Source of the DNA: Saprospiraceae bacterium
Lineage (GTDB): Bacteria > Bacteroidota > Bacteroidia > Chitinophagales > Saprospiraceae
Direction: 5' to 3'
Length of the DNA stretch: 54,270 nt
Assembly: GCA_016787345.1 (NCBI GenBank)
Contig: JAEUUU010000096.1
Span: 1 to 54,270 of the forward strand
Shown here: positions 1-54,270 of the stretch, piece by piece
How the letters are laid out: each line of letters begins with the position of its first letter
Numbering within the stretch: position 1 is the stretch's first letter
Made by a program: the position numbers and the translations under genes
Notes under the pieces: model-generated
Told to the model about the DNA's origin: nothing
What the model saw: only the letters and a program-made list of their open reading frames with translations
Database searches by the model: none

Positions 1-1
1 C

Positions 2-679
2 TATTACCTGCTCGGTTCGGCCGTGGGACCACACCCTTACCCGGCCATGAACACCTTTTTTCAAAAAGTGGTGGGCGAGGAAATCCGCCGCCAGTGCCTT
101 GCCGAAACCGGCCGGCTGCCCGATTACTGCGTGGCCTGCGTTGGCGGCGGCTCCAATGCGATGGGCATGTTTTTCGACTTTCTCGACGACGACGACGTGA
201 CGCTCATCGGGGTGGAAGCCGGCGGCAAGGGAACGGCTGCGGGGCAACATGCCGCCAAGGTGCTGCACGGCGAAGCGGGTATTTTCGAAGGTTATCACTC
301 GTATTTTTTGCAGGACGGATCGGGCAACATCGCTTCAACACACTCGGTATCAGCGGGTTTGGACTATTGCGGCGTAAGCCCGATCCTGGCCTGGCTGGCC
401 GATGCCGGCCGGGTGCAATTCGCCGTCGCTTCCGATACCGAGGCGCTGGCGGCGGTGCAGCGACTGGCCCAAACGGAGGGAATCATTCCAGCGCTCGAAT
501 CGGCGCACGCCTTCGCCCACGCTTTCCGGCTGGCGGCCGAATTGCCGCCCGAGGCCGTAGTGGTGATCAATGCTTCGGGGCGAGGGGAAAAGGACCTGTT
601 TATCACCATGCGGCATTTTCAGGAAGAAAGCCTGCTGGCGTATGCCAATCACCTGCTGGCTAATCGAGATGCGCCATAA
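2..679 (+). CDS. trpB: Tryptophan synthase beta chain, C-terminal part (5' end outside window)
   Basis: The beta subunit condenses indole with serine to make tryptophan, using PLP, in the alpha2-beta2 complex with TrpA. The frame is open from base 2 and reads YYLLGSAVGPHPYP, the conserved TrpB segment, so the gene starts upstream of the window; the internal GTG at 23 is not a start. GGGSNAMG (residues 48-55 of the visible part) is the PLP-phosphate loop, and GVEAGGKG matches the conserved Glu/Gly segment near the cofactor. About 225 residues are visible of a usual ~390-400; the PLP lysine would lie upstream. The last 20 bases overlap the convergent thioredoxin-like gene. trpA follows on the same strand after that gene. 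The family assignment is near certain. Confidence 0.97.
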   Translation, partial: YYLLGSAVGPHPYPAMNTFFQKVVGEEIRRQCLAETGRLPDYCVACVGGGSNAMGMFFDFLDDDDVTLIGVEAGGKGTAAGQHAAKVLHGEAGIFEGYHSYFLQDGSGNIASTHSVSAGLDYCGVSPILAWLADAGRVQFAVASDTEALAAVQRLAQTEGIIPALESAHAFAHAFRLAAELPPEAVVVINASGRGEKDLFITMRHFQEESLLAYANHLLANRDAP

Positions 680-1610
680 TCCGGCGGCTGAGTTCTGCTT
701 TGCCGGCGTATCCGCGGGCGTGGAAGACCAGCCGGCCCTCTTTATCAAACAGTAAAAAATAAGGGTATCCGCGCATGTTCAGCGCCTTGTACAAGTCCAT
801 GCCGATATCGACTACAATCTTGTCTTTGTCATGAATACTAGGAAAATTAAAAATCCGGTCGAATTGCTGCCTGGCGTTTGCACTGCTGCTTTCATACACG
901 TAGTACACGTCGGCCTTGTGCCCGATGGACTGGTAAAAATCCGGCAGTTCTTTCATGGCCCGGATGCAGGGCGGACAGGTTTCGTTCCAGGTTTCCAGCA
1001 AAATATACCGGTCCGAACGGCCGGTCAGGGCGATCGTATCCAGGCCTTTGCCGATGAAAGAAAAACCCGACAGGTCAAGGGTCAGATTCAAGGTCGAATC
1101 GGTCGGTGAATCCGTTTCGGCGGTTTTTCGCGGCGCCGGATCGAATCTTTCCGTCAACGAAGCATGATCCTGCGCCCGCCAGTCGCCGAATAAAAAGACG
1201 GTGTAAAAAAGCGTCAAAAAGGAAAAGACAAAAAGGTTGGCCGGCCGGGCGAGGTCTTTCAATTTGGTCAGCCCCAGCAACAGGAACAACACGCCGATAT
1301 TAACCGGATTAACGACATGGAGATAAAAAAACGCATAGTACCGGTCGTGCCCGAATTTGTTGTAAAAACGCCCGTAGGAAGTCGCATAAAACACAATCAG
1401 GTACACAGCCGGTAACAAAAGTGTGAGCAGTTTGTCGGCCGTTTTCAGATCGAAATTGCGCTCTTTTTGTAAAAAATAAACGCTCAGAAAAGTAAAGGCC
1501 AAACCCATCGCCGCCGTGTAGGCATTCGCTTTCTGGGCATCGAGAAAACAGGAGCCCCAGACAGTAATCAGGGCGAGACCGTACAACAGCAGCGTTATTT
1601 TCTTTTTCAT
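660..1610 (-). CDS. Membrane-anchored thioredoxin-like (TlpA-type) protein
   Basis: This 316-residue protein has about five predicted N-terminal membrane segments in roughly its first 160 residues, a Ser/Thr/Asp-rich linker, then a thioredoxin fold. The redox motif is CPPC (near residues 211-214, in ETCPPCIRAM), followed by the cis-proline region GYPYFLLFDKEG. It probably acts as a periplasm-facing disulfide reductase or oxidase; the partner is unknown. I start at MKKKITLLLYG because the basic stretch plus first membrane helix begins there; the open frame runs 23 codons further upstream. It lies antisense between trpB and trpA, overlapping the trpB end by 20 bases and starting 25 bases from the trpA start. 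No cytochrome c maturation genes are nearby. The domain call is firm, the role is open. Confidence 0.85.
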   Translation of the reverse strand: MKKKITLLLYGLALITVWGSCFLDAQKANAYTAAMGLAFTFLSVYFLQKERNFDLKTADKLLTLLLPAVYLIVFYATSYGRFYNKFGHDRYYAFFYLHVVNPVNIGVLFLLLGLTKLKDLARPANLFVFSFLTLFYTVFLFGDWRAQDHASLTERFDPAPRKTAETDSPTDSTLNLTLDLSGFSFIGKGLDTIALTGRSDRYILLETWNETCPPCIRAMKELPDFYQSIGHKADVYYVYESSSANARQQFDRIFNFPSIHDKDKIVVDIGMDLYKALNMRGYPYFLLFDKEGRLVFHARGYAGKAELSRRIMAHLD

Positions 1611-1635
1611 TGGTTGAATAGATTTATTGATAAAA

Positions 1636-2391
1636 ATGATAACAACGTATAAAGAAACCGGCGAAAAAATTCCGCTCATGGCCCACCTCGTGCTCGGCTA
1701 TCCGACTTTGCAGGAAAGCCTGAAAACCGCCGAAGCATATGTCGCCGCAGGGGTGCAAATACTGGAACTCCAGATTCCTTTTTCCCATCCCACGGCCGAC
1801 GGACCGGTGATCACGGCCGCCTGCCGGGAAGCAGCCCTGCAGCAGCACGTCACGGTAGCCGATTGCCTGAGCGCCATCCGCCACCTGCGCGAACGCCATC
1901 CGGAGCAGGAGATGATCGTGATGTCGTACCTCAACCGGGTGTTTGCCTACGGCGCGGAGCGTTTTGTCGCCGCCCTCGAAACGCTGAACATCCGGCATCT
2001 GATCGTCCCCGATTTGCCGGTCGACAGCGCGCTGGCCCATCGCATACGCGCTGCCGCAACGGGGCTGCAACTGGTTCCGGTACTCGCTGCCAACGCGAGC
2101 GACGAGCGCCTCGAAAAACTCCTGTCCGGCAACTTCGATTTCTTCTACCTGATGGCCGATTTCAAAATCACCGGATCGGATTTCAGTCTGCATCCCCGCC
2201 TGAGAACGATCATCACCCGTATCCGCGCTGCCCGGCCGGCTGCCCGCGTCGGTATCGGCTTCGGTATTTCGACGCCCGAACAGGCGCTGTTGGCCGCCCG
2301 CGAAGCCGACCTGGCCATCGTGGGTTCGGCGCTGATACGGGCCAGAGACGAAGGGCGCTTGGCGGAGGTTCTTGAGGGTTTTTGTAATTGA
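1636..2391 (+). CDS. trpA: Tryptophan synthase alpha chain
   Basis: The alpha subunit cleaves indole-3-glycerol phosphate to indole, which is channelled to TrpB. The sequence shows the catalytic pair in context: the Glu in ILELQIPFSHP and the Asp in TADGPVIT, equivalent to Glu49 and Asp60 of the enterobacterial enzyme. The phosphate-binding GIGFGIS loop and IVGSALI near the C-terminus are typical. Length of 251 residues is normal or slightly short. I take ATG 1636; an in-frame TTG at 1627 would add three residues. The gene is separated from trpB by a gene on the other strand, so it needs either read-through across that gene or its own promoter inside it. The DAHP synthase/chorismate mutase gene follows after a repeat-filled gap of 274 bases. 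Confidence 0.97.
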   Translation: MITTYKETGEKIPLMAHLVLGYPTLQESLKTAEAYVAAGVQILELQIPFSHPTADGPVITAACREAALQQHVTVADCLSAIRHLRERHPEQEMIVMSYLNRVFAYGAERFVAALETLNIRHLIVPDLPVDSALAHRIRAAATGLQLVPVLAANASDERLEKLLSGNFDFFYLMADFKITGSDFSLHPRLRTIITRIRAARPAARVGIGFGISTPEQALLAAREADLAIVGSALIRARDEGRLAEVLEGFCN

Positions 2392-2665
2392 GGATTCGAG
2401 GATTCGAGGATGCGAGGATTTGAAAAAAGGGTTGTTGCTGCTCTCGAAAATGCTGTTGAAAGCGGAGCACGATATTTTTTACAATGGAGCTAAAAACAGC
2501 GGCGAAGCCGCCCCATCCTGTTCATCTTGTTTATCCTGTCTAAAAAATCTGTCTAAAAAAACCTGTCTAAAAAACCGGTTTGAAAAGTGCGAAAGCCGGA
2601 AAAAAATGCGCGCCGAGAACCGGAATATCCCGTTTTTTGTTTTCAGAAAAATTTGAAATCGGACA
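2392..2665. repeat. Repeat-filled gap between trpA and the DAHP synthase gene
   Basis: Starting at the trpA stop there are four near copies of an 8-base word (GAGGATTC/GAGGATGC/GAGGATTT). A core at about 2423-2446 (AAAAAAGGGTTGTTGCTG then CTCTCG) is almost identical to one repeated three times at 9.2-9.4 kb. Further on, ATCCTGTTC/ATCTTGTTT/ATCCTGTCT forms a 9-base-period block (2515-2540), and CTGTCTAAAAAA occurs three times up to about 2575. No gene is evident. Confidence 0.7.
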
Positions 2666-3778
2666 ATGACTTTCGAAACCATATTTCCCCGTGAAAAACG
2701 CCCCCTGCTCATCGCCGGACCCTGTTCGGCCGAAACGGAAGAACAGGTGCTTGCCACCGCCCGCGGCCTGAAAGCGCAGGGCATTGATCTGTTCCGGGCG
2801 GGCATCTGGAAACCGCGCACCCGCCCGGGCGCTTTCGAGGGTATCGGGGTGCCGGGCCTGCCCTGGCTGCGACGGGTGAAAGAAGAAACCGGCCTGCGGG
2901 TCACGACCGAAGTCGCCAACGCCCAGCACGTGTACGAATGCCTCAAATACGGCGTCGACGTGCTCTGGATCGGCGCCCGCACGACCGTCAATCCTTTTTC
3001 CGTGCAGGAAATTGCCGACGCCCTGGCCGGAACCGATATCCCGGTGATGGTCAAAAATCCGGTCAATCCCGACTACAAACTCTGGGTTGGCGCACTCGAA
3101 CGCCTGCACAAGGCCGGCCTGCGCCGCATAGCCGCCGTGCACCGCGGGTTTTCAAGCTATGGCGACTCCATTTACCGCAATGTGCCGCGCTGGCAAATGG
3201 CCATCGATTTGATGCAGGAATTCCCCGGTCTCGAAGTCATTTGCGACATCTCCCACATTTGCGGCCGCCGCGATATCCTGACCGAAACCGCGCAAAAAGC
3301 ATTCGACCTCAATTTCGACGGGCTCATGGTGGAGGTGCATCCCACGCCCGATCAGGCCTGGAGCGACGCGGCCCAGCAAATCACGGCGGAGCAATTCGGC
3401 GACATGCTGCGCAAACTGGTTCTGCGCCCCACCACGACCGACGACCCCGATTTTCTCGTACAAATTGAAAACTACCGGGGCGAGCTCGACGACCTCGACG
3501 AAGAAATTATCCATCTCATCGCCCGCCGCATGATGCTGGTGCGCGAGATCGGGGCGGTTAAAAAAGCCAAAAACGTGGCGGTGCTCCAGCCCGAACGTTT
3601 CCGCGCCTTGCGCGAAGCCCTGCGCCGCCGGGGCGATAAAAGTGAATTGAGCCCCGAATTTATCACCCTTTTCCTCGAAGCCATCCATCAGGAAAGTATC
3701 AACCAACAGGAGCGCATTATGAATCCCGGCGCGGCGGAAAAGCGGCTCCCGGCGTCGTTTTTGTGGGAAAATGACTGA
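2666..3778 (+). CDS. aroG: Bifunctional DAHP synthase (type I-beta) / chorismate mutase (AroQ type)
   Basis: This enzyme makes DAHP from phosphoenolpyruvate and erythrose 4-phosphate, the first step of aromatic amino acid synthesis, and its C-terminal domain converts chorismate to prephenate. The DAHP synthase domain spans roughly residues 10-250, with AGPCSAE (17-23), FRAGIWKPRT, the metal/PEP region KNPVNPD and HRGFSSYG, and EVHPTPDQAWSDA. The AroQ helical domain is about residues 268-350, with the Arg of YRGELDDLDEEI, ARRMMLVREIG, VKKAKN and a final Gln in AIHQES. The same domain order is known from the Porphyromonas gingivalis enzyme, where the mutase domain mediates feedback inhibition by prephenate; that control is inferred here. 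Its place after trpA fits an aromatic amino acid operon. The symbol aroG is by family; no single standard name exists for the fusion. Confidence 0.95.
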   Translation: MTFETIFPREKRPLLIAGPCSAETEEQVLATARGLKAQGIDLFRAGIWKPRTRPGAFEGIGVPGLPWLRRVKEETGLRVTTEVANAQHVYECLKYGVDVLWIGARTTVNPFSVQEIADALAGTDIPVMVKNPVNPDYKLWVGALERLHKAGLRRIAAVHRGFSSYGDSIYRNVPRWQMAIDLMQEFPGLEVICDISHICGRRDILTETAQKAFDLNFDGLMVEVHPTPDQAWSDAAQQITAEQFGDMLRKLVLRPTTTDDPDFLVQIENYRGELDDLDEEIIHLIARRMMLVREIGAVKKAKNVAVLQPERFRALREALRRRGDKSELSPEFITLFLEAIHQESINQQERIMNPGAAEKRLPASFLWEND

Positions 3779-3902
3779 GGGGGCGGGGGGATTTTTTGAA
3801 ATAAATTTTCACCCGGCGGGTGTTATCTCACCCAATTCACGCGATGGAAAATGTATGGATTCATCCGGAAGGACCGCTCATGTCGTTGCGGTAGTTGCAG
3901 CA

Positions 3903-5303
3903 TTACACAACAGCCCCCCTTAATTGCTCCAAACGTTCCCGTTTCGCCGCGTCGCGGTAGAACAGGTTCATCGTCTCGAAAGGGATGATCTTGTTGTCGT
4001 CGGGACTGACGATATGCACGCAGGATTTTTTGATGGCGCGCACGTCGAAGTCCCAGGCATCGATGAAACGCATGATGATGATGCGAAACAGGTTTTCGTA
4101 GCCCAGGGAAGGCGCATGCACTTGCGGCAGGCAGCACATCAGGCTCTGGTTCAGTTCGTTGGTGGCGCATTCGACCGAGTTGCCGGTGCTGAACAGCTGG
4201 ATCATGTGCTGGTGCAGGCGCTCGTCCTGTTCGTACACGATGGTATTGCGGGAGTTGTCGAGGATGTCCTGCGGGTTGATGAAACGGGTGAGCGGAAACA
4301 CTTCGCCGTCGATTTTCAGGGCATAGGCCATGGCCAGCGCGTCGGGGTTGCAGGGCACGGGGATGAGGTCTTCCGGCTGGAAAATCCCGGTTTGATCGAT
4401 GATCTGGCGGCGCACTTCGGTGAGCGTGATCCGGTCGGTGGCGGGGTTGAACCCTTCGAAGCGGCCGGCGGCTTGCGTGGGCTGGAAGGTGACGCCGCGA
4501 ACGCATTTTTGCTGAAGCGCGAAGCGGATGATCTCGCCGATTTCGTCGTCGTTCATGCCTTTTTGAAGGGTGACGACGAGGGTAGTCGAGAGGTTGAAGC
4601 GGTTGAGGTTTTCGAGCGCGCGCATCCGGGTGTCGAGCAGGTTTTCGCCCCGGAGGCTTTCCAGCACGCCGGGTCGGAAGGAATCGAACTGCAGGTAAAT
4701 TTCAAAATCAGGCATGTAGGAAGCGAGCCGCTCCGTAAAAACCGGGTCTTTGGCGATCCGGATGCCATTGGTATTCAGCATCAGGTGCCGGATGGGTTTG
4801 CGTTTGGCTATGTCGAGGATATCGAAAAACTGCGGATGCACCGTCGGTTCGCCCCCGCTGATCTGTACCACGTCGGGCTGGCCTTCGTTGGCCACAACGA
4901 GGTCGAGCATACGTTCGATTTCTTCCAGTGTGCGGTGCCGGCCGTGGTGCGGCGCCGATTCGGCGTAGCAGGTCGGGCAAGCCAGGTTGCAGCGGTCGGT
5001 CACCTCCACGATGGTCAGGCAGGAATGTTGTTCGTGGTCGGGGCAAAGTCCGCAATCGTACGGGCAACCGAAATGCGTACGGGTGTTGAATTTTTGGGGC
5101 ATTTCGCTGCGCTTGGCGTAGTTGCGCGTGGTGCGGTAATAATCGGCATCGGTAGCGATCAGCACCTTGGAGGCGCCGTGCTCCGGACAACGTTTGAGCA
5201 TGTAAACGTGCTGGTCCTCGATGATGATTTTGGCATCTACGCGGCGCAGACAATCGGGGCAAAGCGAGAGGGTAAAGTCGTAATAGATGTACGGACGTTC
5301 CAT
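3903..5303 (-). CDS. Radical SAM enzyme of the tetraether-lipid-synthase (Tes/MJ0619, COG1964) type
   Basis: The 466-residue protein has an N-terminal cysteine ribbon (C15-x2-C18, C39PEHG), then FGCPYDCGLCPDH (C80, C84, C87), an auxiliary cluster motif I associate with archaeal Tes/MJ0619 proteins. The radical SAM cluster motif CNLACPTC (C105, C109, C112), SGGEPTVHP for SAM binding, YLQFD, GVTFQPTQAAGR and QPEDLIPVPC follow, again close to the Tes pattern. C-terminal cysteines (MCCLPQVH, SCVHI) may hold another cluster. Archaeal Tes joins lipid alkyl chains through C-C bonds; the substrate of this bacterial protein is unknown. It is the last gene of a minus-strand operon with an Lgt-fold membrane protein, which suggests lipid or lipoprotein chemistry. 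The family call is strong, the function is inference. Confidence 0.88.
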   Translation of the reverse strand: MERPYIYYDFTLSLCPDCLRRVDAKIIIEDQHVYMLKRCPEHGASKVLIATDADYYRTTRNYAKRSEMPQKFNTRTHFGCPYDCGLCPDHEQHSCLTIVEVTDRCNLACPTCYAESAPHHGRHRTLEEIERMLDLVVANEGQPDVVQISGGEPTVHPQFFDILDIAKRKPIRHLMLNTNGIRIAKDPVFTERLASYMPDFEIYLQFDSFRPGVLESLRGENLLDTRMRALENLNRFNLSTTLVVTLQKGMNDDEIGEIIRFALQQKCVRGVTFQPTQAAGRFEGFNPATDRITLTEVRRQIIDQTGIFQPEDLIPVPCNPDALAMAYALKIDGEVFPLTRFINPQDILDNSRNTIVYEQDERLHQHMIQLFSTGNSVECATNELNQSLMCCLPQVHAPSLGYENLFRIIIMRFIDAWDFDVRAIKKSCVHIVSPDDNKIIPFETMNLFYRDAAKRERLEQLRGAVV

Positions 5304-5400
5304 AGGGGAATGTGGGAATGTGCTAATGTGCTAATGAGGGAATGTGCTAATGTGCTAATGTGACGGCAATCTTTGGTCGGAAGGGATCGCCCTGCCGCTA
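5304..5400. repeat. 8-base tandem words (GGGAATGT/GCTAATGT) in the operon gap
   Basis: From about 5306 to 5361 the words GGGAATGT and GCTAATGT (with variants such as GCTAATGA) run in phase with an 8-base period. They lie directly upstream of the radical SAM start, between it and the Lgt-like gene. There is no matching inverted arm in this gap. If the two genes are cotranscribed, the repeat is carried in the mRNA leader of the radical SAM gene. Confidence 0.7.
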
Positions 5401-6138
5401 CTACCGGAGAAAAAACGAGCCGATGGTTTTCCGGTAATACATCAGGCCGGCCAGCGCAGCCATTTGAATGCTCGACAGTCCAAAGGGGAAATACCAGGCT
5501 GGTTTGAGCCATTCGGCGGCGAATCGCCAGACAAGGTAGGCAATCATGAATATTTTGAACCGCAGGCCGTCGGGCAGTTTGCCGCGTTTTTCCTGCCGGT
5601 AAATCAGCAAGGCGATGGCGCCCAGCATGAGGATTTCATACAAATTGACCGGATGTCTCGGTATCCCGTCACCAAAATCGACCGCCCAGGGCAATCCGGA
5701 AGGCAAACCCTGGGTGCCGTCGGGCAGTCCGGCCAGATGGCAGCCCAGTCGGCCGATCGACAGCGACAACAAAATAGGGTAGGTCATCAGGTCGCCGGAA
5801 GAGGCCGTGACGCCGAGCATTTTTTTGGTCCATTCCACGCCGAACAGCCCTCCCAGAAAGCCGCCCAGTACGGTTTTATTGGCCATGAAATAAGCCAGAT
5901 CGAGCGAACTGCCCAGCGCTGCCGGCCGTTCGAGAATACCCAGCACATGGCTGCCCAGAAACGCGCCGGCCGCGGCGCCCAGCAGGATCCAGTTGCGGTG
6001 CTCGTCGCTGATGCGGTCGGTCGAGCGCCGCCGCAAACGGATATACAACTGATAACCGGCCGTGTAGGCCAGCATTTCGAACAACAGGTGGGCGTTCAGC
6101 CGGGCAGCGCCCAGGGTAATCTCCAGAGGATAGTGCAT
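5401..6138 (-). CDS. Lgt-fold integral membrane protein, non-canonical prolipoprotein diacylglyceryl transferase homologue
   Basis: The 245-residue protein has about seven predicted membrane segments and Lgt-family landmarks: NKTVLGGFLGGLFGVEW (88-103), GRLGCHLAGLPDG (129-141), HPVNLYEILML (162-172) and WRFAAEWLKP (204-213). Canonical Lgt moves a phosphatidylglycerol diacylglyceryl group to the lipobox cysteine. Here the arginine of the GRLGN signature is kept (R130), but the NFxNxE part is replaced by CHLAG, and the position of the essential histidine before GG (E. coli His103) appears to be leucine. It may therefore be a paralogue with another substrate. ATG 6138 is chosen because the first helix follows; the frame extends 40 codons further into the upstream gene. 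Upstream gene ends 14 bases away; the Tes-like radical SAM gene lies 97 bases downstream, suggesting shared lipid-related work. Confidence 0.8.
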   Translation of the reverse strand: MHYPLEITLGAARLNAHLLFEMLAYTAGYQLYIRLRRRSTDRISDEHRNWILLGAAAGAFLGSHVLGILERPAALGSSLDLAYFMANKTVLGGFLGGLFGVEWTKKMLGVTASSGDLMTYPILLSLSIGRLGCHLAGLPDGTQGLPSGLPWAVDFGDGIPRHPVNLYEILMLGAIALLIYRQEKRGKLPDGLRFKIFMIAYLVWRFAAEWLKPAWYFPFGLSSIQMAALAGLMYYRKTIGSFFLR

Positions 6139-6152
6139 GGCGGCAGGCGGGG

Positions 6153-6737
6153 TCAGGGCAGCTCGCCCTCGGCGCGAACCAGTTCGACGATTTCCGCTTC
6201 TTCGGGGAGGAAAAGGGTGAGCCGCCCGGCATCGAGGCGGATGATCTGGGCATCCCATTTGCCGTATGGCGCCAGGGCATTGGGTTGCCAGATGTCGAGG
6301 CTCATGGTGGCAGGGAAATATTCGTAGTGCCTTTTTTCGGGAAACAAGACCAGGCCTTCGGAGGTCTTGTTATAAGCCGAAAGCGTGCTGTCGGGGAAAA
6401 ACACGGCGAAATACGGCGTCCGGATCGCTTCGGCAATGCGGCGGGTTTCGGTGAGGCTGTCGAGTTCGGCCCAGCGCGCAAAGGCGCGGTTTTCACGGCG
6501 GTTCAGTTCGTTCCAGCGGGCGTCGTAGCCGTAAAATTGCCGGGCGCGTTCTTCGCGTACGTGTTCATACACCCGTCGGGCCTGGGCAAGGGCATCGCCC
6601 TTTTTATCTACCGGAATACCTTGTTCGGAATAGTTGACCACTTCCCAGCGGCCGAGCAGGGTAGGGGACGGCTGAACAGGGCGGCGACCCGACAAGGTAA
6701 ATATGCCGCAAACGAACAACAACAGGCAGAGTTTCAT
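6153..6737 (-). CDS. Small secreted protein, possibly lipocalin-like
   Basis: The protein has 194 residues, beginning with a signal-peptide-like segment (MKLCLLLFVCGIFTLSG). The next part, LLGRWEVVNYSEQG, resembles the opening strand of lipocalin-like domains (GxW), and the sequence ends in alternating strand-like stretches (AQIIRLDAGRLTLFLPEE). The middle is charged and helical (REERARQFYGYDARWNEL). I do not recognise a specific family. It is the first gene of the operon with the Lgt-fold protein and the radical SAM enzyme, ending 14 bases before the former. A one-mismatch -7 box (TAACCTTG, minus strand, 6770-6777) lies about 33 bases upstream. A lipid-binding role in the same pathway is possible but not shown. 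Confidence 0.65.
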   Translation of the reverse strand: MKLCLLLFVCGIFTLSGRRPVQPSPTLLGRWEVVNYSEQGIPVDKKGDALAQARRVYEHVREERARQFYGYDARWNELNRRENRAFARWAELDSLTETRRIAEAIRTPYFAVFFPDSTLSAYNKTSEGLVLFPEKRHYEYFPATMSLDIWQPNALAPYGKWDAQIIRLDAGRLTLFLPEEAEIVELVRAEGELP

Positions 6738-6860
6738 GTCGAACGTGTTGGTAGAGTAGTTGCAGCAACAAGGTTAGGGCAAATTAGCAGAAGGAGGACC
6801 CGTCCGGGGCCGAAATTATTCCGCACCTCTGCGTCCAATAAAAACAACCGGGATTTTCCC

Positions 6861-7358
6861 TTAAAACAACTCCCCCTGTTCAGCAAACCGCACCGGATTT
6901 TCGTGGCGCAGCAAGGCCATTTTGGTATCCAGACCGTAAAAATAACCCCGCAGTTCGCCCGCTTTTCCGATCACGCGGTGACAAGGCACCACGACCGCCA
7001 GCGGGTTGTTGCGGTTGGCCAGCCCCACGGCGCGCACAGCGCTGGGGTGACCGATGCGCTCGGCGATGTCGGAGTACGAACAGGTTTTGCCGTAGGGGAT
7101 TTCCAGTAAAGCCGACCACACCTGTTTGTGAAATTCCGGCGCTCCGCCCCAGTCGAGTTTCAGGTCGAAATAGCGCAAGGTGCCGGCAAAATAAGCCTCC
7201 ATCTGGCGTTTGGCTTCAGCAACCGGATGCTCTTCGGGGATACCGGACTCGGGTTCGCCGGTTTTTTCACGCAGCAGCACGGAGCGCACACCCAGCGCGC
7301 TGCCGGTTATTTCAAACCAGCCGAAAGGAGAAGAAACCCAGGTTTTGTGCGTCGTCAT
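6861..7358 (-). CDS. ogt: Methylated-DNA--protein-cysteine methyltransferase (MGMT/Ogt)
   Basis: This suicide repair protein transfers the alkyl group from O6-alkylguanine to its own cysteine. The acceptor motif PCHRVIG is present with Cys126, preceded by the recognition-helix region RAVGLANRNNPLAVV. The N-terminal half is weakly conserved, as usual. Length is 165 residues, normal for the family. The open frame extends 34 codons upstream but that part overlaps the ABC transporter end and reads unlike the family, so ATG 7358 is preferred. A perfect -7 box sits only 7 bases before this ATG, suggesting a leaderless or near-leaderless mRNA. It follows an ABC exporter gene on the same strand, 67 bases downstream of it. 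Confidence 0.93.
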   Translation of the reverse strand: MTTHKTWVSSPFGWFEITGSALGVRSVLLREKTGEPESGIPEEHPVAEAKRQMEAYFAGTLRYFDLKLDWGGAPEFHKQVWSALLEIPYGKTCSYSDIAERIGHPSAVRAVGLANRNNPLAVVVPCHRVIGKAGELRGYFYGLDTKMALLRHENPVRFAEQGELF

Positions 7359-7364
7359 GGTGAA

Positions 7365-7372
7365 CAAAAATA
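7365..7372 (-). promoter_or_regulatory. -7 promoter box for ogt (TATTTTTG)
   Basis: On the minus strand TATTTTTG matches the Bacteroidota -7 consensus TAnnTTTG exactly. It ends 7 bases before the ogt ATG, so the transcript would begin at or next to the start codon. I see no clear -33 TTG at the usual spacing. Confidence 0.5.
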
Positions 7373-7425
7373 GGTATTCGATGAGATAAGCGTCGCCCAA
7401 TATTTTACCTGTAAAACCCGCTTCC

Positions 7426-9213
7426 TCAATCCAGATCCTCCCCGGCCAGTTGTCTTTCAAACAGTTCGGCGTAGTACCCGCGCCGGGCCATCAGTTCCTC
7501 GTGCGTACCCTCCTCGGCAATGCTGTGATCGTCGCCCAGCACGATAATCTTGTCGAATTCCAGCGCGCCGTAGATGCGGTGGGTGATAATCACGGCTGTT
7601 TTGCCGGCCAGTGCTGTATTGAGGTAGCCGATAATCTGGCTTTCGGTATTGGTATCCACGGCGGAGAGGCAATCGTCGAGCAGCACGATGTCGGGTTGTT
7701 TGGCGAAGGCCCGGGCGATGCTGACGCGTTGTTTTTGTCCGCCGGAAAGCGTCACGCCGCGTTCGCCGACGATGGTGTCGTAGCCTTTGGGCAGCGACAT
7801 AATGTCGTCGTGTACGGCTGCGCTGCGGGCAAAATGTTCGGCCTGGGCGCGGGTGATGCCGTCTTGCCCGAAGGCGATATTGGCTTCCACGGTGTCGGAA
7901 AACAAGAACACGTCCTGTGGCACGTAGCCGATGCGGCGGCGCAGGTTGTGCAGGTCGAGTTGGCGCACGTCTTTGCCGTCGATCAGGATACGGCCCTCGC
8001 TGACGTCGTATAGCCGCACGAGCAGGTCGGCCACGGTCGTTTTGCCGCTGCCGGTGCGCCCGATGAGGGCCAGGCGCTGACCGGGTTGCACTTCAAACGA
8101 GACGTTGCGCAGGGCGGTGATACCGGTATCGGGATACACGAAACTGACCTTGTCGAAGCGGATATGCCCCCGGAGCGGTCTGGGGTCGTTCACCGGATTG
8201 GTGATGACGGGCTGCGTTTTCAGAAATTCATTGATCCGCTTTTGCGAAGCCGCTGCCTGCTGGGTCAGCGAAGAAATCCAGCCGATGGCCGTGACCGGCC
8301 AGGTGAGCATATTGATGTAAATGACAAACTGCGCAATCTTGCCCGGCGTGATGTTGCCAGCCACCACTTCGAGCCCGCCGACATACACCGTGAGAATGGT
8401 ACTGGTACCGATCAGCAACATCATCAGTGGAAAAAACACGGCATCGACGCTGATGAGCCGGAGTGATTTTTGGCGGTAAATTTCGGTTTGATCGGCAAAC
8501 CACGCGCCCATGGCTTTTTCCTGCGCATAACTTTTGACCACCCGGATGCCGCTGTACACCTCCTGCGCCGTGCTCGTCAGGGTAGCCAGTTGTTGCTGAA
8601 TGGTTTCGCTGCGCTTGTTGATGATATTACTCACCCAATAAATCGAAATACTGAGCAGCGGCAGCGGTAGCAGCGACCAAAGTGTGAGGGTCAGGCTCAC
8701 GTTGAGCATGGCGGAGATGGTGAGCACGAACAGAAAAATCAGGTCGAGCCCGTACAAAATCGTAGGCCCCAGGTACATCCGCACCTTGTTCACATCTTCC
8801 GAGATACGCGACATCAGGTCGCCGGTGCTGTGGCGTTTGTAAAAAGCCAGGTCGAGGGTTTCGTAATGGGAAAAAATTTCCTTGCGCAGGTCGTATTCGA
8901 TCAAACGGCTCATGACAATGATCGACTGCCGCATCAAAAACATAAACAACCCCATGGCCAGGGCCAGTCCGATCACCTGCAGGCCAAACCAGCCGATCTG
9001 TGTACCCAATTCCCGATACGCCTCCGGATGCGCCGCAATACCCCCGGTTTCATTGTAGTGTTTGACGTTGAAAATCACCGTGTCCAGCGCTTCGCCAATC
9101 ACCTGCGGCTGCCAGACCCGAAACCAGTTGACCAACCCGACAAACAGGATGCCCAGCAAAAAACGCCAGCGGTATTTCCAGAAAAATTTGTTGAGATATG
9201 CAAGGTGTTTCAT
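7426..9213 (-). CDS. ABC exporter half (fused membrane and ATPase domains), BmrC/YheI-like
   Basis: The 595-residue protein has a six-helix ABC exporter membrane domain (about 1-330) and a nucleotide-binding domain. Walker A GRTGSGKTT lies near residue 387, the Q-loop in YVPQDVFLFSD, the signature LSGGQ near 487, Walker B IVLLDD near 507, the D-loop SAVD and the H-loop in ITHRI. The residue after Walker B, normally the catalytic glutamate, is aspartate (LLDDCLSAVD). That change is typical of the degenerate-site subunit of heterodimeric exporters such as BmrC/BmrD and TM287/288. No partner gene is in this window. The substrate cannot be told from sequence; drugs or lipids are usual for the family. 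ogt follows 67 bases downstream. Confidence 0.93.
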   Translation of the reverse strand: MKHLAYLNKFFWKYRWRFLLGILFVGLVNWFRVWQPQVIGEALDTVIFNVKHYNETGGIAAHPEAYRELGTQIGWFGLQVIGLALAMGLFMFLMRQSIIVMSRLIEYDLRKEIFSHYETLDLAFYKRHSTGDLMSRISEDVNKVRMYLGPTILYGLDLIFLFVLTISAMLNVSLTLTLWSLLPLPLLSISIYWVSNIINKRSETIQQQLATLTSTAQEVYSGIRVVKSYAQEKAMGAWFADQTEIYRQKSLRLISVDAVFFPLMMLLIGTSTILTVYVGGLEVVAGNITPGKIAQFVIYINMLTWPVTAIGWISSLTQQAAASQKRINEFLKTQPVITNPVNDPRPLRGHIRFDKVSFVYPDTGITALRNVSFEVQPGQRLALIGRTGSGKTTVADLLVRLYDVSEGRILIDGKDVRQLDLHNLRRRIGYVPQDVFLFSDTVEANIAFGQDGITRAQAEHFARSAAVHDDIMSLPKGYDTIVGERGVTLSGGQKQRVSIARAFAKQPDIVLLDDCLSAVDTNTESQIIGYLNTALAGKTAVIITHRIYGALEFDKIIVLGDDHSIAEEGTHEELMARRGYYAELFERQLAGEDLD

Positions 9214-9219
9214 AGCAAA

Positions 9220-9500
9220 GCAGGTGTTGGGTGTTGGGTTTTAGGTTTTGGGTTTTGGCAAAAGGGTTGCTGCTGCTCTCGGATATGGTTTTGGGTTTTA
9301 GGTTTTAGGTTTTTGGCAAAAGGGTTGTTACTGCTCTCGGATATGGTTTTGGGTTTTAGGTTTTAGGTTTTGGGTTTTTGGCAAAAGGGTTGTTACTGCT
9401 CTCGGATAGCGCTTCGGATTCGGTAAGTAATAATCTGCTGCTCGCCATGGTTTCCGAGAGCAGGAATACCCCTTTTGCCAAAACCCAAAACCCAACCCCC
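9220..9500. repeat. Three direct copies of a TTTTGGG-rich unit plus an inverted closing copy
   Basis: The gap holds 7-base-period words (GTGTTGG, GTTTTAG, GTTTTGG) leading into the core TTGGCAAAAGGGTTG followed by CTGCTCTCGGATA. The core occurs three times, at about 9255-9288, 9313-9345 and 9378-9411. An inverted partial copy closes the block at about 9453-9496 (CCGAGAGCAGG...TTTTGCCAAAACCC). Between copy three and the inverted copy lie about 42 unique bases. The whole forms a large imperfect hairpin between the VanX-like and ABC exporter genes. No coding sequence is evident. Confidence 0.85.
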
Positions 9501-10223
9501 TTATTCGCATGGCCAAACATAATCCGACAGTGCATAGTTCTGGCCCTGGTACGAAAAATGCCACCATTCGGTACGGATGCCTTTGAAACCGGCTGCTTCG
9601 AGGGTTTCGCGGAGCAGGCGGCGGTTGGCGAGTACGGCGGCTGGCAGTTGGGTGTAGTCGTAGTGCGCCTCCTTTCCGAAAAAATCATAGGGTGTGCCCA
9701 TGTCCAGTTCTTTGCCTTGCGCGTCGACGATGGTCAGGTCGACGGCAGCGCCGCGCGAGTGCATGGAGCCTTTGGCGGGCGGGGTGACGTAATCGGGGTT
9801 GGGCACCTTGTCCCACAACCGCTGCTGATAAGGCCGCGGCCGGTAACAATCGAACATTTTAAGGCCCATTTTTTTCTTTTGCAGGGCTTTGTGCGCCTTC
9901 ACCAGCGCCTCGGCGGCTTCGGGGCGCAAGAGGCAAAGCGGGCAATCGTAAATCTGCGCCTTGGTAAAATTGTTGGTCGTGGCATAGCGAATATCCAGCC
10001 GGATCGTCGGGTCGAGCGCGACCACGTCGGTGAAGCCATTTTTCCCCGGACTGTTGGCCGCGGCCGGCCGGGCAGTTTTGGGAGGCTTGGTGGTATCGGG
10101 TGCGGCTTCTGCGGGCGTCAATGCCGACGGAGCGCTGGCTGTTTCCGGCTGTAGCGTATGTACGTTGCTCTGGCGGCAGGCCAGCAGAACGAGGAAAAGC
10201 AGGATGGAAATAAATTTAGACAC
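9501..10223 (-). CDS. D-alanyl-D-alanine dipeptidase, VanX/DdpX-like lipoprotein
   Basis: This zinc peptidase family cleaves D-Ala-D-Ala dipeptides. The active-site signature is clear: DCYRPRPYQQ (substrate-binding Arg), SMHSRGAAVDL (zinc ligands His and Asp in SxHxxGxAxD) and RTEWWHFSY (catalytic Glu and zinc His in ExxWH). I choose GTG 10223, giving VSKFISILLFLVLLACRQS, a lipoprotein signal with Cys16 as the lipidated residue, then a Pro/Ala/Thr linker to about residue 55. A good -7 box sits 15 bases upstream of this GTG, which argues against the longer open frame. With no vancomycin ligase or VanH nearby, a role in peptidoglycan recycling or foraging is more likely than resistance. Confidence 0.9.
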   Translation of the reverse strand: MSKFISILLFLVLLACRQSNVHTLQPETASAPSALTPAEAAPDTTKPPKTARPAAANSPGKNGFTDVVALDPTIRLDIRYATTNNFTKAQIYDCPLCLLRPEAAEALVKAHKALQKKKMGLKMFDCYRPRPYQQRLWDKVPNPDYVTPPAKGSMHSRGAAVDLTIVDAQGKELDMGTPYDFFGKEAHYDYTQLPAAVLANRRLLRETLEAAGFKGIRTEWWHFSYQGQNYALSDYVWPCE

Positions 10224-10238
10224 AGGGTAAATTTTTGT

Positions 10239-10247
10239 GCAAAAGTA
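10239..10247 (-). promoter_or_regulatory. -7 promoter box for the VanX-like gene (TACTTTTGC)
   Basis: On the minus strand TACTTTTGC is an exact match to TAnnTTTG with the common trailing C. It lies 15 bases upstream of the GTG start chosen for the dipeptidase and supports that start. Confidence 0.55.
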
Positions 10248-10382
10248 TAAAGTAAAAGCTCGGCTCATTCGTCTCCTTTGTTTAGAACGAAAATGCCGGT
10301 TGTTGCGTTTATGCGGCATTCCTTTCGCCCTAATCGCATCCTCAATTCCTCGCATCCTCAAATTCTCACCAAAATAACCCCT

Positions 10383-11429
10383 ATGCGCACGCTACTCTTC
10401 ATGTCAGTTTTACTTTTCAAGGGCATCTTCGCTGCCGCGCAAGGCGCCCCTTACCCCGGCCAACCCGCCGCCGGTCCGGGCGGCGCTGAGTACCGCCATC
10501 GCGCCGTGGCATTTTTCGACCATGCCCAGCGCGCCGATGGCTACTGGCTTTTCGAACCCGCCGACCCGAAACCCGATTCGGCCGAAGTGGTGGTGTTTTT
10601 GCACGGATACGGCGCCTACAACCCCATGGCGTACGGCAAATGGATCAAACACCTCGTCGCCCGGGGCAATATCGTCATCTATCCGCGCTACCAGAAAAAC
10701 CTGCTGCTGCCGGCGGCCGACCAGTTTCCCGCCAACGCCGCCAAAGGCATCCGCGATGCGCTGGCTGAATTGCGGAAAGAAGGCCGCGTACACCCGCGCA
10801 CCGAACACGTCAGCTATATCGGCCATTCCTACGGTGGCGTGATCGCGGCCAACCTGGGCGTCAACTGGCAACAACACGACATCCCCAAACCCGCTTCCAT
10901 GCTGCTCGCCGAACCCGGCTCCGGACCGCTCAAAGGCGCGCGACTGGCTAAATACGACGGCCTGCCCGCCGACCTGCAACTGGTCATCGTCGTCGGGGAA
11001 GACGACTACGTGGTGGGCCACGAATTCGGTTCGCTGGTGTTCCAAACCGCCGTCAACACCCCCCAGCGCAACCTCGTGTTGCAACGCCGCGACAGCCACG
11101 ACCGCCGCTATATCTCGGCCTCGCACAACGAACCCTACTCCTACGACCTCGATTTTGATACCGGCGTGCGCAACTACACCGCCCGCCGGGTGCTCATGAC
11201 CTCCCGGCTTAATGAAGTGGATTTCAACTGCTACTGGAAATTCGCCGATGCGATCATGGACTGTACCCGCCACGGCTGCTACGCCGAGTACGCCTTCGGC
11301 AATACCCCGCAGCAACGCCGCCTCGGGCACTGGCCCGACGGCCGGCCGATGAATGCCCTGGAAGTGATCGTCCCGGAACAATTGCAGGTCGTGGAGAAGC
11401 GGAGGATGATGGTGGAGGAAACGAAGTAA
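10383..11429 (+). CDS. Secreted alpha/beta hydrolase
   Basis: The 348-residue protein begins with a signal peptide (MRTLLFMSVLLFKGIFAAAQ). The alpha/beta hydrolase fold is shown by VVVFLHGYGAYNP (oxyanion-hole strand), the nucleophile elbow GHSYGG (Ser near residue 148), an acidic turn in VVGEDDYVVG and a candidate catalytic His in RRDSHDRRY. The open frame begins 35 codons earlier but crosses the ATCCTC-type repeat, so ATG 10383 is preferred. The substrate is unknown; esterase or acyl hydrolase activity is the family norm. It is divergent from the VanX-like gene. Confidence 0.82.
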   Translation: MRTLLFMSVLLFKGIFAAAQGAPYPGQPAAGPGGAEYRHRAVAFFDHAQRADGYWLFEPADPKPDSAEVVVFLHGYGAYNPMAYGKWIKHLVARGNIVIYPRYQKNLLLPAADQFPANAAKGIRDALAELRKEGRVHPRTEHVSYIGHSYGGVIAANLGVNWQQHDIPKPASMLLAEPGSGPLKGARLAKYDGLPADLQLVIVVGEDDYVVGHEFGSLVFQTAVNTPQRNLVLQRRDSHDRRYISASHNEPYSYDLDFDTGVRNYTARRVLMTSRLNEVDFNCYWKFADAIMDCTRHGCYAEYAFGNTPQQRRLGHWPDGRPMNALEVIVPEQLQVVEKRRMMVEETK

Positions 11430-11542
11430 AAGGTTATTGTACGCGGAGGCGCACAATTCGGTAGAAAGGCCAGTTTGCAGGAACCGGGGCACGGGCCAAC
11501 AGAAAAAACACCCAACTTCCCCCGATCTTTGTCAAAAAAAGA

Positions 11543-12235
11543 ATGCCCGCAATCTTGTCCCCCGCCGACTATTTTGAAACCGTCCAGTCGCTGTTCCGCG
11601 CGCAGGGCGACCCCGAAATCGCGCCCTTCCAAATGGCTTACATGCGCAATCAGTTCGATTTTTTCGGGTTAAAAATGCCGGCCTGGACCGCCCTGGCCAA
11701 ACAGGTGCATGCGGAGTACGGATTGCCCGACGGCGAAAATCTCGCGGCGCTCCTGCGCCTGTGTTTTACCGACAGCCACCGCGAAATGCATTACTTCGGG
11801 CTGCAAACCCTCGAAAAAGCCCTGAAAAAAGAAGGCCCCGGCGCTATCGACCTGCTCGAAGAACTCATTCTGACGCAGTCGTGGTGGGATACGGTCGACT
11901 GGATTGCCAAACTCGTCGGACTGCATTTCCGGCGCTACCCCGAGCTGATTCTGCCCGTCACGGAGCGCTGGATGGACAGCGGCGAAATGTGGCTGCAGCG
12001 CGTCTGTCTGATTTTTCAACTAAGTTACAAGGAAAAAACCGACCGCGAACTGTTGTTCCGCTACGTCCGCCGGGTGGCCGGGTCGAAGGAGTTTTTTTTG
12101 CAAAAAGGCGCCGGCTGGGCCCTGCGTCAGTATTCACGAACCGACCCTGCGGCAGTCGAGGCGTTCGTGGCAGGTGAAAAACTCGCGGCCCTGACCCGCC
12201 GGGAAGCCCTGCGGCTGATCTGGGCGGGGCGCTAA
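11543..12235 (+). CDS. AlkD-like DNA alkylation repair protein
   Basis: AlkD proteins are HEAT-repeat DNA glycosylases that excise N3- and N7-alkylated purines. The sequence has the family features: SWWDTVDWIA at about residues 112-121, containing the Trp and Asp equivalent to Trp109 and Asp113 of the Bacillus cereus enzyme, and KGAGWALRQYSRT, containing the second catalytic-site Trp and conserved Arg. Length of 230 residues is normal. ATG 11543 directly precedes the family N-terminus. A one-mismatch -7 box (GATCTTTG) is about 11 bases upstream. Together with ogt at 6.9 kb it adds alkylation repair capacity, but they are not in one operon. Confidence 0.9.
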   Translation: MPAILSPADYFETVQSLFRAQGDPEIAPFQMAYMRNQFDFFGLKMPAWTALAKQVHAEYGLPDGENLAALLRLCFTDSHREMHYFGLQTLEKALKKEGPGAIDLLEELILTQSWWDTVDWIAKLVGLHFRRYPELILPVTERWMDSGEMWLQRVCLIFQLSYKEKTDRELLFRYVRRVAGSKEFFLQKGAGWALRQYSRTDPAAVEAFVAGEKLAALTRREALRLIWAGR

Positions 12236-12240
12236 TTTTT

Positions 12241-13743
12241 TCAGCACTCCTGTTTCAGCGCCAGGCGATTGATTTTGCCCGCGTCGTTTTTGGGCAAGGC
12301 GTCGAGAAAACGTACCTCGCGGGGTACTTTGAATTTAGCCAGTTTTTCGCGGCAAAAAGCCAGAATATCGGCTTCGCCGGCCGTTTGACCGGGTTTTAAC
12401 ACGACAAACACAAGGCCGGCCTCCCCCCATCGCTCGTCGGGTACGGGCACCACGGCGGCCTCTGCAACGGCGCTGTGGCCCAACAGTACCCGTTCGATCT
12501 CGGCGGGGTACACGTTTTCACCACCCGAGATGTACATGTTTTTCAAACGGTCGACGACGTACAGGTAGCCTTCTTCATCGCTGCGCACAAGGTCGCCGGT
12601 GCGAAACCATTCGCCCGAAAAAGCCGCGGCCGTAGCAGCAGGATTGCGCCAGTAACCGGGCGTGACCATCGGCCCCCGGAGCAGCAGCTCGCCGGGTTCG
12701 TTGGGCGGCAGCTCGCGACCGCTTTCATCCACGATGCGGATTTGGACGTAAAAATTGGGCCGGCCGATGCTGCCTTTTTTTCGCACGGCGTCGTTGTGGT
12801 GCAAGGAGGTCAGGTTGGGTCCAACCTCCGTCATGCCGTAGCCTTGCCGGACGGATACGCCTTTTCCGTGCCATTTTTCAATCAAAGGAACGGGCATAGG
12901 CTCGCCGCCCACGATGAGGTAGAGCAGGGAGCGCAGATCGGATTGGGCAAAAGCCGGCTCGTCGGCGAGCATTTTTAACATGGTGGGCACGCCCATAAAG
13001 ATCGTGCATTGTTCCTCCGCCAATGCGCGAAGCACGGCCGGCGGGTCGAATTTTTTGAACAGGCAGGTGTAGCCGCCGTGGTGCAAAAATGGCGTCAGCA
13101 AAACATTCCAGCCGCCGGTGTGGAAAGGCGGCATGACGTTCAGCGTACGGCTTTCGCTGTTGACAATCAGCGACATAGCCGTATTGATGCTGTTCCAGAA
13201 CAACATGCCGTGGGTGTAATACGCGCCTTTGGGGAAGCCCGTGGTGCCGGAGGTGTAGAGCAGAAAAACGGGGTGCTCGTCGTCCAGTTCGACGGCCGGA
13301 AAATCGGCGTCGTCGCGACTGGCGAGCCCGGGGTCGGCAAACGCAGCAAAAGCTTCCATCGTCCAGTGGTGGGGCGTAGCGGCATAGGCGGGCGCCGCTT
13401 CGATCGCCGCCTGGTATTTGGCCTCGGCGATCGCCAGCCGGGGCTCGGCATTGCGCAGGAGATAATCGAGTTCGGGGACGGCCAGCCGGTAGTTGAGGGG
13501 TACGAGTATAAACCCCAGTTTTTGGGCAGCGGCAAACAATACGACGTATTCCAGACAATTCTCCGCCAATACCGCCACACGGTCGCCCTTTTTTACCCCA
13601 TAAACAGATTGCAGATGCCGCGCCAGGCGATTGCCCAGGCGGTTCAACTGGCCGTAGCTCAGGGTGCGGCCGGTTTCAAATTCTTTCAGTGCGGTTTTAT
13701 CCGGGCTGTACAGGGCCCAGCGGGCAGTCCAATCGTATTGCAT
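12241..13743 (-). CDS. Acyl-CoA ligase (AMP-forming, long-chain fatty acid type)
   Basis: The 500-residue ANL-superfamily enzyme adenylates a carboxylic acid and transfers it to CoA. Core motifs are in order: YTSGTTGFPKG (near residue 162), MPPFHTGG, YGMTEVGPN, GEWFRTGDL, the hinge region DRLKNMYISGGENVYP and the catalytic lysine in LPKNDAGKINR. The carboxylate substrate cannot be read from sequence; medium or long fatty acids are usual for this subgroup. Start ATG 13743 gives MQYDWTARWALYSPDKTAL, as in relatives. The upstream neighbour on the same strand, 360 bases away across repeats, is a ketoacyl synthase III homologue, hinting at linked acyl chemistry. Confidence 0.92.
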   Translation of the reverse strand: MQYDWTARWALYSPDKTALKEFETGRTLSYGQLNRLGNRLARHLQSVYGVKKGDRVAVLAENCLEYVVLFAAAQKLGFILVPLNYRLAVPELDYLLRNAEPRLAIAEAKYQAAIEAAPAYAATPHHWTMEAFAAFADPGLASRDDADFPAVELDDEHPVFLLYTSGTTGFPKGAYYTHGMLFWNSINTAMSLIVNSESRTLNVMPPFHTGGWNVLLTPFLHHGGYTCLFKKFDPPAVLRALAEEQCTIFMGVPTMLKMLADEPAFAQSDLRSLLYLIVGGEPMPVPLIEKWHGKGVSVRQGYGMTEVGPNLTSLHHNDAVRKKGSIGRPNFYVQIRIVDESGRELPPNEPGELLLRGPMVTPGYWRNPAATAAAFSGEWFRTGDLVRSDEEGYLYVVDRLKNMYISGGENVYPAEIERVLLGHSAVAEAAVVPVPDERWGEAGLVFVVLKPGQTAGEADILAFCREKLAKFKVPREVRFLDALPKNDAGKINRLALKQEC

Positions 13744-14103
13744 GAAATAGAATTTGGGAGGATTAGAGAAAAGGAAGGCAGGTTGGATTTCCGATATCCG
13801 ATTACATGATTTGCGATTTGCGATTGGATGTTGGATTTATGATTGAAAACAACGCCCGATTAGCGTGCTGCTGGTTCAGTTGAATTTCCGATATTCGATT
13901 ACATGATTTGCGAGTTGCGATTTGGATTCAGGATTTGTGATTGAAAGCAACGCCCGTATCCACCGACTCGCGTATTTCTGGTTCAAAGGTTTTCCTGTTA
14001 TGTCAATTTTTAGGCAGTAAACGTTTTCTCAAATCACCAAATCCCCAATCCAAATCGCAACTCGCAAATCATGTAATCGCAACTCGCAAATCCCCCTCCC
14101 TTC
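13744..14103. repeat. Two direct ~72-base repeats with 7-base words and an inverted closing arm
   Basis: This gene-free stretch of 360 bases carries two copies of a unit beginning ATTTCCGATAT and including GATTACATGATTTGCGA, a 7-base-period block (GATTTGC) and GATTGAAA-CAACGCCCG: about 13787-13858 and 13884-13956. Each copy is followed some bases later by CTGGTTCA. An inverted arm (ATCGCAACTCGCAAATCATG and repeats of it) lies at about 14053-14096, next to the ketoacyl synthase stop. The layout, tandem arm, body, inverted arm, matches other gaps in this window. Confidence 0.8.
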
Positions 14104-15099
14104 TCATCCCCATCGAAACGCTGCGCTGGCAAAGGCCAGTCCGCCGCCCGAGCCGATAAAGAAGCACAGGTCGCCGGGTTTGATCCGGTTGTTTTCCCAG
14201 GCTTCGTTGAGTGCCATGGGAATACAGGCCGAGCCGGTGTAGCCGTAATGGTGCATGATGGTAGTCGCGCGTTCGCGGGGTATTTCGAGGCGGTCGAGGG
14301 TATCCCAGATGCTGTTGATATTGATTTGGGTAATGAAAAAATGTTGTACGTCGGCGGGTTTCACTCCGATCCTGGCGCAGAGGGCGCGGACCATATCGGA
14401 CCAGGTTTCGGCATTGAGTTCGGGGGGAAATTTACGGACGAACTGGAGTTGGTGTTCGTGTCGCGACAGTACCCCGGCGTCGACAGGCTGGTGAGCGCCG
14501 CCGGCGTAGATGCCCATCCAGTCGGCATACTGGCCCATGGTGCGCAGTTCGCTGCCCAGGAAGCCGCCGCCCTTGTCGGCGCTTTCGGCGCGCAGTACGG
14601 CAGCGCCGGCGCCGTCGGCGAAGAGGGTGACGGTTTTTTTATCGCTCATGTTGAGGTGTTTGCTCATGGCATATCCGCCAATGACGAGCACGTGGCGGTA
14701 GCGTTCGTCGGCGCGGATGTATTTGGCGCCGATGTCGAGCGCGGTAACGAAGCCGGCGCAGGCAGTGTTGATATCGAAGGTGCCGGCGTTTTTGGCGCCC
14801 AGGCGGTGCTGCACGATGGCGGCAGTGGAGGGCGAAATATATTCGGGGGTATCGGTGGCCAGCACGATCAGATCAAGGTCGGCGGCGGCGATTCCCGCCC
14901 GGTCGAGCGCCTGCCGGGCCGCGCGTTCGCAGAGGTCGGCGGTCGACTCGTCGGGCGCGCACCAGCGGCGTTCGTAGATGTGGACGTTGGTGCGGAGCCA
15001 GGTATCGACGTCTTCGCCGAGCAAATCGTTGAAGTACTGGTTGGTGATCCTCCGTTCCGGGGCACTGGCGCCGACCGAAACGATGGCAGCATTTTGCAT
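14104..15099 (-). CDS. Ketoacyl-ACP synthase III homologue with altered active-site residues
   Basis: The 331-residue thiolase-fold protein aligns with FabH. The nucleophile is kept: Cys114 in NTACAGF. The usual His (PHQANxR) is replaced: the equivalent segment reads FFITQININS with Thr257, and the usual Asn (GNTSAAS) is Tyr287 in HHYGYTGSACIP. Canonical FabH needs that His and Asn to decarboxylate malonyl-ACP, so ordinary condensation is doubtful; an acyltransferase or non-decarboxylating role is possible. The fold, the dimer-core segments and the C-terminal GSGGGLAFASAAFRW are otherwise intact, so this is not a decayed gene. A terminator separates it from the TonB receptor upstream. The acyl-CoA ligase lies downstream on the same strand. 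A canonical FabH is present at 40.8 kb. Confidence 0.88.
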   Translation of the reverse strand: MQNAAIVSVGASAPERRITNQYFNDLLGEDVDTWLRTNVHIYERRWCAPDESTADLCERAARQALDRAGIAAADLDLIVLATDTPEYISPSTAAIVQHRLGAKNAGTFDINTACAGFVTALDIGAKYIRADERYRHVLVIGGYAMSKHLNMSDKKTVTLFADGAGAAVLRAESADKGGGFLGSELRTMGQYADWMGIYAGGAHQPVDAGVLSRHEHQLQFVRKFPPELNAETWSDMVRALCARIGVKPADVQHFFITQININSIWDTLDRLEIPRERATTIMHHYGYTGSACIPMALNEAWENNRIKPGDLCFFIGSGGGLAFASAAFRWG

Positions 15100-15131
15100 A
15101 AAAAGCGCGGGTTATCTTGTTGAGAAAAAGC

Positions 15132-15158
15132 GGAGGTGGCGCGGCATACGCCACCTCC
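15132..15158 (-). terminator. Intrinsic terminator after the TonB receptor gene
   Basis: A perfect 10-base-pair stem (GGAGGTGGCG / CGCCACCTCC) with a 7-base loop is followed on the minus strand by GCTTTTTC. It would end the TonB receptor transcript before the ketoacyl synthase III homologue. Confidence 0.75.
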
Positions 15159-15253
15159 CGAAGTATTCAACTTTGCACAGTATGAAGCTTGTAAATGAGG
15201 ATTTGAGGATGCGGGGGTGAATTTTGACATTCTTTGCCCGCTCCGGTTAACGA

Positions 15254-17833
15254 TTATTTGCGCCAGCTCGGCAAATTTACTTTCAGTTCGACCGAGTACA
15301 AGGGCTGGATGGCCGGAGAGGCAACGAACTCGCGCACGTCCTGATTGAGCACGTTGACCACCTGACCGGAGATGGTGTAGCGTTTGGCGAAGGTGTAGCC
15401 CACGCCCAGGTCGAGGTTGAAGAAGCCGCCCAGCGGGCCGTAGTTGAAGGAGGTGCCCACCCGTTTGTTTTCGATCACCGGCGAGCCGGCGTAGATGAGT
15501 TCCTCGTTGGTTTTGGCAGCGACGTTGATGCCCGAGAAGAAGTCGTACTGCGCTACCCAGCGACCGAATGCCGTGGCGAAAAAGTTGCCGCGGTTGTAGG
15601 TCAGGCCCAGGCCGATCTTGTGCTCCGGCGTGTTGATGGCGAGGTCGTTTTCGTCCACTTTGCCGTTGCGGTTGCCGTCGTTTTGCGGGTCGTTTTCATC
15701 GAGATCGAAGCCGAAGTAGGAGTAGTTGAGCGTACCGACGAGGCCATTGGCAATGCCCACGTTGAGGCCGAAATCGAAGCCGTAGGTATTGACCTGGCCG
15801 AAATTGACGTAGGTCAGCACCAGGTCGGCGCCGCGCTGGCCGTCGGGCATGGCAGTGGTGGCCGTGAGGTCGCTGATGTTCTGGTCGCCGCGTTTGATGG
15901 CGTAGCCGCGATAGCGCAGGATGTTGGGCGTCAGCGGGTTGTTGTCGTGGTCGACCAGTTCGCCGCGGTCGGTGGCGATATTGACCGAGGGGCTCAGGAA
16001 GTTGTCGGATACGTTGTAGTAGGCGTTGGCATCAAGGTAGATGCGTTTGCCGATCTGGGTTTTGTAGCCGAGTTCGACCGTCTGGATTTTTTCCACTTCG
16101 AGGGCGGCAACTTCGTATTCGTTGGTCACCTGACCGTTGGTCATATCAAATTCCCGTACGGTAAAGCCCTCGCCGTTGCCCAGCAACAGGCCGCCGAAGA
16201 TGTTGGCGGAGAGATTGAGGATCGTGGGCGCAGCGATACCCTGTCCGTAAGTGAGGCGCAGGGCGCTGTTGTCGGTCGTGTACACGAGGGCGGCTTTGGG
16301 TATAAAGTTGAAGCCGTAGAGGTCGTGGTTGTCGGCACGGGCGGCGGCAACGGCGCGGAAGTGTTTGCCGAATTTGCGTTCCAGCTGGAGGTACCCGCCG
16401 AGCTGCGCGATTTCGATCTCGCCGTTCTGATCGAGCAGGTAAGTGCCGTTGCTGTTGGCTACGTCGCGCTGGTATTGCGCCCCGACGATGAAGTCGAAAA
16501 TATTGCCCAGGCTGTTGTTGTACTGTACTTCGGCGTTGAGGCGGTTCGATTTATCCTGAAACAGGGCGCCGCGCGGGAAAGTCAGGCCAGTGGTATCGGT
16601 AAGTTTGACATATTGGTAGCTCAGCGAATTGGCGCGCGCCACCTCTTCGGAGAACCCGGCATTTTTATACGACCAGTAATTGACCGTGCGGCGGTTCATG
16701 GCGTAGGTCGAGTCGGTGCTGCTGAGGGTGTAATACACGTTGGCGAAGAAACGCGGCGACACGTAGCGGCCCTGGAACCAGTGTACCTGCCAGTCGCGAA
16801 TCTGGTTGCGGCCGGCGTTGGTATTGCCGATGTTGTTGCTGTTGGAGCCGCCGTAGCCGAGAATCACGTCGGAGCGGTCGTTGACGCTGTAGTACAGCTG
16901 GGCTTCGCCGCGCAGCGAATTGAAATCGCGGTCGAGCAGGTATTCCGGATACGCCGCGGCGCCGGAGTAGACCGTGTCGGTAAAGTCGAATTCGGTGCCC
17001 TGGGTGTATTCGCCGCTGAGTTTGAACGCAAACTTGTCGTTGATCTTCATGGCGTGGCGCAGGCGGCCGGTGAGCACGTTCTGGTTGCCGGCGCCCAGGG
17101 CGATGGTTGTGCCTTCGGAGCTGCGCGGGTCTTTGGTGATCGTATTAATCAGGCCGTTGTGGGCGTTGGGGCCGTAAAGCGCGGAGGAGGGGCCGAGGAT
17201 GACCTCGATACGGTCGATGTCTTCTTTCACCGTGGTGCTCAGGGCGCCCAGCGGGAGGCCTGTGGCGATGAGCGACGAGAAGCGGTTGTCGTTGATTTGC
17301 AGGTTTTTGGGATTAAATGCGCTGTTGAAGCCGCGTGCATTGACCCCGATGCCGAGCACGCCGGAGCGCACGTAGTCGAGCCCTTTCTGGCGGCCCAGCA
17401 ATTCGGCCACGTTGAACGAGGGCAACTCGCTGATGGCCTTGGAATTGACCACCTGAATGGTCGCCGGCGCATTGGTGCGCTTTTCCGCCCGGCGCGACGC
17501 CGATACGACAATCTCACTGCCCTGGATACCCGAGGGCTCGAGCGCCACGTCGACCGAAGCGGTCTGGCCGGAAATAACCCGGACGGACACCGTGGCCGTC
17601 TGGTACCCGACGTACGAGACGAGCAGTTGCTGCTCGCCCGCCGGCGAGGATACGGTGAACATACCGTCGGCATTGGTCGATGTGCCGCCGGTTGCGCCTT
17701 CAACCACAACCGTGGCGCCGGCCAAGCCTTCACCGGAGGCCGAATCGGTGACTTTTCCGGTGATAGCGCCGCGCTGGGCGCTCGCATACAAGGCCAGCAG
17801 CGCAAAAAGCAGGGTGGTAAATGTCTTTTTCAT
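15254..17833 (-). CDS. TonB-dependent receptor with N-terminal carboxypeptidase-regulatory-like domain
   Basis: The 859-residue outer-membrane receptor has a signal peptide (MKKTFTTLLFALLALYASAQ), a CarboxypepD_reg-like beta domain (GAITGKVTDSASGEGLAGATVVVEG, to about residue 100), a plug domain (VVSASRRAEKRTNAPATIQVV through RIEVILGPSSALYGPNAHNGLINTITK) and a long beta-barrel ending in a strand typical of outer-membrane proteins. It imports a bound ligand using energy from TonB-ExbBD. Ligand is unknown. There is no SusD-like gene next to it and the N-terminal half does not look like SusC, so iron, cobalamin or another small ligand is possible. It stands alone, ending in a clear terminator; the minus-strand hydrolase and symporter genes upstream could share a transcript but a 46-base gap separates them. 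Confidence 0.92.
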   Translation of the reverse strand: MKKTFTTLLFALLALYASAQRGAITGKVTDSASGEGLAGATVVVEGATGGTSTNADGMFTVSSPAGEQQLLVSYVGYQTATVSVRVISGQTASVDVALEPSGIQGSEIVVSASRRAEKRTNAPATIQVVNSKAISELPSFNVAELLGRQKGLDYVRSGVLGIGVNARGFNSAFNPKNLQINDNRFSSLIATGLPLGALSTTVKEDIDRIEVILGPSSALYGPNAHNGLINTITKDPRSSEGTTIALGAGNQNVLTGRLRHAMKINDKFAFKLSGEYTQGTEFDFTDTVYSGAAAYPEYLLDRDFNSLRGEAQLYYSVNDRSDVILGYGGSNSNNIGNTNAGRNQIRDWQVHWFQGRYVSPRFFANVYYTLSSTDSTYAMNRRTVNYWSYKNAGFSEEVARANSLSYQYVKLTDTTGLTFPRGALFQDKSNRLNAEVQYNNSLGNIFDFIVGAQYQRDVANSNGTYLLDQNGEIEIAQLGGYLQLERKFGKHFRAVAAARADNHDLYGFNFIPKAALVYTTDNSALRLTYGQGIAAPTILNLSANIFGGLLLGNGEGFTVREFDMTNGQVTNEYEVAALEVEKIQTVELGYKTQIGKRIYLDANAYYNVSDNFLSPSVNIATDRGELVDHDNNPLTPNILRYRGYAIKRGDQNISDLTATTAMPDGQRGADLVLTYVNFGQVNTYGFDFGLNVGIANGLVGTLNYSYFGFDLDENDPQNDGNRNGKVDENDLAINTPEHKIGLGLTYNRGNFFATAFGRWVAQYDFFSGINVAAKTNEELIYAGSPVIENKRVGTSFNYGPLGGFFNLDLGVGYTFAKRYTISGQVVNVLNQDVREFVASPAIQPLYSVELKVNLPSWRK

Positions 17834-17879
17834 ACAAGAGGAACAAGGATTGAGTTGAGCAATGAGTGCGAACTGTTTT

Positions 17880-18818
17880 TTAATGAAGGAACTCTGTAAT
17901 AGCCCGGTTGGTCTCGGCGGCTTTTTCCCAATGCACGAAGTGCCCGCATTCGGGAAAAGTGCGCAACTGACTGCCCGGAATGGCCGCCTGTGCGGACTGG
18001 GCGATTTGAAGCGTGTTTTGAGTCGGGTGTAAAATGCGGTTGGGGATCAGCGCGTCATTTTCCCCGTAAAGGATGAGCACGGGTAAGGTTATTTCGGACA
18101 AACGGGCGGCCACGGGTTCGTTCAGCATGCCCATGACGCATTGGGGAATCATGCGGCACCAGTCGTCGTACGCCGGCGAAGCGCGCAGCGTCATGCGGTC
18201 GGCGATCATAAATTCCGCATCGCCGGGCCAGCGGTAGAAATTCAGTTCAAAATTGCGGCGGATCTGCTCCGGCGGCGTGTTTTTGACCACCTCGGGGGTG
18301 TACACCGCGCCAAACCACAGTTTTTCGGCCTCCGTAAACGTTTCAATGCCGGCAGGGGCGATCAGCACCAGTTTTTCGACCCTCGGAGCGCCTTTCAACA
18401 CCAGGGTCAGCGCCACCTGGCCGCCCATCGAATGGCCCACCAGCACGACGTTTTGCAGGTCGAGGGCATCGAGCAGGGCATTTACCTGCGCGGCGAAAAA
18501 CGACATGCCGTAAGCGTAATCGCCCAGCGACGAACGGCCGTAACCCGGCAGGTCGAGGGCAATGCAGCGGTATTGGCCGCTCAGCGAATCGACGTTTTTC
18601 TCCCAGGCTTTGAGGTTGCTGCCCAGGCCGTGAATAAACACCAGCGTGCGGGCGCCACTGCCGCGGTCGATGTATGCCATTTCAACCCCGCCGGGCAGGG
18701 CGATTTTTTTCAGATCGGCCGGATAGGCGACGTCGTTCATGGGAGAAGCGGTTTGTGCGTCAATTTTTGCCCCAAAAGCTGCCAGCAGCAGCAGCAGGGA
18801 AAGGATCGGTTTTTTCAT
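17880..18818 (-). CDS. Secreted alpha/beta hydrolase coupled to a sodium/solute symporter
   Basis: The 312-residue protein starts with a signal peptide (MKKPILSLLLLLAAFGAKIDAQ). Alpha/beta hydrolase motifs are TLVFIHGLGSN, nucleophile GHSMGG (Ser130), acid ILYGENDALIP and His in ECGHFVHWEK. It resembles hydrolases of the epoxide hydrolase/esterase branch; substrate unknown. I choose ATG 18818 because the signal peptide begins there; the frame stays open far upstream but only inside the symporter gene in another frame. Its ATGA overlaps the symporter stop by 4 bases, so the two are translationally coupled. A simple idea is that the hydrolase releases a compound in the periplasm which the symporter then takes up. 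Confidence 0.87.
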   Translation of the reverse strand: MKKPILSLLLLLAAFGAKIDAQTASPMNDVAYPADLKKIALPGGVEMAYIDRGSGARTLVFIHGLGSNLKAWEKNVDSLSGQYRCIALDLPGYGRSSLGDYAYGMSFFAAQVNALLDALDLQNVVLVGHSMGGQVALTLVLKGAPRVEKLVLIAPAGIETFTEAEKLWFGAVYTPEVVKNTPPEQIRRNFELNFYRWPGDAEFMIADRMTLRASPAYDDWCRMIPQCVMGMLNEPVAARLSEITLPVLILYGENDALIPNRILHPTQNTLQIAQSAQAAIPGSQLRTFPECGHFVHWEKAAETNRAITEFLH

Positions 18819-20317
18819 GACTGCTTGTTTTTCAGGAAAAAATAAGCGCCCAGCCCGAGCGCCAGCGAGGCGCAAATCGCCAGGGCGCCTGCCACCGCAG
18901 GGTTGCGCACCGCGCCGCTGGTGTAGGGCGTGAGCCCGCCGTAATACACGGAGAAATGGACTGCAAAAGCGGTGATCGATGCGACAAAGGCAGTCTGCCG
19001 GGTAGCTTTGGGCAAATAGATACCGAACAACACCGGCACGAATGCCGCCGAGAAAAAGGCATAAACACCGTTTTGAGCGAGAATACCCACGCTCAGGTTG
19101 GGATGTATCAGTTGCTGGTAACTCCACAGAGCCGATACGACCGCGAGGCCGACGATGACCAGTTTGTTGAGCCGCGCGATGCGTTTTGCGCGCTCTTCGC
19201 CCTCGCCCAAAGCCCGGCCGGCCAGGGGAGCGATCAGATCGGAGGTAATTGTGGTGGAAACGGATTGGATGAGGCCTTCCAGCGTCGAAAGCCCGGCAGA
19301 CAACAAGCCCAGGATGACCAGCAGCCCGGCGCCGAGCGGGAACACCCGCACCACGTAGGCCGGTATAATGCCGTCCATTTTGAGCGGAACGCCGTCGGCT
19401 GTCAGATCGGGGAACTGCAGGCGGGCGTAAAACCCGACAAACAACACGGCAAAAAACACGAGCTCGGCGCCGATGCCCACGAGCAGGTATTTGGTCACGT
19501 CGCGCTCGTCGCGCAGCAGCAGCGAGCGGGTGATGATGTGCGGCTGGCAAACAATGGCCACCCCGATGATAAAATTGCAAAAACCGACCTCGAACCAGTC
19601 GCGGAACAGCGGACTGGCGGGATTGACCGGCGCCGTGAGATGGGGGTCGAGCGCCGCCAGTTTTTGCCAGAAGGCATCCATGCCCCCGCTAAGGTGATCC
19701 CAGCCTGAAGCCAGCATGATTACCGCGACGATGAGCATCAGTACCGCCTGGATAGTGTTGGTGTACACCATCGAATTGGCGCCGCCAAACATCATGTAGC
19801 CAAATACAAAACCGACCACGCCGAGCAATACCGGCAACTCGCCGACGCCCAGCGCAGGAGCGATTACCTTGGTCAGTCCCACGCAAATAAGGACGATAAA
19901 CGTGATCAGCAGCACCGACAAAACGGCAAACCAAAGCGCCAGTGCCTTGCTGTCGTAGCGTTGGCCCATCCATTGCGACAGGGTGAGCGCCTTGACCGAG
20001 GAGCCGTAGCGACGGAAACTGCGCGTCAGCACCACCAGCGAAATGATCAGGCCCAGCGGCAGCACCAGCGACATGGCCACGAAAGCGCTCCAGCCGTACA
20101 GGGCCACAAATCCGGGGTTGATGACAAAAGTCGCGGCGCTCGTGACGCCGGCGGCCAGCGACAAGCCCACCGCCACGGCCGGAAAGCCCTTGCTGCCGAG
20201 CGCATAGTCCGACAAGGACTTCGTGCGGCGCGCGGCGCGGATCACAAAGAACAGAATCAGCGCGGCGTAAGCAGCCAGTAAAACGGCAGTTGCCAAAGAC
20301 CATTCAGAGGAGTTCAT
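18815..20317 (-). CDS. Sodium:solute symporter (SSS family)
   Basis: The 500-residue inner-membrane protein has about 13 predicted helices and SSS-family features: DYALGSKGFPAVAVGLSLAAGVTSAATF near the N-terminus, the Gly-rich loop FGGANSMVYTNTIQA, GLLSAGLSTLEGLIQSVSTTITSD in the segment that carries sodium ligands in relatives, and RLNKLVIVGLAVVSALWSY. It drives uptake of an organic solute with sodium; the solute is not predictable. It overlaps the downstream secreted hydrolase by 4 bases. The 341-base upstream region, shared with the divergent FabG-like gene, must hold its promoter. Confidence 0.9.
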   Translation of the reverse strand: MNSSEWSLATAVLLAAYAALILFFVIRAARRTKSLSDYALGSKGFPAVAVGLSLAAGVTSAATFVINPGFVALYGWSAFVAMSLVLPLGLIISLVVLTRSFRRYGSSVKALTLSQWMGQRYDSKALALWFAVLSVLLITFIVLICVGLTKVIAPALGVGELPVLLGVVGFVFGYMMFGGANSMVYTNTIQAVLMLIVAVIMLASGWDHLSGGMDAFWQKLAALDPHLTAPVNPASPLFRDWFEVGFCNFIIGVAIVCQPHIITRSLLLRDERDVTKYLLVGIGAELVFFAVLFVGFYARLQFPDLTADGVPLKMDGIIPAYVVRVFPLGAGLLVILGLLSAGLSTLEGLIQSVSTTITSDLIAPLAGRALGEGEERAKRIARLNKLVIVGLAVVSALWSYQQLIHPNLSVGILAQNGVYAFFSAAFVPVLFGIYLPKATRQTAFVASITAFAVHFSVYYGGLTPYTSGAVRNPAVAGALAICASLALGLGAYFFLKNKQS

Positions 20318-20658
20318 CAGCCCGTTGTGGAAGCCCCGGTTTTGTCCGAAAGCCCGGCTAATGTATTGGGCGCTTTCACGCCGTTCACTCGTTTTGAAAA
20401 AGCCGGCAGATATTTTACAGGCTGGACTTTTCGCGAATTTGAAATGGGCTTTTCACTAAAAGAGCAGAAATAAATTTTCAATATTTAAAAACAAAAGCCT
20501 GACAATCAAAGGTTTTTAAAAAATCGGCAAAAGCGTCGTTGGCAAAAATTATTATTTGCAAATACCCGGTTGACCAAGCATTTTTTTTGAAAGTCAAAAC
20601 CGCGCCGCCGCGGTTGGCTGCCGCTCTACTTTTGCCCCGAACAAAAAATAAACGACAC
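20318..20658. other. Divergent intergenic region between symporter and FabG-like gene
   Basis: These 341 bases separate two genes transcribed away from each other. The FabG-proximal half is AT-rich (about 20440-20590) with poly-A/T runs. One clear -7 box faces the FabG-like gene at 20627. I see no convincing box for the symporter, no hairpin with a T-run and no conserved small reading frame. Confidence 0.5.
20627..20634 (+). promoter_or_regulatory. -7 promoter box for the FabG-like gene (TACTTTTG)
   Basis: TACTTTTG followed by C matches TAnnTTTG exactly and lies 24 bases before the ATG at 20659. No convincing -33 TTTG is seen at the usual spacing. Confidence 0.5.
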
Positions 20659-21405
20659 ATGACGAACCGACTCTCCGGCCGCACGGCCGTTGTCACCGGC
20701 GGCGCCAGCGGTATTGGCCGCGCCACGGTTTTGCGATTTTTGCAGGAAGGCGCCCGGGTAGCGATCTGGGACGTACAGGCCGATCGCGGCCGCGCGCTCG
20801 AAGCCGAATGTCGGGCGCAGGGCCTGCCCGCCCGCTTTTTCGAGGTCAATACTACCGATGCCGCGGCCGTACACGAGGCCGCCCGGCTGACGCACGAAGC
20901 CTTCGGCAGCCTGGATATTCTGGTCAATAACGCGGGCATCACGCGCGATTCCACCCTCAAAAAAATGAGCCCCGAACAATGGGACCTCGTCATCGCCGTC
21001 AACCTCACCGGCGTATTTCACTGTACCCATGCCGCCTACCCGTACATGGAAGCCGGCGGCTGGGGGCGCGTGCTCACAGCCGCCTCAGTGGTGGGGCTAT
21101 ACGGCAATTTCGGCCAAACCAACTACGCCGCTACCAAAGGCGGGGTGATCGCCATGACCAAGGTGTGGGCCAAGGAATTCGGCCGCAAAGGCATCACCGC
21201 CAATGCCGTCGCCCCGGGCTTTATCCGCACCGAAATGACCGATATGCTGCCCGAAAACGTACTCAAAACCATGCAGGAAAAAGCCCCCGCCAACCGCCTC
21301 GGCACCGTCGAGGAGGTCGCCGCCGCCTATGCCTTCCTCGCCTCCGACGAAGCCGCCTTCATCAACGGCGCCGTGTTGAGCGTGGACGGAGGACTGACGT
21401 TGTGA
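20659..21405 (+). CDS. Short-chain dehydrogenase/reductase, FabG-like (3-oxoacyl-ACP reductase type)
   Basis: The 248-residue SDR has the NAD(P)-binding TGGASGIG loop (13-20), NNAG after strand four and the Ser-Tyr-Lys triad in TAASVVGLYGNFGQTNYAATK (Ser ~142, Tyr ~156, Lys ~160), ending INGAVLSVDGGLTL like FabG. It reduces a 3-oxo group with NAD(P)H; 3-oxoacyl-ACP or acetoacetyl-CoA are likely substrates, but SDR substrate calls are uncertain. ATG 20659 is chosen because a -7 box lies just upstream and the family N-terminus starts there. It is a single gene, followed by a long block of 8-base repeats. Confidence 0.88.
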   Translation: MTNRLSGRTAVVTGGASGIGRATVLRFLQEGARVAIWDVQADRGRALEAECRAQGLPARFFEVNTTDAAAVHEAARLTHEAFGSLDILVNNAGITRDSTLKKMSPEQWDLVIAVNLTGVFHCTHAAYPYMEAGGWGRVLTAASVVGLYGNFGQTNYAATKGGVIAMTKVWAKEFGRKGITANAVAPGFIRTEMTDMLPENVLKTMQEKAPANRLGTVEEVAAAYAFLASDEAAFINGAVLSVDGGLTL

Positions 21406-21764
21406 TTGGACGATTGGGCGATTGAACGATTGGACGATTGAACGATTGGACGATTGAACGATTGGGCGATTGAACGATTGAACGATTGAACGATTGAACG
21501 ATTGGACGATTGAACGATTGAACGATTGGCCTCCCCCAACCCCTCCACAGGAGGGGAGCGGATCGGAAGGCATTTTTGATTGATTTTCACAGATCTGTAA
21601 TTGGTTTGTAGAGCCTCTTCTTTCAAATTGAGTCCATTAAACCAGAATCGTCCTTTGCGATCGAGTCACACCAATCGTTCAATCGCCCAATCGTTCAATC
21701 GTTCAATCGTTCAATCGTTCAATCGCCCAATCGTCCAATCCTCCAATCGTCTTATCTTCGGCCC
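21406..21764. repeat. 8-base tandem ACGATTG words in inverted arms around a unique core
   Basis: From 21408 to about 21530 the word AACGATTG and variants (GACGATTG, GGCGATTG) repeat about 15 times in 8-base phase. The core (21531-21672) starts with a small hairpin, CCCCTCC-ACA-GGAGGGG at 21540-21556. From about 21674 to 21745 the same words return in inverted orientation (CAATCGTT, CAATCGCC). Folded, the arms would make a hairpin of 70 or more bases. This 359-base gap has no gene. A one-mismatch -7 box (TATCTTCG, 21750-21757) lies just before the next ATG. Confidence 0.85.
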
Positions 21765-23153
21765 ATGCGCAGCAAATTGCAAAAATTTACTGACTTCGCC
21801 GGAAGACTCCTGCCGCACGAGACGGGTTATCTGATTGATATACAGCATTTTGACGACAAGGTCAAACTGGCCGTCCTGCAACGCGCCGACCACAACTGCC
21901 GGCGGCCGGATGCATTTATTGCCTTCGATGAGGGTATCGACAAGCGCAAATATTCCAACCTGAAACAGTGGATGATCGAACGCCTGCGCGCCATCGACGT
22001 CGATGAACAACACGCCTGGCTGCTGGAGGTGGAACGCCAGATCGAAACCGACCGCATTACCCCGGAAGCCGAAGCCCGGTTGCTCGACCTGCTGGCCGGG
22101 GCCTCGCCCCCGGATTTTCATTTTGTCAAACTCTACGAACTTGCCCGCTACTACCGCCATTTTCTGCTGATCCGCATGCGCTACGCCGACCACCGGACGG
22201 TTGAAGAGTTCCTCGAACGGCATCGGAGCGCTTACGAACGCGCCGTCGAGGTGCGGGAACAATTGCACCGTGCCACCCTCGATATCGTACGGCAATACTC
22301 CGGCGAGGGCGTCCAGAGCCTGCACTGGGAAAACTGGCTCAACAACGTGTTTTACGACGAAGCGCTCGACGGATGGAACCGCTACATGGCCCTCGTCCGA
22401 CTGACGTTCATCTACTACAATTACCGGAATTTTGAACCGCTGCGCGAGAAATACGACTATCAGGACGCTCTTTTTCGCAAAGGACAGTACTACTCCAGCC
22501 GCCTGCTGACCAATTACTACGGCAACCGCCTTTTGCTGCACATCCGCTTTCAGGAATTCGACGAAGCGGAGTACTACGGCTACCTTTCCATCCGGGTCAA
22601 AACCGCCGATTATATCCACTACGTCAACAACTTGTGCACGGTGCTGCTGCGCCGGAAAAAATACGCCGAGGCGCTGGCCGTCATGAAAACTGCTTTGCCG
22701 GAAAGTAAAACCACGCACAGCTTCCACAACAAAATCGGCTTCGTAGCCGCCTACCTCCGTTGCCTCAATTATACGGGCCAGCACCGCGCCGCCGAAAACT
22801 ACGCCGAGACCTACCTGCGAGCCTACCGCCGCGAAATCTTCGAGCACCGGTGGCATGCCTTTTTCACCGCCTACATCGACACGCTTTTGGCCCAAAAAAA
22901 CTACGCCAAAGCCTTGCGGGTGATCGAAAAGAACAAACTGCTGGAACACGACGCCCATCACCGTGATAAATCGTACTACCTGCCGGCCATCCCTTGCTAC
23001 CACGCGCTTTCTGCTTACAAAACCGGACGCCTCACCCATTCTGACCTGAAAAACGCCTGCAAAAGCGCCGGTTTTGCCACGCCCTCGGAAAAAAACCATC
23101 AGGCCGCCGAACTGAGCCAAACCCTGCGGCAACACGTACCCGATATTTTTTGA
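21765..23153 (+). CDS. Helical-repeat protein of unknown function
   Basis: This 462-residue cytoplasmic protein has no signal peptide or long hydrophobic segment. It is rich in Tyr, Arg, Leu and Ala and consists of amphipathic helices with TPR-like spacing, for example RFQEFDEAEYYGYLSIRV, LLRRKKYAEALAVMKTALPE and LLAQKNYAKALRVIEKNKLL. I do not recognise a defined domain. It resembles in composition and length the protein at 27050-28450, which lies beyond the T9SS gene on the same strand, and the two may be distant paralogues. A strong bidirectional terminator follows its stop. A scaffold role is the usual guess for such repeats but nothing here shows a partner. Confidence 0.75.
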   Translation: MRSKLQKFTDFAGRLLPHETGYLIDIQHFDDKVKLAVLQRADHNCRRPDAFIAFDEGIDKRKYSNLKQWMIERLRAIDVDEQHAWLLEVERQIETDRITPEAEARLLDLLAGASPPDFHFVKLYELARYYRHFLLIRMRYADHRTVEEFLERHRSAYERAVEVREQLHRATLDIVRQYSGEGVQSLHWENWLNNVFYDEALDGWNRYMALVRLTFIYYNYRNFEPLREKYDYQDALFRKGQYYSSRLLTNYYGNRLLLHIRFQEFDEAEYYGYLSIRVKTADYIHYVNNLCTVLLRRKKYAEALAVMKTALPESKTTHSFHNKIGFVAAYLRCLNYTGQHRAAENYAETYLRAYRREIFEHRWHAFFTAYIDTLLAQKNYAKALRVIEKNKLLEHDAHHRDKSYYLPAIPCYHALSAYKTGRLTHSDLKNACKSAGFATPSEKNHQAAELSQTLRQHVPDIF

Positions 23154-23160
23154 GCAGATA

Positions 23161-23205
23161 AAAAAGACAGGAGCCGGACCTGCGGGGTCCGGCTCCTGTC
23201 TTTTT
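23161..23205. terminator. Strong bidirectional intrinsic terminator
   Basis: A perfect 20-base-pair stem with a 5-base loop begins with AAAAAGACAGGAGCCGGACC and ends with the matching TTTTT run. Either strand gives a GC-rich stem followed by T residues. It starts 8 bases after the stop of the helical-repeat gene. A small second hairpin (GCCCG-TTTAT-CGGGC) follows at 23206-23220. Confidence 0.88.
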
Positions 23206-23257
23206 GCCCGTTTATCGGGCGGCAATGTGGTGAGGGCTGTGGTAGTGTAGCCTAAAA

Positions 23258-23341
23258 TTACAACTGGGTTTTCAGCGACCAGGCTTTGCGGCCGAGGTAA
23301 ATCAACGCCAGTACCAAAGTGTAGGAAAGAGTGGCAGTCAT
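23258..23341 (-). CDS. Possible 27-residue single-helix membrane peptide
   Basis: Between two terminators, the minus strand can encode a peptide with one hydrophobic helix (TLSYTLVLALIYLGRK) and a basic end (AWSLKTQL). The ATG at 23341 is followed by codons that look compatible with the host's usage, but I see no promoter box and no family. The region has otherwise no assigned content, which is why I list it. It could be chance. Confidence 0.22.
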   Translation of the reverse strand: MTATLSYTLVLALIYLGRKAWSLKTQL

Positions 23342-23532
23342 AATAAGCAGATCGGTTGGTAATTGTTTTGCCCGGACCACTTTTGGCCCAAGACGGTTAT
23401 GAGACGAGGGGAAAACGCACAGGGGTTGCAGAACGCTGCCGGCTTTTGAAATATTTTTTAAAAATTTTTCCCGCCCTCCCGTCTTCAAAAAGCGGCGCAA
23501 AAGTAGCACGATTTCGCTTGAAAAACGGCCGG

Positions 23533-23567
23533 CAATAAAAAACGGCCGCGGGCAAGCCCGCGACCGT
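23533..23567 (-). terminator. Intrinsic terminator downstream of the T9SS protein gene
   Basis: On the minus strand a 12-base-pair stem with one mismatch (ACGGTCGCGGGC / GCCCGCGGCCGT, loop TT) is followed by TTTTTTATT. It lies about 200 bases after the stop of the T9SS gene, beyond the inverted repeat element, and would end that transcript. Confidence 0.7.
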
Positions 23568-23600
23568 CCGTCGGATTCTGCGACTCAGCGCATTTTTTTA

Positions 23601-23774
23601 AGGTTGATGAGGGTTGATGAGGTTTATAAGGTTGATAAAAGGAGGGTGGGGGCTCCCGATTTTAACATGGTGAAAAGAGCAAAAATACCGGGAGCATCCA
23701 CCCTTCTTTTATCAACCTCATAAACCTCATAAACCTCATAAACCTCATAAACCCTGTAAACCCTCATCAACCCT
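23601..23774. repeat. 9-base tandem words in an inverted pair directly after the T9SS gene
   Basis: Left arm 23601-23658: GGTTGATGA/GGTTTATAA/GGTTGATAA words, then AAAAGGAGGGTGGGGGCTCC. Core about 23659-23688. Right arm from 23689: CGGGAGCATCCACCC, TTCTTTTATCAAC and then AACCTCATA repeated in 9-base phase until the T9SS stop codon. The left arm is nearly the same as the element at 50.56 kb. Confidence 0.85.
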
Positions 23775-26700
23775 TATTCCGCAACAACAACCTTCGCATA
23801 CCCAGCCAGGCCTTCTGAGGACTGGATTTCGAGTAGATACACGCCGCCGGGCAATCCGTTGCGGCGCAGGGTGAATGCAGGAGCAGTCGTTGATTCCTGT
23901 CGTACCAGGCGGCCGTTGATGTCGAACAGGCGCATGGTCAGGGGCGACCCGAGGGGCAGGCCCGTGATTTCGATCCGGGCTTCGTTGTTCATCGGGTGCG
24001 GAGCAATGAGCAGGTCGATACCGGGTTGAGCGGGTCGCCAACCGATTACGGTGAAGTTTTCGCCGATGCGGTGCCAGGTCGTATTGGTAATCACCGGCAA
24101 ATTGTAATCGAAATAGATGCCCGCGCTGTTGTAAATATCGCTTTCCAGCGGCACGTCGGGGTAATGGCGGATGCCGAACTTCACAAAACCGTGGGAAGCC
24201 GGTTCGTTCACATTGCTGTCGGGCAACAGGATATCTTCGAAAGTAAACTGCACGATGCCCTCGCCGTACAATTCAAATCGATAGGGATGGCTGCTGGCGC
24301 CGGGTTCGATGCTCGTCGGGTCGAGAAAGGCCGACAAAGTATCGCGGATAACCACGGTAAAAGCTGTGTCGGTGCCGGTATTCTGGAAGCGAATGAGGTA
24401 TTCGAGCGGTGTGCCGGGTTTGATGTAGTGCGCTGGGCCGTAGCCGGTCGGGAAGCCCTGTTTGTCGTTCGGGTCGAAAGAACCCACGTTGGCGGTGCAA
24501 TCGATATCGAGCCAGGGCGCGGCATCGCCATCGGGAAACATCAGTACAAAACCGGTCGAAAACGGTCCGCCGCCGGTCACACAACCTTCCACCCAGGCCG
24601 TCGGAGTGGCCGGATACGTTGGGTGGAAAGGCTCCTGGTTGGCGATCAGTCGCCAGGTAGCGCCGTTGGCCGGGAAGCCGATTTCGTACTGGGCGCCGAC
24701 GTTCAGCGGCGGCGCGTTGATGTCGAGGTACATGATCGCATCCTCGATCACCACGTATTCAAGCGGTACGCTCATGTTGGCAGTGCCCACGTTCCGGATG
24801 GAAAATTTCACAGAATCCTGATCGCATTCCGCCATCACCTCCACGCTGGCGCCTTGCCAGTTGTCGATCTCTGTACACAAGGTATCGGGATAAATATGGG
24901 CCTCGGTGCAATGCACCTGCCCCAGCACGGCATCGCAACTGACCTCTACTTGCAACTGGAAGGCCCCGCAGTCGCCCGGCGCCACATCAGCCAGCGGGAA
25001 ACGGAATACGTTGTTGCCGAGGCTGGTATAGGGGACGGGGCCGTTGATCAATTCCAGCAAGGGATCAAGCGCAACGTCCACATAGGCGTCTTCGGCCGTT
25101 ATGGTGCCTTCGTTGCACCAGGAAACGGTGTAGTAGTTGTTGTCGAAACAACGGCGCAGCAGGGGCGTGGCGATGCTCACCCGCATCAGCGGGCAATCGA
25201 CCAGCGGGTTGACCGGAAAATCGGCCGTCGCCGTATCGCCGATAGCCAGCGCCCCGGTACCGAGGCTTGCCGCGCAGGGCATCCAGACGGCGGTATCGGG
25301 TACGCTGAGACTCACACTGTAAGTGCCCGGAAACACCGAAATGTCGTAGAACCCGGCCGTATCGGTGACGCCATAAAAGGTGCTGTTGCCATCGGTAGCC
25401 GTCACGATCCAGTTGGCCAGACCCTGCTCGGAGGCCGTGTAAAGACAGTTTTCATCGCTGTCGCGAAATACCTGGCCGCGGATGAAGGCGCAGAGGTCGG
25501 CATTGACTTCGAGAAAAGTATCCAGCGTTACCGAACATCCGCTGGCATCCACAACGGTCATGCTGTAAAGGCCCGATTCGGTCGCCGTGATCCAGTTGCC
25601 GTTGGGCGTGAAGGGCACGCCGTTGAAACTGGCCATGTACAGGTAAGGCGGCGTGCCGCCGGAGGGCAGGGCATACCAGACCTGTTCGTCGCAGTTGAGC
25701 AGTTCCGGTTCCCAATTGACCGACAGGACAGGCCCGACGACGATTGTCAGCGCGGGCAAACAAGCAATGGTGGAACAGCCGGTAGCATCGGTAATCGTGA
25801 TGCAAATATCCTGAGTCGGGTTGCTGGTCACCGGATACACATTGGCCGTACTGCCATTGTCCCACAGGTACGACAGCGGCGGCACAAAACCCGGCGGCGG
25901 CAAAACACCCAGGAAAATCGTATCGCCGCACTCGACCGTGCCGACACCGATGCCCGCCTCGATCTCCGATTCCACCTGCACGGCTATCGAATTGAAGCAC
26001 TGGTTGAGCGTATCCGTCACCTTCAAAATGTAGTTGCCGGGTACGTTGACCTCCGGATTCAGTTCCGACGACACGAAGCCGCCCGGCCCCGTCCACTCCA
26101 CCGTGAAGCCCTGCGACGGAAACGTCACCACGCCGGGCAGGGTGGTCGAAGGATTGTCGCAGGAGATCGGGTCCGGAGCGCCTGCAATAGTTATTTGCGG
26201 AAAAGAGACATCCTGGGTGACGATGGCGCAATCCTGCGCCGTGCAGCCGAACTGATTGGTTACCACGACACAATACTGCCCCGGCGCCGTAACGGTCGCA
26301 ACTGCGCCGGTAAATACCCAGCCGCCGGGGCTGCCGTTCCAGGCAAAATTGACGCCCGGATCGGGACTGGAAGCCGCGAGCAGCGCGATGGGGTTGGCGC
26401 AGGTCAGCACCGCGTTGTCGGGCTGAATATCGACCTGCGGCAGATCGTGGTAGGTGACCGTCTGGATGGGCCCCACCGACAGGCAGGGATCGCCGAGGTC
26501 GACGCCGCCCGAGCCATTGTTGTTGCCAGCGATCGGCGCGATGTGTACCGGCGAATTGGCCGCGAACGCCGGATCGAAGGGCAAACTGACCGTGGGCTGC
26601 ATACCCGGCGGGCTCAGCGCCAGAATAGTACCGCTCAGCGGGTCGGCGCCGGTAAACACGACCATTTGGCGTACGTCGTCGCCGTCGAGCACCGCATCGC

Positions 26701-26851
26701 TGTTGAGGATGGCCAGAATGTTGCCTTCGCCGCACACCGTAGCGGCAAAGGACTGAATGGTGCCCGCCGAGGTGGTGCATTGGGCCGAAAGCGAGGGCAG
26801 GGCGACCAGGCCCAGCAGGGCGATACATAAGGTGAGTATGATTCTTGTCAT
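23774..26851 (-). CDS. Large secreted protein with type IX secretion sorting domain
   Basis: The 1025-residue protein has a signal peptide (MTRIILTLCIALLGLVALPSLSAQ) and several Ig-/PKD-like beta modules with cysteine-containing repeats (such as GCTAQDCAIVTQD, GCSTIACLPALTI, GCSVTLDTFLEV). An SdrD B-like domain with IRGQVFRDSDENCLYTASEQGL starts near residue 460. The DUF11/DUF7619-like segment begins GSFDPNDKQGFP at about residue 790. The end is a type A Por-secretion C-terminal domain (LLIAPHPMNNEARIEITGL ... FDINGRLVRQ ... GGVYLLEIQ). It would cross the outer membrane through the T9SS and be attached to or released from the surface. A role in adhesion is plausible but not shown. It is monocistronic; its terminator lies about 200 bases downstream, past an inverted repeat. 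Confidence 0.92.
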   Translation of the reverse strand: MTRIILTLCIALLGLVALPSLSAQCTTSAGTIQSFAATVCGEGNILAILNSDAVLDGDDVRQMVVFTGADPLSGTILALSPPGMQPTVSLPFDPAFAANSPVHIAPIAGNNNGSGGVDLGDPCLSVGPIQTVTYHDLPQVDIQPDNAVLTCANPIALLAASSPDPGVNFAWNGSPGGWVFTGAVATVTAPGQYCVVVTNQFGCTAQDCAIVTQDVSFPQITIAGAPDPISCDNPSTTLPGVVTFPSQGFTVEWTGPGGFVSSELNPEVNVPGNYILKVTDTLNQCFNSIAVQVESEIEAGIGVGTVECGDTIFLGVLPPPGFVPPLSYLWDNGSTANVYPVTSNPTQDICITITDATGCSTIACLPALTIVVGPVLSVNWEPELLNCDEQVWYALPSGGTPPYLYMASFNGVPFTPNGNWITATESGLYSMTVVDASGCSVTLDTFLEVNADLCAFIRGQVFRDSDENCLYTASEQGLANWIVTATDGNSTFYGVTDTAGFYDISVFPGTYSVSLSVPDTAVWMPCAASLGTGALAIGDTATADFPVNPLVDCPLMRVSIATPLLRRCFDNNYYTVSWCNEGTITAEDAYVDVALDPLLELINGPVPYTSLGNNVFRFPLADVAPGDCGAFQLQVEVSCDAVLGQVHCTEAHIYPDTLCTEIDNWQGASVEVMAECDQDSVKFSIRNVGTANMSVPLEYVVIEDAIMYLDINAPPLNVGAQYEIGFPANGATWRLIANQEPFHPTYPATPTAWVEGCVTGGGPFSTGFVLMFPDGDAAPWLDIDCTANVGSFDPNDKQGFPTGYGPAHYIKPGTPLEYLIRFQNTGTDTAFTVVIRDTLSAFLDPTSIEPGASSHPYRFELYGEGIVQFTFEDILLPDSNVNEPASHGFVKFGIRHYPDVPLESDIYNSAGIYFDYNLPVITNTTWHRIGENFTVIGWRPAQPGIDLLIAPHPMNNEARIEITGLPLGSPLTMRLFDINGRLVRQESTTAPAFTLRRNGLPGGVYLLEIQSSEGLAGYAKVVVAE

Positions 26852-27049
26852 GGCGAAAAAGGTTTTCGTTCACAGTAGAAGACGAGACAAAACTCAGGTT
26901 CGCGGCCCGGAGTAACAAAGACATTTTTCAGAATTTGTAGCATTTTATACTTTTAAATTTTAGTATAAGTTATTGATTATAAATTTTTTGAAAAAATATT
27001 TGTATTTTGAATCGGCGAAAATGCAACTTGCGGCATCTTGAAATAACGT

Positions 27050-28450
27050 ATGGAAAGAACACTGCTCTACGAAGCTTTCGCCAGTCTCGGTAAATCCGAA
27101 CGCCGGGAGTTCGGCAAGTTTGTCCGTTCGCCTTTTTTCAATCAGAAGGCGCACCCGACGGCGCTCTACGAATACCTCTGCGATTGCCTCGACGGGCGCC
27201 GGCAACCGGTTGCGGCCGAAGCGTTTTCGCGCCTCTGGCCCGGCCAGTCTTACGACGATCAGCGCATGCGCCTGGCCAACAGCGAACTGCTGGGCCTGCT
27301 GGAGCACTTCTGGATGTATCAGGAAAAATTCCGCGATTATGACCGCGCCAAAATCCGCCTGGCGGCCGCCTACCGCAAACGCAACCTGCCCAAACACTTT
27401 CAAATCACCCTGCGCGAAGCCCGCAACGCCCGCGAACGGCAGCCTTTCCGGCACGCGGAGTTTTACCACGACCTGAACCTGATCGAATGGGAGCAATACC
27501 AGTTTGCCACCGCCTCCAAACGCACCGAGCATTTCAACCTCCAGGAAATGTCGGACCTGATGGACGCCGAATTTGCCGCCCGCAAACTGCGGCACGTGTG
27601 CTTTTCGCTCTCCCACCAGGCGGTATACAAAACGGATTACCGGTTTCATTTGCTCGACGCCGTTCTGGACTACGTGCAGGCTGGCAACCAGCTCGATACG
27701 CCCGCGCTGGCGCTGTATTACCACTGCTATCGCTTCCTGACCAATCCCGCCGACGAGGCGCATTTTTTTCTTTTTAAACAAAAACTTTTCGCGCATTCGG
27801 CGGCTTTCCCGCAGGACGAGTTGCGCATTCTTTACCTCTTCGCGCTCAATTTCGGCATCAAAAAGTGCAACGAACTGGTGCAGCCTTATTTCCGCGAAAC
27901 CCTCGACTTGTACAAAAGCGCCCTCGATCTCGACCTCTTGCTCGAAAACGGCCTGCTCTCCCGCTTTGCCTACAACAACATCGTGGCCGCTGCCCTGCGC
28001 GCAGGCGAGACGGCCTGGGCCGAAGACTTCATCCACCGATACCGCAATTTTCTGGAAAAAAAATACCGCGACGTAACCCACAGCCTCAATCTGGCCCGTG
28101 TGGCCTATACCCGCCGCGACTACAAAACCGCGCTCCTGCACCTGCAGCGGGCCGATTACAAAGACCTGATCAACAACCTGATCGCCAAAACCCTGCAACT
28201 CAAGATCTTTTACGAACTGGGTGAGTACGACCTGCTCGAAAGCCACCTGGCGAGTATGAGAACCTACATCCGTCGCCAGGCAGCCATCGGGTATCACCGC
28301 ACCAACTACCTCAATATCGTGCGCTATACCCAGCAATTGCTTCAGATCAATCCGAACAACACCACCCTTTTGTCACAACTGCGCCAGCAAATTGAAAACG
28401 AGCCCGTTCTGACGGAGCGGGAATGGCTGCTCGAACAGTCGGCCTATTGA
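27050..28450 (+). CDS. Helical-repeat protein of unknown function (SPFFN type)
   Basis: The 466-residue protein opens with LLYEAFASLGKSERREFGKFVRSPFFNQK, a pattern I recall from multicopy uncharacterised proteins of Saprospiria and related Bacteroidota. The rest is helical, rich in Tyr/Arg/Leu, with TPR-like stretches such as LNLARVAYTRRDYKTALLHLQ and QLKIFYELGEYDLLESHL. No signal peptide, transmembrane segment or catalytic motif is evident. It ends directly against the convergent MltA-like gene with no spacer. The upstream 125 bases are very AT-rich and likely hold the promoter. It is similar in size and style to the protein at 21765-23153. No function can be given. Confidence 0.78.
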   Translation: MERTLLYEAFASLGKSERREFGKFVRSPFFNQKAHPTALYEYLCDCLDGRRQPVAAEAFSRLWPGQSYDDQRMRLANSELLGLLEHFWMYQEKFRDYDRAKIRLAAAYRKRNLPKHFQITLREARNARERQPFRHAEFYHDLNLIEWEQYQFATASKRTEHFNLQEMSDLMDAEFAARKLRHVCFSLSHQAVYKTDYRFHLLDAVLDYVQAGNQLDTPALALYYHCYRFLTNPADEAHFFLFKQKLFAHSAAFPQDELRILYLFALNFGIKKCNELVQPYFRETLDLYKSALDLDLLLENGLLSRFAYNNIVAAALRAGETAWAEDFIHRYRNFLEKKYRDVTHSLNLARVAYTRRDYKTALLHLQRADYKDLINNLIAKTLQLKIFYELGEYDLLESHLASMRTYIRRQAAIGYHRTNYLNIVRYTQQLLQINPNNTTLLSQLRQQIENEPVLTEREWLLEQSAY

Positions 28451-29491
28451 TCAGCGTTTGGGAAGAATCAGCCAGAGCCGGCCGTACTGATTGATGCGGC
28501 GGGCATCGTCGAGGGCTTTATCGCCCACCCCGCAATACAGGTCGATGCGTTTGGTGGTCAGGATGGCCCCGCCGCGATCCTGTGCAAACACGTAGCGATA
28601 CGTGTAGCCTTTCAGATGGCCGGCGCGGTCGAGATCGGGCAGTTCGGCCAGGAGAGTCGCCCCGAGCGGGATGTAGCGCGTATCGACGGCGATGGAATAA
28701 CCGGGCGTCAGCGGGAAAAAACCGGCGCCGAGTACCTGGGTTTCGTCGATTTTTTGAAAAAACACGTAGGAGCCATCGGCGCCCGGCGCCGAACCGCCGA
28801 AGCCGAGGTAATCGCGGGAACCGTCGGGGAATTCGACCATACAGGAGCCCTGGAGTTGGGCGTTGCGCACGGCCTTCCGGCTGCTGAGCCAGGCCAGCGC
28901 CAGTCCGCTGTTGTCGAGCGCCCCGGCTTCGATCGCCGAAGTACTGGGCAGGCTCGGGTCGCCGCTGGGCTTTCGCAGCAAGGGGTATTGGTAGGGCCCC
29001 GATCGGGTACGACTGGCTTTTACCACCGGGGTATAATAGCCGGTGACGCGTACACGATCGCTCTTCAGGTCGGTGTTGACGCGGTAAAAGTCAAAATGTT
29101 CGGGCAACAAAAAAGGAGGCAGGAACTGGATCGACTGGAGGAGCAACAAAGTCTGTTGCATTTCTTTTTTGGTGATGCCGGCAACAGGCACACGCGGCAC
29201 GTCGGGGCGTTTGAGGTATTCGTACTGGTGTTCGAGCGCGACGTACATGCCCGCATTAAAAGGTACCAGCGGCAGGGTATCGGGTTGCGCCAGTACGAGC
29301 ACCGAATTTTTGACTTTTCGCGGCGGCGGAGGGGGCGCTTTTCGCACAGAAGTGTCTACCACGATGCGGTCGATCTCGGAATCGGCCGCGGCTTCGGATG
29401 GCAAAACGGTCTCGCAGGATGCCTGAAATAGCAAGATAGCGGCCAAAAAGCCGGGCAGGCAATACCGCAAATACTGTTTTTCCAGAGGCAT
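28451..29491 (-). CDS. mltA: MltA-like membrane-bound lytic murein transglycosylase (lipoprotein)
   Basis: Lytic transglycosylases cut peptidoglycan glycan strands with 1,6-anhydro-MurNAc formation. This 346-residue protein has a lipoprotein signal with the lipidated Cys at 26 (LLFQASC), then VTGYYTPVVKASRTRSGPYQYPLL and LQGSCMVEFPDGS of the MltA domain. The C-terminal 3D domain has VDTRYIPLGA, FAQDRGGAI and RIDLYCGVGDKALDDA, including the catalytic Asp expected in MltA. ATG 29491 is taken because the signal starts there; upstream codons in frame do not look coding. A perfect -7 box lies about 41 bases upstream. The gene is convergent with the helical-repeat gene and divergent from the flippase. 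Confidence 0.92.
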   Translation of the reverse strand: MPLEKQYLRYCLPGFLAAILLFQASCETVLPSEAAADSEIDRIVVDTSVRKAPPPPPRKVKNSVLVLAQPDTLPLVPFNAGMYVALEHQYEYLKRPDVPRVPVAGITKKEMQQTLLLLQSIQFLPPFLLPEHFDFYRVNTDLKSDRVRVTGYYTPVVKASRTRSGPYQYPLLRKPSGDPSLPSTSAIEAGALDNSGLALAWLSSRKAVRNAQLQGSCMVEFPDGSRDYLGFGGSAPGADGSYVFFQKIDETQVLGAGFFPLTPGYSIAVDTRYIPLGATLLAELPDLDRAGHLKGYTYRYVFAQDRGGAILTTKRIDLYCGVGDKALDDARRINQYGRLWLILPKR

Positions 29492-29532
29492 GAGACAGGG
29501 GGATGTCGGATGCGAAACGAATTTCGTTTTGA

Positions 29533-29540
29533 CAAATGTA
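29533..29540 (-). promoter_or_regulatory. -7 promoter box for the mltA-like gene (TACATTTG)
   Basis: The minus strand reads TACATTTG, an exact TAnnTTTG match, about 41 bases upstream of the chosen ATG. On the plus strand a one-mismatch box GACATTTG (29573-29580) could serve the divergent flippase. Confidence 0.5.
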
Positions 29541-29647
29541 GAAAGCAACGGCCACATTGTACCCGAAGCACCGACATTTGCATCCGGATTTTTCCGGCAC
29601 CTTTTTTGAAACAAGGCTGTGTCGGCGCCATCCGGCGCTTTAATACC

Positions 29648-31036
29648 ATGACCGATTTACACGAAACACCAACAGAACGCCGCTACTGGCTGCGCTCCGG
29701 GTTGCTGACGCTTCTGGAAAAAAGCGCCGGCCTGATCTTCGCGCTGGGTACGGCAATGATCCTTTTCCGGGGACTCGACAAATCCGATTTCGCCGCCTGG
29801 GGGGTGTTTTTGATCGTCACCTATTTTCTCGAAATGGGGCGCAGCGGTTTGTTGCAAAACGGCCAGGTGCGCTACCTCATCCTGCACCGCGCGCAACCCG
29901 AGGAGTACGGCGCAATCAATACGACGGCGCTTGGTATCAGCCTGATATTTTCCCTCCTGACCAACAGCCTGCTCTGGTTTTCCGTCGACTGGCTGGCCCG
30001 TACCTATCAGGTACCACAGCTCGACGCCGTTTTGCCGGTCTATTTCGCCACCAATCTGGTGATGGCCTTTTTTTACCATTTCAACTTTGTACAGCAAGCC
30101 AATTTTGAGTTCCGGGGCATTTTCTGGAGCACCTTCTGGTTTCGGGGCGCCCTGTTTGGCTGGACGCTGTTTTGTTTCCTGAGCGGCCGGCCGCTCGCCC
30201 TCCCCGAGATGGCCTGGGCCATGTTTGCCGGGGCGCTCGCGGGGACCGCCTGGAGCGGACTTCATGCGCGGCCATTTTTGCGGCACAGGCGCGGCATTGA
30301 TCTGGAGTGGGTAAAAAAATTATTACGTTATGGTCAATACGTGCTGGGTACCAACCTCAGCACCATGTTTTACAAAAACATCGACAAGCTGGCGCTGGGC
30401 AATTTGCTGGGGCCGGCGGCATTTGCCGTGTACGACGCCGCGGGCAAGGTGACGCAAATGGTGGAAACGCCTTCGTTCAGCATCGCCGCGGTGGTGTTTC
30501 CGCAAGGCGCCCGCAAACTGGAAAGCGAAGGCCCCGAGGGCATCCGCCATTTGTACGAAAAAAGCGTGGGCGCTATTCTGGCCCTGATCCTGCCCTTTCT
30601 GATCCTGTCGGTGGCCTTCGCCGGACCGATCATCTGGCTGTTTGCCGGCGCCGAATACGCCGAAGCGGCCACGGTGCTGCGGCTGACGGCCTTTTTCGGG
30701 CTTTTCCTCCCGTTTGCCGTGCAATGCGGTACGATTCTGGACGCTACCGGCCGGCCGGCGCTGAATTTCGCGTTTACCTTGTTTACCGCCGTGCTGAACC
30801 TCGGACTGAGTTATCTTTTTGTCGACCGCTTGGGCCTGACCGGCGCGGCGCTGGCGACGCTGACGGGATATACCGTGAGTTTTGCCCTGCAACAACGCCG
30901 CCTCGCCCGCGACTTCGGGGTGCGCTGGTGGCGGGCGTTTGGGTATGTGCCGGAATTCTATAAAACGGGTTATAATTTGTTGAAAAATATTTTGTCCGAC
31001 CGGGTTGTGAAAGGAGAGAGGGTCGAGGGAGGGTAG
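29648..31036 (+). CDS. Polysaccharide flippase (Wzx-like, MOP superfamily)
   Basis: The 462-residue inner-membrane protein has about 12-14 predicted helices. It has features of oligosaccharide flippases: RSGLLTLLEKSAGLIFALGTAMILFRGL at the N-terminus, LLRYGQYVLGTNLSTMFYKNIDKLALGNLLG in the middle (the typical second-half opening) and DATGRPALNFAFTLFTAVLNLGLSYLFV. Such proteins move lipid-linked sugar repeat units across the membrane. ATG 29648 is preferred over the longer frame because it precedes the first helix. It begins a locus with a glycosyltransferase, an O-antigen polymerase/ligase-like protein and a TolC-like protein, consistent with surface polysaccharide export. Confidence 0.88.
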   Translation: MTDLHETPTERRYWLRSGLLTLLEKSAGLIFALGTAMILFRGLDKSDFAAWGVFLIVTYFLEMGRSGLLQNGQVRYLILHRAQPEEYGAINTTALGISLIFSLLTNSLLWFSVDWLARTYQVPQLDAVLPVYFATNLVMAFFYHFNFVQQANFEFRGIFWSTFWFRGALFGWTLFCFLSGRPLALPEMAWAMFAGALAGTAWSGLHARPFLRHRRGIDLEWVKKLLRYGQYVLGTNLSTMFYKNIDKLALGNLLGPAAFAVYDAAGKVTQMVETPSFSIAAVVFPQGARKLESEGPEGIRHLYEKSVGAILALILPFLILSVAFAGPIIWLFAGAEYAEAATVLRLTAFFGLFLPFAVQCGTILDATGRPALNFAFTLFTAVLNLGLSYLFVDRLGLTGAALATLTGYTVSFALQQRRLARDFGVRWWRAFGYVPEFYKTGYNLLKNILSDRVVKGERVEGG

Positions 31037-31070
31037 TAATTTGGGTGATTATTCGCTTAAATTGACTACC

Positions 31071-31448
31071 ATGAATGAGAACCTTATCACAGGCAAAGTA
31101 ATTGATACCTGTATCAAAATCCATCAGACGCTTGGCCCCGGGTTGTTTGAATCTGTTTACGAAACCATCCTACAGCATGAACTCGAAAAGGAAAACCTTT
31201 ATGTGGAACGCCAGAAAGCAATTCCTGTCTTTTGGCAAAACCTTCAGATGGACGTTGGCTTTCGAGCAGATTTGATTATTAACAACAAGGTAATCATTGA
31301 AATAAAATCTGTGGATGCTTTGGCTCCTGTACATTCCAAACAATTATTGACTTATCTCAAAATCACAGGAATCCAGGTAGGGTTGTTAATCAATTTCAAC
31401 GTTCCACTCCTCAAACAAGGTATCCATCGCATCATAAACCAACGCTAA
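31071..31448 (+). CDS. GxxExxY protein (PD-(D/E)XK nuclease-like)
   Basis: The 125-residue protein carries the defining GLFESVYE motif in IHQTLGPGLFESVYETIL, followed by YVERQKAIPVFWQ, FRADLIINNKVIIEIKS (the D...ExK arrangement of PD-(D/E)XK folds) and LLTYLKITGIQVGLLINFNVPLLKQGI. Its cellular role is not established. By my count its coding sequence is about 39% GC, far below the neighbouring genes, which suggests recent acquisition. It sits between two polysaccharide genes and ends a few bases before a perfect 25-base inverted repeat of the CTCTGCG type. ATG 31071 is chosen over the TTG ten codons earlier because the family begins there. Confidence 0.9.
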   Translation: MNENLITGKVIDTCIKIHQTLGPGLFESVYETILQHELEKENLYVERQKAIPVFWQNLQMDVGFRADLIINNKVIIEIKSVDALAPVHSKQLLTYLKITGIQVGLLINFNVPLLKQGIHRIINQR

Positions 31449-31453
31449 AACCC

Positions 31454-31516
31454 CTCTGCGCCTCTGCGTCTCTGCGTGAAATAAAATATTGCACGCAGAG
31501 ACGCAGAGGCGCAGAG
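31454..31516. repeat. Perfect 25-base inverted repeat built of 8-base CTCTGCGN words
   Basis: Left arm 31454-31478 is CTCTGCGC, CTCTGCGT, CTCTGCGT plus G; right arm 31492-31516 is its exact inverse; the loop of 13 bases is AT-rich. It follows the GxxExxY stop by 5 bases and precedes the glycosyltransferase start by 13. It could act as a terminator-like stem, though there is no T-run. Confidence 0.88.
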
Positions 31517-31529
31517 AGGATACTACAAA

Positions 31530-32732
31530 ATGGTCGATTTCCTCTTCTTCTCCCTCTTCCGCACCGACAACCCCTACTCCTCCATCTCGCTTTGCATGGC
31601 CCGGGAGCTGGCGAAGACACACCGGGTCTGGTACATCAACCACCCTTACTCCTGGAAAGACGCCCTGAAAGGCTGGCTCGCCCGCGACCCCGCGTTGCGC
31701 CGCCGCCTGCCGAAAATCCTGTTCGGGCGGCGCTGTTATGAAACGCTGGACAGCATCCCGCACAACTTTCTGGCCGCCACTCCGCCCCTCACCCTGCCCA
31801 TCAACTGGTTGCCGCCGGGCCCCGTCTACGATTTTTTTCAGCGCCTCAACAACCGCATCGTGCTCCGGTGCATCCGGCGTTTGTTGCGCGATCACGCGGT
31901 CGGCGACTATGTGTTCATCAATTGTTACGACCCCTTCTTCGCCGGCTGGCTCCCGCCCGAATTCGGCGCCCGCTGCTCGATGTATCACTGTATCGACGAC
32001 ATCACGCAAAACGAGTACACGGCCCGCCACGGCGCAAGGCTGGAAAACGAGGCCGTTGCCATGGCCGATCTCACACTCGTCACCTCCACCAACCTGTTGC
32101 GGCTCAAACAAGCCCACGCCCGCCGCATCCGCACTTATTTCAATGCCGCCGACAACCGTGTTTTCGAGCGCGTGATACACGAATCCTTTCCCAAACCCGC
32201 CGAACTGGAGGGGCGCCCGGGCCCCGTGGTCGGTTTTATCGGCAACCTCGACGAACTGCGCATCGATTACCCCCTGCTGCGCGAAACCGCACTGGCGCAC
32301 CCCGAAAAGACCTTCCTGCTCGTCGGGCCCATCAACAGCCCCGAACCCGCCGCTATTGGCCTCGATCGCCTGCCGAACGTGATCTTTGCCGGTCCGCGCG
32401 TATTGCACGAACTCCCGCCCCTGCTCCAGCACATGGACGTGGCGCTGATCCCCTTTCGCTGCAATACCCTCACGCGCAGCATTTACCCCCTGAAAATCAA
32501 CGAATACCTCGCCGCCGGCAAACCCGTGGTTTCTACCGCTTTTTCCGAAGATATTCGCAGCTTTGCTCCCGTCATCTACCTCGCCGAAACCGCCGCCGAT
32601 TTCAGCCGGCTGATCGATACGGCCATCCGGGAAAACAACCCGGAACGCGTACGGCAACGCAACGCCGTGGCGCAGGAAAATACCTGGGAAGCGCGGATAC
32701 GAGAACTTGAGGGGATGATGAATGATGAATAG
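31530..32732 (+). CDS. Glycosyltransferase, GT-B fold (GT4-like)
   Basis: The 400-residue protein has an N-terminal Rossmann domain (MVDFLFFSLFRTDNPYSSISLCMARELAK), a middle linker with YHCIDDITQNEYTARHGARLE and a C-terminal donor-binding domain with PVVGFIGNLDELRIDY, LLVGPI, VIFAGPRVLHELPPLLQHMDVALIPF and SIYPLKINEYLAAGKPVVST, the sugar-nucleotide-binding E-x7-E-like region. It transfers a sugar to a growing surface glycan; donor and acceptor are unknown. It is separated from the flippase only by the GxxExxY insertion and followed 23 bases later by a small membrane protein gene. Confidence 0.88.
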   Translation: MVDFLFFSLFRTDNPYSSISLCMARELAKTHRVWYINHPYSWKDALKGWLARDPALRRRLPKILFGRRCYETLDSIPHNFLAATPPLTLPINWLPPGPVYDFFQRLNNRIVLRCIRRLLRDHAVGDYVFINCYDPFFAGWLPPEFGARCSMYHCIDDITQNEYTARHGARLENEAVAMADLTLVTSTNLLRLKQAHARRIRTYFNAADNRVFERVIHESFPKPAELEGRPGPVVGFIGNLDELRIDYPLLRETALAHPEKTFLLVGPINSPEPAAIGLDRLPNVIFAGPRVLHELPPLLQHMDVALIPFRCNTLTRSIYPLKINEYLAAGKPVVSTAFSEDIRSFAPVIYLAETAADFSRLIDTAIRENNPERVRQRNAVAQENTWEARIRELEGMMNDE

Positions 32733-32755
32733 AAAAACAATACATTTTATAGTAT

Positions 32756-32869
32756 ATGAAAGAACCGAAAATTGAATTGAGCCGTTACCAGCGCTTCATT
32801 GAAAATATGATGCACGCCGGCATTATTCTGACCCTTTTGGGGATATTTTTGAAAGTGTTGATTTTTTGA
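32756..32869 (+). CDS. Small 37-residue membrane protein
   Basis: This short gene encodes a charged N-terminus (MKEPKIELSRYQRFIENMM) and one hydrophobic helix (HAGIILTLLGIFLKVLIF) ending at the stop. It starts 23 bases after the glycosyltransferase stop and ends 2 bases before the ATG of the O-antigen polymerase/ligase-like gene, the spacing expected for a real operon member with coupled translation. I do not recognise the family. It may be a small partner of the adjacent membrane enzyme. It is too short to be judged by composition alone. Confidence 0.6.
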   Translation: MKEPKIELSRYQRFIENMMHAGIILTLLGIFLKVLIF

Positions 32870-32871
32870 AA

Positions 32872-34377
32872 ATGTCCAAATCACTCCACCAGGGCGACTC
32901 TTTTGCGGAAAATACGGGCTGGACTGCGCGGTTGCGCCGTTGGGTGGCGGGGCAGTTGTGGTTTCAGAAATTCAACAATCCCTTGGGTTTGGGGCTGTTG
33001 TTATTGGCGACTTTGCCGGTGTCGTACCTGCTGGCGACGCTGGAGTTGAAGATCGGCGTGGTCTTGTTTCTGGTGCTGGTCGGCTTGCCGCTGGCGGCGT
33101 TCTGCCTGGTCAACATCACCTTTGCTATCGGCATGATGCTGATGGTGGCGCTGATGGTCGTGTTTGGCGCAAAATACACGTCGGCGCCCATCGGCACGGT
33201 GCTCGACCTGTTGATTCTGATCAGTGCGGTCGGGATTTTGTTGCGGCAGATCAAGGAGCGCGACTGGTCTTTTTTGCGTTTTCCGTTGAGTTACATGGTG
33301 TTGATATGGCTGTATTACAACGTATTGCAGGTGCTCAACCCCTGGGCGGAATCGAAGATGGCCTGGTTATTTACGGTACGCAGCGTGGCCATTCAGCAGG
33401 TTGTGTTTTTTATCGGCGCCTATGCCCTGCGCGGCAACAAACCGGGGATTATCCTGCTGCTGAAACTGATTATCGGCCTGTGTTTCGCCTCGGCTTTGTA
33501 CGGACTGAAACAACAGTTTCTGGGGTTCAGTGCGGCGGAAATGGCCTGGGTCATGGCTGATCCGGAGCGTTTCCAGTTGTATTACCAGTGGGGTATGATG
33601 CGCATTCCGTCGTTTTGTTACGACCCCACCACTTTTGGTATTCTGATGGCCTGTTTTGCCGTGTTTTGCCTGGCATTGCTGGCCGGCGGCACCCGATTGG
33701 TTCATAAGATAATGCTGGGAATCATGCTGCTGTTTGCCGTGTGGGCAATGGCTTATACGGGTACCCGAACGGCTTTTGCCTTGCTGCCCATCGGCGCGAT
33801 GTTCTATGCCGGATTGGTGCTCAATCGAAAAGTGTTGTTGATTACCGCTCTGATGGGACTGGCCGGCGCGGCTTTCGTGCTAAAATCGACGAGCAGCGGG
33901 GTGATTTATCGCATACAATCGGCTTTCAAGCCAGGCCAGGACGACTCGATGAACCTGCGCCTCGAAAACCAGAAAAAGATACAACCCTACATTCAAAGCC
34001 ACCCGATCGGCGGCGGCCTGGGCAGCTGCGGGGTCTGGGGCAAACGGTTCAATCCGGACAGCGAACTCTCCGATTTTCCGCACGATTCCAGCTTTGTGCG
34101 CATGGGCGTGGAACTGGGCTGGATCGGACTGATTTTGTATACTTTGCTGCATTATTTCGTCTTACGAACCGGCCTGTACTACTTTGTCCGCTGCCGCGAT
34201 CCGCTGATCAAAGCCATCTACGCCGGCATCACAACCTGGTGTTTTATGCTGGCCGTGGCCTGTTACGTGCAGGAAGCCATTTTGCAACAGCCGATGAACG
34301 TGATTTACAATGTCTTTCTGGCCATTCTGGTCACTTTAAAAAATTTCGATCCGGCATTTTCGAAAACCGACTCCTGA
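32872..34377 (+). CDS. O-antigen ligase/polymerase-like membrane protein (Wzy/WaaL type)
   Basis: The 501-residue inner-membrane protein has about 11-12 helices and a long periplasmic loop after the helix ALMGLAGAAFVLKS, containing MNLRLENQKKIQPYIQSHPIGGGLGSCG and DFPHDSSFVRMGVELGWIGLIL. The pattern of hPxxGxG followed by H(D/N)S is typical of the PF04932 O-antigen ligase domain. These enzymes polymerise or ligate undecaprenol-linked glycans. ATG 32872 follows the small gene's stop by 2 bases; an in-frame TTG at 32866 is possible. The neighbours (flippase, glycosyltransferase, TolC-like protein) support a Wzy-dependent polysaccharide route. Confidence 0.87.
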   Translation: MSKSLHQGDSFAENTGWTARLRRWVAGQLWFQKFNNPLGLGLLLLATLPVSYLLATLELKIGVVLFLVLVGLPLAAFCLVNITFAIGMMLMVALMVVFGAKYTSAPIGTVLDLLILISAVGILLRQIKERDWSFLRFPLSYMVLIWLYYNVLQVLNPWAESKMAWLFTVRSVAIQQVVFFIGAYALRGNKPGIILLLKLIIGLCFASALYGLKQQFLGFSAAEMAWVMADPERFQLYYQWGMMRIPSFCYDPTTFGILMACFAVFCLALLAGGTRLVHKIMLGIMLLFAVWAMAYTGTRTAFALLPIGAMFYAGLVLNRKVLLITALMGLAGAAFVLKSTSSGVIYRIQSAFKPGQDDSMNLRLENQKKIQPYIQSHPIGGGLGSCGVWGKRFNPDSELSDFPHDSSFVRMGVELGWIGLILYTLLHYFVLRTGLYYFVRCRDPLIKAIYAGITTWCFMLAVACYVQEAILQQPMNVIYNVFLAILVTLKNFDPAFSKTDS

Positions 34378-34397
34378 TAGTTGTCAATAGATTTTCT

Positions 34398-35105
34398 ATG
34401 AAAAATATCACCCTTTTTCTTCTTTTTCTAAGCGGCGCGCTGGCAGCCCAAACCACCAGTTACGAAACCATCGTGCAGCCGCTCGACACCAAAGCGCGCG
34501 ATTTTTCGGAATACCTGGTCCAGCTGGCCTGGCAGAACAATCCGGCCAGCGCCATCGCATTTGAAGAAGTGGAAACCGCCCGCGACAAGGCGCGCAATAC
34601 CCGCAAGGAATGGATGCGCGACGTACAGGCCAATTTCAACTTCAATGAAGCCAACCTGCGCGCCGTCGACACCTTTGGCAACGTCTTTTTTCCGCGCTAC
34701 AACATCGGTATCACCCTCAACCTGTTCAACATTCTCAGTCAAAAAGACAAAAACCGTATTGGGAAACGCGACGTCGAGGTCGCCGAACAAAAAGTAAACG
34801 CCCAAATGCTCGCCATACGGGCCGAAACCCTGTCGCGCTATACCCAGTTCAAACTCGCCAAAGACATCCTCAAAACCCGCAGCCTCGTGGAGCAGGAAAC
34901 CTACAACAACTTCATCCTGATACAGCAACTCTATAAAACCGACGAAAAAACCTTCGAAGACTACAACTTCGCCTCCAGCGCCTATTATCAAGCGCAGGAA
35001 GCCCGCATCCGCGCGCAAGCCGATCTGCAACTGGCAAAACTCCACCTCGAAGAAATTATCGGTCTGCGCTGGGAGCAGATTCAGCACCCCGGAAAGGAGG
35101 ACTAA
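34398..35105 (+). CDS. TolC-like outer-membrane efflux family protein, short form
   Basis: The 235-residue protein starts with a signal peptide (MKNITLFLLFLSGALAAQ) and is mostly long coiled-coil helices with Asn/Gln/Ala heptads (SEYLVQLAWQNNPASAIAFEEVETARDKARNTRKEW ... ASSAYYQAQEARIRAQADLQLAKLHLEEIIGL). It carries one TolC-like helical/strand half (FNFNEANLRAVD, FFPRYNIGITLNLFNI) rather than the two of a full ~450-residue TolC, so it would need to oligomerise to form a channel, or is a related periplasmic component. It follows the O-antigen-ligase-like gene by 20 bases and likely belongs to the same polysaccharide operon. The start is set by the signal peptide. Confidence 0.8.
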   Translation: MKNITLFLLFLSGALAAQTTSYETIVQPLDTKARDFSEYLVQLAWQNNPASAIAFEEVETARDKARNTRKEWMRDVQANFNFNEANLRAVDTFGNVFFPRYNIGITLNLFNILSQKDKNRIGKRDVEVAEQKVNAQMLAIRAETLSRYTQFKLAKDILKTRSLVEQETYNNFILIQQLYKTDEKTFEDYNFASSAYYQAQEARIRAQADLQLAKLHLEEIIGLRWEQIQHPGKED

Positions 35106-35163
35106 GAGCCGATCATAATACTCGCATCCTCACATCCTCGAATCCTCACATCCTTGAATTCCC
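35106..35163. repeat. ATCCTC tandem words before the OmpH-like gene
   Basis: The words CTCGCATC, CTCACATC, CTCGAATC, CTCACATC occur in 8-base phase at about 35121-35155. They belong to the same family as the words at 2.4, 10.3, 15.2 and 53.9 kb. No inverted partner is present here. Confidence 0.65.
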
Positions 35164-35171
35164 TACCTTTG
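35164..35171 (+). promoter_or_regulatory. -7 promoter box for the OmpH-like gene (TACCTTTG)
   Basis: TACCTTTG followed by C is an exact TAnnTTTG match, 69 bases before the ATG at 35240. Confidence 0.5.
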
Positions 35172-35239
35172 CCGCGCGCTTGCGCATTTGACGACGCGGG
35201 CGCCAACATCTGTTTGCCAACCACATTTCGTTTGACGCA

Positions 35240-35839
35240 ATGAAGAACCTCCCGCTGATCCTGAGCATCGTCGCCCTGTTGGGAATGGGCCACCTGTATT
35301 ACCTCCACTTTGCCGGCGCCAAATCTGCTTCCGGCCCCGTAGCCATCGTACCGCCCCCTTCGGCCAGCGGCGGCGCCAAAATCGCCTACGTCAACGGCGA
35401 TACCCTCGACGCCAAATACGAATGGCTCAAAGAGCGCAAGGAAGCCATCAACCAGCGCATGGAAAACGCCCAGAAATCGATGGCCGCCAAACAGGAGGCC
35501 TTTCTGCGCGATATGAACAGCCTGCAGGAGCGTTTCGCCCAGGGCAATATGACCCAGGCCGACGCCGAAAAAGAACAGGCCGCCCTGCTCCAGCGCCGCG
35601 ACAAGATCGCCGCCGAAGCCGAACGACTGGAAAAATCTCTGGCCGAAGAACAGGACAAACTCTACAAAGACATCTACTCCGACCTCGAAGCCAAACTCAA
35701 AACCCTGTCGGACCAGATCGGCTACGACTACATCCTCAGCTACTCGCGCGGCGGACAAATCCTGCTGGCCAACGACAGCCTCGATATTACCAACGAAGTG
35801 CTGCAACTGCTCAACGCCCGCGACGAAGAGAAAAAATAA
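35240..35839 (+). CDS. OmpH/Skp-family periplasmic chaperone-like protein
   Basis: The 199-residue protein has an N-terminal membrane anchor or signal (LPLILSIVALLGMGHLYYLHF), a Ser/Pro-rich spacer, the typical opening strand KIAYVNGDTLDAKYEWLK and a long coiled coil (about residues 70-150, with MAAKQEAFLRDMNSLQERFAQGNMTQADAEKEQAALLQRRDKI), ending with the strand segment YDYILSYSRGGQILLANDSLDITNEVLQLLN. Skp-type trimers hold unfolded outer-membrane proteins in the periplasm. The gene has its own -7 box and is followed 6 bases after its stop by an acetyltransferase gene, likely cotranscribed. Confidence 0.9.
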   Translation: MKNLPLILSIVALLGMGHLYYLHFAGAKSASGPVAIVPPPSASGGAKIAYVNGDTLDAKYEWLKERKEAINQRMENAQKSMAAKQEAFLRDMNSLQERFAQGNMTQADAEKEQAALLQRRDKIAAEAERLEKSLAEEQDKLYKDIYSDLEAKLKTLSDQIGYDYILSYSRGGQILLANDSLDITNEVLQLLNARDEEKK

Positions 35840-35845
35840 GTCTGC

Positions 35846-36349
35846 TTGAACCACGCTGCCGTTTCACTCAGACAGGCATCGCCGGCCGAGATTCCGGCCA
35901 TCCGCGATCTCGCCCACCGCATCTGGTGGGCGCACTACCCCGAGATCATCGGGGAAGAACAGGTGCGTTACATGCTCGACCTGAACTACAGCGTCGGCGC
36001 GCTTGAACGGCAGATGGCCGAAGGGCAGCAATTCTGGCTCGTGGAAACGGCCGGCGCCGCGGCGGGTTTTATTGCCGTCAGCAGCCAGGGGCCGGGAGGG
36101 TATTTTATCCACAAATTCTACCTCGACAACGAGCAGCGGGGCCGCGGACTGGGCGCTTCCTCCTTTCAGGCCCTGGCGCTCCGGTTCCCGGATGCCCGGG
36201 AAATCCGCCTGACCGTCAACCGGCAGAATTTCAAAAGCATCAATTTTTATTTCAAAGTCGGGTTTATCATTGAAAAATGCCTCGATATCGACATCGGGTC
36301 GGGTTTTGTGATGAATGATTTTCAAATGCTTTGGCGCCGCCCTGCCTGA
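35846..36349 (+). CDS. GNAT-family N-acetyltransferase
   Basis: The 167-residue protein has the GNAT fold: an N-terminal strand/helix (VSLRQASPAEIPAIRDLAHRIWW), motif A with acetyl-CoA loop (YFIHKFYLDNEQRGRGLGASSFQAL) and the C-terminal segment LTVNRQNFKSINFYFKVGFI with the conserved Asn and FYxKxGF pattern. The substrate is unknown; small amines or protein N-termini are typical. The only suitable start is TTG 35846, 6 bases after the OmpH-like stop, because the next in-frame ATG would remove the first strand. It is probably coupled to the upstream gene. Confidence 0.85.
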   Translation: MNHAAVSLRQASPAEIPAIRDLAHRIWWAHYPEIIGEEQVRYMLDLNYSVGALERQMAEGQQFWLVETAGAAAGFIAVSSQGPGGYFIHKFYLDNEQRGRGLGASSFQALALRFPDAREIRLTVNRQNFKSINFYFKVGFIIEKCLDIDIGSGFVMNDFQMLWRRPA

Positions 36350-36439
36350 ACTTTTTTACCCCGTAGCGGCGTTGTGCGCAACATCATCGCCCGGTAGCGT
36401 AAGGCGATCAAGAACGCCCATCACTTATCACTGTACCCT

Positions 36440-37354
36440 ATGCACACCCGCGCGTACCTCTCGCTTGCCGCCATTTGTCTGATTTGGGGCACTACCTACA
36501 CTGCCATCAAGTTTGCCATTCGCGATTTTCCGCCCTACCTGCTGGTGTTTATGCGACAAACGGCGGCCGGACTGATCCTGCTGGGCGTGGCGCTGGCGCT
36601 GGGCAAATTTTATTTACCCAACCGTAAATACCTCGTTCGCCAGTGTTTCACGGGGCTATGCACCATCACCGGCGGCAACGGATTCATTACCTGGGGTATG
36701 CAGCACGTTCCTTCCGGGCTTGCCTCCATCATCGGGTCGCTGACGCCCATCGTGGTGCTGCTCATCAACCTGTTCTGGGGCCAGGCCGAGCGCCCCAACC
36801 GGCGCATGTTGTCGGGAATATTGCTGGGTTTTATCGGGGTCGTGGTCATTTTCAGCGACGGGTGGCAAAACTTTTTTCAGCCCGATTATGTGCTGGGCGT
36901 ACTGGGTTGTTTCGGCTCCTGCCTCACCTGGTCGCTGGGCACCGTGATGGCCAAACGCTGGAATGCGCCGGGGGTGTCGCCCATCCTGAATGCCGGTCTG
37001 CAAATCACCGCCGGCGGGTTGGGCGGCGGATTATTGAGTTTGTTATTCGACCGTTCGCACGTCATTCACCACACTTTTGAGGGCTGGGCGGCGCTTTTGT
37101 ACCTGGTGGTGTTCGGTTCGGCATTGGCTTTTACGTTGTACATGTATGCCTTGAAGCATTTGAGCGCCACGGTGTCGTCGTTGTACACCTACATCAATCC
37201 CATTGTCGCCATTGTATTCGGCTGGTTGTGGCTGAATGAGCACCTTACTGCCTGGGAATTGGCCGGTATGGGCGTCACACTGGCGGGTGTTTGGCTGGTC
37301 AACCAGGGCGCCCGCCTGCAAACGCAGGCTGCGCTGAAAGGCCCTGTCCGCTGA
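36440..37354 (+). CDS. EamA-family (drug/metabolite) transporter
   Basis: The 304-residue protein has ten predicted helices in two EamA repeats: IWGTTYTAIKFAIRDFPPYLLVFMRQTAAGLILLG opens the first and CLTWSLGTVMAKRWNAPGVSPILNAGLQ the second. The final repeat segment LSATVSSLYTYINPIVAIVFGWLWLNEHL is typical. These transporters export or exchange metabolites such as amino acids; the substrate is not predictable. It ends 2 bases from the convergent CNNM/HlyC-type gene. Confidence 0.9.
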   Translation: MHTRAYLSLAAICLIWGTTYTAIKFAIRDFPPYLLVFMRQTAAGLILLGVALALGKFYLPNRKYLVRQCFTGLCTITGGNGFITWGMQHVPSGLASIIGSLTPIVVLLINLFWGQAERPNRRMLSGILLGFIGVVVIFSDGWQNFFQPDYVLGVLGCFGSCLTWSLGTVMAKRWNAPGVSPILNAGLQITAGGLGGGLLSLLFDRSHVIHHTFEGWAALLYLVVFGSALAFTLYMYALKHLSATVSSLYTYINPIVAIVFGWLWLNEHLTAWELAGMGVTLAGVWLVNQGARLQTQAALKGPVR

Positions 37355-37356
37355 TC

Positions 37357-38661
37357 TTAGCCTTCATCCTTCGGGATCAGTTTGATTTTGAACGAGGTGA
37401 GAATGTTCTGCCGGCGTTCGAGCACCGTGATCTCGTAGGGTTGCACGGTAAACGGCCCGTCGTTGGACGGTATCCGGCCGAAACGATTGAGCACCAGGCC
37501 GTTGAGTGTGTTGTACTGCCGGCTTTCGGGAAAAGGTGCGGGCAGAAAATTGTTGACGTCGTGCAGCGGCGCGATGCCGTTGACGACGAAAGTATCCTCG
37601 CCCTCCTGTTTGATGACCGGCAGCGGTTCGTCGTCGTATTCGTCCTGAATTTCGCCGACCAGTTCTTCCAGAATATCCTCCATAGCGATCAGGCCCTCGG
37701 TGCCGCCGTATTCGTCGATCACGATGCCGACGTGGGCTTTTTTCAACTGAAATTCTTTCAGGGTGCGGTTGAGGCGGGTGGTGGCGTACACGTACAGGAT
37801 GGGGCGCATCAGGCTGCGGAGCGTCCATTCTTCGCCCTGTGCATTGGCCCGGAAAACATCTTTGGCATACACTACGCCGAGCACCGTATCGATGTCTTCT
37901 TCAAACACCGGGATGCGGGAATAACCGTTTTCAATGACGGCTTTGAGGATTTCCTCGCGGGGCGTATCGGCTTCGAGGGCAAAAATACTGACCCGGGGCA
38001 CCATGACCTGCTGGGCGGTGATTTCTGAAAAATCGAAGGCTTTCTGGATGATCTGGAAGTTGTCTTCCTTGATGGCTCCGCTCTTTTGGCTTTCGCGCAT
38101 CAGGAGGCGGAGTTCTTCGGCGCTGTGGGCTTCGTGCTCATCGGCGGGTTCGAGGCCGATCAGGCGGAGAATAACGTTCGAAAAGCCGTTGAGCAGCCAG
38201 ATAAAGGGCCGGAACAGGAAAAAGAAGGCTTTCATCGGCACCGAAACGGCCAGCGTGGTTTCTTCCGGCTTGCGGATGGCCAGCGATTTGGGCGCCAGCT
38301 CGCCGAACACGATGTGCAAAACAGTAATCAGGGCAAAAGATATCGGCAGGGCGATCTGGTGGGCTAGTTCTTCCGACAACTCGATGCCCATGGCATGCAT
38401 CATCGCCAGCAGCAGCTTTGAGACGACCGGTTCGCCGATCCAGCCCAGACCCAGGCTCGCCAGGGTGATCCCCAGCTGGGTGGCGCTGAGGTAGGCGTCG
38501 AGGCGATTGAGAATGCCCTGGGCGATTCCCGCCATACGGTTGCCTTTTTGGGCGCGCAGCTCGATCTGTGAATAGCGCACCTTGACGATGGCAAATTCGG
38601 CGGCTACGAAGAAACCATTGAGGGCAACGAGAAATAAGGTGAGGAATATGTCGAAAAGCAT
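37357..38661 (-). CDS. CNNM/HlyC-CorC family membrane protein with CBS pair
   Basis: The 434-residue protein has an N-terminal DUF21/CNNM membrane domain with about four helices (DIFLTLFLVALNGFFVAAEFAIVK ... LPISFALITVLHIVFGELAPKSLA), a CBS pair (about residues 200-330: VMVPRVSIFALEADTP..., ...YSRIPVFEEDIDTVLGVVYAKDV, KKAHVGIVIDEYGGTEGLIAMEDILEELVGEI) and a C-terminal CorC_HlyC domain (NTLNGLVLNRFGRIP). These proteins are linked to magnesium or cobalt export. ATG 38661 begins the first helix; the longer frame upstream is not convincing. It is convergent with the EamA gene. Confidence 0.93.
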   Translation of the reverse strand: MLFDIFLTLFLVALNGFFVAAEFAIVKVRYSQIELRAQKGNRMAGIAQGILNRLDAYLSATQLGITLASLGLGWIGEPVVSKLLLAMMHAMGIELSEELAHQIALPISFALITVLHIVFGELAPKSLAIRKPEETTLAVSVPMKAFFFLFRPFIWLLNGFSNVILRLIGLEPADEHEAHSAEELRLLMRESQKSGAIKEDNFQIIQKAFDFSEITAQQVMVPRVSIFALEADTPREEILKAVIENGYSRIPVFEEDIDTVLGVVYAKDVFRANAQGEEWTLRSLMRPILYVYATTRLNRTLKEFQLKKAHVGIVIDEYGGTEGLIAMEDILEELVGEIQDEYDDEPLPVIKQEGEDTFVVNGIAPLHDVNNFLPAPFPESRQYNTLNGLVLNRFGRIPSNDGPFTVQPYEITVLERRQNILTSFKIKLIPKDEG

Positions 38662-38859
38662 AAACGGTCGGTTCTGTAAAAATTCGGAGGGACAAAAAAC
38701 GGAACTTTTGCGCAGCCGGGGGGAAGAATGCCCTTTTTTTGCGAACTTCAACTTTCTTGCCCCGCTTTTCCCGCTTAAAAAACCGAAGTTTCGGAAGTTT
38801 ACCGGCGAAAAACCACCTTTACCCGGTGCTTTTATACAACACAACCATACTTGATCGAC

Positions 38860-40725
38860 ATGCTTTCACCCGCCGACATTCGCGCCCGCCGCTGGCTGAT
38901 TCTGGGTTTGACCCTCGCTTTCCTGACGTCATTCTTGAGTTTTGAACGCTGGCGCGGCGAACTCGATGGCGGCGATTCGCTGGGCTACTACCTCCATTTG
39001 CCGGCTACGCTGCTCTACGGCGACAATGGCAATTACGAAAAAACGCTTACTGCCGCGCACAAACAGATCAAATACGTACCCGATCCGAAGGAGCAAATCA
39101 GCAATACCGAGCCGGCGCCGCTGGGTCGCCACGTCCGCTGGCCGGTGGGGGTGGCGGTTATGACTTCGCCGTTTTTTGGCATGGCGCATCTGTACTGCCT
39201 GGTCAGCGGCGCCTATCCTGCCGACGGTTTTTCGCTGCCGTATCGCTTTTTCGCCGGTTTGGCGCCGATGTTTTACGTTTTATGGGGTTTTTGGGCCTTG
39301 TTCGGCGTGTTGAGGCGGTATTACTCCCTCGAAATCACGATCGTGACCCTGCTTACCCTGGCACTGGGCACCAACCTGTTCTATTTCGCGGCATTCCACA
39401 ATTTTATGGCCCACGCCTTCCTGTTCGGCCTGATTGCCTGGCTGCTCGAACGCACGATCCGGTTTTGGGACGCGCCGGGCATACGCGGCGCGGCATGGCT
39501 GGGCCTGATCGGCGGTTTTATTGCCCTGACCCGCCTGCACGATGCGCTCGTGATGCTGGTCCCTGTCCTTTGGGGTGTCGACACTTGGGCAAAATTGCGC
39601 GAGCGGGTGGTTTTTCTGCTCGGCAAAGCGCACTGGATGGCCCTGGCCGCATTGATCGGCCTGATTATCCTGATCCCGCAGTCGATGTATTACAAAACGG
39701 TGAGCGGTCAATGGTGGTGGTATGCCTATGGCAACGAGAAGCTCGACCTGCGCCATCCGCACATATTGGGCGGCTGGTTTGATTACAAAAACGGCTGGCT
39801 GATTTATACCCCGATCATGGCTTTGTCGCTGCTGGGCATATTTTGGATGAAACGTTATGTGCGGCCGGCCCTCACGCCGCTACTGATCGTGTTGCCGCTG
39901 CACGTGTACATCGCTTACAGCTGGTGGTGCTGGTTTTACACCAACGGATATGGCTCCCGCCCGATGGTGGATTTGTACCCCTTGCTGGCCCTGTCGCTGG
40001 CGGCATTTTATCAGATCAGTTGGCGAGGCCTGGTCGGCAAAATCGCCCTGGGCGTCCTGCTGGTCTTTTGCAGCTGGCTCAACATCTTTCAGGTTTGGCA
40101 ATTCCATGTTGGTTTGATCTGGTCGGAATATGAAAACCGGGCGCATTTTTGGGAAATGTTGGGCAAAACAAAAACCTCCCGCAATGCCCTGATCGCCTGG
40201 AGTTCGCGGGAGCGCCAGCCCCGGACGCCGCCGGTATTCGTCGGCAAACTGGGCGAAAACGGCTGCGAAGACTCCACAGGAACCCACTTCGTACGGGAGC
40301 CGAAGCATGGCGGCAACTTCGCCATCCGGATGGACGAACAGGAATTCGGCGGAGAAGTCATCAGTCCGCCCGGCTCGCTCAAAGACGCCCGGGCAGGCGA
40401 CTGGATACGCGTTTCCGTCTGGGGATACGTACCGGGCCGCACCAAACTCTGGGACCAATTCGGCATGGCCGTTCTGACAGTCACCTTCCACGATAGCGAC
40501 GGTAAAATCATACACGACAGGGCCTTGCGCATCGCGCCGCAAATCGGCAATCCGGAAGGCTCCATCTGGAATGCCGGCGCCACCGACCAGTGGGGAGAAG
40601 CGAGCTATTTCGTGCAGATTCCAAAGGATTTTTCACCGGAAGGCTTTGTGAAAGCTTACGTCTGGAACCCCCGTCGGGAAAAACTGTTTATTGACGACCT
40701 CGGCATGGAACTTTGGCGACAATGA
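38860..40725 (+). CDS. Large multi-span membrane protein, GT-C glycosyltransferase-like
   Basis: The 621-residue protein has an early periplasmic loop with acidic residues after helix one (RWRGELDGGDSLGYYLHLPATLLYG), as in GT-C sugar transferases, then about 10-12 helices (for example YYSLEITIVTLLTLALGTNLFYFAAFHNFMAHAF, AWLGLIGGFIALTRLHDALVMLVPVLW) and a soluble C-terminal beta domain from about residue 450 (CEDSTGTHFVREPKHGGNFAIRMDEQ ... IRVSVWGYVP) that looks like a carbohydrate-binding-like jelly roll. A lipid-linked sugar transferase role is inferred from topology only. I choose ATG 38860; TTG 38851 is an alternative. It stands alone between divergent CNNM and the fabH gene. Confidence 0.75.
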   Translation: MLSPADIRARRWLILGLTLAFLTSFLSFERWRGELDGGDSLGYYLHLPATLLYGDNGNYEKTLTAAHKQIKYVPDPKEQISNTEPAPLGRHVRWPVGVAVMTSPFFGMAHLYCLVSGAYPADGFSLPYRFFAGLAPMFYVLWGFWALFGVLRRYYSLEITIVTLLTLALGTNLFYFAAFHNFMAHAFLFGLIAWLLERTIRFWDAPGIRGAAWLGLIGGFIALTRLHDALVMLVPVLWGVDTWAKLRERVVFLLGKAHWMALAALIGLIILIPQSMYYKTVSGQWWWYAYGNEKLDLRHPHILGGWFDYKNGWLIYTPIMALSLLGIFWMKRYVRPALTPLLIVLPLHVYIAYSWWCWFYTNGYGSRPMVDLYPLLALSLAAFYQISWRGLVGKIALGVLLVFCSWLNIFQVWQFHVGLIWSEYENRAHFWEMLGKTKTSRNALIAWSSRERQPRTPPVFVGKLGENGCEDSTGTHFVREPKHGGNFAIRMDEQEFGGEVISPPGSLKDARAGDWIRVSVWGYVPGRTKLWDQFGMAVLTVTFHDSDGKIIHDRALRIAPQIGNPEGSIWNAGATDQWGEASYFVQIPKDFSPEGFVKAYVWNPRREKLFIDDLGMELWRQ

Positions 40726-40806
40726 ACGGCTGATTTTGACAAATAATCGCCAATTTTGTCGGCCTTTTGGCCATACGATAGCACTACCAAACACAACCAC
40801 ATTATC

Positions 40807-41874
40807 ATGCGCAGCAAAATCGCCGGCATCGGCTACTACGTCCCCGAAAAAGTTGTTACCAACGACGATTTGTCCAAAGTAATGGACACCACCGACGAAT
40901 GGATTCAGGAACGCACCGGTATCCAGCAACGCCGCTACGGCAAAAAACATCAGGAAACCACCACTACCATGGCTGCCGCCGCCGCCCGCATCGCTTGCGA
41001 ACGCGCCGGCATCCAACCCGAAGACATCGACTTCATCGTCTTCGCGACGCTGAGCCCCGACTATTATTTCCCCGGCTGCGGCGTGTTGCTCCAGCGCGAA
41101 CTGGGCATCACCCAGCGCGAAGCCGGCGCCCTCGATATCCGCAACCAGTGCTCCGGGTTTGTGTACGCCCTGAGTATTGCCGACCAGTTTGTCAGAACCG
41201 GGACGTACAAAAACGTACTCGTCGTCGGCTCGGAAATGCACTCCATGGGCCTCGATTTCAGCACCCGCGGCCGCAACGTGACGGTCATTTTCGGCGATGG
41301 CGCCGGAGCAGCCATCGTGCAACCCAGCGACGATCCGAACCGGGGCATCCTGGCGACCAAACTGCATTCCGACGGCACCTACGCCGAAAAACTGGCTTTC
41401 ATCAACCCCGGCGCACACGGCGGTTATCATTTTAATAAAATGGGCGAAGCCACCGATTTCGGCTTCCCGCCGGAAGATACCTACGGCGAAATTTTCATCA
41501 CCCCGCGCATGATCGAAACGGGCCAGTATTACCCCAACATGGAAGGACAATTCGTCTTCAAACTGGCCGTGCAAAAATTCCCCGAGGTCATCCACGAAGC
41601 CCTGAAAGAAGCCGGCCTGCAAGCCTCCGACATCAATATGCTCATCCCGCACCAGGCCAATCTGCGCATCAGCCAGTTTGTTCAGAAAATTCTGGGCCTG
41701 CGCGACGACCAGGTCTGGAACAATATCCAGCGCTACGGCAACACCACCGCCGCCTCGGTGCCCATCGCCCTGTGCGAAGCCTGGGAGGCCGGCAAAATCA
41801 AAGAAGGCGACCTGGTGTGTCTCGCCGCTTTCGGTTCGGGCTTTACCTGGGGTTCAGCCTTGATCCGGTGGTGA
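40807..41874 (+). CDS. fabH: 3-oxoacyl-ACP synthase III (FabH-like), canonical active site
   Basis: The 355-residue enzyme has the full Cys-His-Asn triad: Cys115 in IRNQCSGF, His near 282 in LIPHQANLRI and Asn near 312 in YGNTTAASVP, plus AFGSGFTWGSALIRW at the end. It starts fatty acid chains by condensing an acyl-CoA with malonyl-ACP. It is longer than E. coli FabH (317 residues) because of an insertion in the middle (about residues 195-240, GAHGGYHFNKMGEATDFG...), seen in a subgroup of KAS III proteins, so a specialised substrate is possible. ATG 40807 is the first start in the FabH N-terminus (MRSKIAGIGYYVPEKVV). It contrasts with the altered homologue at 14.1 kb. Confidence 0.9.
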   Translation: MRSKIAGIGYYVPEKVVTNDDLSKVMDTTDEWIQERTGIQQRRYGKKHQETTTTMAAAAARIACERAGIQPEDIDFIVFATLSPDYYFPGCGVLLQRELGITQREAGALDIRNQCSGFVYALSIADQFVRTGTYKNVLVVGSEMHSMGLDFSTRGRNVTVIFGDGAGAAIVQPSDDPNRGILATKLHSDGTYAEKLAFINPGAHGGYHFNKMGEATDFGFPPEDTYGEIFITPRMIETGQYYPNMEGQFVFKLAVQKFPEVIHEALKEAGLQASDINMLIPHQANLRISQFVQKILGLRDDQVWNNIQRYGNTTAASVPIALCEAWEAGKIKEGDLVCLAAFGSGFTWGSALIRW

Positions 41875-42020
41875 TTTTTTGGGGTGAATTGGTGAATTGG
41901 TGAGGTGGTGATGGGGCCGGCGCACGAAAGGGCCGTAAACATCCATCTTCCTGAATTTGGGGGATTGATATAAACATCATGCCGCGATGCGGCACATATT
42001 CGCCCCGTCTTTGCCCATTG

Positions 42021-42134
42021 CTACATATGTTTTGCCGCGATGCGGCTCGGGGGCCCATTGATTCTGGTATCATTTCCCTTGAATCCGCCGGGATACACTA
42101 TCCCAACTGCCGCATCGCGGCAAAACGTATGTAG
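42021..42134. mobile_element. Miniature element with 26-base inverted ends, intact copy
   Basis: The left end 42021-42046 (CTACATATGTTTTGCCGCGA then TGCGGC) and right end 42109-42134 are inverted copies with one mismatch. The 114-base element has no coding capacity. I call it MITE-like or REP-like on structure only; no target duplication could be fixed. Confidence 0.6.
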
Positions 42135-42265
42135 GTGATGGGGCCGGGAAGTTGGCCCGACAAGGCGCACGAAAGGGCTGCAAACATCCATCTTCCTGAA
42201 TTTGGGGGATTGATTTAAACATCATGCCGCGATGCGGCACATATTCGCCCCGTCTTTGCCCTTTG

Positions 42266-42602
42266 CTACATACGTTTTGCCGCGATGCGGCTCGGGAAGG
42301 GAGCCCATTGATTCTGGTATCATTTACCTTGAATCCGCCGGGATACACTATCCCAACTGCTGAGGCCGTCTCATAAGTTGTTTTCCCGCAGATTGCACAG
42401 ATTGTTGTCAGGGATGACGTAGATTTATCGAATGATAATTGGCTTCATCCCGGTTTTTTTGTTTATAAAATCATTGGTTAGCCAGATGCAAAAGCGACTT
42501 ATGAGACAGCCTCGGCTCGGGAAGGGGGCCCATTGTATCATTTACCTTGAATCCGCCGGGATACACTATCCCAACTGCCGCATCGCGGCAAAACGTATGT
42601 AG
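42266..42602. mobile_element. Second copy of the 26-base-ended element, split by an insertion
   Basis: The same left end occurs at 42266-42291 and the same right end at 42577-42602. The body up to CCCAACTGC (42360) is followed by a 152-base insertion, and then the body is repeated from GGCTCGGG (42513 on) to the right end. A 7-base piece (ATTCTGG) present in the other bodies is missing from the last one. Confidence 0.6.
42362..42513. mobile_element. 152-base MITE-like insertion with 17-base terminal inverted repeats
   Basis: Ends are GAGGCCGTCTCATAAGT (42362-42378) and ACTTATGAGACAGCCTC (42497-42513), inverted copies with one mismatch. The interior is AT-rich and non-coding. It sits inside the second copy of the 26-base-ended element. 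Ends of this kind resemble those of transposase-mobilised insertion sequences, but no autonomous copy is in the window. Confidence 0.75.
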
Positions 42603-42629
42603 GTATTAAAAACAATCCGCCGAATCAAT

Positions 42630-43625
42630 ATGACCTTTCGCCCCATAATGCTGTTTGCCTTGTTCCTGCTGCCGTTTGCCGTCGGCGCGCAGGACGGCTG
42701 CGTTTATTTTTTTCATAAATTCAAGGCAATTTCGTTTGCCGAAAATGAACAACCCGGCAACAGCATACCGGAATACCGGCGCGCATTCGCCGAGCACACG
42801 CACGATCTCGCCGACCTGCTCAACGCCGCGCATCTCGCCCTGAAGTACGACAGCCTGGATGCCGCAACTTCTTTTTTAAATGCCGCGGCAGCGTGCGGAC
42901 TGGCCTGGGAAGATGTGCCGGAGGCGATCAAGACCCCGGCGCTTGCAGCCCGTATCACCGATTATGATCGCTGGAATGCGCATTTTCACCCCTTGCCGCC
43001 CAAAGCCGACATCCTGCTCATCGCGCGTATCCGGCGCATGGCCGAGCGCGATCAGTCGGTCCGCGACCTCGAAGTGGAAGTAGAGGATAACGTCATGTGG
43101 GCAGCCGACAGCCTCAACGCCCGCGAACTGCGCGCCATTGTGGCGGAGATGGGCCGCCTGCCCGGCTATTCCGACCTGGGCTGGGAAGGCCTGGATGACC
43201 TGGATTTGCTGTTCCACCACATGCAATTCAAAGATTTACAATTTTTTATGCCTTACGTGATCGCCGGTATCCGGGCGGGAGAATACACCGACAACACGAC
43301 CATCGCCTACCAGATCGACCGGATCGCCGTGTCGGAGGGACGGGCGCTGTACATCGACGAAGAAGACCAACTCCGGGAATTGCCCACCCCGCAAACGCCG
43401 TTGGTTGGCCGGGCATACTGGTCGGTGACCGGCGAATGGGATGATTTTTTGCCCAGCGGAGAAAGCGTTCTCTGGCCGATCTGGCCGGCTTTGGGTGAAG
43501 CCGGCGCCAACAAAACCCGCCAACGACTTTGCCTTGACCCGGTGTCCGAAGGCGCCCGCCGCAAACCCTGGCTGCGGCAGGCCTCGGCCACAGCGGTCCG
43601 GACCGCTTTTGGCATCAAGGATTGA
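42630..43625 (+). CDS. Secreted DUF6624-like protein
   Basis: The 331-residue protein has a signal peptide (MTFRPIMLFALFLLPFAVGAQ), a variable N-terminal half and a DUF6624-like part from about residue 130: RIRRMAERDQSVRDLEVE, NARELRAIVAEMGRLPGYSDLGWEGLDDLDLLFHHM and AYQIDRIAVSEGRALYID. The end (NKTRQRLCLDPVSEGARR) fits the usual DUF6624 close. The function is unknown. It starts directly after the repeat cluster, 27 bases beyond the last repeat end, so its promoter may lie in or next to repeats. Confidence 0.75.
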   Translation: MTFRPIMLFALFLLPFAVGAQDGCVYFFHKFKAISFAENEQPGNSIPEYRRAFAEHTHDLADLLNAAHLALKYDSLDAATSFLNAAAACGLAWEDVPEAIKTPALAARITDYDRWNAHFHPLPPKADILLIARIRRMAERDQSVRDLEVEVEDNVMWAADSLNARELRAIVAEMGRLPGYSDLGWEGLDDLDLLFHHMQFKDLQFFMPYVIAGIRAGEYTDNTTIAYQIDRIAVSEGRALYIDEEDQLRELPTPQTPLVGRAYWSVTGEWDDFLPSGESVLWPIWPALGEAGANKTRQRLCLDPVSEGARRKPWLRQASATAVRTAFGIKD

Positions 43626-43673
43626 TAGCGGTGGGAAACAAAAAAATTCCCATTTTTCGCCAAAAATAAAGCC

Positions 43674-44870
43674 ATGTCGACCCATACCCTTCTGCTGGCC
43701 CTGTCCTTGCTTCTGGCTTGTAATTCCACCCAGCCGCCGGCAGCACCGGCCCCGCCGGCCCCGCCGCCGGCAGCTTCCGAGCCCAAACTGCCCCTCGACC
43801 TGATCAAATTGCCCCCGGGCTTCAAAATCGACGTGTACGCCGAAAACGTAAAAAATGTGCGCTCGATGTGCCTCAGCCCCAAAGGCACGCTCTTCGTCAG
43901 CACCCGCGACGCGGGCAATGTGTACGCCCTGCGCGATACCAACCGCGACAACCGTGCCGACCACGTTTTTACCCTGGCCAGCAACCTCAACATGCCCAAC
44001 GGTGTAGCCTTCAGGAATGGCTCGCTGTACGTTGCCGAGATCAGCCGGGTACTGCGCTACGACGAAATAGAGGCCTATCTCGACATTCTTGTCATGGCGA
44101 AAGGCCGCCCGGTCCGGATCGCACAACCCGCCCCGCAAGTAGTGTACGACGCTTATCCCAGCGACGAACACCACGGCTGGAAATACATCGCCTTCGGGCC
44201 TGATGGCAAACTTTACGTGCCTGTCGGCGCTCCCTGCAACATCTGCGAACCCGAAAACCCGATTTATTGCAGCATCACCCGGCTGGATGTGAGCACACCC
44301 GGCGCCAAACCGGAAATCGTTCAGCGCGGCGTGCGCAATACCGTCGGATTCACCTGGCATCCGGTCACCAAAGACCTGTGGTTTACCGACAACGGCCGCG
44401 ACTGGATGGGCGACGACCTGCCCCCCTGCGAACTCAACCACGCCACCGCCGACGGCCAGCATTTCGGTTACCCGTACTGCCATGGCGGCACCTTCGCCGA
44501 CCCGCAATACGGCTCCAAGCGCAATTGTTCGGAATTCACGCCACCTGCCCAAAACCTGGGCGCGCACGTGGCGCCGCTGGGTATCGAATTTTACTCCGGT
44601 AATATGTTTCCAAAAGCTTATCATAACCAGCCGTTTATCGCCGAACACGGCTCCTGGAACCGCGCCACCAAATCCGGCTACCGGATCAGTCTGGTGCGGC
44701 TCGATGCGCAGGGCAAAAGCCTGGGTTATGAAACCTTTGCCGAAGGCTGGCTCCAGCCCGAGGACAAAGTGTGGGGCCGCCCGGTCGACATCGAACTACT
44801 GCCCGACGGCTCGATGCTGGTGTCCGACGACTTCGCCGATGTGATCTACCGCATTTATTACCAGGGCTAA
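43674..44870 (+). CDS. Glucose/sorbosone dehydrogenase-like lipoprotein (beta-propeller)
   Basis: The 398-residue protein has a lipoprotein signal with Cys16 (LLLACNS), a Pro/Ala linker to about residue 36 and a six-bladed propeller of the PQQ-dependent sugar dehydrogenase/L-sorbosone dehydrogenase type: LPPGFKIDVYAENVKNVRSMCLSPKGTLFVSTRDAGNVYAL, HHGWKYIAFGPDGKLYVPVGAPCN, TRLDVSTPGAKPEIVQRGVRNTVGFTWHP, LWFTDNGRDWMGDDLPPCELN and SMLVSDDFADVIYRI. Relatives oxidise sugars with PQQ; here cofactor use is not certain. Cys-rich PCNICEPENPIYC may form a disulfide or metal site. A BASS transporter gene starts 14 bases downstream, likely the same operon. Confidence 0.87.
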   Translation: MSTHTLLLALSLLLACNSTQPPAAPAPPAPPPAASEPKLPLDLIKLPPGFKIDVYAENVKNVRSMCLSPKGTLFVSTRDAGNVYALRDTNRDNRADHVFTLASNLNMPNGVAFRNGSLYVAEISRVLRYDEIEAYLDILVMAKGRPVRIAQPAPQVVYDAYPSDEHHGWKYIAFGPDGKLYVPVGAPCNICEPENPIYCSITRLDVSTPGAKPEIVQRGVRNTVGFTWHPVTKDLWFTDNGRDWMGDDLPPCELNHATADGQHFGYPYCHGGTFADPQYGSKRNCSEFTPPAQNLGAHVAPLGIEFYSGNMFPKAYHNQPFIAEHGSWNRATKSGYRISLVRLDAQGKSLGYETFAEGWLQPEDKVWGRPVDIELLPDGSMLVSDDFADVIYRIYYQG

Positions 44871-44884
44871 CGCACAACGGCGCC

Positions 44885-45796
44885 ATGAATGTCGACGACC
44901 TGAAACTGCATTTCAACCCCGACCAAATGCGGGTGCTCAACCTGGCTATGGCCTTTCTCATGTTCAGTGTGGCGCTGGACGTAAAGCCGGGCGATTTCCG
45001 CAAAGTGGTGCAATTCCCCAGGTCGGTGGCCGCGGGAATCATCGTGCAGTATTTGCTGTTTCCTTTGCTGACCCTGGGCATCATTTACCTTTTTCAACCG
45101 CCGGTGAGCATGGCGATGGGCATGGTGCTGGTGAGTATGTGCCCTTCGGGCAATATGACCAACTTTCTGGTACATTTTGCCCGCGCCAACGTAGCCCTGT
45201 CGGTTACGCTGAATGCGATCATCATCCTGTCGGCCACGGTGATTACTCCGGCCGGTTTTTTGTTCTGGTCGCGCTATATACCGGGCTCCGAAACCCTGCG
45301 GCAGTCGTTTGAAATCAGTTTTGTCGACATGGCGCTCATCATCGTGCAACTGATCGTGGCGCCCTTGTTGTTCGGCATGTGGCTCAACGGCCGCTTTTCC
45401 AGCTTCGTCGGGCGCATCCGCCCCTGGGTGCAACGCATCGCCCTGCTGATCTTTTTCTCCATCCTCCTGCTGGCCCTTTTGGGCAATTTCGACAACCTGA
45501 TCAATTACCTCGGCTTTGCATTTGTCATCGTCGCCGTGCACAACGTTGTGGGGCTGGGTTCGGGGTATTTTCTGGGCCGCGCCGCCCGCCTGCCCGAGCT
45601 CGATTGCCGTACGCTGGCATTCGAGTCGGGCGTGCACAACACCGCCCTGGGACTGTTGCTGATCTTCCGTTTTTTCGACGGCCTGGGCGGTATGGCGCTT
45701 ATTGCGGCGTGGTGGGGCATTTGGGATCTGGTGACGGGCATGGGGCTTGCGGCCTGGTGGAAACGAAGCGCAATCGAGCCTCAAACGGCTGTTTAG
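44885..45796 (+). CDS. Bile acid:sodium symporter (BASS) family transporter
   Basis: The 303-residue protein has about nine to ten helices with BASS-family motifs: MVLVSMCPSGNMTNFLVHFARANVALSV and LAFESGVHNTALGLLLIFRFF. In bacterial bile-acid-transporter homologues the second motif carries Glu and Gln that bind sodium; here the Glu is kept (FESGVHN) and the Gln position is His. Substrates of bacterial members include organic anions such as pantoate and bile acids; this one is unknown. ATG 44885 is preferred; the longer frame lies inside the dehydrogenase gene. It ends convergent with, and 4 bases into, the outer-membrane barrel gene. Confidence 0.87.
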   Translation: MNVDDLKLHFNPDQMRVLNLAMAFLMFSVALDVKPGDFRKVVQFPRSVAAGIIVQYLLFPLLTLGIIYLFQPPVSMAMGMVLVSMCPSGNMTNFLVHFARANVALSVTLNAIIILSATVITPAGFLFWSRYIPGSETLRQSFEISFVDMALIIVQLIVAPLLFGMWLNGRFSSFVGRIRPWVQRIALLIFFSILLLALLGNFDNLINYLGFAFVIVAVHNVVGLGSGYFLGRAARLPELDCRTLAFESGVHNTALGLLLIFRFFDGLGGMALIAAWWGIWDLVTGMGLAAWWKRSAIEPQTAV

Positions 45797-46455
45797 AACC
45801 AGCGGCCGTATCCAATCACGGCATAAGCCGGCAATACATTGGGTCGTCCTTTTTCCGTGGCGGCGATACCGGTGCGCAGCGTGAGGTCGTTGCGACCCAG
45901 GGACAGGCCACCGCTCAGGCCCAGTTTCAGCTGACCGCCGGCGTTTCGGTACCAGCCATCCTGCGCTTCGGCGTAATAAGCTTCCCGGTAGTACTCGCTG
46001 GGGCGCAAATGAACAGCCAGTATTTTATTGTAAAAAATATCGCCTGCAAGGTGCCAGCGCCGGGCATAATAACCCGGGCGGATACCGGCCAGCAGATTCA
46101 GGGAATTGAGGCGCGCCATTTTATTTTGTGTAAAAACTGCGCCTGCTCCCAGGGATACGGGTATCTGCCAGCGACGCCCGGGATGGAGGCTGCCGCTCAA
46201 TTGCAACCCTACCCGGCTGTCGTCGAATACCCGCTTTCCCACGGGCGCCGCCCACTCTGCAGAGAGCAATATCGGGTGGCCGCCAATCGGAATCACCCGG
46301 CCGTATTGTATGGCGGTTGTGACGCCAAGATCGGCGCCAAAGCCAAGCCCGGCAAATTGTCGGTTCGGGGCGCCGAGGCGCTGTATCTGGACGAGTTGCG
46401 CCGAGGCAGCCAGGGGCAGCAACAAAAGAAGCGGAAGAAAGAAGATGCCTTTCAT
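45793..46455 (-). CDS. Small outer-membrane beta-barrel protein
   Basis: The 220-residue protein has a signal peptide (MKGIFFLPLLLLLPLAASAQ) and alternating amphipathic strands with aromatic belts (GFGADLGVTTAIQYGRVI, RVGLQLSGSLHPGRRWQIPVSLGAGAVF, GGQLKLGLSGGLSLGRNDLTLRTGI), ending in AVIGYGRWF, a terminal Phe strand recognised by BAM. About eight strands fit the length. It is of unknown function. It starts 7 bases after the stop of the hydrolase lipoprotein gene on the same strand, so the two form an operon. Confidence 0.82.
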   Translation of the reverse strand: MKGIFFLPLLLLLPLAASAQLVQIQRLGAPNRQFAGLGFGADLGVTTAIQYGRVIPIGGHPILLSAEWAAPVGKRVFDDSRVGLQLSGSLHPGRRWQIPVSLGAGAVFTQNKMARLNSLNLLAGIRPGYYARRWHLAGDIFYNKILAVHLRPSEYYREAYYAEAQDGWYRNAGGQLKLGLSGGLSLGRNDLTLRTGIAATEKGRPNVLPAYAVIGYGRWF

Positions 46456-46462
46456 GGTTTTT

Positions 46463-47428
46463 TCAATTTAAGAAGTTGACAATAAGGTTTTTACAGGTGT
46501 CGAACCGCTGGTAGAGCACGTCGTGGCCCGCGCCCTGCACCGTCACGACGGAGGCGTCGGGGTAATGGGTGGCCAGCATTTTTTGCCGTTCGAGGGTATG
46601 CACGGTGCCCCATTCGCCGTCGATAAAAAGCACTTTTCCCGGAAACTCCTGCAGGCGGGTCGTCCAGTCGAAACTGGGCTGCGAACGCGGCAGGAACTGG
46701 CTCGTCACTGCGCCGTAGCGCCAATGCGGAACCGGGTTGTCGGAACTGTTGCGCTCGTGGTCCGACACACTTTCGATGGCCAGCGCCTGTTTGAAGTCGA
46801 GGGAGGCATGGTCGTCGGCCGACAGTGCGCCGTCGGCCCAGGTAATGTCGTTGGTGCCTTCGGCGAAAAAGTCGAGTTTGTACGCTTTGGAAACAAAGTC
46901 GTTCAGTTCGTCGCTGGTAAACGCCGCCGGTTCGCAAAGCACCGCCCTCGATACGCGCTCGGGGTGAGCATTGATGTACAGGGTGGCGTACATGGCGCCC
47001 CAGGAATGCCCGAACAGGATGAGTTGCTGGGAGTCGGACTGCGTGTAGTGTTCGACGACCAGTTCGAGGTCTTTCAGGTAGTTGTCGACCGTCATGGCGT
47101 CCTTGTCCTGGCGTTCGGAGAGGCCCGCGCCCCGCTGATCCCAGAACACGACGTAGTAGCCTTCGTCGGCCAGGGCTTTGTAGGGCAGCATGGAGCGGTA
47201 GTCGGCGCCCGGACCGCCATGCAGCACAAGGATAACGGGATCGGTCGGGTCGCCGAACGACTCGGCATGGAACAGGGTGTTGTTGAGGAAAACGGAAGGC
47301 AGGGCCGGGTTTTCCGTCACGGTTTTGGGCACCAGCAGGCCCGGTTCGGAGAGGGTTTCCACTTTTTGGCAGGAAGCGGCCAGTGTCGATACCAGCACGG
47401 GTATCAACCAAAAATGTTTTTGTTTCAT
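46463..47428 (-). CDS. Alpha/beta hydrolase lipoprotein, proline iminopeptidase-like
   Basis: The 321-residue protein has a lipoprotein signal with Cys20 (LAASC). The hydrolase core has HGGPGADYRSM (oxyanion HGGPG), VVFWDQRGAGLS, nucleophile GHSWGA in LILFGHSWGAMYATLYI, a cap domain rich in acidic residues, the acid in VLFIDGEWGTVHT and the catalytic His in GAGHDVLYQRF. HGGPG plus DQRGxGxS is typical of proline iminopeptidases and related peptidases. It would act on the periplasmic or outer face of a membrane. The downstream outer-membrane barrel gene is in the same operon. A good -7 box lies about 24 bases upstream of the ATG. Confidence 0.88.
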   Translation of the reverse strand: MKQKHFWLIPVLVSTLAASCQKVETLSEPGLLVPKTVTENPALPSVFLNNTLFHAESFGDPTDPVILVLHGGPGADYRSMLPYKALADEGYYVVFWDQRGAGLSERQDKDAMTVDNYLKDLELVVEHYTQSDSQQLILFGHSWGAMYATLYINAHPERVSRAVLCEPAAFTSDELNDFVSKAYKLDFFAEGTNDITWADGALSADDHASLDFKQALAIESVSDHERNSSDNPVPHWRYGAVTSQFLPRSQPSFDWTTRLQEFPGKVLFIDGEWGTVHTLERQKMLATHYPDASVVTVQGAGHDVLYQRFDTCKNLIVNFLN

Positions 47429-47451
47429 AACTGAATTTGTTTTTGTTGGGA

Positions 47452-47459
47452 CAAAGGTA
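47452..47459 (-). promoter_or_regulatory. -7 promoter box for the hydrolase/barrel operon (TACCTTTG)
   Basis: The minus strand reads TACCTTTG, an exact TAnnTTTG match, 23 bases from the ATG of the hydrolase lipoprotein. Confidence 0.55.
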
Positions 47460-47509
47460 TGGACGCCCTCAGCCGGCCTCCATTAACATTTGTAAAGAAG
47501 TGAAACGGC

Positions 47510-48097
47510 TCATTCCCTGGCGATATCGCTACGCAAACGGCTCAATGAAATGGCGGAAATGCCGAGGTAGGAGGCGATTTGTGTGTGCGGCACGAGGTTT
47601 TCGAGCATGCTGAACTGCTCGCGGAATTTGAGCAGCCGTTCGCGGGCGGTGAGTACGGCCAGGCCGACCTCCCGTTCCACTTTTCGCATCAGTTCAAGCC
47701 GCATCACAGTATTGCCGAAGTCGCGTACTTCCGGATGAGCAATCATCAGTTGCATAAAATTTGCCGCATCGAGGCGGCCGAGCAGGATGTCGGTGCAGGC
47801 TTGAAAATTGTAAAAAGAACGCTCGCGAACTGTACGGACGGAGTGCGGAGACAGCACCGATGCCCCCTGAAAAAAAGAAATCGTGATCTCTTCGCCCTGC
47901 GGGTCGATCAAAAAACTTCGGCAAACGCCTTCGATCAAAAAGTACTCGTACCGGTTGGCGGCCTCTTGTTTGATGAATACTTCGCCGCGGGCCGCGGGCA
48001 GGAACTCCACTCTGCGCCGGATTTCGGCATTGGCGGAGGCCGACATGGGGAAGATGGCCTGGATGCAGTCGCGGAGGGTGTTTTCTGAATGGTCCAT
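47510..48097 (-). CDS. Crp/Fnr-family transcriptional regulator
   Basis: The 195-residue protein has an N-terminal cyclic-nucleotide-binding-like beta roll (VEFLPAARGEVFIKQEAANRYEYFLIEGVCRSFLIDPQGEEITISFFQ) without the canonical cAMP-binding Arg motif, and a C-terminal HTH with VPHTQIASYLGISAISLSRLRSDI as recognition region. This Crp-type subgroup is common in Bacteroidota and its signal is usually unknown. It lies 81 bases from the hydrolase operon on the same strand and could regulate it or the divergent purine nucleoside phosphorylase gene; neither is shown. It is divergent from punA. Confidence 0.9.
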   Translation of the reverse strand: MDHSENTLRDCIQAIFPMSASANAEIRRRVEFLPAARGEVFIKQEAANRYEYFLIEGVCRSFLIDPQGEEITISFFQGASVLSPHSVRTVRERSFYNFQACTDILLGRLDAANFMQLMIAHPEVRDFGNTVMRLELMRKVEREVGLAVLTARERLLKFREQFSMLENLVPHTQIASYLGISAISLSRLRSDIARE

Positions 48098-48199
48098 GAT
48101 GTGACAGAGTTGATGAGACAGCCGCGCAAATTGGATCGGGAATTACTGCTGCTGCCCCAAAAATATGTCAACTTTGCCGCCGACAAACAACCTGCCGCC

Positions 48200-49021
48200 A
48201 TGCTCTACGACCAAATTCAGGAAGCCGTCGCTTTTTTGCGCCAACAGACTGATTTTCAACCTGCCACCGGTATCGTGCTCGGCACCGGACTGGGCAACCT
48301 GACCGACGACATCAAGGTGGCGGCCGAAGTGCCCTATGCCGGCATCGCGCACTTTGCCCGCAGCACCGTGGAAAGCCACAAGGGCAAACTGGTGTTCGGG
48401 CATCTGGGCGCCCACCCCGTGGTCGTCATGGCCGGCCGCTTTCACTATTATGAGGGCTGGACGATGCAACAGGTCACTTTTCCGATCAGGGTGCTCAAAT
48501 ACCTCGGCATAGAGCGCCTGATCCTCACCAATGCCTCTGGTGGCGTCAATCCGCACCTGCGCGCCGGCGACCTCGTGATCGTGCGCGACCACATCAACCT
48601 GCTGCCCGAGCACCCGCTGCGCGGCGCCAACGACGAGCGCCTGGGGCCGCGTTTCCCCGACATGCTGCATACTTACGATGCCGAACTGCGCGCCCGAGCC
48701 CTGGCTATCGCCCACCGGCACAACATCCGCGCTCGTGAAGGCGTGTATTCCGCCCTGCAGGGCCCCAACCTCGAAACACCCGCCGAATATGAAATGCTGC
48801 ACCGCCTCGGCAGCGACTGTACCGGCATGTCGTCGGTGCCCGAAGTGCTGGTAGCCCGGCACATGGATTTGCCCGTGCTGATGATCTCCGTGGTAGCCAA
48901 TATGGCCTATCCGCCCTCGGCCATCCGCGAAACCTCGGTGGAAGACGTGATCGCCGCTGCTTCCGGCGCCGAACCGGGCATGCGCCTCATCATCCAAAAA
49001 CTCCTTAATCAGGAAGATTGA
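48200..49021 (+). CDS. Purine nucleoside phosphorylase (inosine/guanosine type)
   Basis: The 273-residue enzyme cleaves purine nucleosides with phosphate. Family signatures are GIVLGTGLGNLTD (phosphate loop), VVMAGRFHYYEG (His and Tyr of the active site), ILTNASGGVNPHLRAGDLVIVRDHINL, ALQGPNLETPAEYEMLHRLGSDCTGMSSVPEVLVARHMDLPVL (base-binding Glu and Met) and NMAYPP. It belongs to the trimeric PNP-I class. ATG 48200 is chosen; earlier codons in frame do not match. A one-mismatch -7 box (CAACTTTG, 48169-48176) lies about 24 bases before it. folA follows 30 bases downstream, likely cotranscribed, linking purine salvage and folate. Confidence 0.93.
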   Translation: MLYDQIQEAVAFLRQQTDFQPATGIVLGTGLGNLTDDIKVAAEVPYAGIAHFARSTVESHKGKLVFGHLGAHPVVVMAGRFHYYEGWTMQQVTFPIRVLKYLGIERLILTNASGGVNPHLRAGDLVIVRDHINLLPEHPLRGANDERLGPRFPDMLHTYDAELRARALAIAHRHNIRAREGVYSALQGPNLETPAEYEMLHRLGSDCTGMSSVPEVLVARHMDLPVLMISVVANMAYPPSAIRETSVEDVIAAASGAEPGMRLIIQKLLNQED

Positions 49022-49051
49022 TTCATCATTTATCACTCATCATTTCCACCG

Positions 49052-49567
49052 ATGCTTGTTTCCGCTATCGTCGCCGTCGCCCACCACAATGTCATCGGTC
49101 AAGGCAACCAGATACCCTGGTATTTGCCGGCCGACCTGGCTTGGTTCAAACGCACCACGCTGGGCCACTACGTCCTCATGGGGCGCAATTCGTTTCGAAG
49201 CATCGGCCGGCCATTGCCCAAACGCACCAATGTGGTGATCACCCGCGACCCGTTTTTTACGGCCGAGGGTGTGCTGGTAGCGCATTCGATCCGGGAGGCG
49301 CTGGAACTGGCCTACGAAGCCGGCGAAACCGAAGCGTTCATCATCGGCGGCGGTGAAATTTACCAGCAAAGCATGGAATTTTGGGATCGGGTATACCTCA
49401 CCGAGGTGGATGCGAATGTGGAAGGAGACACGTTTTTCCCGGCGCTCGACCCCGAAGTATGGCAGGAAAACTGGCGGGAAGCCCACGCCCCCGACGAGAA
49501 GAATGAATACGCTTATACCTTCCGCATTCTGGAGCGAAAGCCCGACGACCTGTACACAAAAATTTGA
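49052..49567 (+). CDS. folA: Dihydrofolate reductase
   Basis: The 171-residue enzyme reduces dihydrofolate with NADPH. It shows SAIVAVAHHNVIGQGNQIPWYLPADLAWFKRTTLGHYVLMGRNSFRSIG, with the substrate-binding acidic residue in LPADLAWFK (DLxWFK), the NADPH loop in MGRNSFRSIGRPLPKRTNVVITR and IIGGGEIYQQSM near the cofactor, followed by VYLTEVDANVEGDTFFP. Length is normal. The start ATG 49052 is set by the family N-terminus MLVSAIVA. It follows the purine nucleoside phosphorylase gene by 30 bases and is probably in its operon; thymidylate synthase is not in the window. Confidence 0.96.
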   Translation: MLVSAIVAVAHHNVIGQGNQIPWYLPADLAWFKRTTLGHYVLMGRNSFRSIGRPLPKRTNVVITRDPFFTAEGVLVAHSIREALELAYEAGETEAFIIGGGEIYQQSMEFWDRVYLTEVDANVEGDTFFPALDPEVWQENWREAHAPDEKNEYAYTFRILERKPDDLYTKI

Positions 49568-49648
49568 TTTTCAATAAAATAACAAGGCTGCGCCGGCCCT
49601 AAAATTTTTCCGCTTCGACAGGCACACGAAGAAACCGGCTTTTTTTTA

Positions 49649-49656
49649 TACTTTTG
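49649..49656 (+). promoter_or_regulatory. -7 promoter box for the GlgA-like gene (TACTTTTG)
   Basis: TACTTTTG followed by C matches TAnnTTTG exactly and lies about 80 bases before ATG 49736, implying a leader of roughly 70 bases with no clear structure. Confidence 0.5.
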
Positions 49657-49735
49657 CAACCGATTTTGTAAAACAAACGGTTTTGCAAGGTCCCCTTGAC
49701 GGGATTGATCACTCTTAAGTCTGGTTCAGAAATAA

Positions 49736-50557
49736 ATGGAAAAGAAGCGCTTGCTTATCGTCACCCAGGAGATGGAGCCCTATACCGAAGGCAACGATAT
49801 TTCTGCTCTGGTGGCGAAACTCCCAAAATTTTTTCAGGATAGCGGGTACGAATTGCGGATTTTGATGCCCCGTTACGGCACCGTGAACGAACGCCGCCAC
49901 CGCCTGCACGAAGTTGTGCGACTCTCCGGGATGAATATTATTGTCGACGACGACGATTACCCGCTGATCATCAAAGTCGCCTCTTTGCCCAACTCCCGGC
50001 TCCAGGTCTATTTTCTGGATAATGAAGATTTTTTCAAACGCAAATTCGTGTTTGAAGATTCCGACGGCTCCGCTTTCGACGACAACGTGGACCGCGCCGT
50101 GTTCTTCTGCAAAGGCGCGATCGAAACCGTAAAAAAATTCGGCTGGTCGCCCGATGTCGTCATGTGCCACGGCTGGATGACAAGCCTGATCCCCTTCTAC
50201 CTGAAAACAGCATACAAAACGGAGCCGTTGTTCTCCCAATCACAGGTGGTGTACAACGTGTACAACACCCCGCACGAGCGCCTCGGCGCCGAGCGCTTTT
50301 TCCAAAAAGCAGCCATCAATAATTTGTCGCTGGGCGATCTCGAACCCTTCCGCGACGGCGACGGGCTTTCGATGCACAATGGCGCCGCCGCCTTTGCCGA
50401 TGCACTCATCGTAGGCAGCGCGGAGATCGAGCCGAACGTTGATTACCTGTCCGTCGCTCAGGACAAACCGGTACTCCCCTTCAAAAACGAGGACGAAATG
50501 CTGCAGGCTTACCTGGAATTTTTCCGTACCCTCACCGAAGCGGAAGTATCCCAGTGA
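49736..50557 (+). CDS. Short GlgA-like protein: N-terminal glycogen/starch synthase domain only
   Basis: The 273-residue protein aligns with the N-terminal GT5 domain of glycogen synthase: RLLIVTQEMEPYTEG, VAKLPKFFQDSGYELRILMPRYGTVNERRHRLHEVVRL, VYFLDNEDFFKRKFVF, NVDRAVFFCKGAIETVKKFGWSPDVVMCHGWMTSLIPFYLK and VVYNVYNTPHE. The C-terminal ADP-glucose domain is absent, and the KxGGL motif near the N-terminus reads TEGNDIS, so glycogen synthase activity is unlikely. Short forms of this kind occur next to DUF4270 and glmS in Bacteroidota; their job is unknown. The gene has its own promoter and precedes the DUF4270 gene, from which it is separated by an inverted repeat. Confidence 0.85.
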   Translation: MEKKRLLIVTQEMEPYTEGNDISALVAKLPKFFQDSGYELRILMPRYGTVNERRHRLHEVVRLSGMNIIVDDDDYPLIIKVASLPNSRLQVYFLDNEDFFKRKFVFEDSDGSAFDDNVDRAVFFCKGAIETVKKFGWSPDVVMCHGWMTSLIPFYLKTAYKTEPLFSQSQVVYNVYNTPHERLGAERFFQKAAINNLSLGDLEPFRDGDGLSMHNGAAAFADALIVGSAEIEPNVDYLSVAQDKPVLPFKNEDEMLQAYLEFFRTLTEAEVSQ

Positions 50558-50564
50558 TTATAGG

Positions 50565-50670
50565 GGGGTGATGAGGGTTGATAAGGGTTTATAAGGTTGA
50601 TAAAAGGAGGGTGGGCGCTCTCGGTTTATTTTCCTTTATCAACCTTATCAACCCTTTCAACCTCATAAAC
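50565..50670. repeat. 9-base tandem words in an inverted pair (same family as 23.6 kb)
   Basis: Left arm 50565-50623 has GGTTGATAA/GGGTTTATAA-type words and the core AAAAGGAGGGTGGGCGCTCT. The right arm (50631-50670) is inverted (TTATCAACC, CCTTTATCAACC). The left arm differs from the 23.6 kb copy at only a few positions. Confidence 0.85.
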
Positions 50671-50682
50671 TTTGCCACCATC

Positions 50683-52020
50683 ATGCTCAGAATTTTCACA
50701 GCCGGCCTCCTTGGCGCCGCGCTCCTTGCCGCCTGTAACAAACCTTCGCCTTTCGGCGCCGATCTGCTCGACGACCAACTGGCCGATTATGCTTTTACGG
50801 ACACCTTGACCGTCAATTATACCGTCATTCGGGAAGATAGCATTCTTACCTCCGACCGTTCTTTTACCGCCGATTATTTCCTCTGCGGACAACTCAACGA
50901 CCCCAGTTTCGGCGTCTCACGCTCCGATATCTACTCCCTGCTGCAACTCGACGACCTCAATCCGGGCTTTAAGGCCACCGATGTGCTCGACTCCATCGAG
51001 CTTATCCTGCGCTACGATGCTCCGGGAATTTACGGCGATACCAGTCAGCCAGTCAACCTCAGGGTCTACCGCCTGAGCGATCAGCTGCGCTGGGATGAAG
51101 ACTATTACTCCAACGAATCGCTCGCCGCCGCCGAAGAACTCGGCTCGCTCGACTTCCTGCCACGCCCCACTACCCAGATCAACAATCCCTTCGATACCGC
51201 CGCCGACGCAACCAAGTATACCTATATCAAAGTGCCGCTCAGCCAGGCTTTCGGCCAAATGCTGATGGGCATGGACAGCCTGAAACTCAGCAACGATACC
51301 TTGTTCTGGGATGAATTGAACGGCCTGAAAATCAGCGTCTCCTCGCCCTCGCAACCCGGCGTCATGCTGGCCTTTGACCTCAACAACAGCCTCAGCCGAA
51401 TCCGCCTGCATTACACCCGCGATACCAACCACCTGAAATTCGACTACTTCTTCGCCGCCAATAAATTCATGCAATTCCAGCATGAGTACAACGGCGCCCC
51501 GGCCGGGCAGCAAATCAACCAACTCAACCCGGACTACCTCTACCTGCAAGGCATGGGCGGCCTCAAACTGAAAGTAGAAGTGCCCTATGCCGACCGCTTC
51601 GAAGACATCGCGGTCAACAAAGCCGAACTGGTTTTCTCCGTCGCCAACCCCAACAACGACCCCGGAACCCTGCTGCCGGCCGACCAACTGGTCAGCACCG
51701 AATCGCGTGGCGATACGACATTTATACTGACCAGCGACGTACTTTTCTCCCTCGGCATCACGCTTTCGGGCGGCTTCGCAGCTTTCGGCGGTACGCCGGA
51801 AATCGAAATCCTGAACAATACCGCCGTCAACCGATACCGGCTCACGGCCACCCAGCGTTTTCAGGACATGGTCGACGACACCAGCGGCGACGTCAAGAAC
51901 CGAACCTTTTACATCAATGTTTACCCCCAGCGCGCGTCCGCCATGCGAACCATTCTGCATGGCCCTGGCAGCACAAGCTATCCGGCCAAACTGGAATTGA
52001 AATACACAAGAATTAAATGA
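50683..52020 (+). CDS. DUF4270 lipoprotein
   Basis: The 445-residue protein has a lipoprotein signal with Cys18 (ALLAAC), then NKPSPFGADLLDDQLADYAFTDTLTVNYTVIREDSILTSDRSFTADYFLCGQLNDPSFG, the typical DUF4270 opening in which a Gly-Leu-Asp segment and the phrase on dropping in reference to size (GQLNDPxFG) are conserved. The remainder is beta-rich (SIELILRYDAPGIYGDT, KLKVEVPYADRFEDIAVNKAELVF). It is exported and lipid-anchored; the function is unknown. ATG 50683 follows the inverted repeat. Its position between the GlgA-like gene and glmS is a conserved Bacteroidota arrangement. Confidence 0.88.
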   Translation: MLRIFTAGLLGAALLAACNKPSPFGADLLDDQLADYAFTDTLTVNYTVIREDSILTSDRSFTADYFLCGQLNDPSFGVSRSDIYSLLQLDDLNPGFKATDVLDSIELILRYDAPGIYGDTSQPVNLRVYRLSDQLRWDEDYYSNESLAAAEELGSLDFLPRPTTQINNPFDTAADATKYTYIKVPLSQAFGQMLMGMDSLKLSNDTLFWDELNGLKISVSSPSQPGVMLAFDLNNSLSRIRLHYTRDTNHLKFDYFFAANKFMQFQHEYNGAPAGQQINQLNPDYLYLQGMGGLKLKVEVPYADRFEDIAVNKAELVFSVANPNNDPGTLLPADQLVSTESRGDTTFILTSDVLFSLGITLSGGFAAFGGTPEIEILNNTAVNRYRLTATQRFQDMVDDTSGDVKNRTFYINVYPQRASAMRTILHGPGSTSYPAKLELKYTRIK

Positions 52021-52030
52021 AATTGGGGAT

Positions 52031-52077
52031 GATTATAATCAACCCTTATAATCAACCCTTTCAATCTATCAACAACA
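52031..52077. repeat. Short run of AATCAACCC words before glmS
   Basis: The words ATAATCAACCC and AATCAACCC / TTCAATCTATCAAC occur in roughly 9-11-base phase immediately upstream of the glmS ATG. They belong to the 9-base family at 50.6 kb. No inverted partner is seen. Confidence 0.6.
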
Positions 52078-53919
52078 ATGTGCGGAATAGTCGCCTACAT
52101 CGGCGCCAAAAAAGCCTACCCGGTGCTCATTACGGGTCTGCAACGACTGGAATACCGCGGTTACGACAGTGCCGGTATTGCTCTGCAAAACGGCCACCTG
52201 AACGTTTATAAGAAAAAAGGCAAGGTCGCCGACCTGGTAGAATTTACCCGCGATAAAGACATCAGCGGCCACATCGGTATGGGCCATACCCGCTGGGCTA
52301 CCCACGGGAAGCCCGACGACATCAACGCTCACCCGCACCGCAGCGGCGACGGGCGTTTGGTGCTGATCCACAACGGCATTATCGAAAACTACGCCGTGCT
52401 CAAAAGCGCCCTGCTCAAGCACGGGCATACTTTCACCAGCGAGACGGATACCGAAGTGCTCGTTCACCTCATCGAAGAGGTGCAGCGCCGCGAAAACCTG
52501 CCGCTCGAAGAAGCCGTCCGCCAGGCCCTGACACGGGTGCACGGCGCCTATGCCATCGTGGTGATGGACCGCGAAGATCCGGGCAAACTCGTCGCCGCGC
52601 GCAAATCGAGCCCCCTCGTGATCGGCATCGGCAAATCCGAATACCTGATCGCCTCCGACGCCACCCCGATCGTCGAACACACCAAAAACGTCGTGTACCT
52701 CAACGACGAGGAAGTCGCCACCATCACCATGGCCGACGGGCTCGTCGTCAAGACCCTGCGCAACGAAGTGATGACCCCCACCGCCCACGAGATCGAACTC
52801 GAAATCGAACAACTGGAAAAGGGCGGCTACGACTACTTCATGCTCAAGGAAATTTTCGAGCAGCCCACGACCATTGCCGAGTGTATGCGCGGCCGCCTCA
52901 ACGCCGATGAAGGCTGGGTGCGACTGGGCGGCATGGTAGAGTATCAGAAACGTATGATCAACGCCCAGCGCATGATTATCCTGGGCTGCGGCACCTCCTG
53001 GCATGCCGGCATGATCGCCGAATACCTCTTCGAAGAACTGGCCCGCCTGCCCGTGGAGGTCGAATACGCCTCCGAATTCCGCTACCGCGACCCGGTCGTA
53101 CGCGACCACGACGTGGTGCTGGCCATCTCCCAGTCGGGCGAAACCGCCGATACCTTCGCTGCCCTCGAACTGGCCAAAGCCCGCGGCGCCCTCACCTACG
53201 GCATCGTCAACGTCGTAGGCTCCTCCATCGCGCGCCTCACCCACAGCGGTTCGTATATTCACGTTGGTCCGGAGATCGGCGTGGCGTCCACCAAAGCGTT
53301 CACCGGCCAGGTCACCATGCTCACCATGATGGCCCTGCTGCTGGGTTATGAACGCGGCTTTTTGCCCAAATCCCAGTACCAGAAACTGGTGCAGGAACTG
53401 GCCCTCATCCCCGGAAAAGTCGAGCGCCTGCTCGAAACCTGCCACGAACAGGTCAAATACATCGCCGGCGAGTTCAAGGACGCCGAGAATGCCCTGTACC
53501 TCGGGCGGGGGTATAATTTCCCCGTCGCGCTCGAAGGCGCCCTGAAACTCAAGGAAATCTCCTACATTCACGCCGAAGGCTACCCGGCGGCCGAAATGAA
53601 ACACGGCCCCATCGCCCTGATCGACGAGAATATGCCCGTGTTCGTGATCGCCACCAACCGGGGCGCCTACGACAAAATCGTATCCAATATCCAGGAGGTC
53701 AAAGCCCGCAAGGGCGTGGTGACGGCCGTCGTCAATGAAGGCGACGAAACCATCAAAAAACTGGCCGACTATACCATCGAAATCCCCGAAACCGAAGATT
53801 GTTTTTCACCGCTGCTCTCGGTCATTCCGCTCCAGTTGCTGGCCTACCACATCGCCGTCCTGCGCGGCTGCGACGTGGATCAGCCGCGGAACCTGGCCAA
53901 GTCGGTAACTGTTGAATGA
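52078..53919 (+). CDS. glmS: Glutamine--fructose-6-phosphate aminotransferase (isomerizing)
   Basis: GlmS makes glucosamine 6-phosphate from fructose 6-phosphate and glutamine, feeding peptidoglycan and lipopolysaccharide synthesis. The 613-residue protein has the N-terminal glutamine amidotransferase domain, with Cys2 as nucleophile (MCGIVAYIG), LQRLEYRGYDSAGIA, HTRWATHGKP and HNGIIENY, and the SIS isomerase domains (ILGCGTSWHAG, AISQSGETADTFAAL, ASTKAFTGQ, ALEGALKLKEISYIHAEGYPAAEMKHGPIAL). The end reads LAKSVTVE as in the family. Length is normal. ATG 52078 is obligatory because Cys2 must be N-terminal. It follows DUF4270 after a short repeat and is followed by a repeat and a DUF4290 gene. 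Confidence 0.97.
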   Translation: MCGIVAYIGAKKAYPVLITGLQRLEYRGYDSAGIALQNGHLNVYKKKGKVADLVEFTRDKDISGHIGMGHTRWATHGKPDDINAHPHRSGDGRLVLIHNGIIENYAVLKSALLKHGHTFTSETDTEVLVHLIEEVQRRENLPLEEAVRQALTRVHGAYAIVVMDREDPGKLVAARKSSPLVIGIGKSEYLIASDATPIVEHTKNVVYLNDEEVATITMADGLVVKTLRNEVMTPTAHEIELEIEQLEKGGYDYFMLKEIFEQPTTIAECMRGRLNADEGWVRLGGMVEYQKRMINAQRMIILGCGTSWHAGMIAEYLFEELARLPVEVEYASEFRYRDPVVRDHDVVLAISQSGETADTFAALELAKARGALTYGIVNVVGSSIARLTHSGSYIHVGPEIGVASTKAFTGQVTMLTMMALLLGYERGFLPKSQYQKLVQELALIPGKVERLLETCHEQVKYIAGEFKDAENALYLGRGYNFPVALEGALKLKEISYIHAEGYPAAEMKHGPIALIDENMPVFVIATNRGAYDKIVSNIQEVKARKGVVTAVVNEGDETIKKLADYTIEIPETEDCFSPLLSVIPLQLLAYHIAVLRGCDVDQPRNLAKSVTVE

Positions 53920-54007
53920 GGATTTGAAGATTCGAGGATTCGAGGATTTGACCCTGTCGCTTCCTCGAATCCTCGAATCCTCGAATCCTCGAATCCTCCA
54001 TCATATC
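53920..54007. repeat. 8-base GAGGATTC words in an inverted pair
   Basis: Right after the glmS stop, GAGGATTTGAAGATTC and GAGGATTCGAGGATTT words run in 8-base phase (to about 53949). A short 13-base core precedes the inverted words TCGAATCC, repeated four times to about 53998. The word family is the same as at 2.4 kb and 35.1 kb. Confidence 0.85.
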
Positions 54008-54270
54008 ATGAACAACTTAGAAATCTCCTACAACACCGAACGCGACGACATTCGCTACCCGGAATATGGGCGCACCATACAGGACATGCTGCGCTACGCC
54101 AAATCCATTGAAGAGCAACCCAAACGGCAAAAAACCGTGGAAGCCATCATCCGCATGATGGAACTCCTCAACCCGGTGGGCAACCGCAACATGGACGACT
54201 ACCGCGAAAAGCTCTGGAACCATGCTTTTGCCATTGCCGGCTACGACCTCGACGTGACGCCGCCCAGCGG
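54008..54270 (+). CDS. DUF4290 protein, N-terminal part (runs past window end)
   Basis: The 87 visible residues (MNNLEISYNTERDDIRYPEYGRTIQDML ... MMELLNPVGNRNMDDYREKLWNHAFAIAGYDLDVTPPS) match the start of DUF4290, with the typical N-terminal YNTxRxxIxxPEYGRxIQ and the KLWxH...LDV segment. The protein is cytoplasmic, of unknown function, restricted to Bacteroidota as far as I know. The frame is open at the right edge. It follows glmS after an inverted repeat. Confidence 0.85.
   Translation, partial: MNNLEISYNTERDDIRYPEYGRTIQDMLRYAKSIEEQPKRQKTVEAIIRMMELLNPVGNRNMDDYREKLWNHAFAIAGYDLDVTPPS

Follow-up and report, generated by a model that had tools for sequence, protein, structure and literature searches.

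A Tes-superfamily radical SAM protein, an Lgt-fold paralogue and small membrane proteins with a C-terminal cysteine form a recurring module with a possible role in protein lipidation

The radical SAM enzyme Tes (GDGT-MAS; MJ0619, PDB 7TOL/7TOM) is described as making membrane-spanning lipids, with rubredoxin ligands given as C9X2C12X20C33X2H36 and a tyrosine, Tyr459, reported to be conserved in 1,000 archaeal homologues (PMC9433317). The same study, by Lloyd et al., mentions GDGT-MAS homologues in bacteria for which no biphytanyl chains are known, and is offered as a roadmap for working out the functions of these homologues (PMC9433317). A bacterial enzyme, Mss, has been reported to make membrane-spanning lipids while keeping the Tes catalytic architecture (PMC13274423). 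For the lipoprotein enzyme Lgt (PDB 5AZB), the residues Y26, H103, R143, N146, G154 and R239 are listed as required in E. coli (PMC13251419). The locus compared here with these systems lies in a window of 54,270 nucleotides from a Saprospiraceae bacterium, and its features are as follows.

3903–5303, minus strand: Tes-superfamily radical SAM protein, 466 aa (ORF, profile scores and fold)
5178–5261, minus strand: rubredoxin-type metal site C15X2C18X20C39X2H42 (sequence and 81-row alignment)
5034–5066, minus strand: N-terminal auxiliary cluster site C80X3C84X2C87X2H90 (81-row alignment)
4968–4991, minus strand: radical SAM cluster motif C105X3C109X2C112 (81-row alignment)
4020–4352, minus strand: C-terminal cluster region with C318, C390, C391, C428 and the Met439-equivalent M411
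5401–6138, minus strand: Lgt-fold membrane protein, 245 aa, start most likely 6138
5740–5754, minus strand: GRLGC motif, with Lgt R143 kept and N146 replaced by C133
5512–5538, minus strand: Y201, R205 and E209, equivalent to Lgt Y235, R239 and E243
6153–6737, minus strand: secreted-looking ORF, 194 aa, adjacent but outside the conserved module

The radical SAM protein scored above the cut-offs of PF04055 and PF23545 (HMPTM zinc ribbon). In an alignment of 81 rows, comprising the window protein and 80 fetched loci, the ligands of the rubredoxin site, the N-terminal cluster, the radical SAM motif and IPVPC318 were each at least 98% conserved; C318, C390, C391 and C428 were invariant. The cysteine motifs read in the initial annotation were confirmed in the ORF. 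The predicted structure, modelled from an alignment of 25 rows including three Tes-like ones, matched the fold of 7TOL/7TOM (Foldseek against 7tom, E 1.7e-35, TM 0.78/0.73), and the protein shares with Tes the rubredoxin and N-terminal cluster ligands, the radical SAM motif and a putative Met439 equivalent. In contrast, identity to Tes was 30%, the score on the Tes model NF045702 (295.4 bits) fell below its 450-bit cut-off, and the top NCBIfam model was that of the radical SAM (seleno)protein TrsS (NF045646), which aligned over nearly the full length and also stayed below its cut-off (336.2 of 490 bits). The window protein further differs from Tes in its C-terminal domain (C390, C391), in its Lgt-like partner and at the Tyr459 position, which is Ile431 here and Tyr in the three Tes-like rows. 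M411 and C428 aligned with Met439 and the C-terminal cluster of Tes; the remaining ligands of that cluster could not be placed, and residues 370–399 of the model had low confidence. A Tes-superfamily architecture is supported, and the initial description of the protein as Tes-type holds for architecture, fold and ligands; an identity with Tes itself is not supported. The results caution against equating Tes-like matches in Bacteroidota with producers of membrane-spanning lipids. The radical SAM protein is predicted to be cytoplasmic.

The Lgt fold proposed for the membrane protein directly upstream was borne out by PF01790 (56.9 bits against a cut-off of 24.9) and by a confident structure model (pLDDT 92.8), whose sole Foldseek match at E ≤ 0.001 was 5azb (E 1.4e-6). 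A longer ORF starting at 6258 was rejected because it runs into the gene upstream and because the starts of many relatives lie at a place similar to 6138. On the Lgt equivalog model TIGR00544 the protein, scored as this longer ORF, reached only 24.1 of the required 118.9 bits. Three of the six residues essential in E. coli Lgt (R143, G154 and R239) are kept, and these three were present in 26 of 26 rows of the Lgt-like alignment; Y235 is also kept, whereas Y26 is replaced by His, H103 by Leu and N146 by Cys. The last substitution was discarded as a hallmark of the Lgt-like enzyme because a second Lgt encoded in the same genome, with a stronger PF01790 score, by eye also carries Cys at 146, and Tyr at 103. 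Given the absence of H103 and Y26, this Lgt-fold paralogue may not perform diacylglyceryl transfer, and the locus points to a possible role for Lgt paralogues with an incomplete catalytic set.

That the two genes are functionally linked was supported by their neighbourhoods and their co-occurrence. An Lgt-like gene lay within the fetched stretch in 74 of 80 radical SAM loci, and in a clustering of neighbouring genes only the radical SAM and Lgt-like clusters were found in most loci. The two-gene neighbourhood seen in the initial annotation is real, and genome co-occurrence was near-perfect. Among 39 relatives, 19 of 21 radical SAM carriers and none of 18 non-carriers had the Lgt-like gene, even where the two genes sat on different contigs. 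In a phylum sample of 392 genomes, the radical SAM branch occurred in 32, all of which (32/32) also had the Lgt-like gene, as did one other genome (G075). The Lgt-like threshold of E ≤ 1e-15 was placed after a gap had been seen (3.1e-18 versus 1.9e-12), and nine genomes with weaker matches were excluded, unexamined, as probable ordinary Lgt. Four of the 36 genomes with PF23545 matches were set aside: G298, below the cut-off with a frame of 137 residues, and G124, G360 and G445, whose radical SAM proteins were Tes-like and 26%–30% identical to that of the window. Counting all four gives 32 genomes with both genes, four with only the radical SAM gene and one with only the Lgt-like gene. G124 scored 493.8 bits on the Tes model, above the cut-off, with G360 and G445 just under it; none of these three had an Lgt-like match at E ≤ 1e-10.

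The gene upstream of this pair had been read as a small secreted, possibly lipocalin-like protein completing a three-gene system. The ORF does begin with a signal-like stretch; nothing in it shows a likeness to lipocalins, and no Pfam match appeared at E ≤ 1. A relative was found by tblastn (E 1e-4) in only one of the 80 loci, L032, whose genome encodes a radical SAM protein 99% identical to that of the window, and the ORF was therefore rejected as a third component.

The conserved third member, missed in the first reading, is a small membrane protein, often in several copies, with G[F/L][G/S]xC as the usual end of its last helix. Of 113 radical SAM loci, 99 had a small G-x-C protein at most 1.5 kb downstream, compared with 21 of 1160 control segments and 2 of 113 antisense scans; two to four copies were present in 40 loci, and in 35 of these at least two copies carried the narrower motif [GSA][FLYIV][GSA]xC. 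A looser rule picked out 76 of 78 loci and 50 of 1020 controls. These scans select for G-x-C and hydrophobicity, and the 113-locus scan also for upstream K/R, so the conservation of the small proteins is partly imposed; at least one counted copy, the third of L269, is spurious. The 14 loci failing the downstream scan included three Tes-like ones (L190–L192), seven in which the small protein lies at another place in the locus (L195, L196, L197, L207, L209, L210 and L245), one in which it fails the K/R rule (L038) and the sister genome G025 (L032), in which it is on another contig, as is the copy in the genome of the window. In L043 and L199, no small protein was found downstream. A profile HMM (alignment A4) detected the small protein in 15 of 30 Flavobacterium carriers; it is too narrow, as direct inspection revealed one to four small proteins in each of the other 15. 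Taken together, a module of radical SAM protein, Lgt-like protein and small protein is well supported.

The small proteins are commonly about 50–130 aa long and presumably polytopic. In alignment A3 (8 rows), the Cys was invariant, and the only other invariant positions were the start Met and one Phe. Across 76 proteins, the median distance of the Cys was 6 residues to the C-terminus and 16 residues to the last K/R, with a mean charge of +3.2 in the 12 residues before. Among same-genus genomes, 18 had a small-protein match (E ≤ 1e-9), and only G030 did so without the radical SAM and Lgt-like genes; its copy, a single case, lacks the cysteine. A weak match in the non-carrier G014 (E 0.044) was not counted.

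The occurrence of several small-protein copies beside single enzyme genes suggests that the small proteins are substrates. It is conceivable, though unlikely, that the radical SAM and Lgt-like proteins instead make an unusual free membrane lipid, such as cross-linked acyl chains, with the small proteins as accessory subunits or scaffolds. The shared Tes fold would suit such a product, given the membrane-spanning lipids made by Tes and reportedly by Mss (PMC9433317, PMC13274423), but multiple copies and an invariant C-terminal Cys would be odd for a scaffold, and the Tes-like genomes G124, G360 and G445 have no Lgt-like match at E ≤ 1e-10. We also consider it rather improbable that the small protein is the direct target of the radical SAM protein, in the manner of radical SAM RiPPs (a thioether at G-x-C is one example), and is only bound or presented by the Lgt-fold protein. 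Small multi-copy genes adjoining the radical SAM gene, the absence of H103 and Y26, and the RiPP maturase SkfB as the second-ranked fold are consistent with such maturation, whereas the lipid enzyme GDGT-MAS is by far the best fold (E 1.7e-35 versus 1.7e-9) and R143, G154 and R239 are retained in every Lgt-like row. A redox or metal system, in which the Cys, and in some small proteins a C-terminal Met-His, would bind a metal or thiol partner and the radical SAM protein, like TrsS, would make a cofactor, appears highly improbable: TrsS is the nearest named model and an MH ending occurs in 14 of 146 small proteins, but the other 132 do not have it, A3 contains no second invariant ligand residue, and among the neighbour clusters only the radical SAM and Lgt-like ones recur in most loci.

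The preferred reading, tentative yet with a real chance of being correct, is that the small proteins are S-lipidated by the Lgt-like enzyme and that the radical SAM protein then forms a C–C or C–S bond on the attached chain. In this three-component membrane modification system, the last helix of a small polytopic substrate would start at a loop with positive charge, presumably in the cytoplasm, and reach the invariant Cys near the outer leaflet, a geometry resembling a lipoprotein signal peptide shifted to the C-terminus. A lipid would be attached to this Cys by the dedicated Lgt-fold enzyme, and the Tes-type enzyme might next link the hydrophobic chain either with a second one or with the protein. 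We infer the topology, the substrate role, the two reactions and the sequence in which they occur. The initially proposed lipid or lipid-anchored target is still a good hypothesis, now pointed at the small-protein Cys. More doubtful is the stronger claim of a previously undescribed system, inverted relative to lipoproteins, in which coupling of an unactivated chain yields a covalently stapled, possibly membrane-spanning lipoprotein.

Several observations favour the preferred reading: the Tes fold and ligands, the co-occurrence, the downstream multi-copy small proteins, the Cys invariance in A3, the cysteine-less copy of G030, the spacing and charge before the Cys, an ICMT gene and the trio outside the phylum (both described below). 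Others weigh against it: a predicted cytoplasmic enzyme acting on a Cys predicted near the outer leaflet, the missing H103 and Y26, the replaced Tyr459, the unreliably modelled residues 370–399, the single cysteine-less copy, the restriction of ICMT to two loci, the absence of a downstream small protein in L043 and L199, and the Lgt-like gene standing alone in G075. The position directly before the Cys also counts against it, being mostly I, T or V in the small proteins and G, A or S in classical lipoboxes.

The module is like the DAG-RiPPs in combining a small peptide, (here proposed) cysteine lipidation and a neighbouring metalloenzyme; DAG-RiPPs are described with an N-terminal lipobox, the general lipoprotein pathway and an MNIO enzyme (PMC12636315), in contrast to the dedicated Lgt paralogue, C-terminal cysteine and Tes-type enzyme found here. 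The position of the conserved Cys close to the C-terminus sets the small proteins apart from DAG-RiPPs and lipoproteins, in which the lipobox Cys belongs to an N-terminal signal peptide. By description rather than sequence, Mss resembles the module in the proposed coupling of lipid chains. We know of no Lgt partner of Mss.

These results assign to one bacterial GDGT-MAS-like branch a set of defined partners and, as candidate substrate, a protein with a single invariant Cys. Given that carriers include the culturable genera Flavobacterium and Mucilaginibacter, the question is directly testable by mass spectrometry. Two mycobacterial plasmids and Nonomuraea also carry the complete set. Among the fetched loci, an ICMT-family gene occurred only in two distant ones, L195 and L197; eukaryotic members of this family methylate an S-lipidated C-terminal cysteine. 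Five plasmid-borne relatives of the radical SAM gene adjoin a methyltransferase gene rather than an Lgt gene, and the two of these that were scored were nearest to TrsS, below its cut-off.

In the window, the module is represented by two adjacent genes, one for an Lgt-like membrane protein (most likely start at 6138) and one for a Tes-superfamily radical SAM protein (rSAM). The third member, a small protein, is encoded on a different contig of the same genome (5.3 Mb, 191 contigs; the window is contig C158). Since its closest relatives with a name are MAGs of Saprospiraceae and Chitinophagales, the genome was assigned to the phylum Bacteroidota.

5401–6138, reverse strand: Lgt-like gene, upstream of the rSAM gene with a gap of approximately 100 bases
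3903–5303, reverse strand: rSAM gene, after the Lgt-like gene
C145: 19240–19566: small-protein gene, near the contig end, C-terminus GFGLCIGKASVLG

The gap between the adjacent genes contains a tandem repeat (5309–5362; 8-base unit AATGTGCT, 24-base superunit), which occupies half of it. Elsewhere in the window, approximately three copies of 58–65 base repeats rich in GGTTTTA/GGTTTTG (9223–9408) lie just past the ORF ending the 7426–9213 gene, and an array of the 8-base unit GATTGAAC (21404–21528, ca. 16 copies) is found near another of CAATCGTT (21672–21750, ca. 10 copies).

The initial annotation regarded rSAM as a Tes-type enzyme, i.e., related to the chain-joining lipid enzyme GDGT-MAS (MJ0619). 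Searches against NCBIfam placed TrsS first (336 bits, below its cut-off of 490) and Tes second, and the Pfam cut-offs for the HMPTM zinc ribbon and Radical_SAM were exceeded. The best PDB match to the sequence was GDGT-MAS 7tol (E 3.3e-68), which the rSAM profile, with three Tes-like sequences among its 25 rows, matched at E 1.5e-129. A structure model built from the same rows (pLDDT 82.4, pTM 0.86) was similar to 7tom and 7tol (E approximately 2e-35, TM 0.78), followed by SkfB (E 1.7e-9). The available text of Lloyd et al. (PMC9433317) names the residues that bind the rubredoxin metal, the N-terminal cluster and the RS cluster of Tes; rSAM has these ligands, and they were at least 98% conserved over 81 rows. 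The Tes-type assignment held for the fold and these ligands, although the score of 295 bits missed the Tes cut-off of 450. The labile Met439 of Tes aligned with M411 of rSAM, and the position of Tes Tyr459 was occupied by Ile431. C318, C390, C391 and C428 were invariant (81/81 rows); C390 and C391 were absent in the five most distant rows of the profile.

The Lgt-like protein was assigned to the Lgt fold by a Pfam profile and a predicted structure, as initially annotated. Its residues were placed by profile alignment to the E. coli Lgt structure (5azb) and counted over 26 rows. R143, G154, Y235 and R239 were retained in every row; Y26 was replaced by His in 24 (Tyr in the distant loci L195 and L197), H103 by an aliphatic residue, Ala, Met or Thr in all 26, and N146 by Cys in all 26. 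According to the accessible part of PMC13251419, Y26, H103, R143, N146, G154 and R239 are absolutely required in E. coli Lgt, and the second Lgt homologue of M. smegmatis carries Y26H and N146C. Another protein encoded in the window's genome matched PF01790 more strongly (125 bits); read by eye, its sequence has Cys at position 146 and Tyr at position 103.

The expectation that relatives would share an Lgt-like partner was borne out. Among 80 loci fetched via rSAM similarity, the Lgt-like gene lay inside the fetched stretch in 74 and was the ORF preceding rSAM in 65. In a set of 39 genomes drawn from 60, it occurred in 19 of 21 rSAM carriers versus none of 18 same-genus non-carriers (Fisher p 3e-9, relatedness ignored); the two exceptional carriers were 82% and 84% complete, and four carriers (G005, G012, G026 and G029) had the two genes on separate contigs. 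PF23545 was present in 36 of 392 phylum genomes. After three Tes-like cases and one sub-threshold fragment were set apart, all 32 remaining rSAM genomes had the Lgt-like gene (E ≤ 1e-15), which occurred without rSAM in one further genome, G075 (p 3e-46, or 2e-41 with the four set-apart genomes counted as rSAM; relatedness ignored in both). Solo use or loss is possible in G075.

L193:5653–6498, reverse strand: Lgt-like gene of G075, a genome without rSAM

Tes-like proteins at L148 (G360) and L156 (G445) had no N-terminal cluster cysteines, and these two phylum genomes had no Lgt-like gene.

Most loci also encoded, downstream of rSAM, a small hydrophobic protein with Cys near its C-terminus. A first scan detected it in 76 of 80 rSAM loci; for the 78 with enough sequence, the count was 76 versus 50/1020 control segments, and 75 versus 8/1020 with a hydrophobicity bound. 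A second scan with different rules covered 113 rSAM loci, three of which are Tes-like, and detected it in 99 (controls: 21/1160 segments, 2/113 antisense), with two to four copies in 40. At least one copy with the motif [GSA][FLYIV][GSA]xC was found in 93 of the 99 loci, and at least two in 35 of the 40 multi-copy loci. At positions not imposed by the scan, I/V occupied −5 in 135 and F/L occupied −3 in 127 of 146 small proteins. Over 76 proteins, the median distance from the last K or R to Cys was 16 residues, and the tail after Cys had a median of six. No Pfam family scored above its cut-off for eight small proteins. A Met-His terminus, frequently preceded by L-G-x, was observed in 14/146 (Flavobacterium, Mucilaginibacter and Filimonas loci).

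An HMM of eight small proteins (E ≤ 1e-9) matched 17 of 19 same-genus carriers versus one of 18 non-carriers; this sole non-carrier copy (G030) ends in TGFIVLFDKVG, with Cys missing. In the sister genome G025, the small protein is likewise apart from rSAM, in a contig-internal position. rSAM was found in 30 of 199 Flavobacterium genomes; a second HMM detected the small protein in 15 genomes, all of them carriers, and direct inspection of the other 15 carriers revealed one to four small proteins each. Distant versions of the module included an ICMT-family gene, the order in L195 being rSAM, ICMT family, DUF4395-like, Lgt-like and small protein; a DUF4395-like gene (39%) was found in L245.

L195:4784–5374, forward strand: ICMT-family gene
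L197:5946–6491, forward strand: ICMT-family gene (41% by tblastn)

These analyses demonstrate the parts of the module, their linkage, folds and ligands. Three observations point to the C-terminal Cys of the small protein as the modified site: the copy number per locus, the absence of this Cys from the one copy (G030) whose genome lacks both enzymes, and the presence of an ICMT gene. In the proposed mechanism, a positive loop would place this Cys at the outer leaflet, the site of Lgt action, where the Lgt-like enzyme may lipidate it, and the Tes-type rSAM might then couple the lipid chain. This mechanism is weakened by the loss of required Lgt residues from the Lgt-like protein, by the unusual residue at −1 and by the predicted cytoplasmic location of rSAM.

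A literature search of titles and abstracts, with most subscription journals outside its reach, found no published rSAM–Lgt–small protein set. In the available portions of these sources, the nearest concept was that of DAG-RiPPs (PMC12636315), one review listed TrsS in a table (PMC13188914), Zeng et al. reported 456 bacterial Tes homologues and suggested brGDGT synthesis (PMC8941075), and Tes matches in bacterial MAGs were reported as possible brGDGT potential (PMC11868695).

Beyond the main sample, rSAM relatives were found in nine plasmid-collection records. Four of these (Persicobacter, M. branderi, M. avium and Nonomuraea) had an Lgt-family gene and, in the stretch read, small membrane proteins carrying G-x-C close to their C-terminus, the Nonomuraea protein being identified as a 45% match to that of M. 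branderi. In the other five (Mycolicibacterium and four haloarchaea), a methyltransferase gene adjoined the rSAM relative, and the displayed stretch contained no Lgt gene annotation. In a maximum-likelihood tree of 34 rSAMs, a branch with weak support (77/84) separated the 26 Lgt-partnered sequences from the remaining eight, of which three are Tes-like and five have a methyltransferase partner; long branches were involved at several joins.
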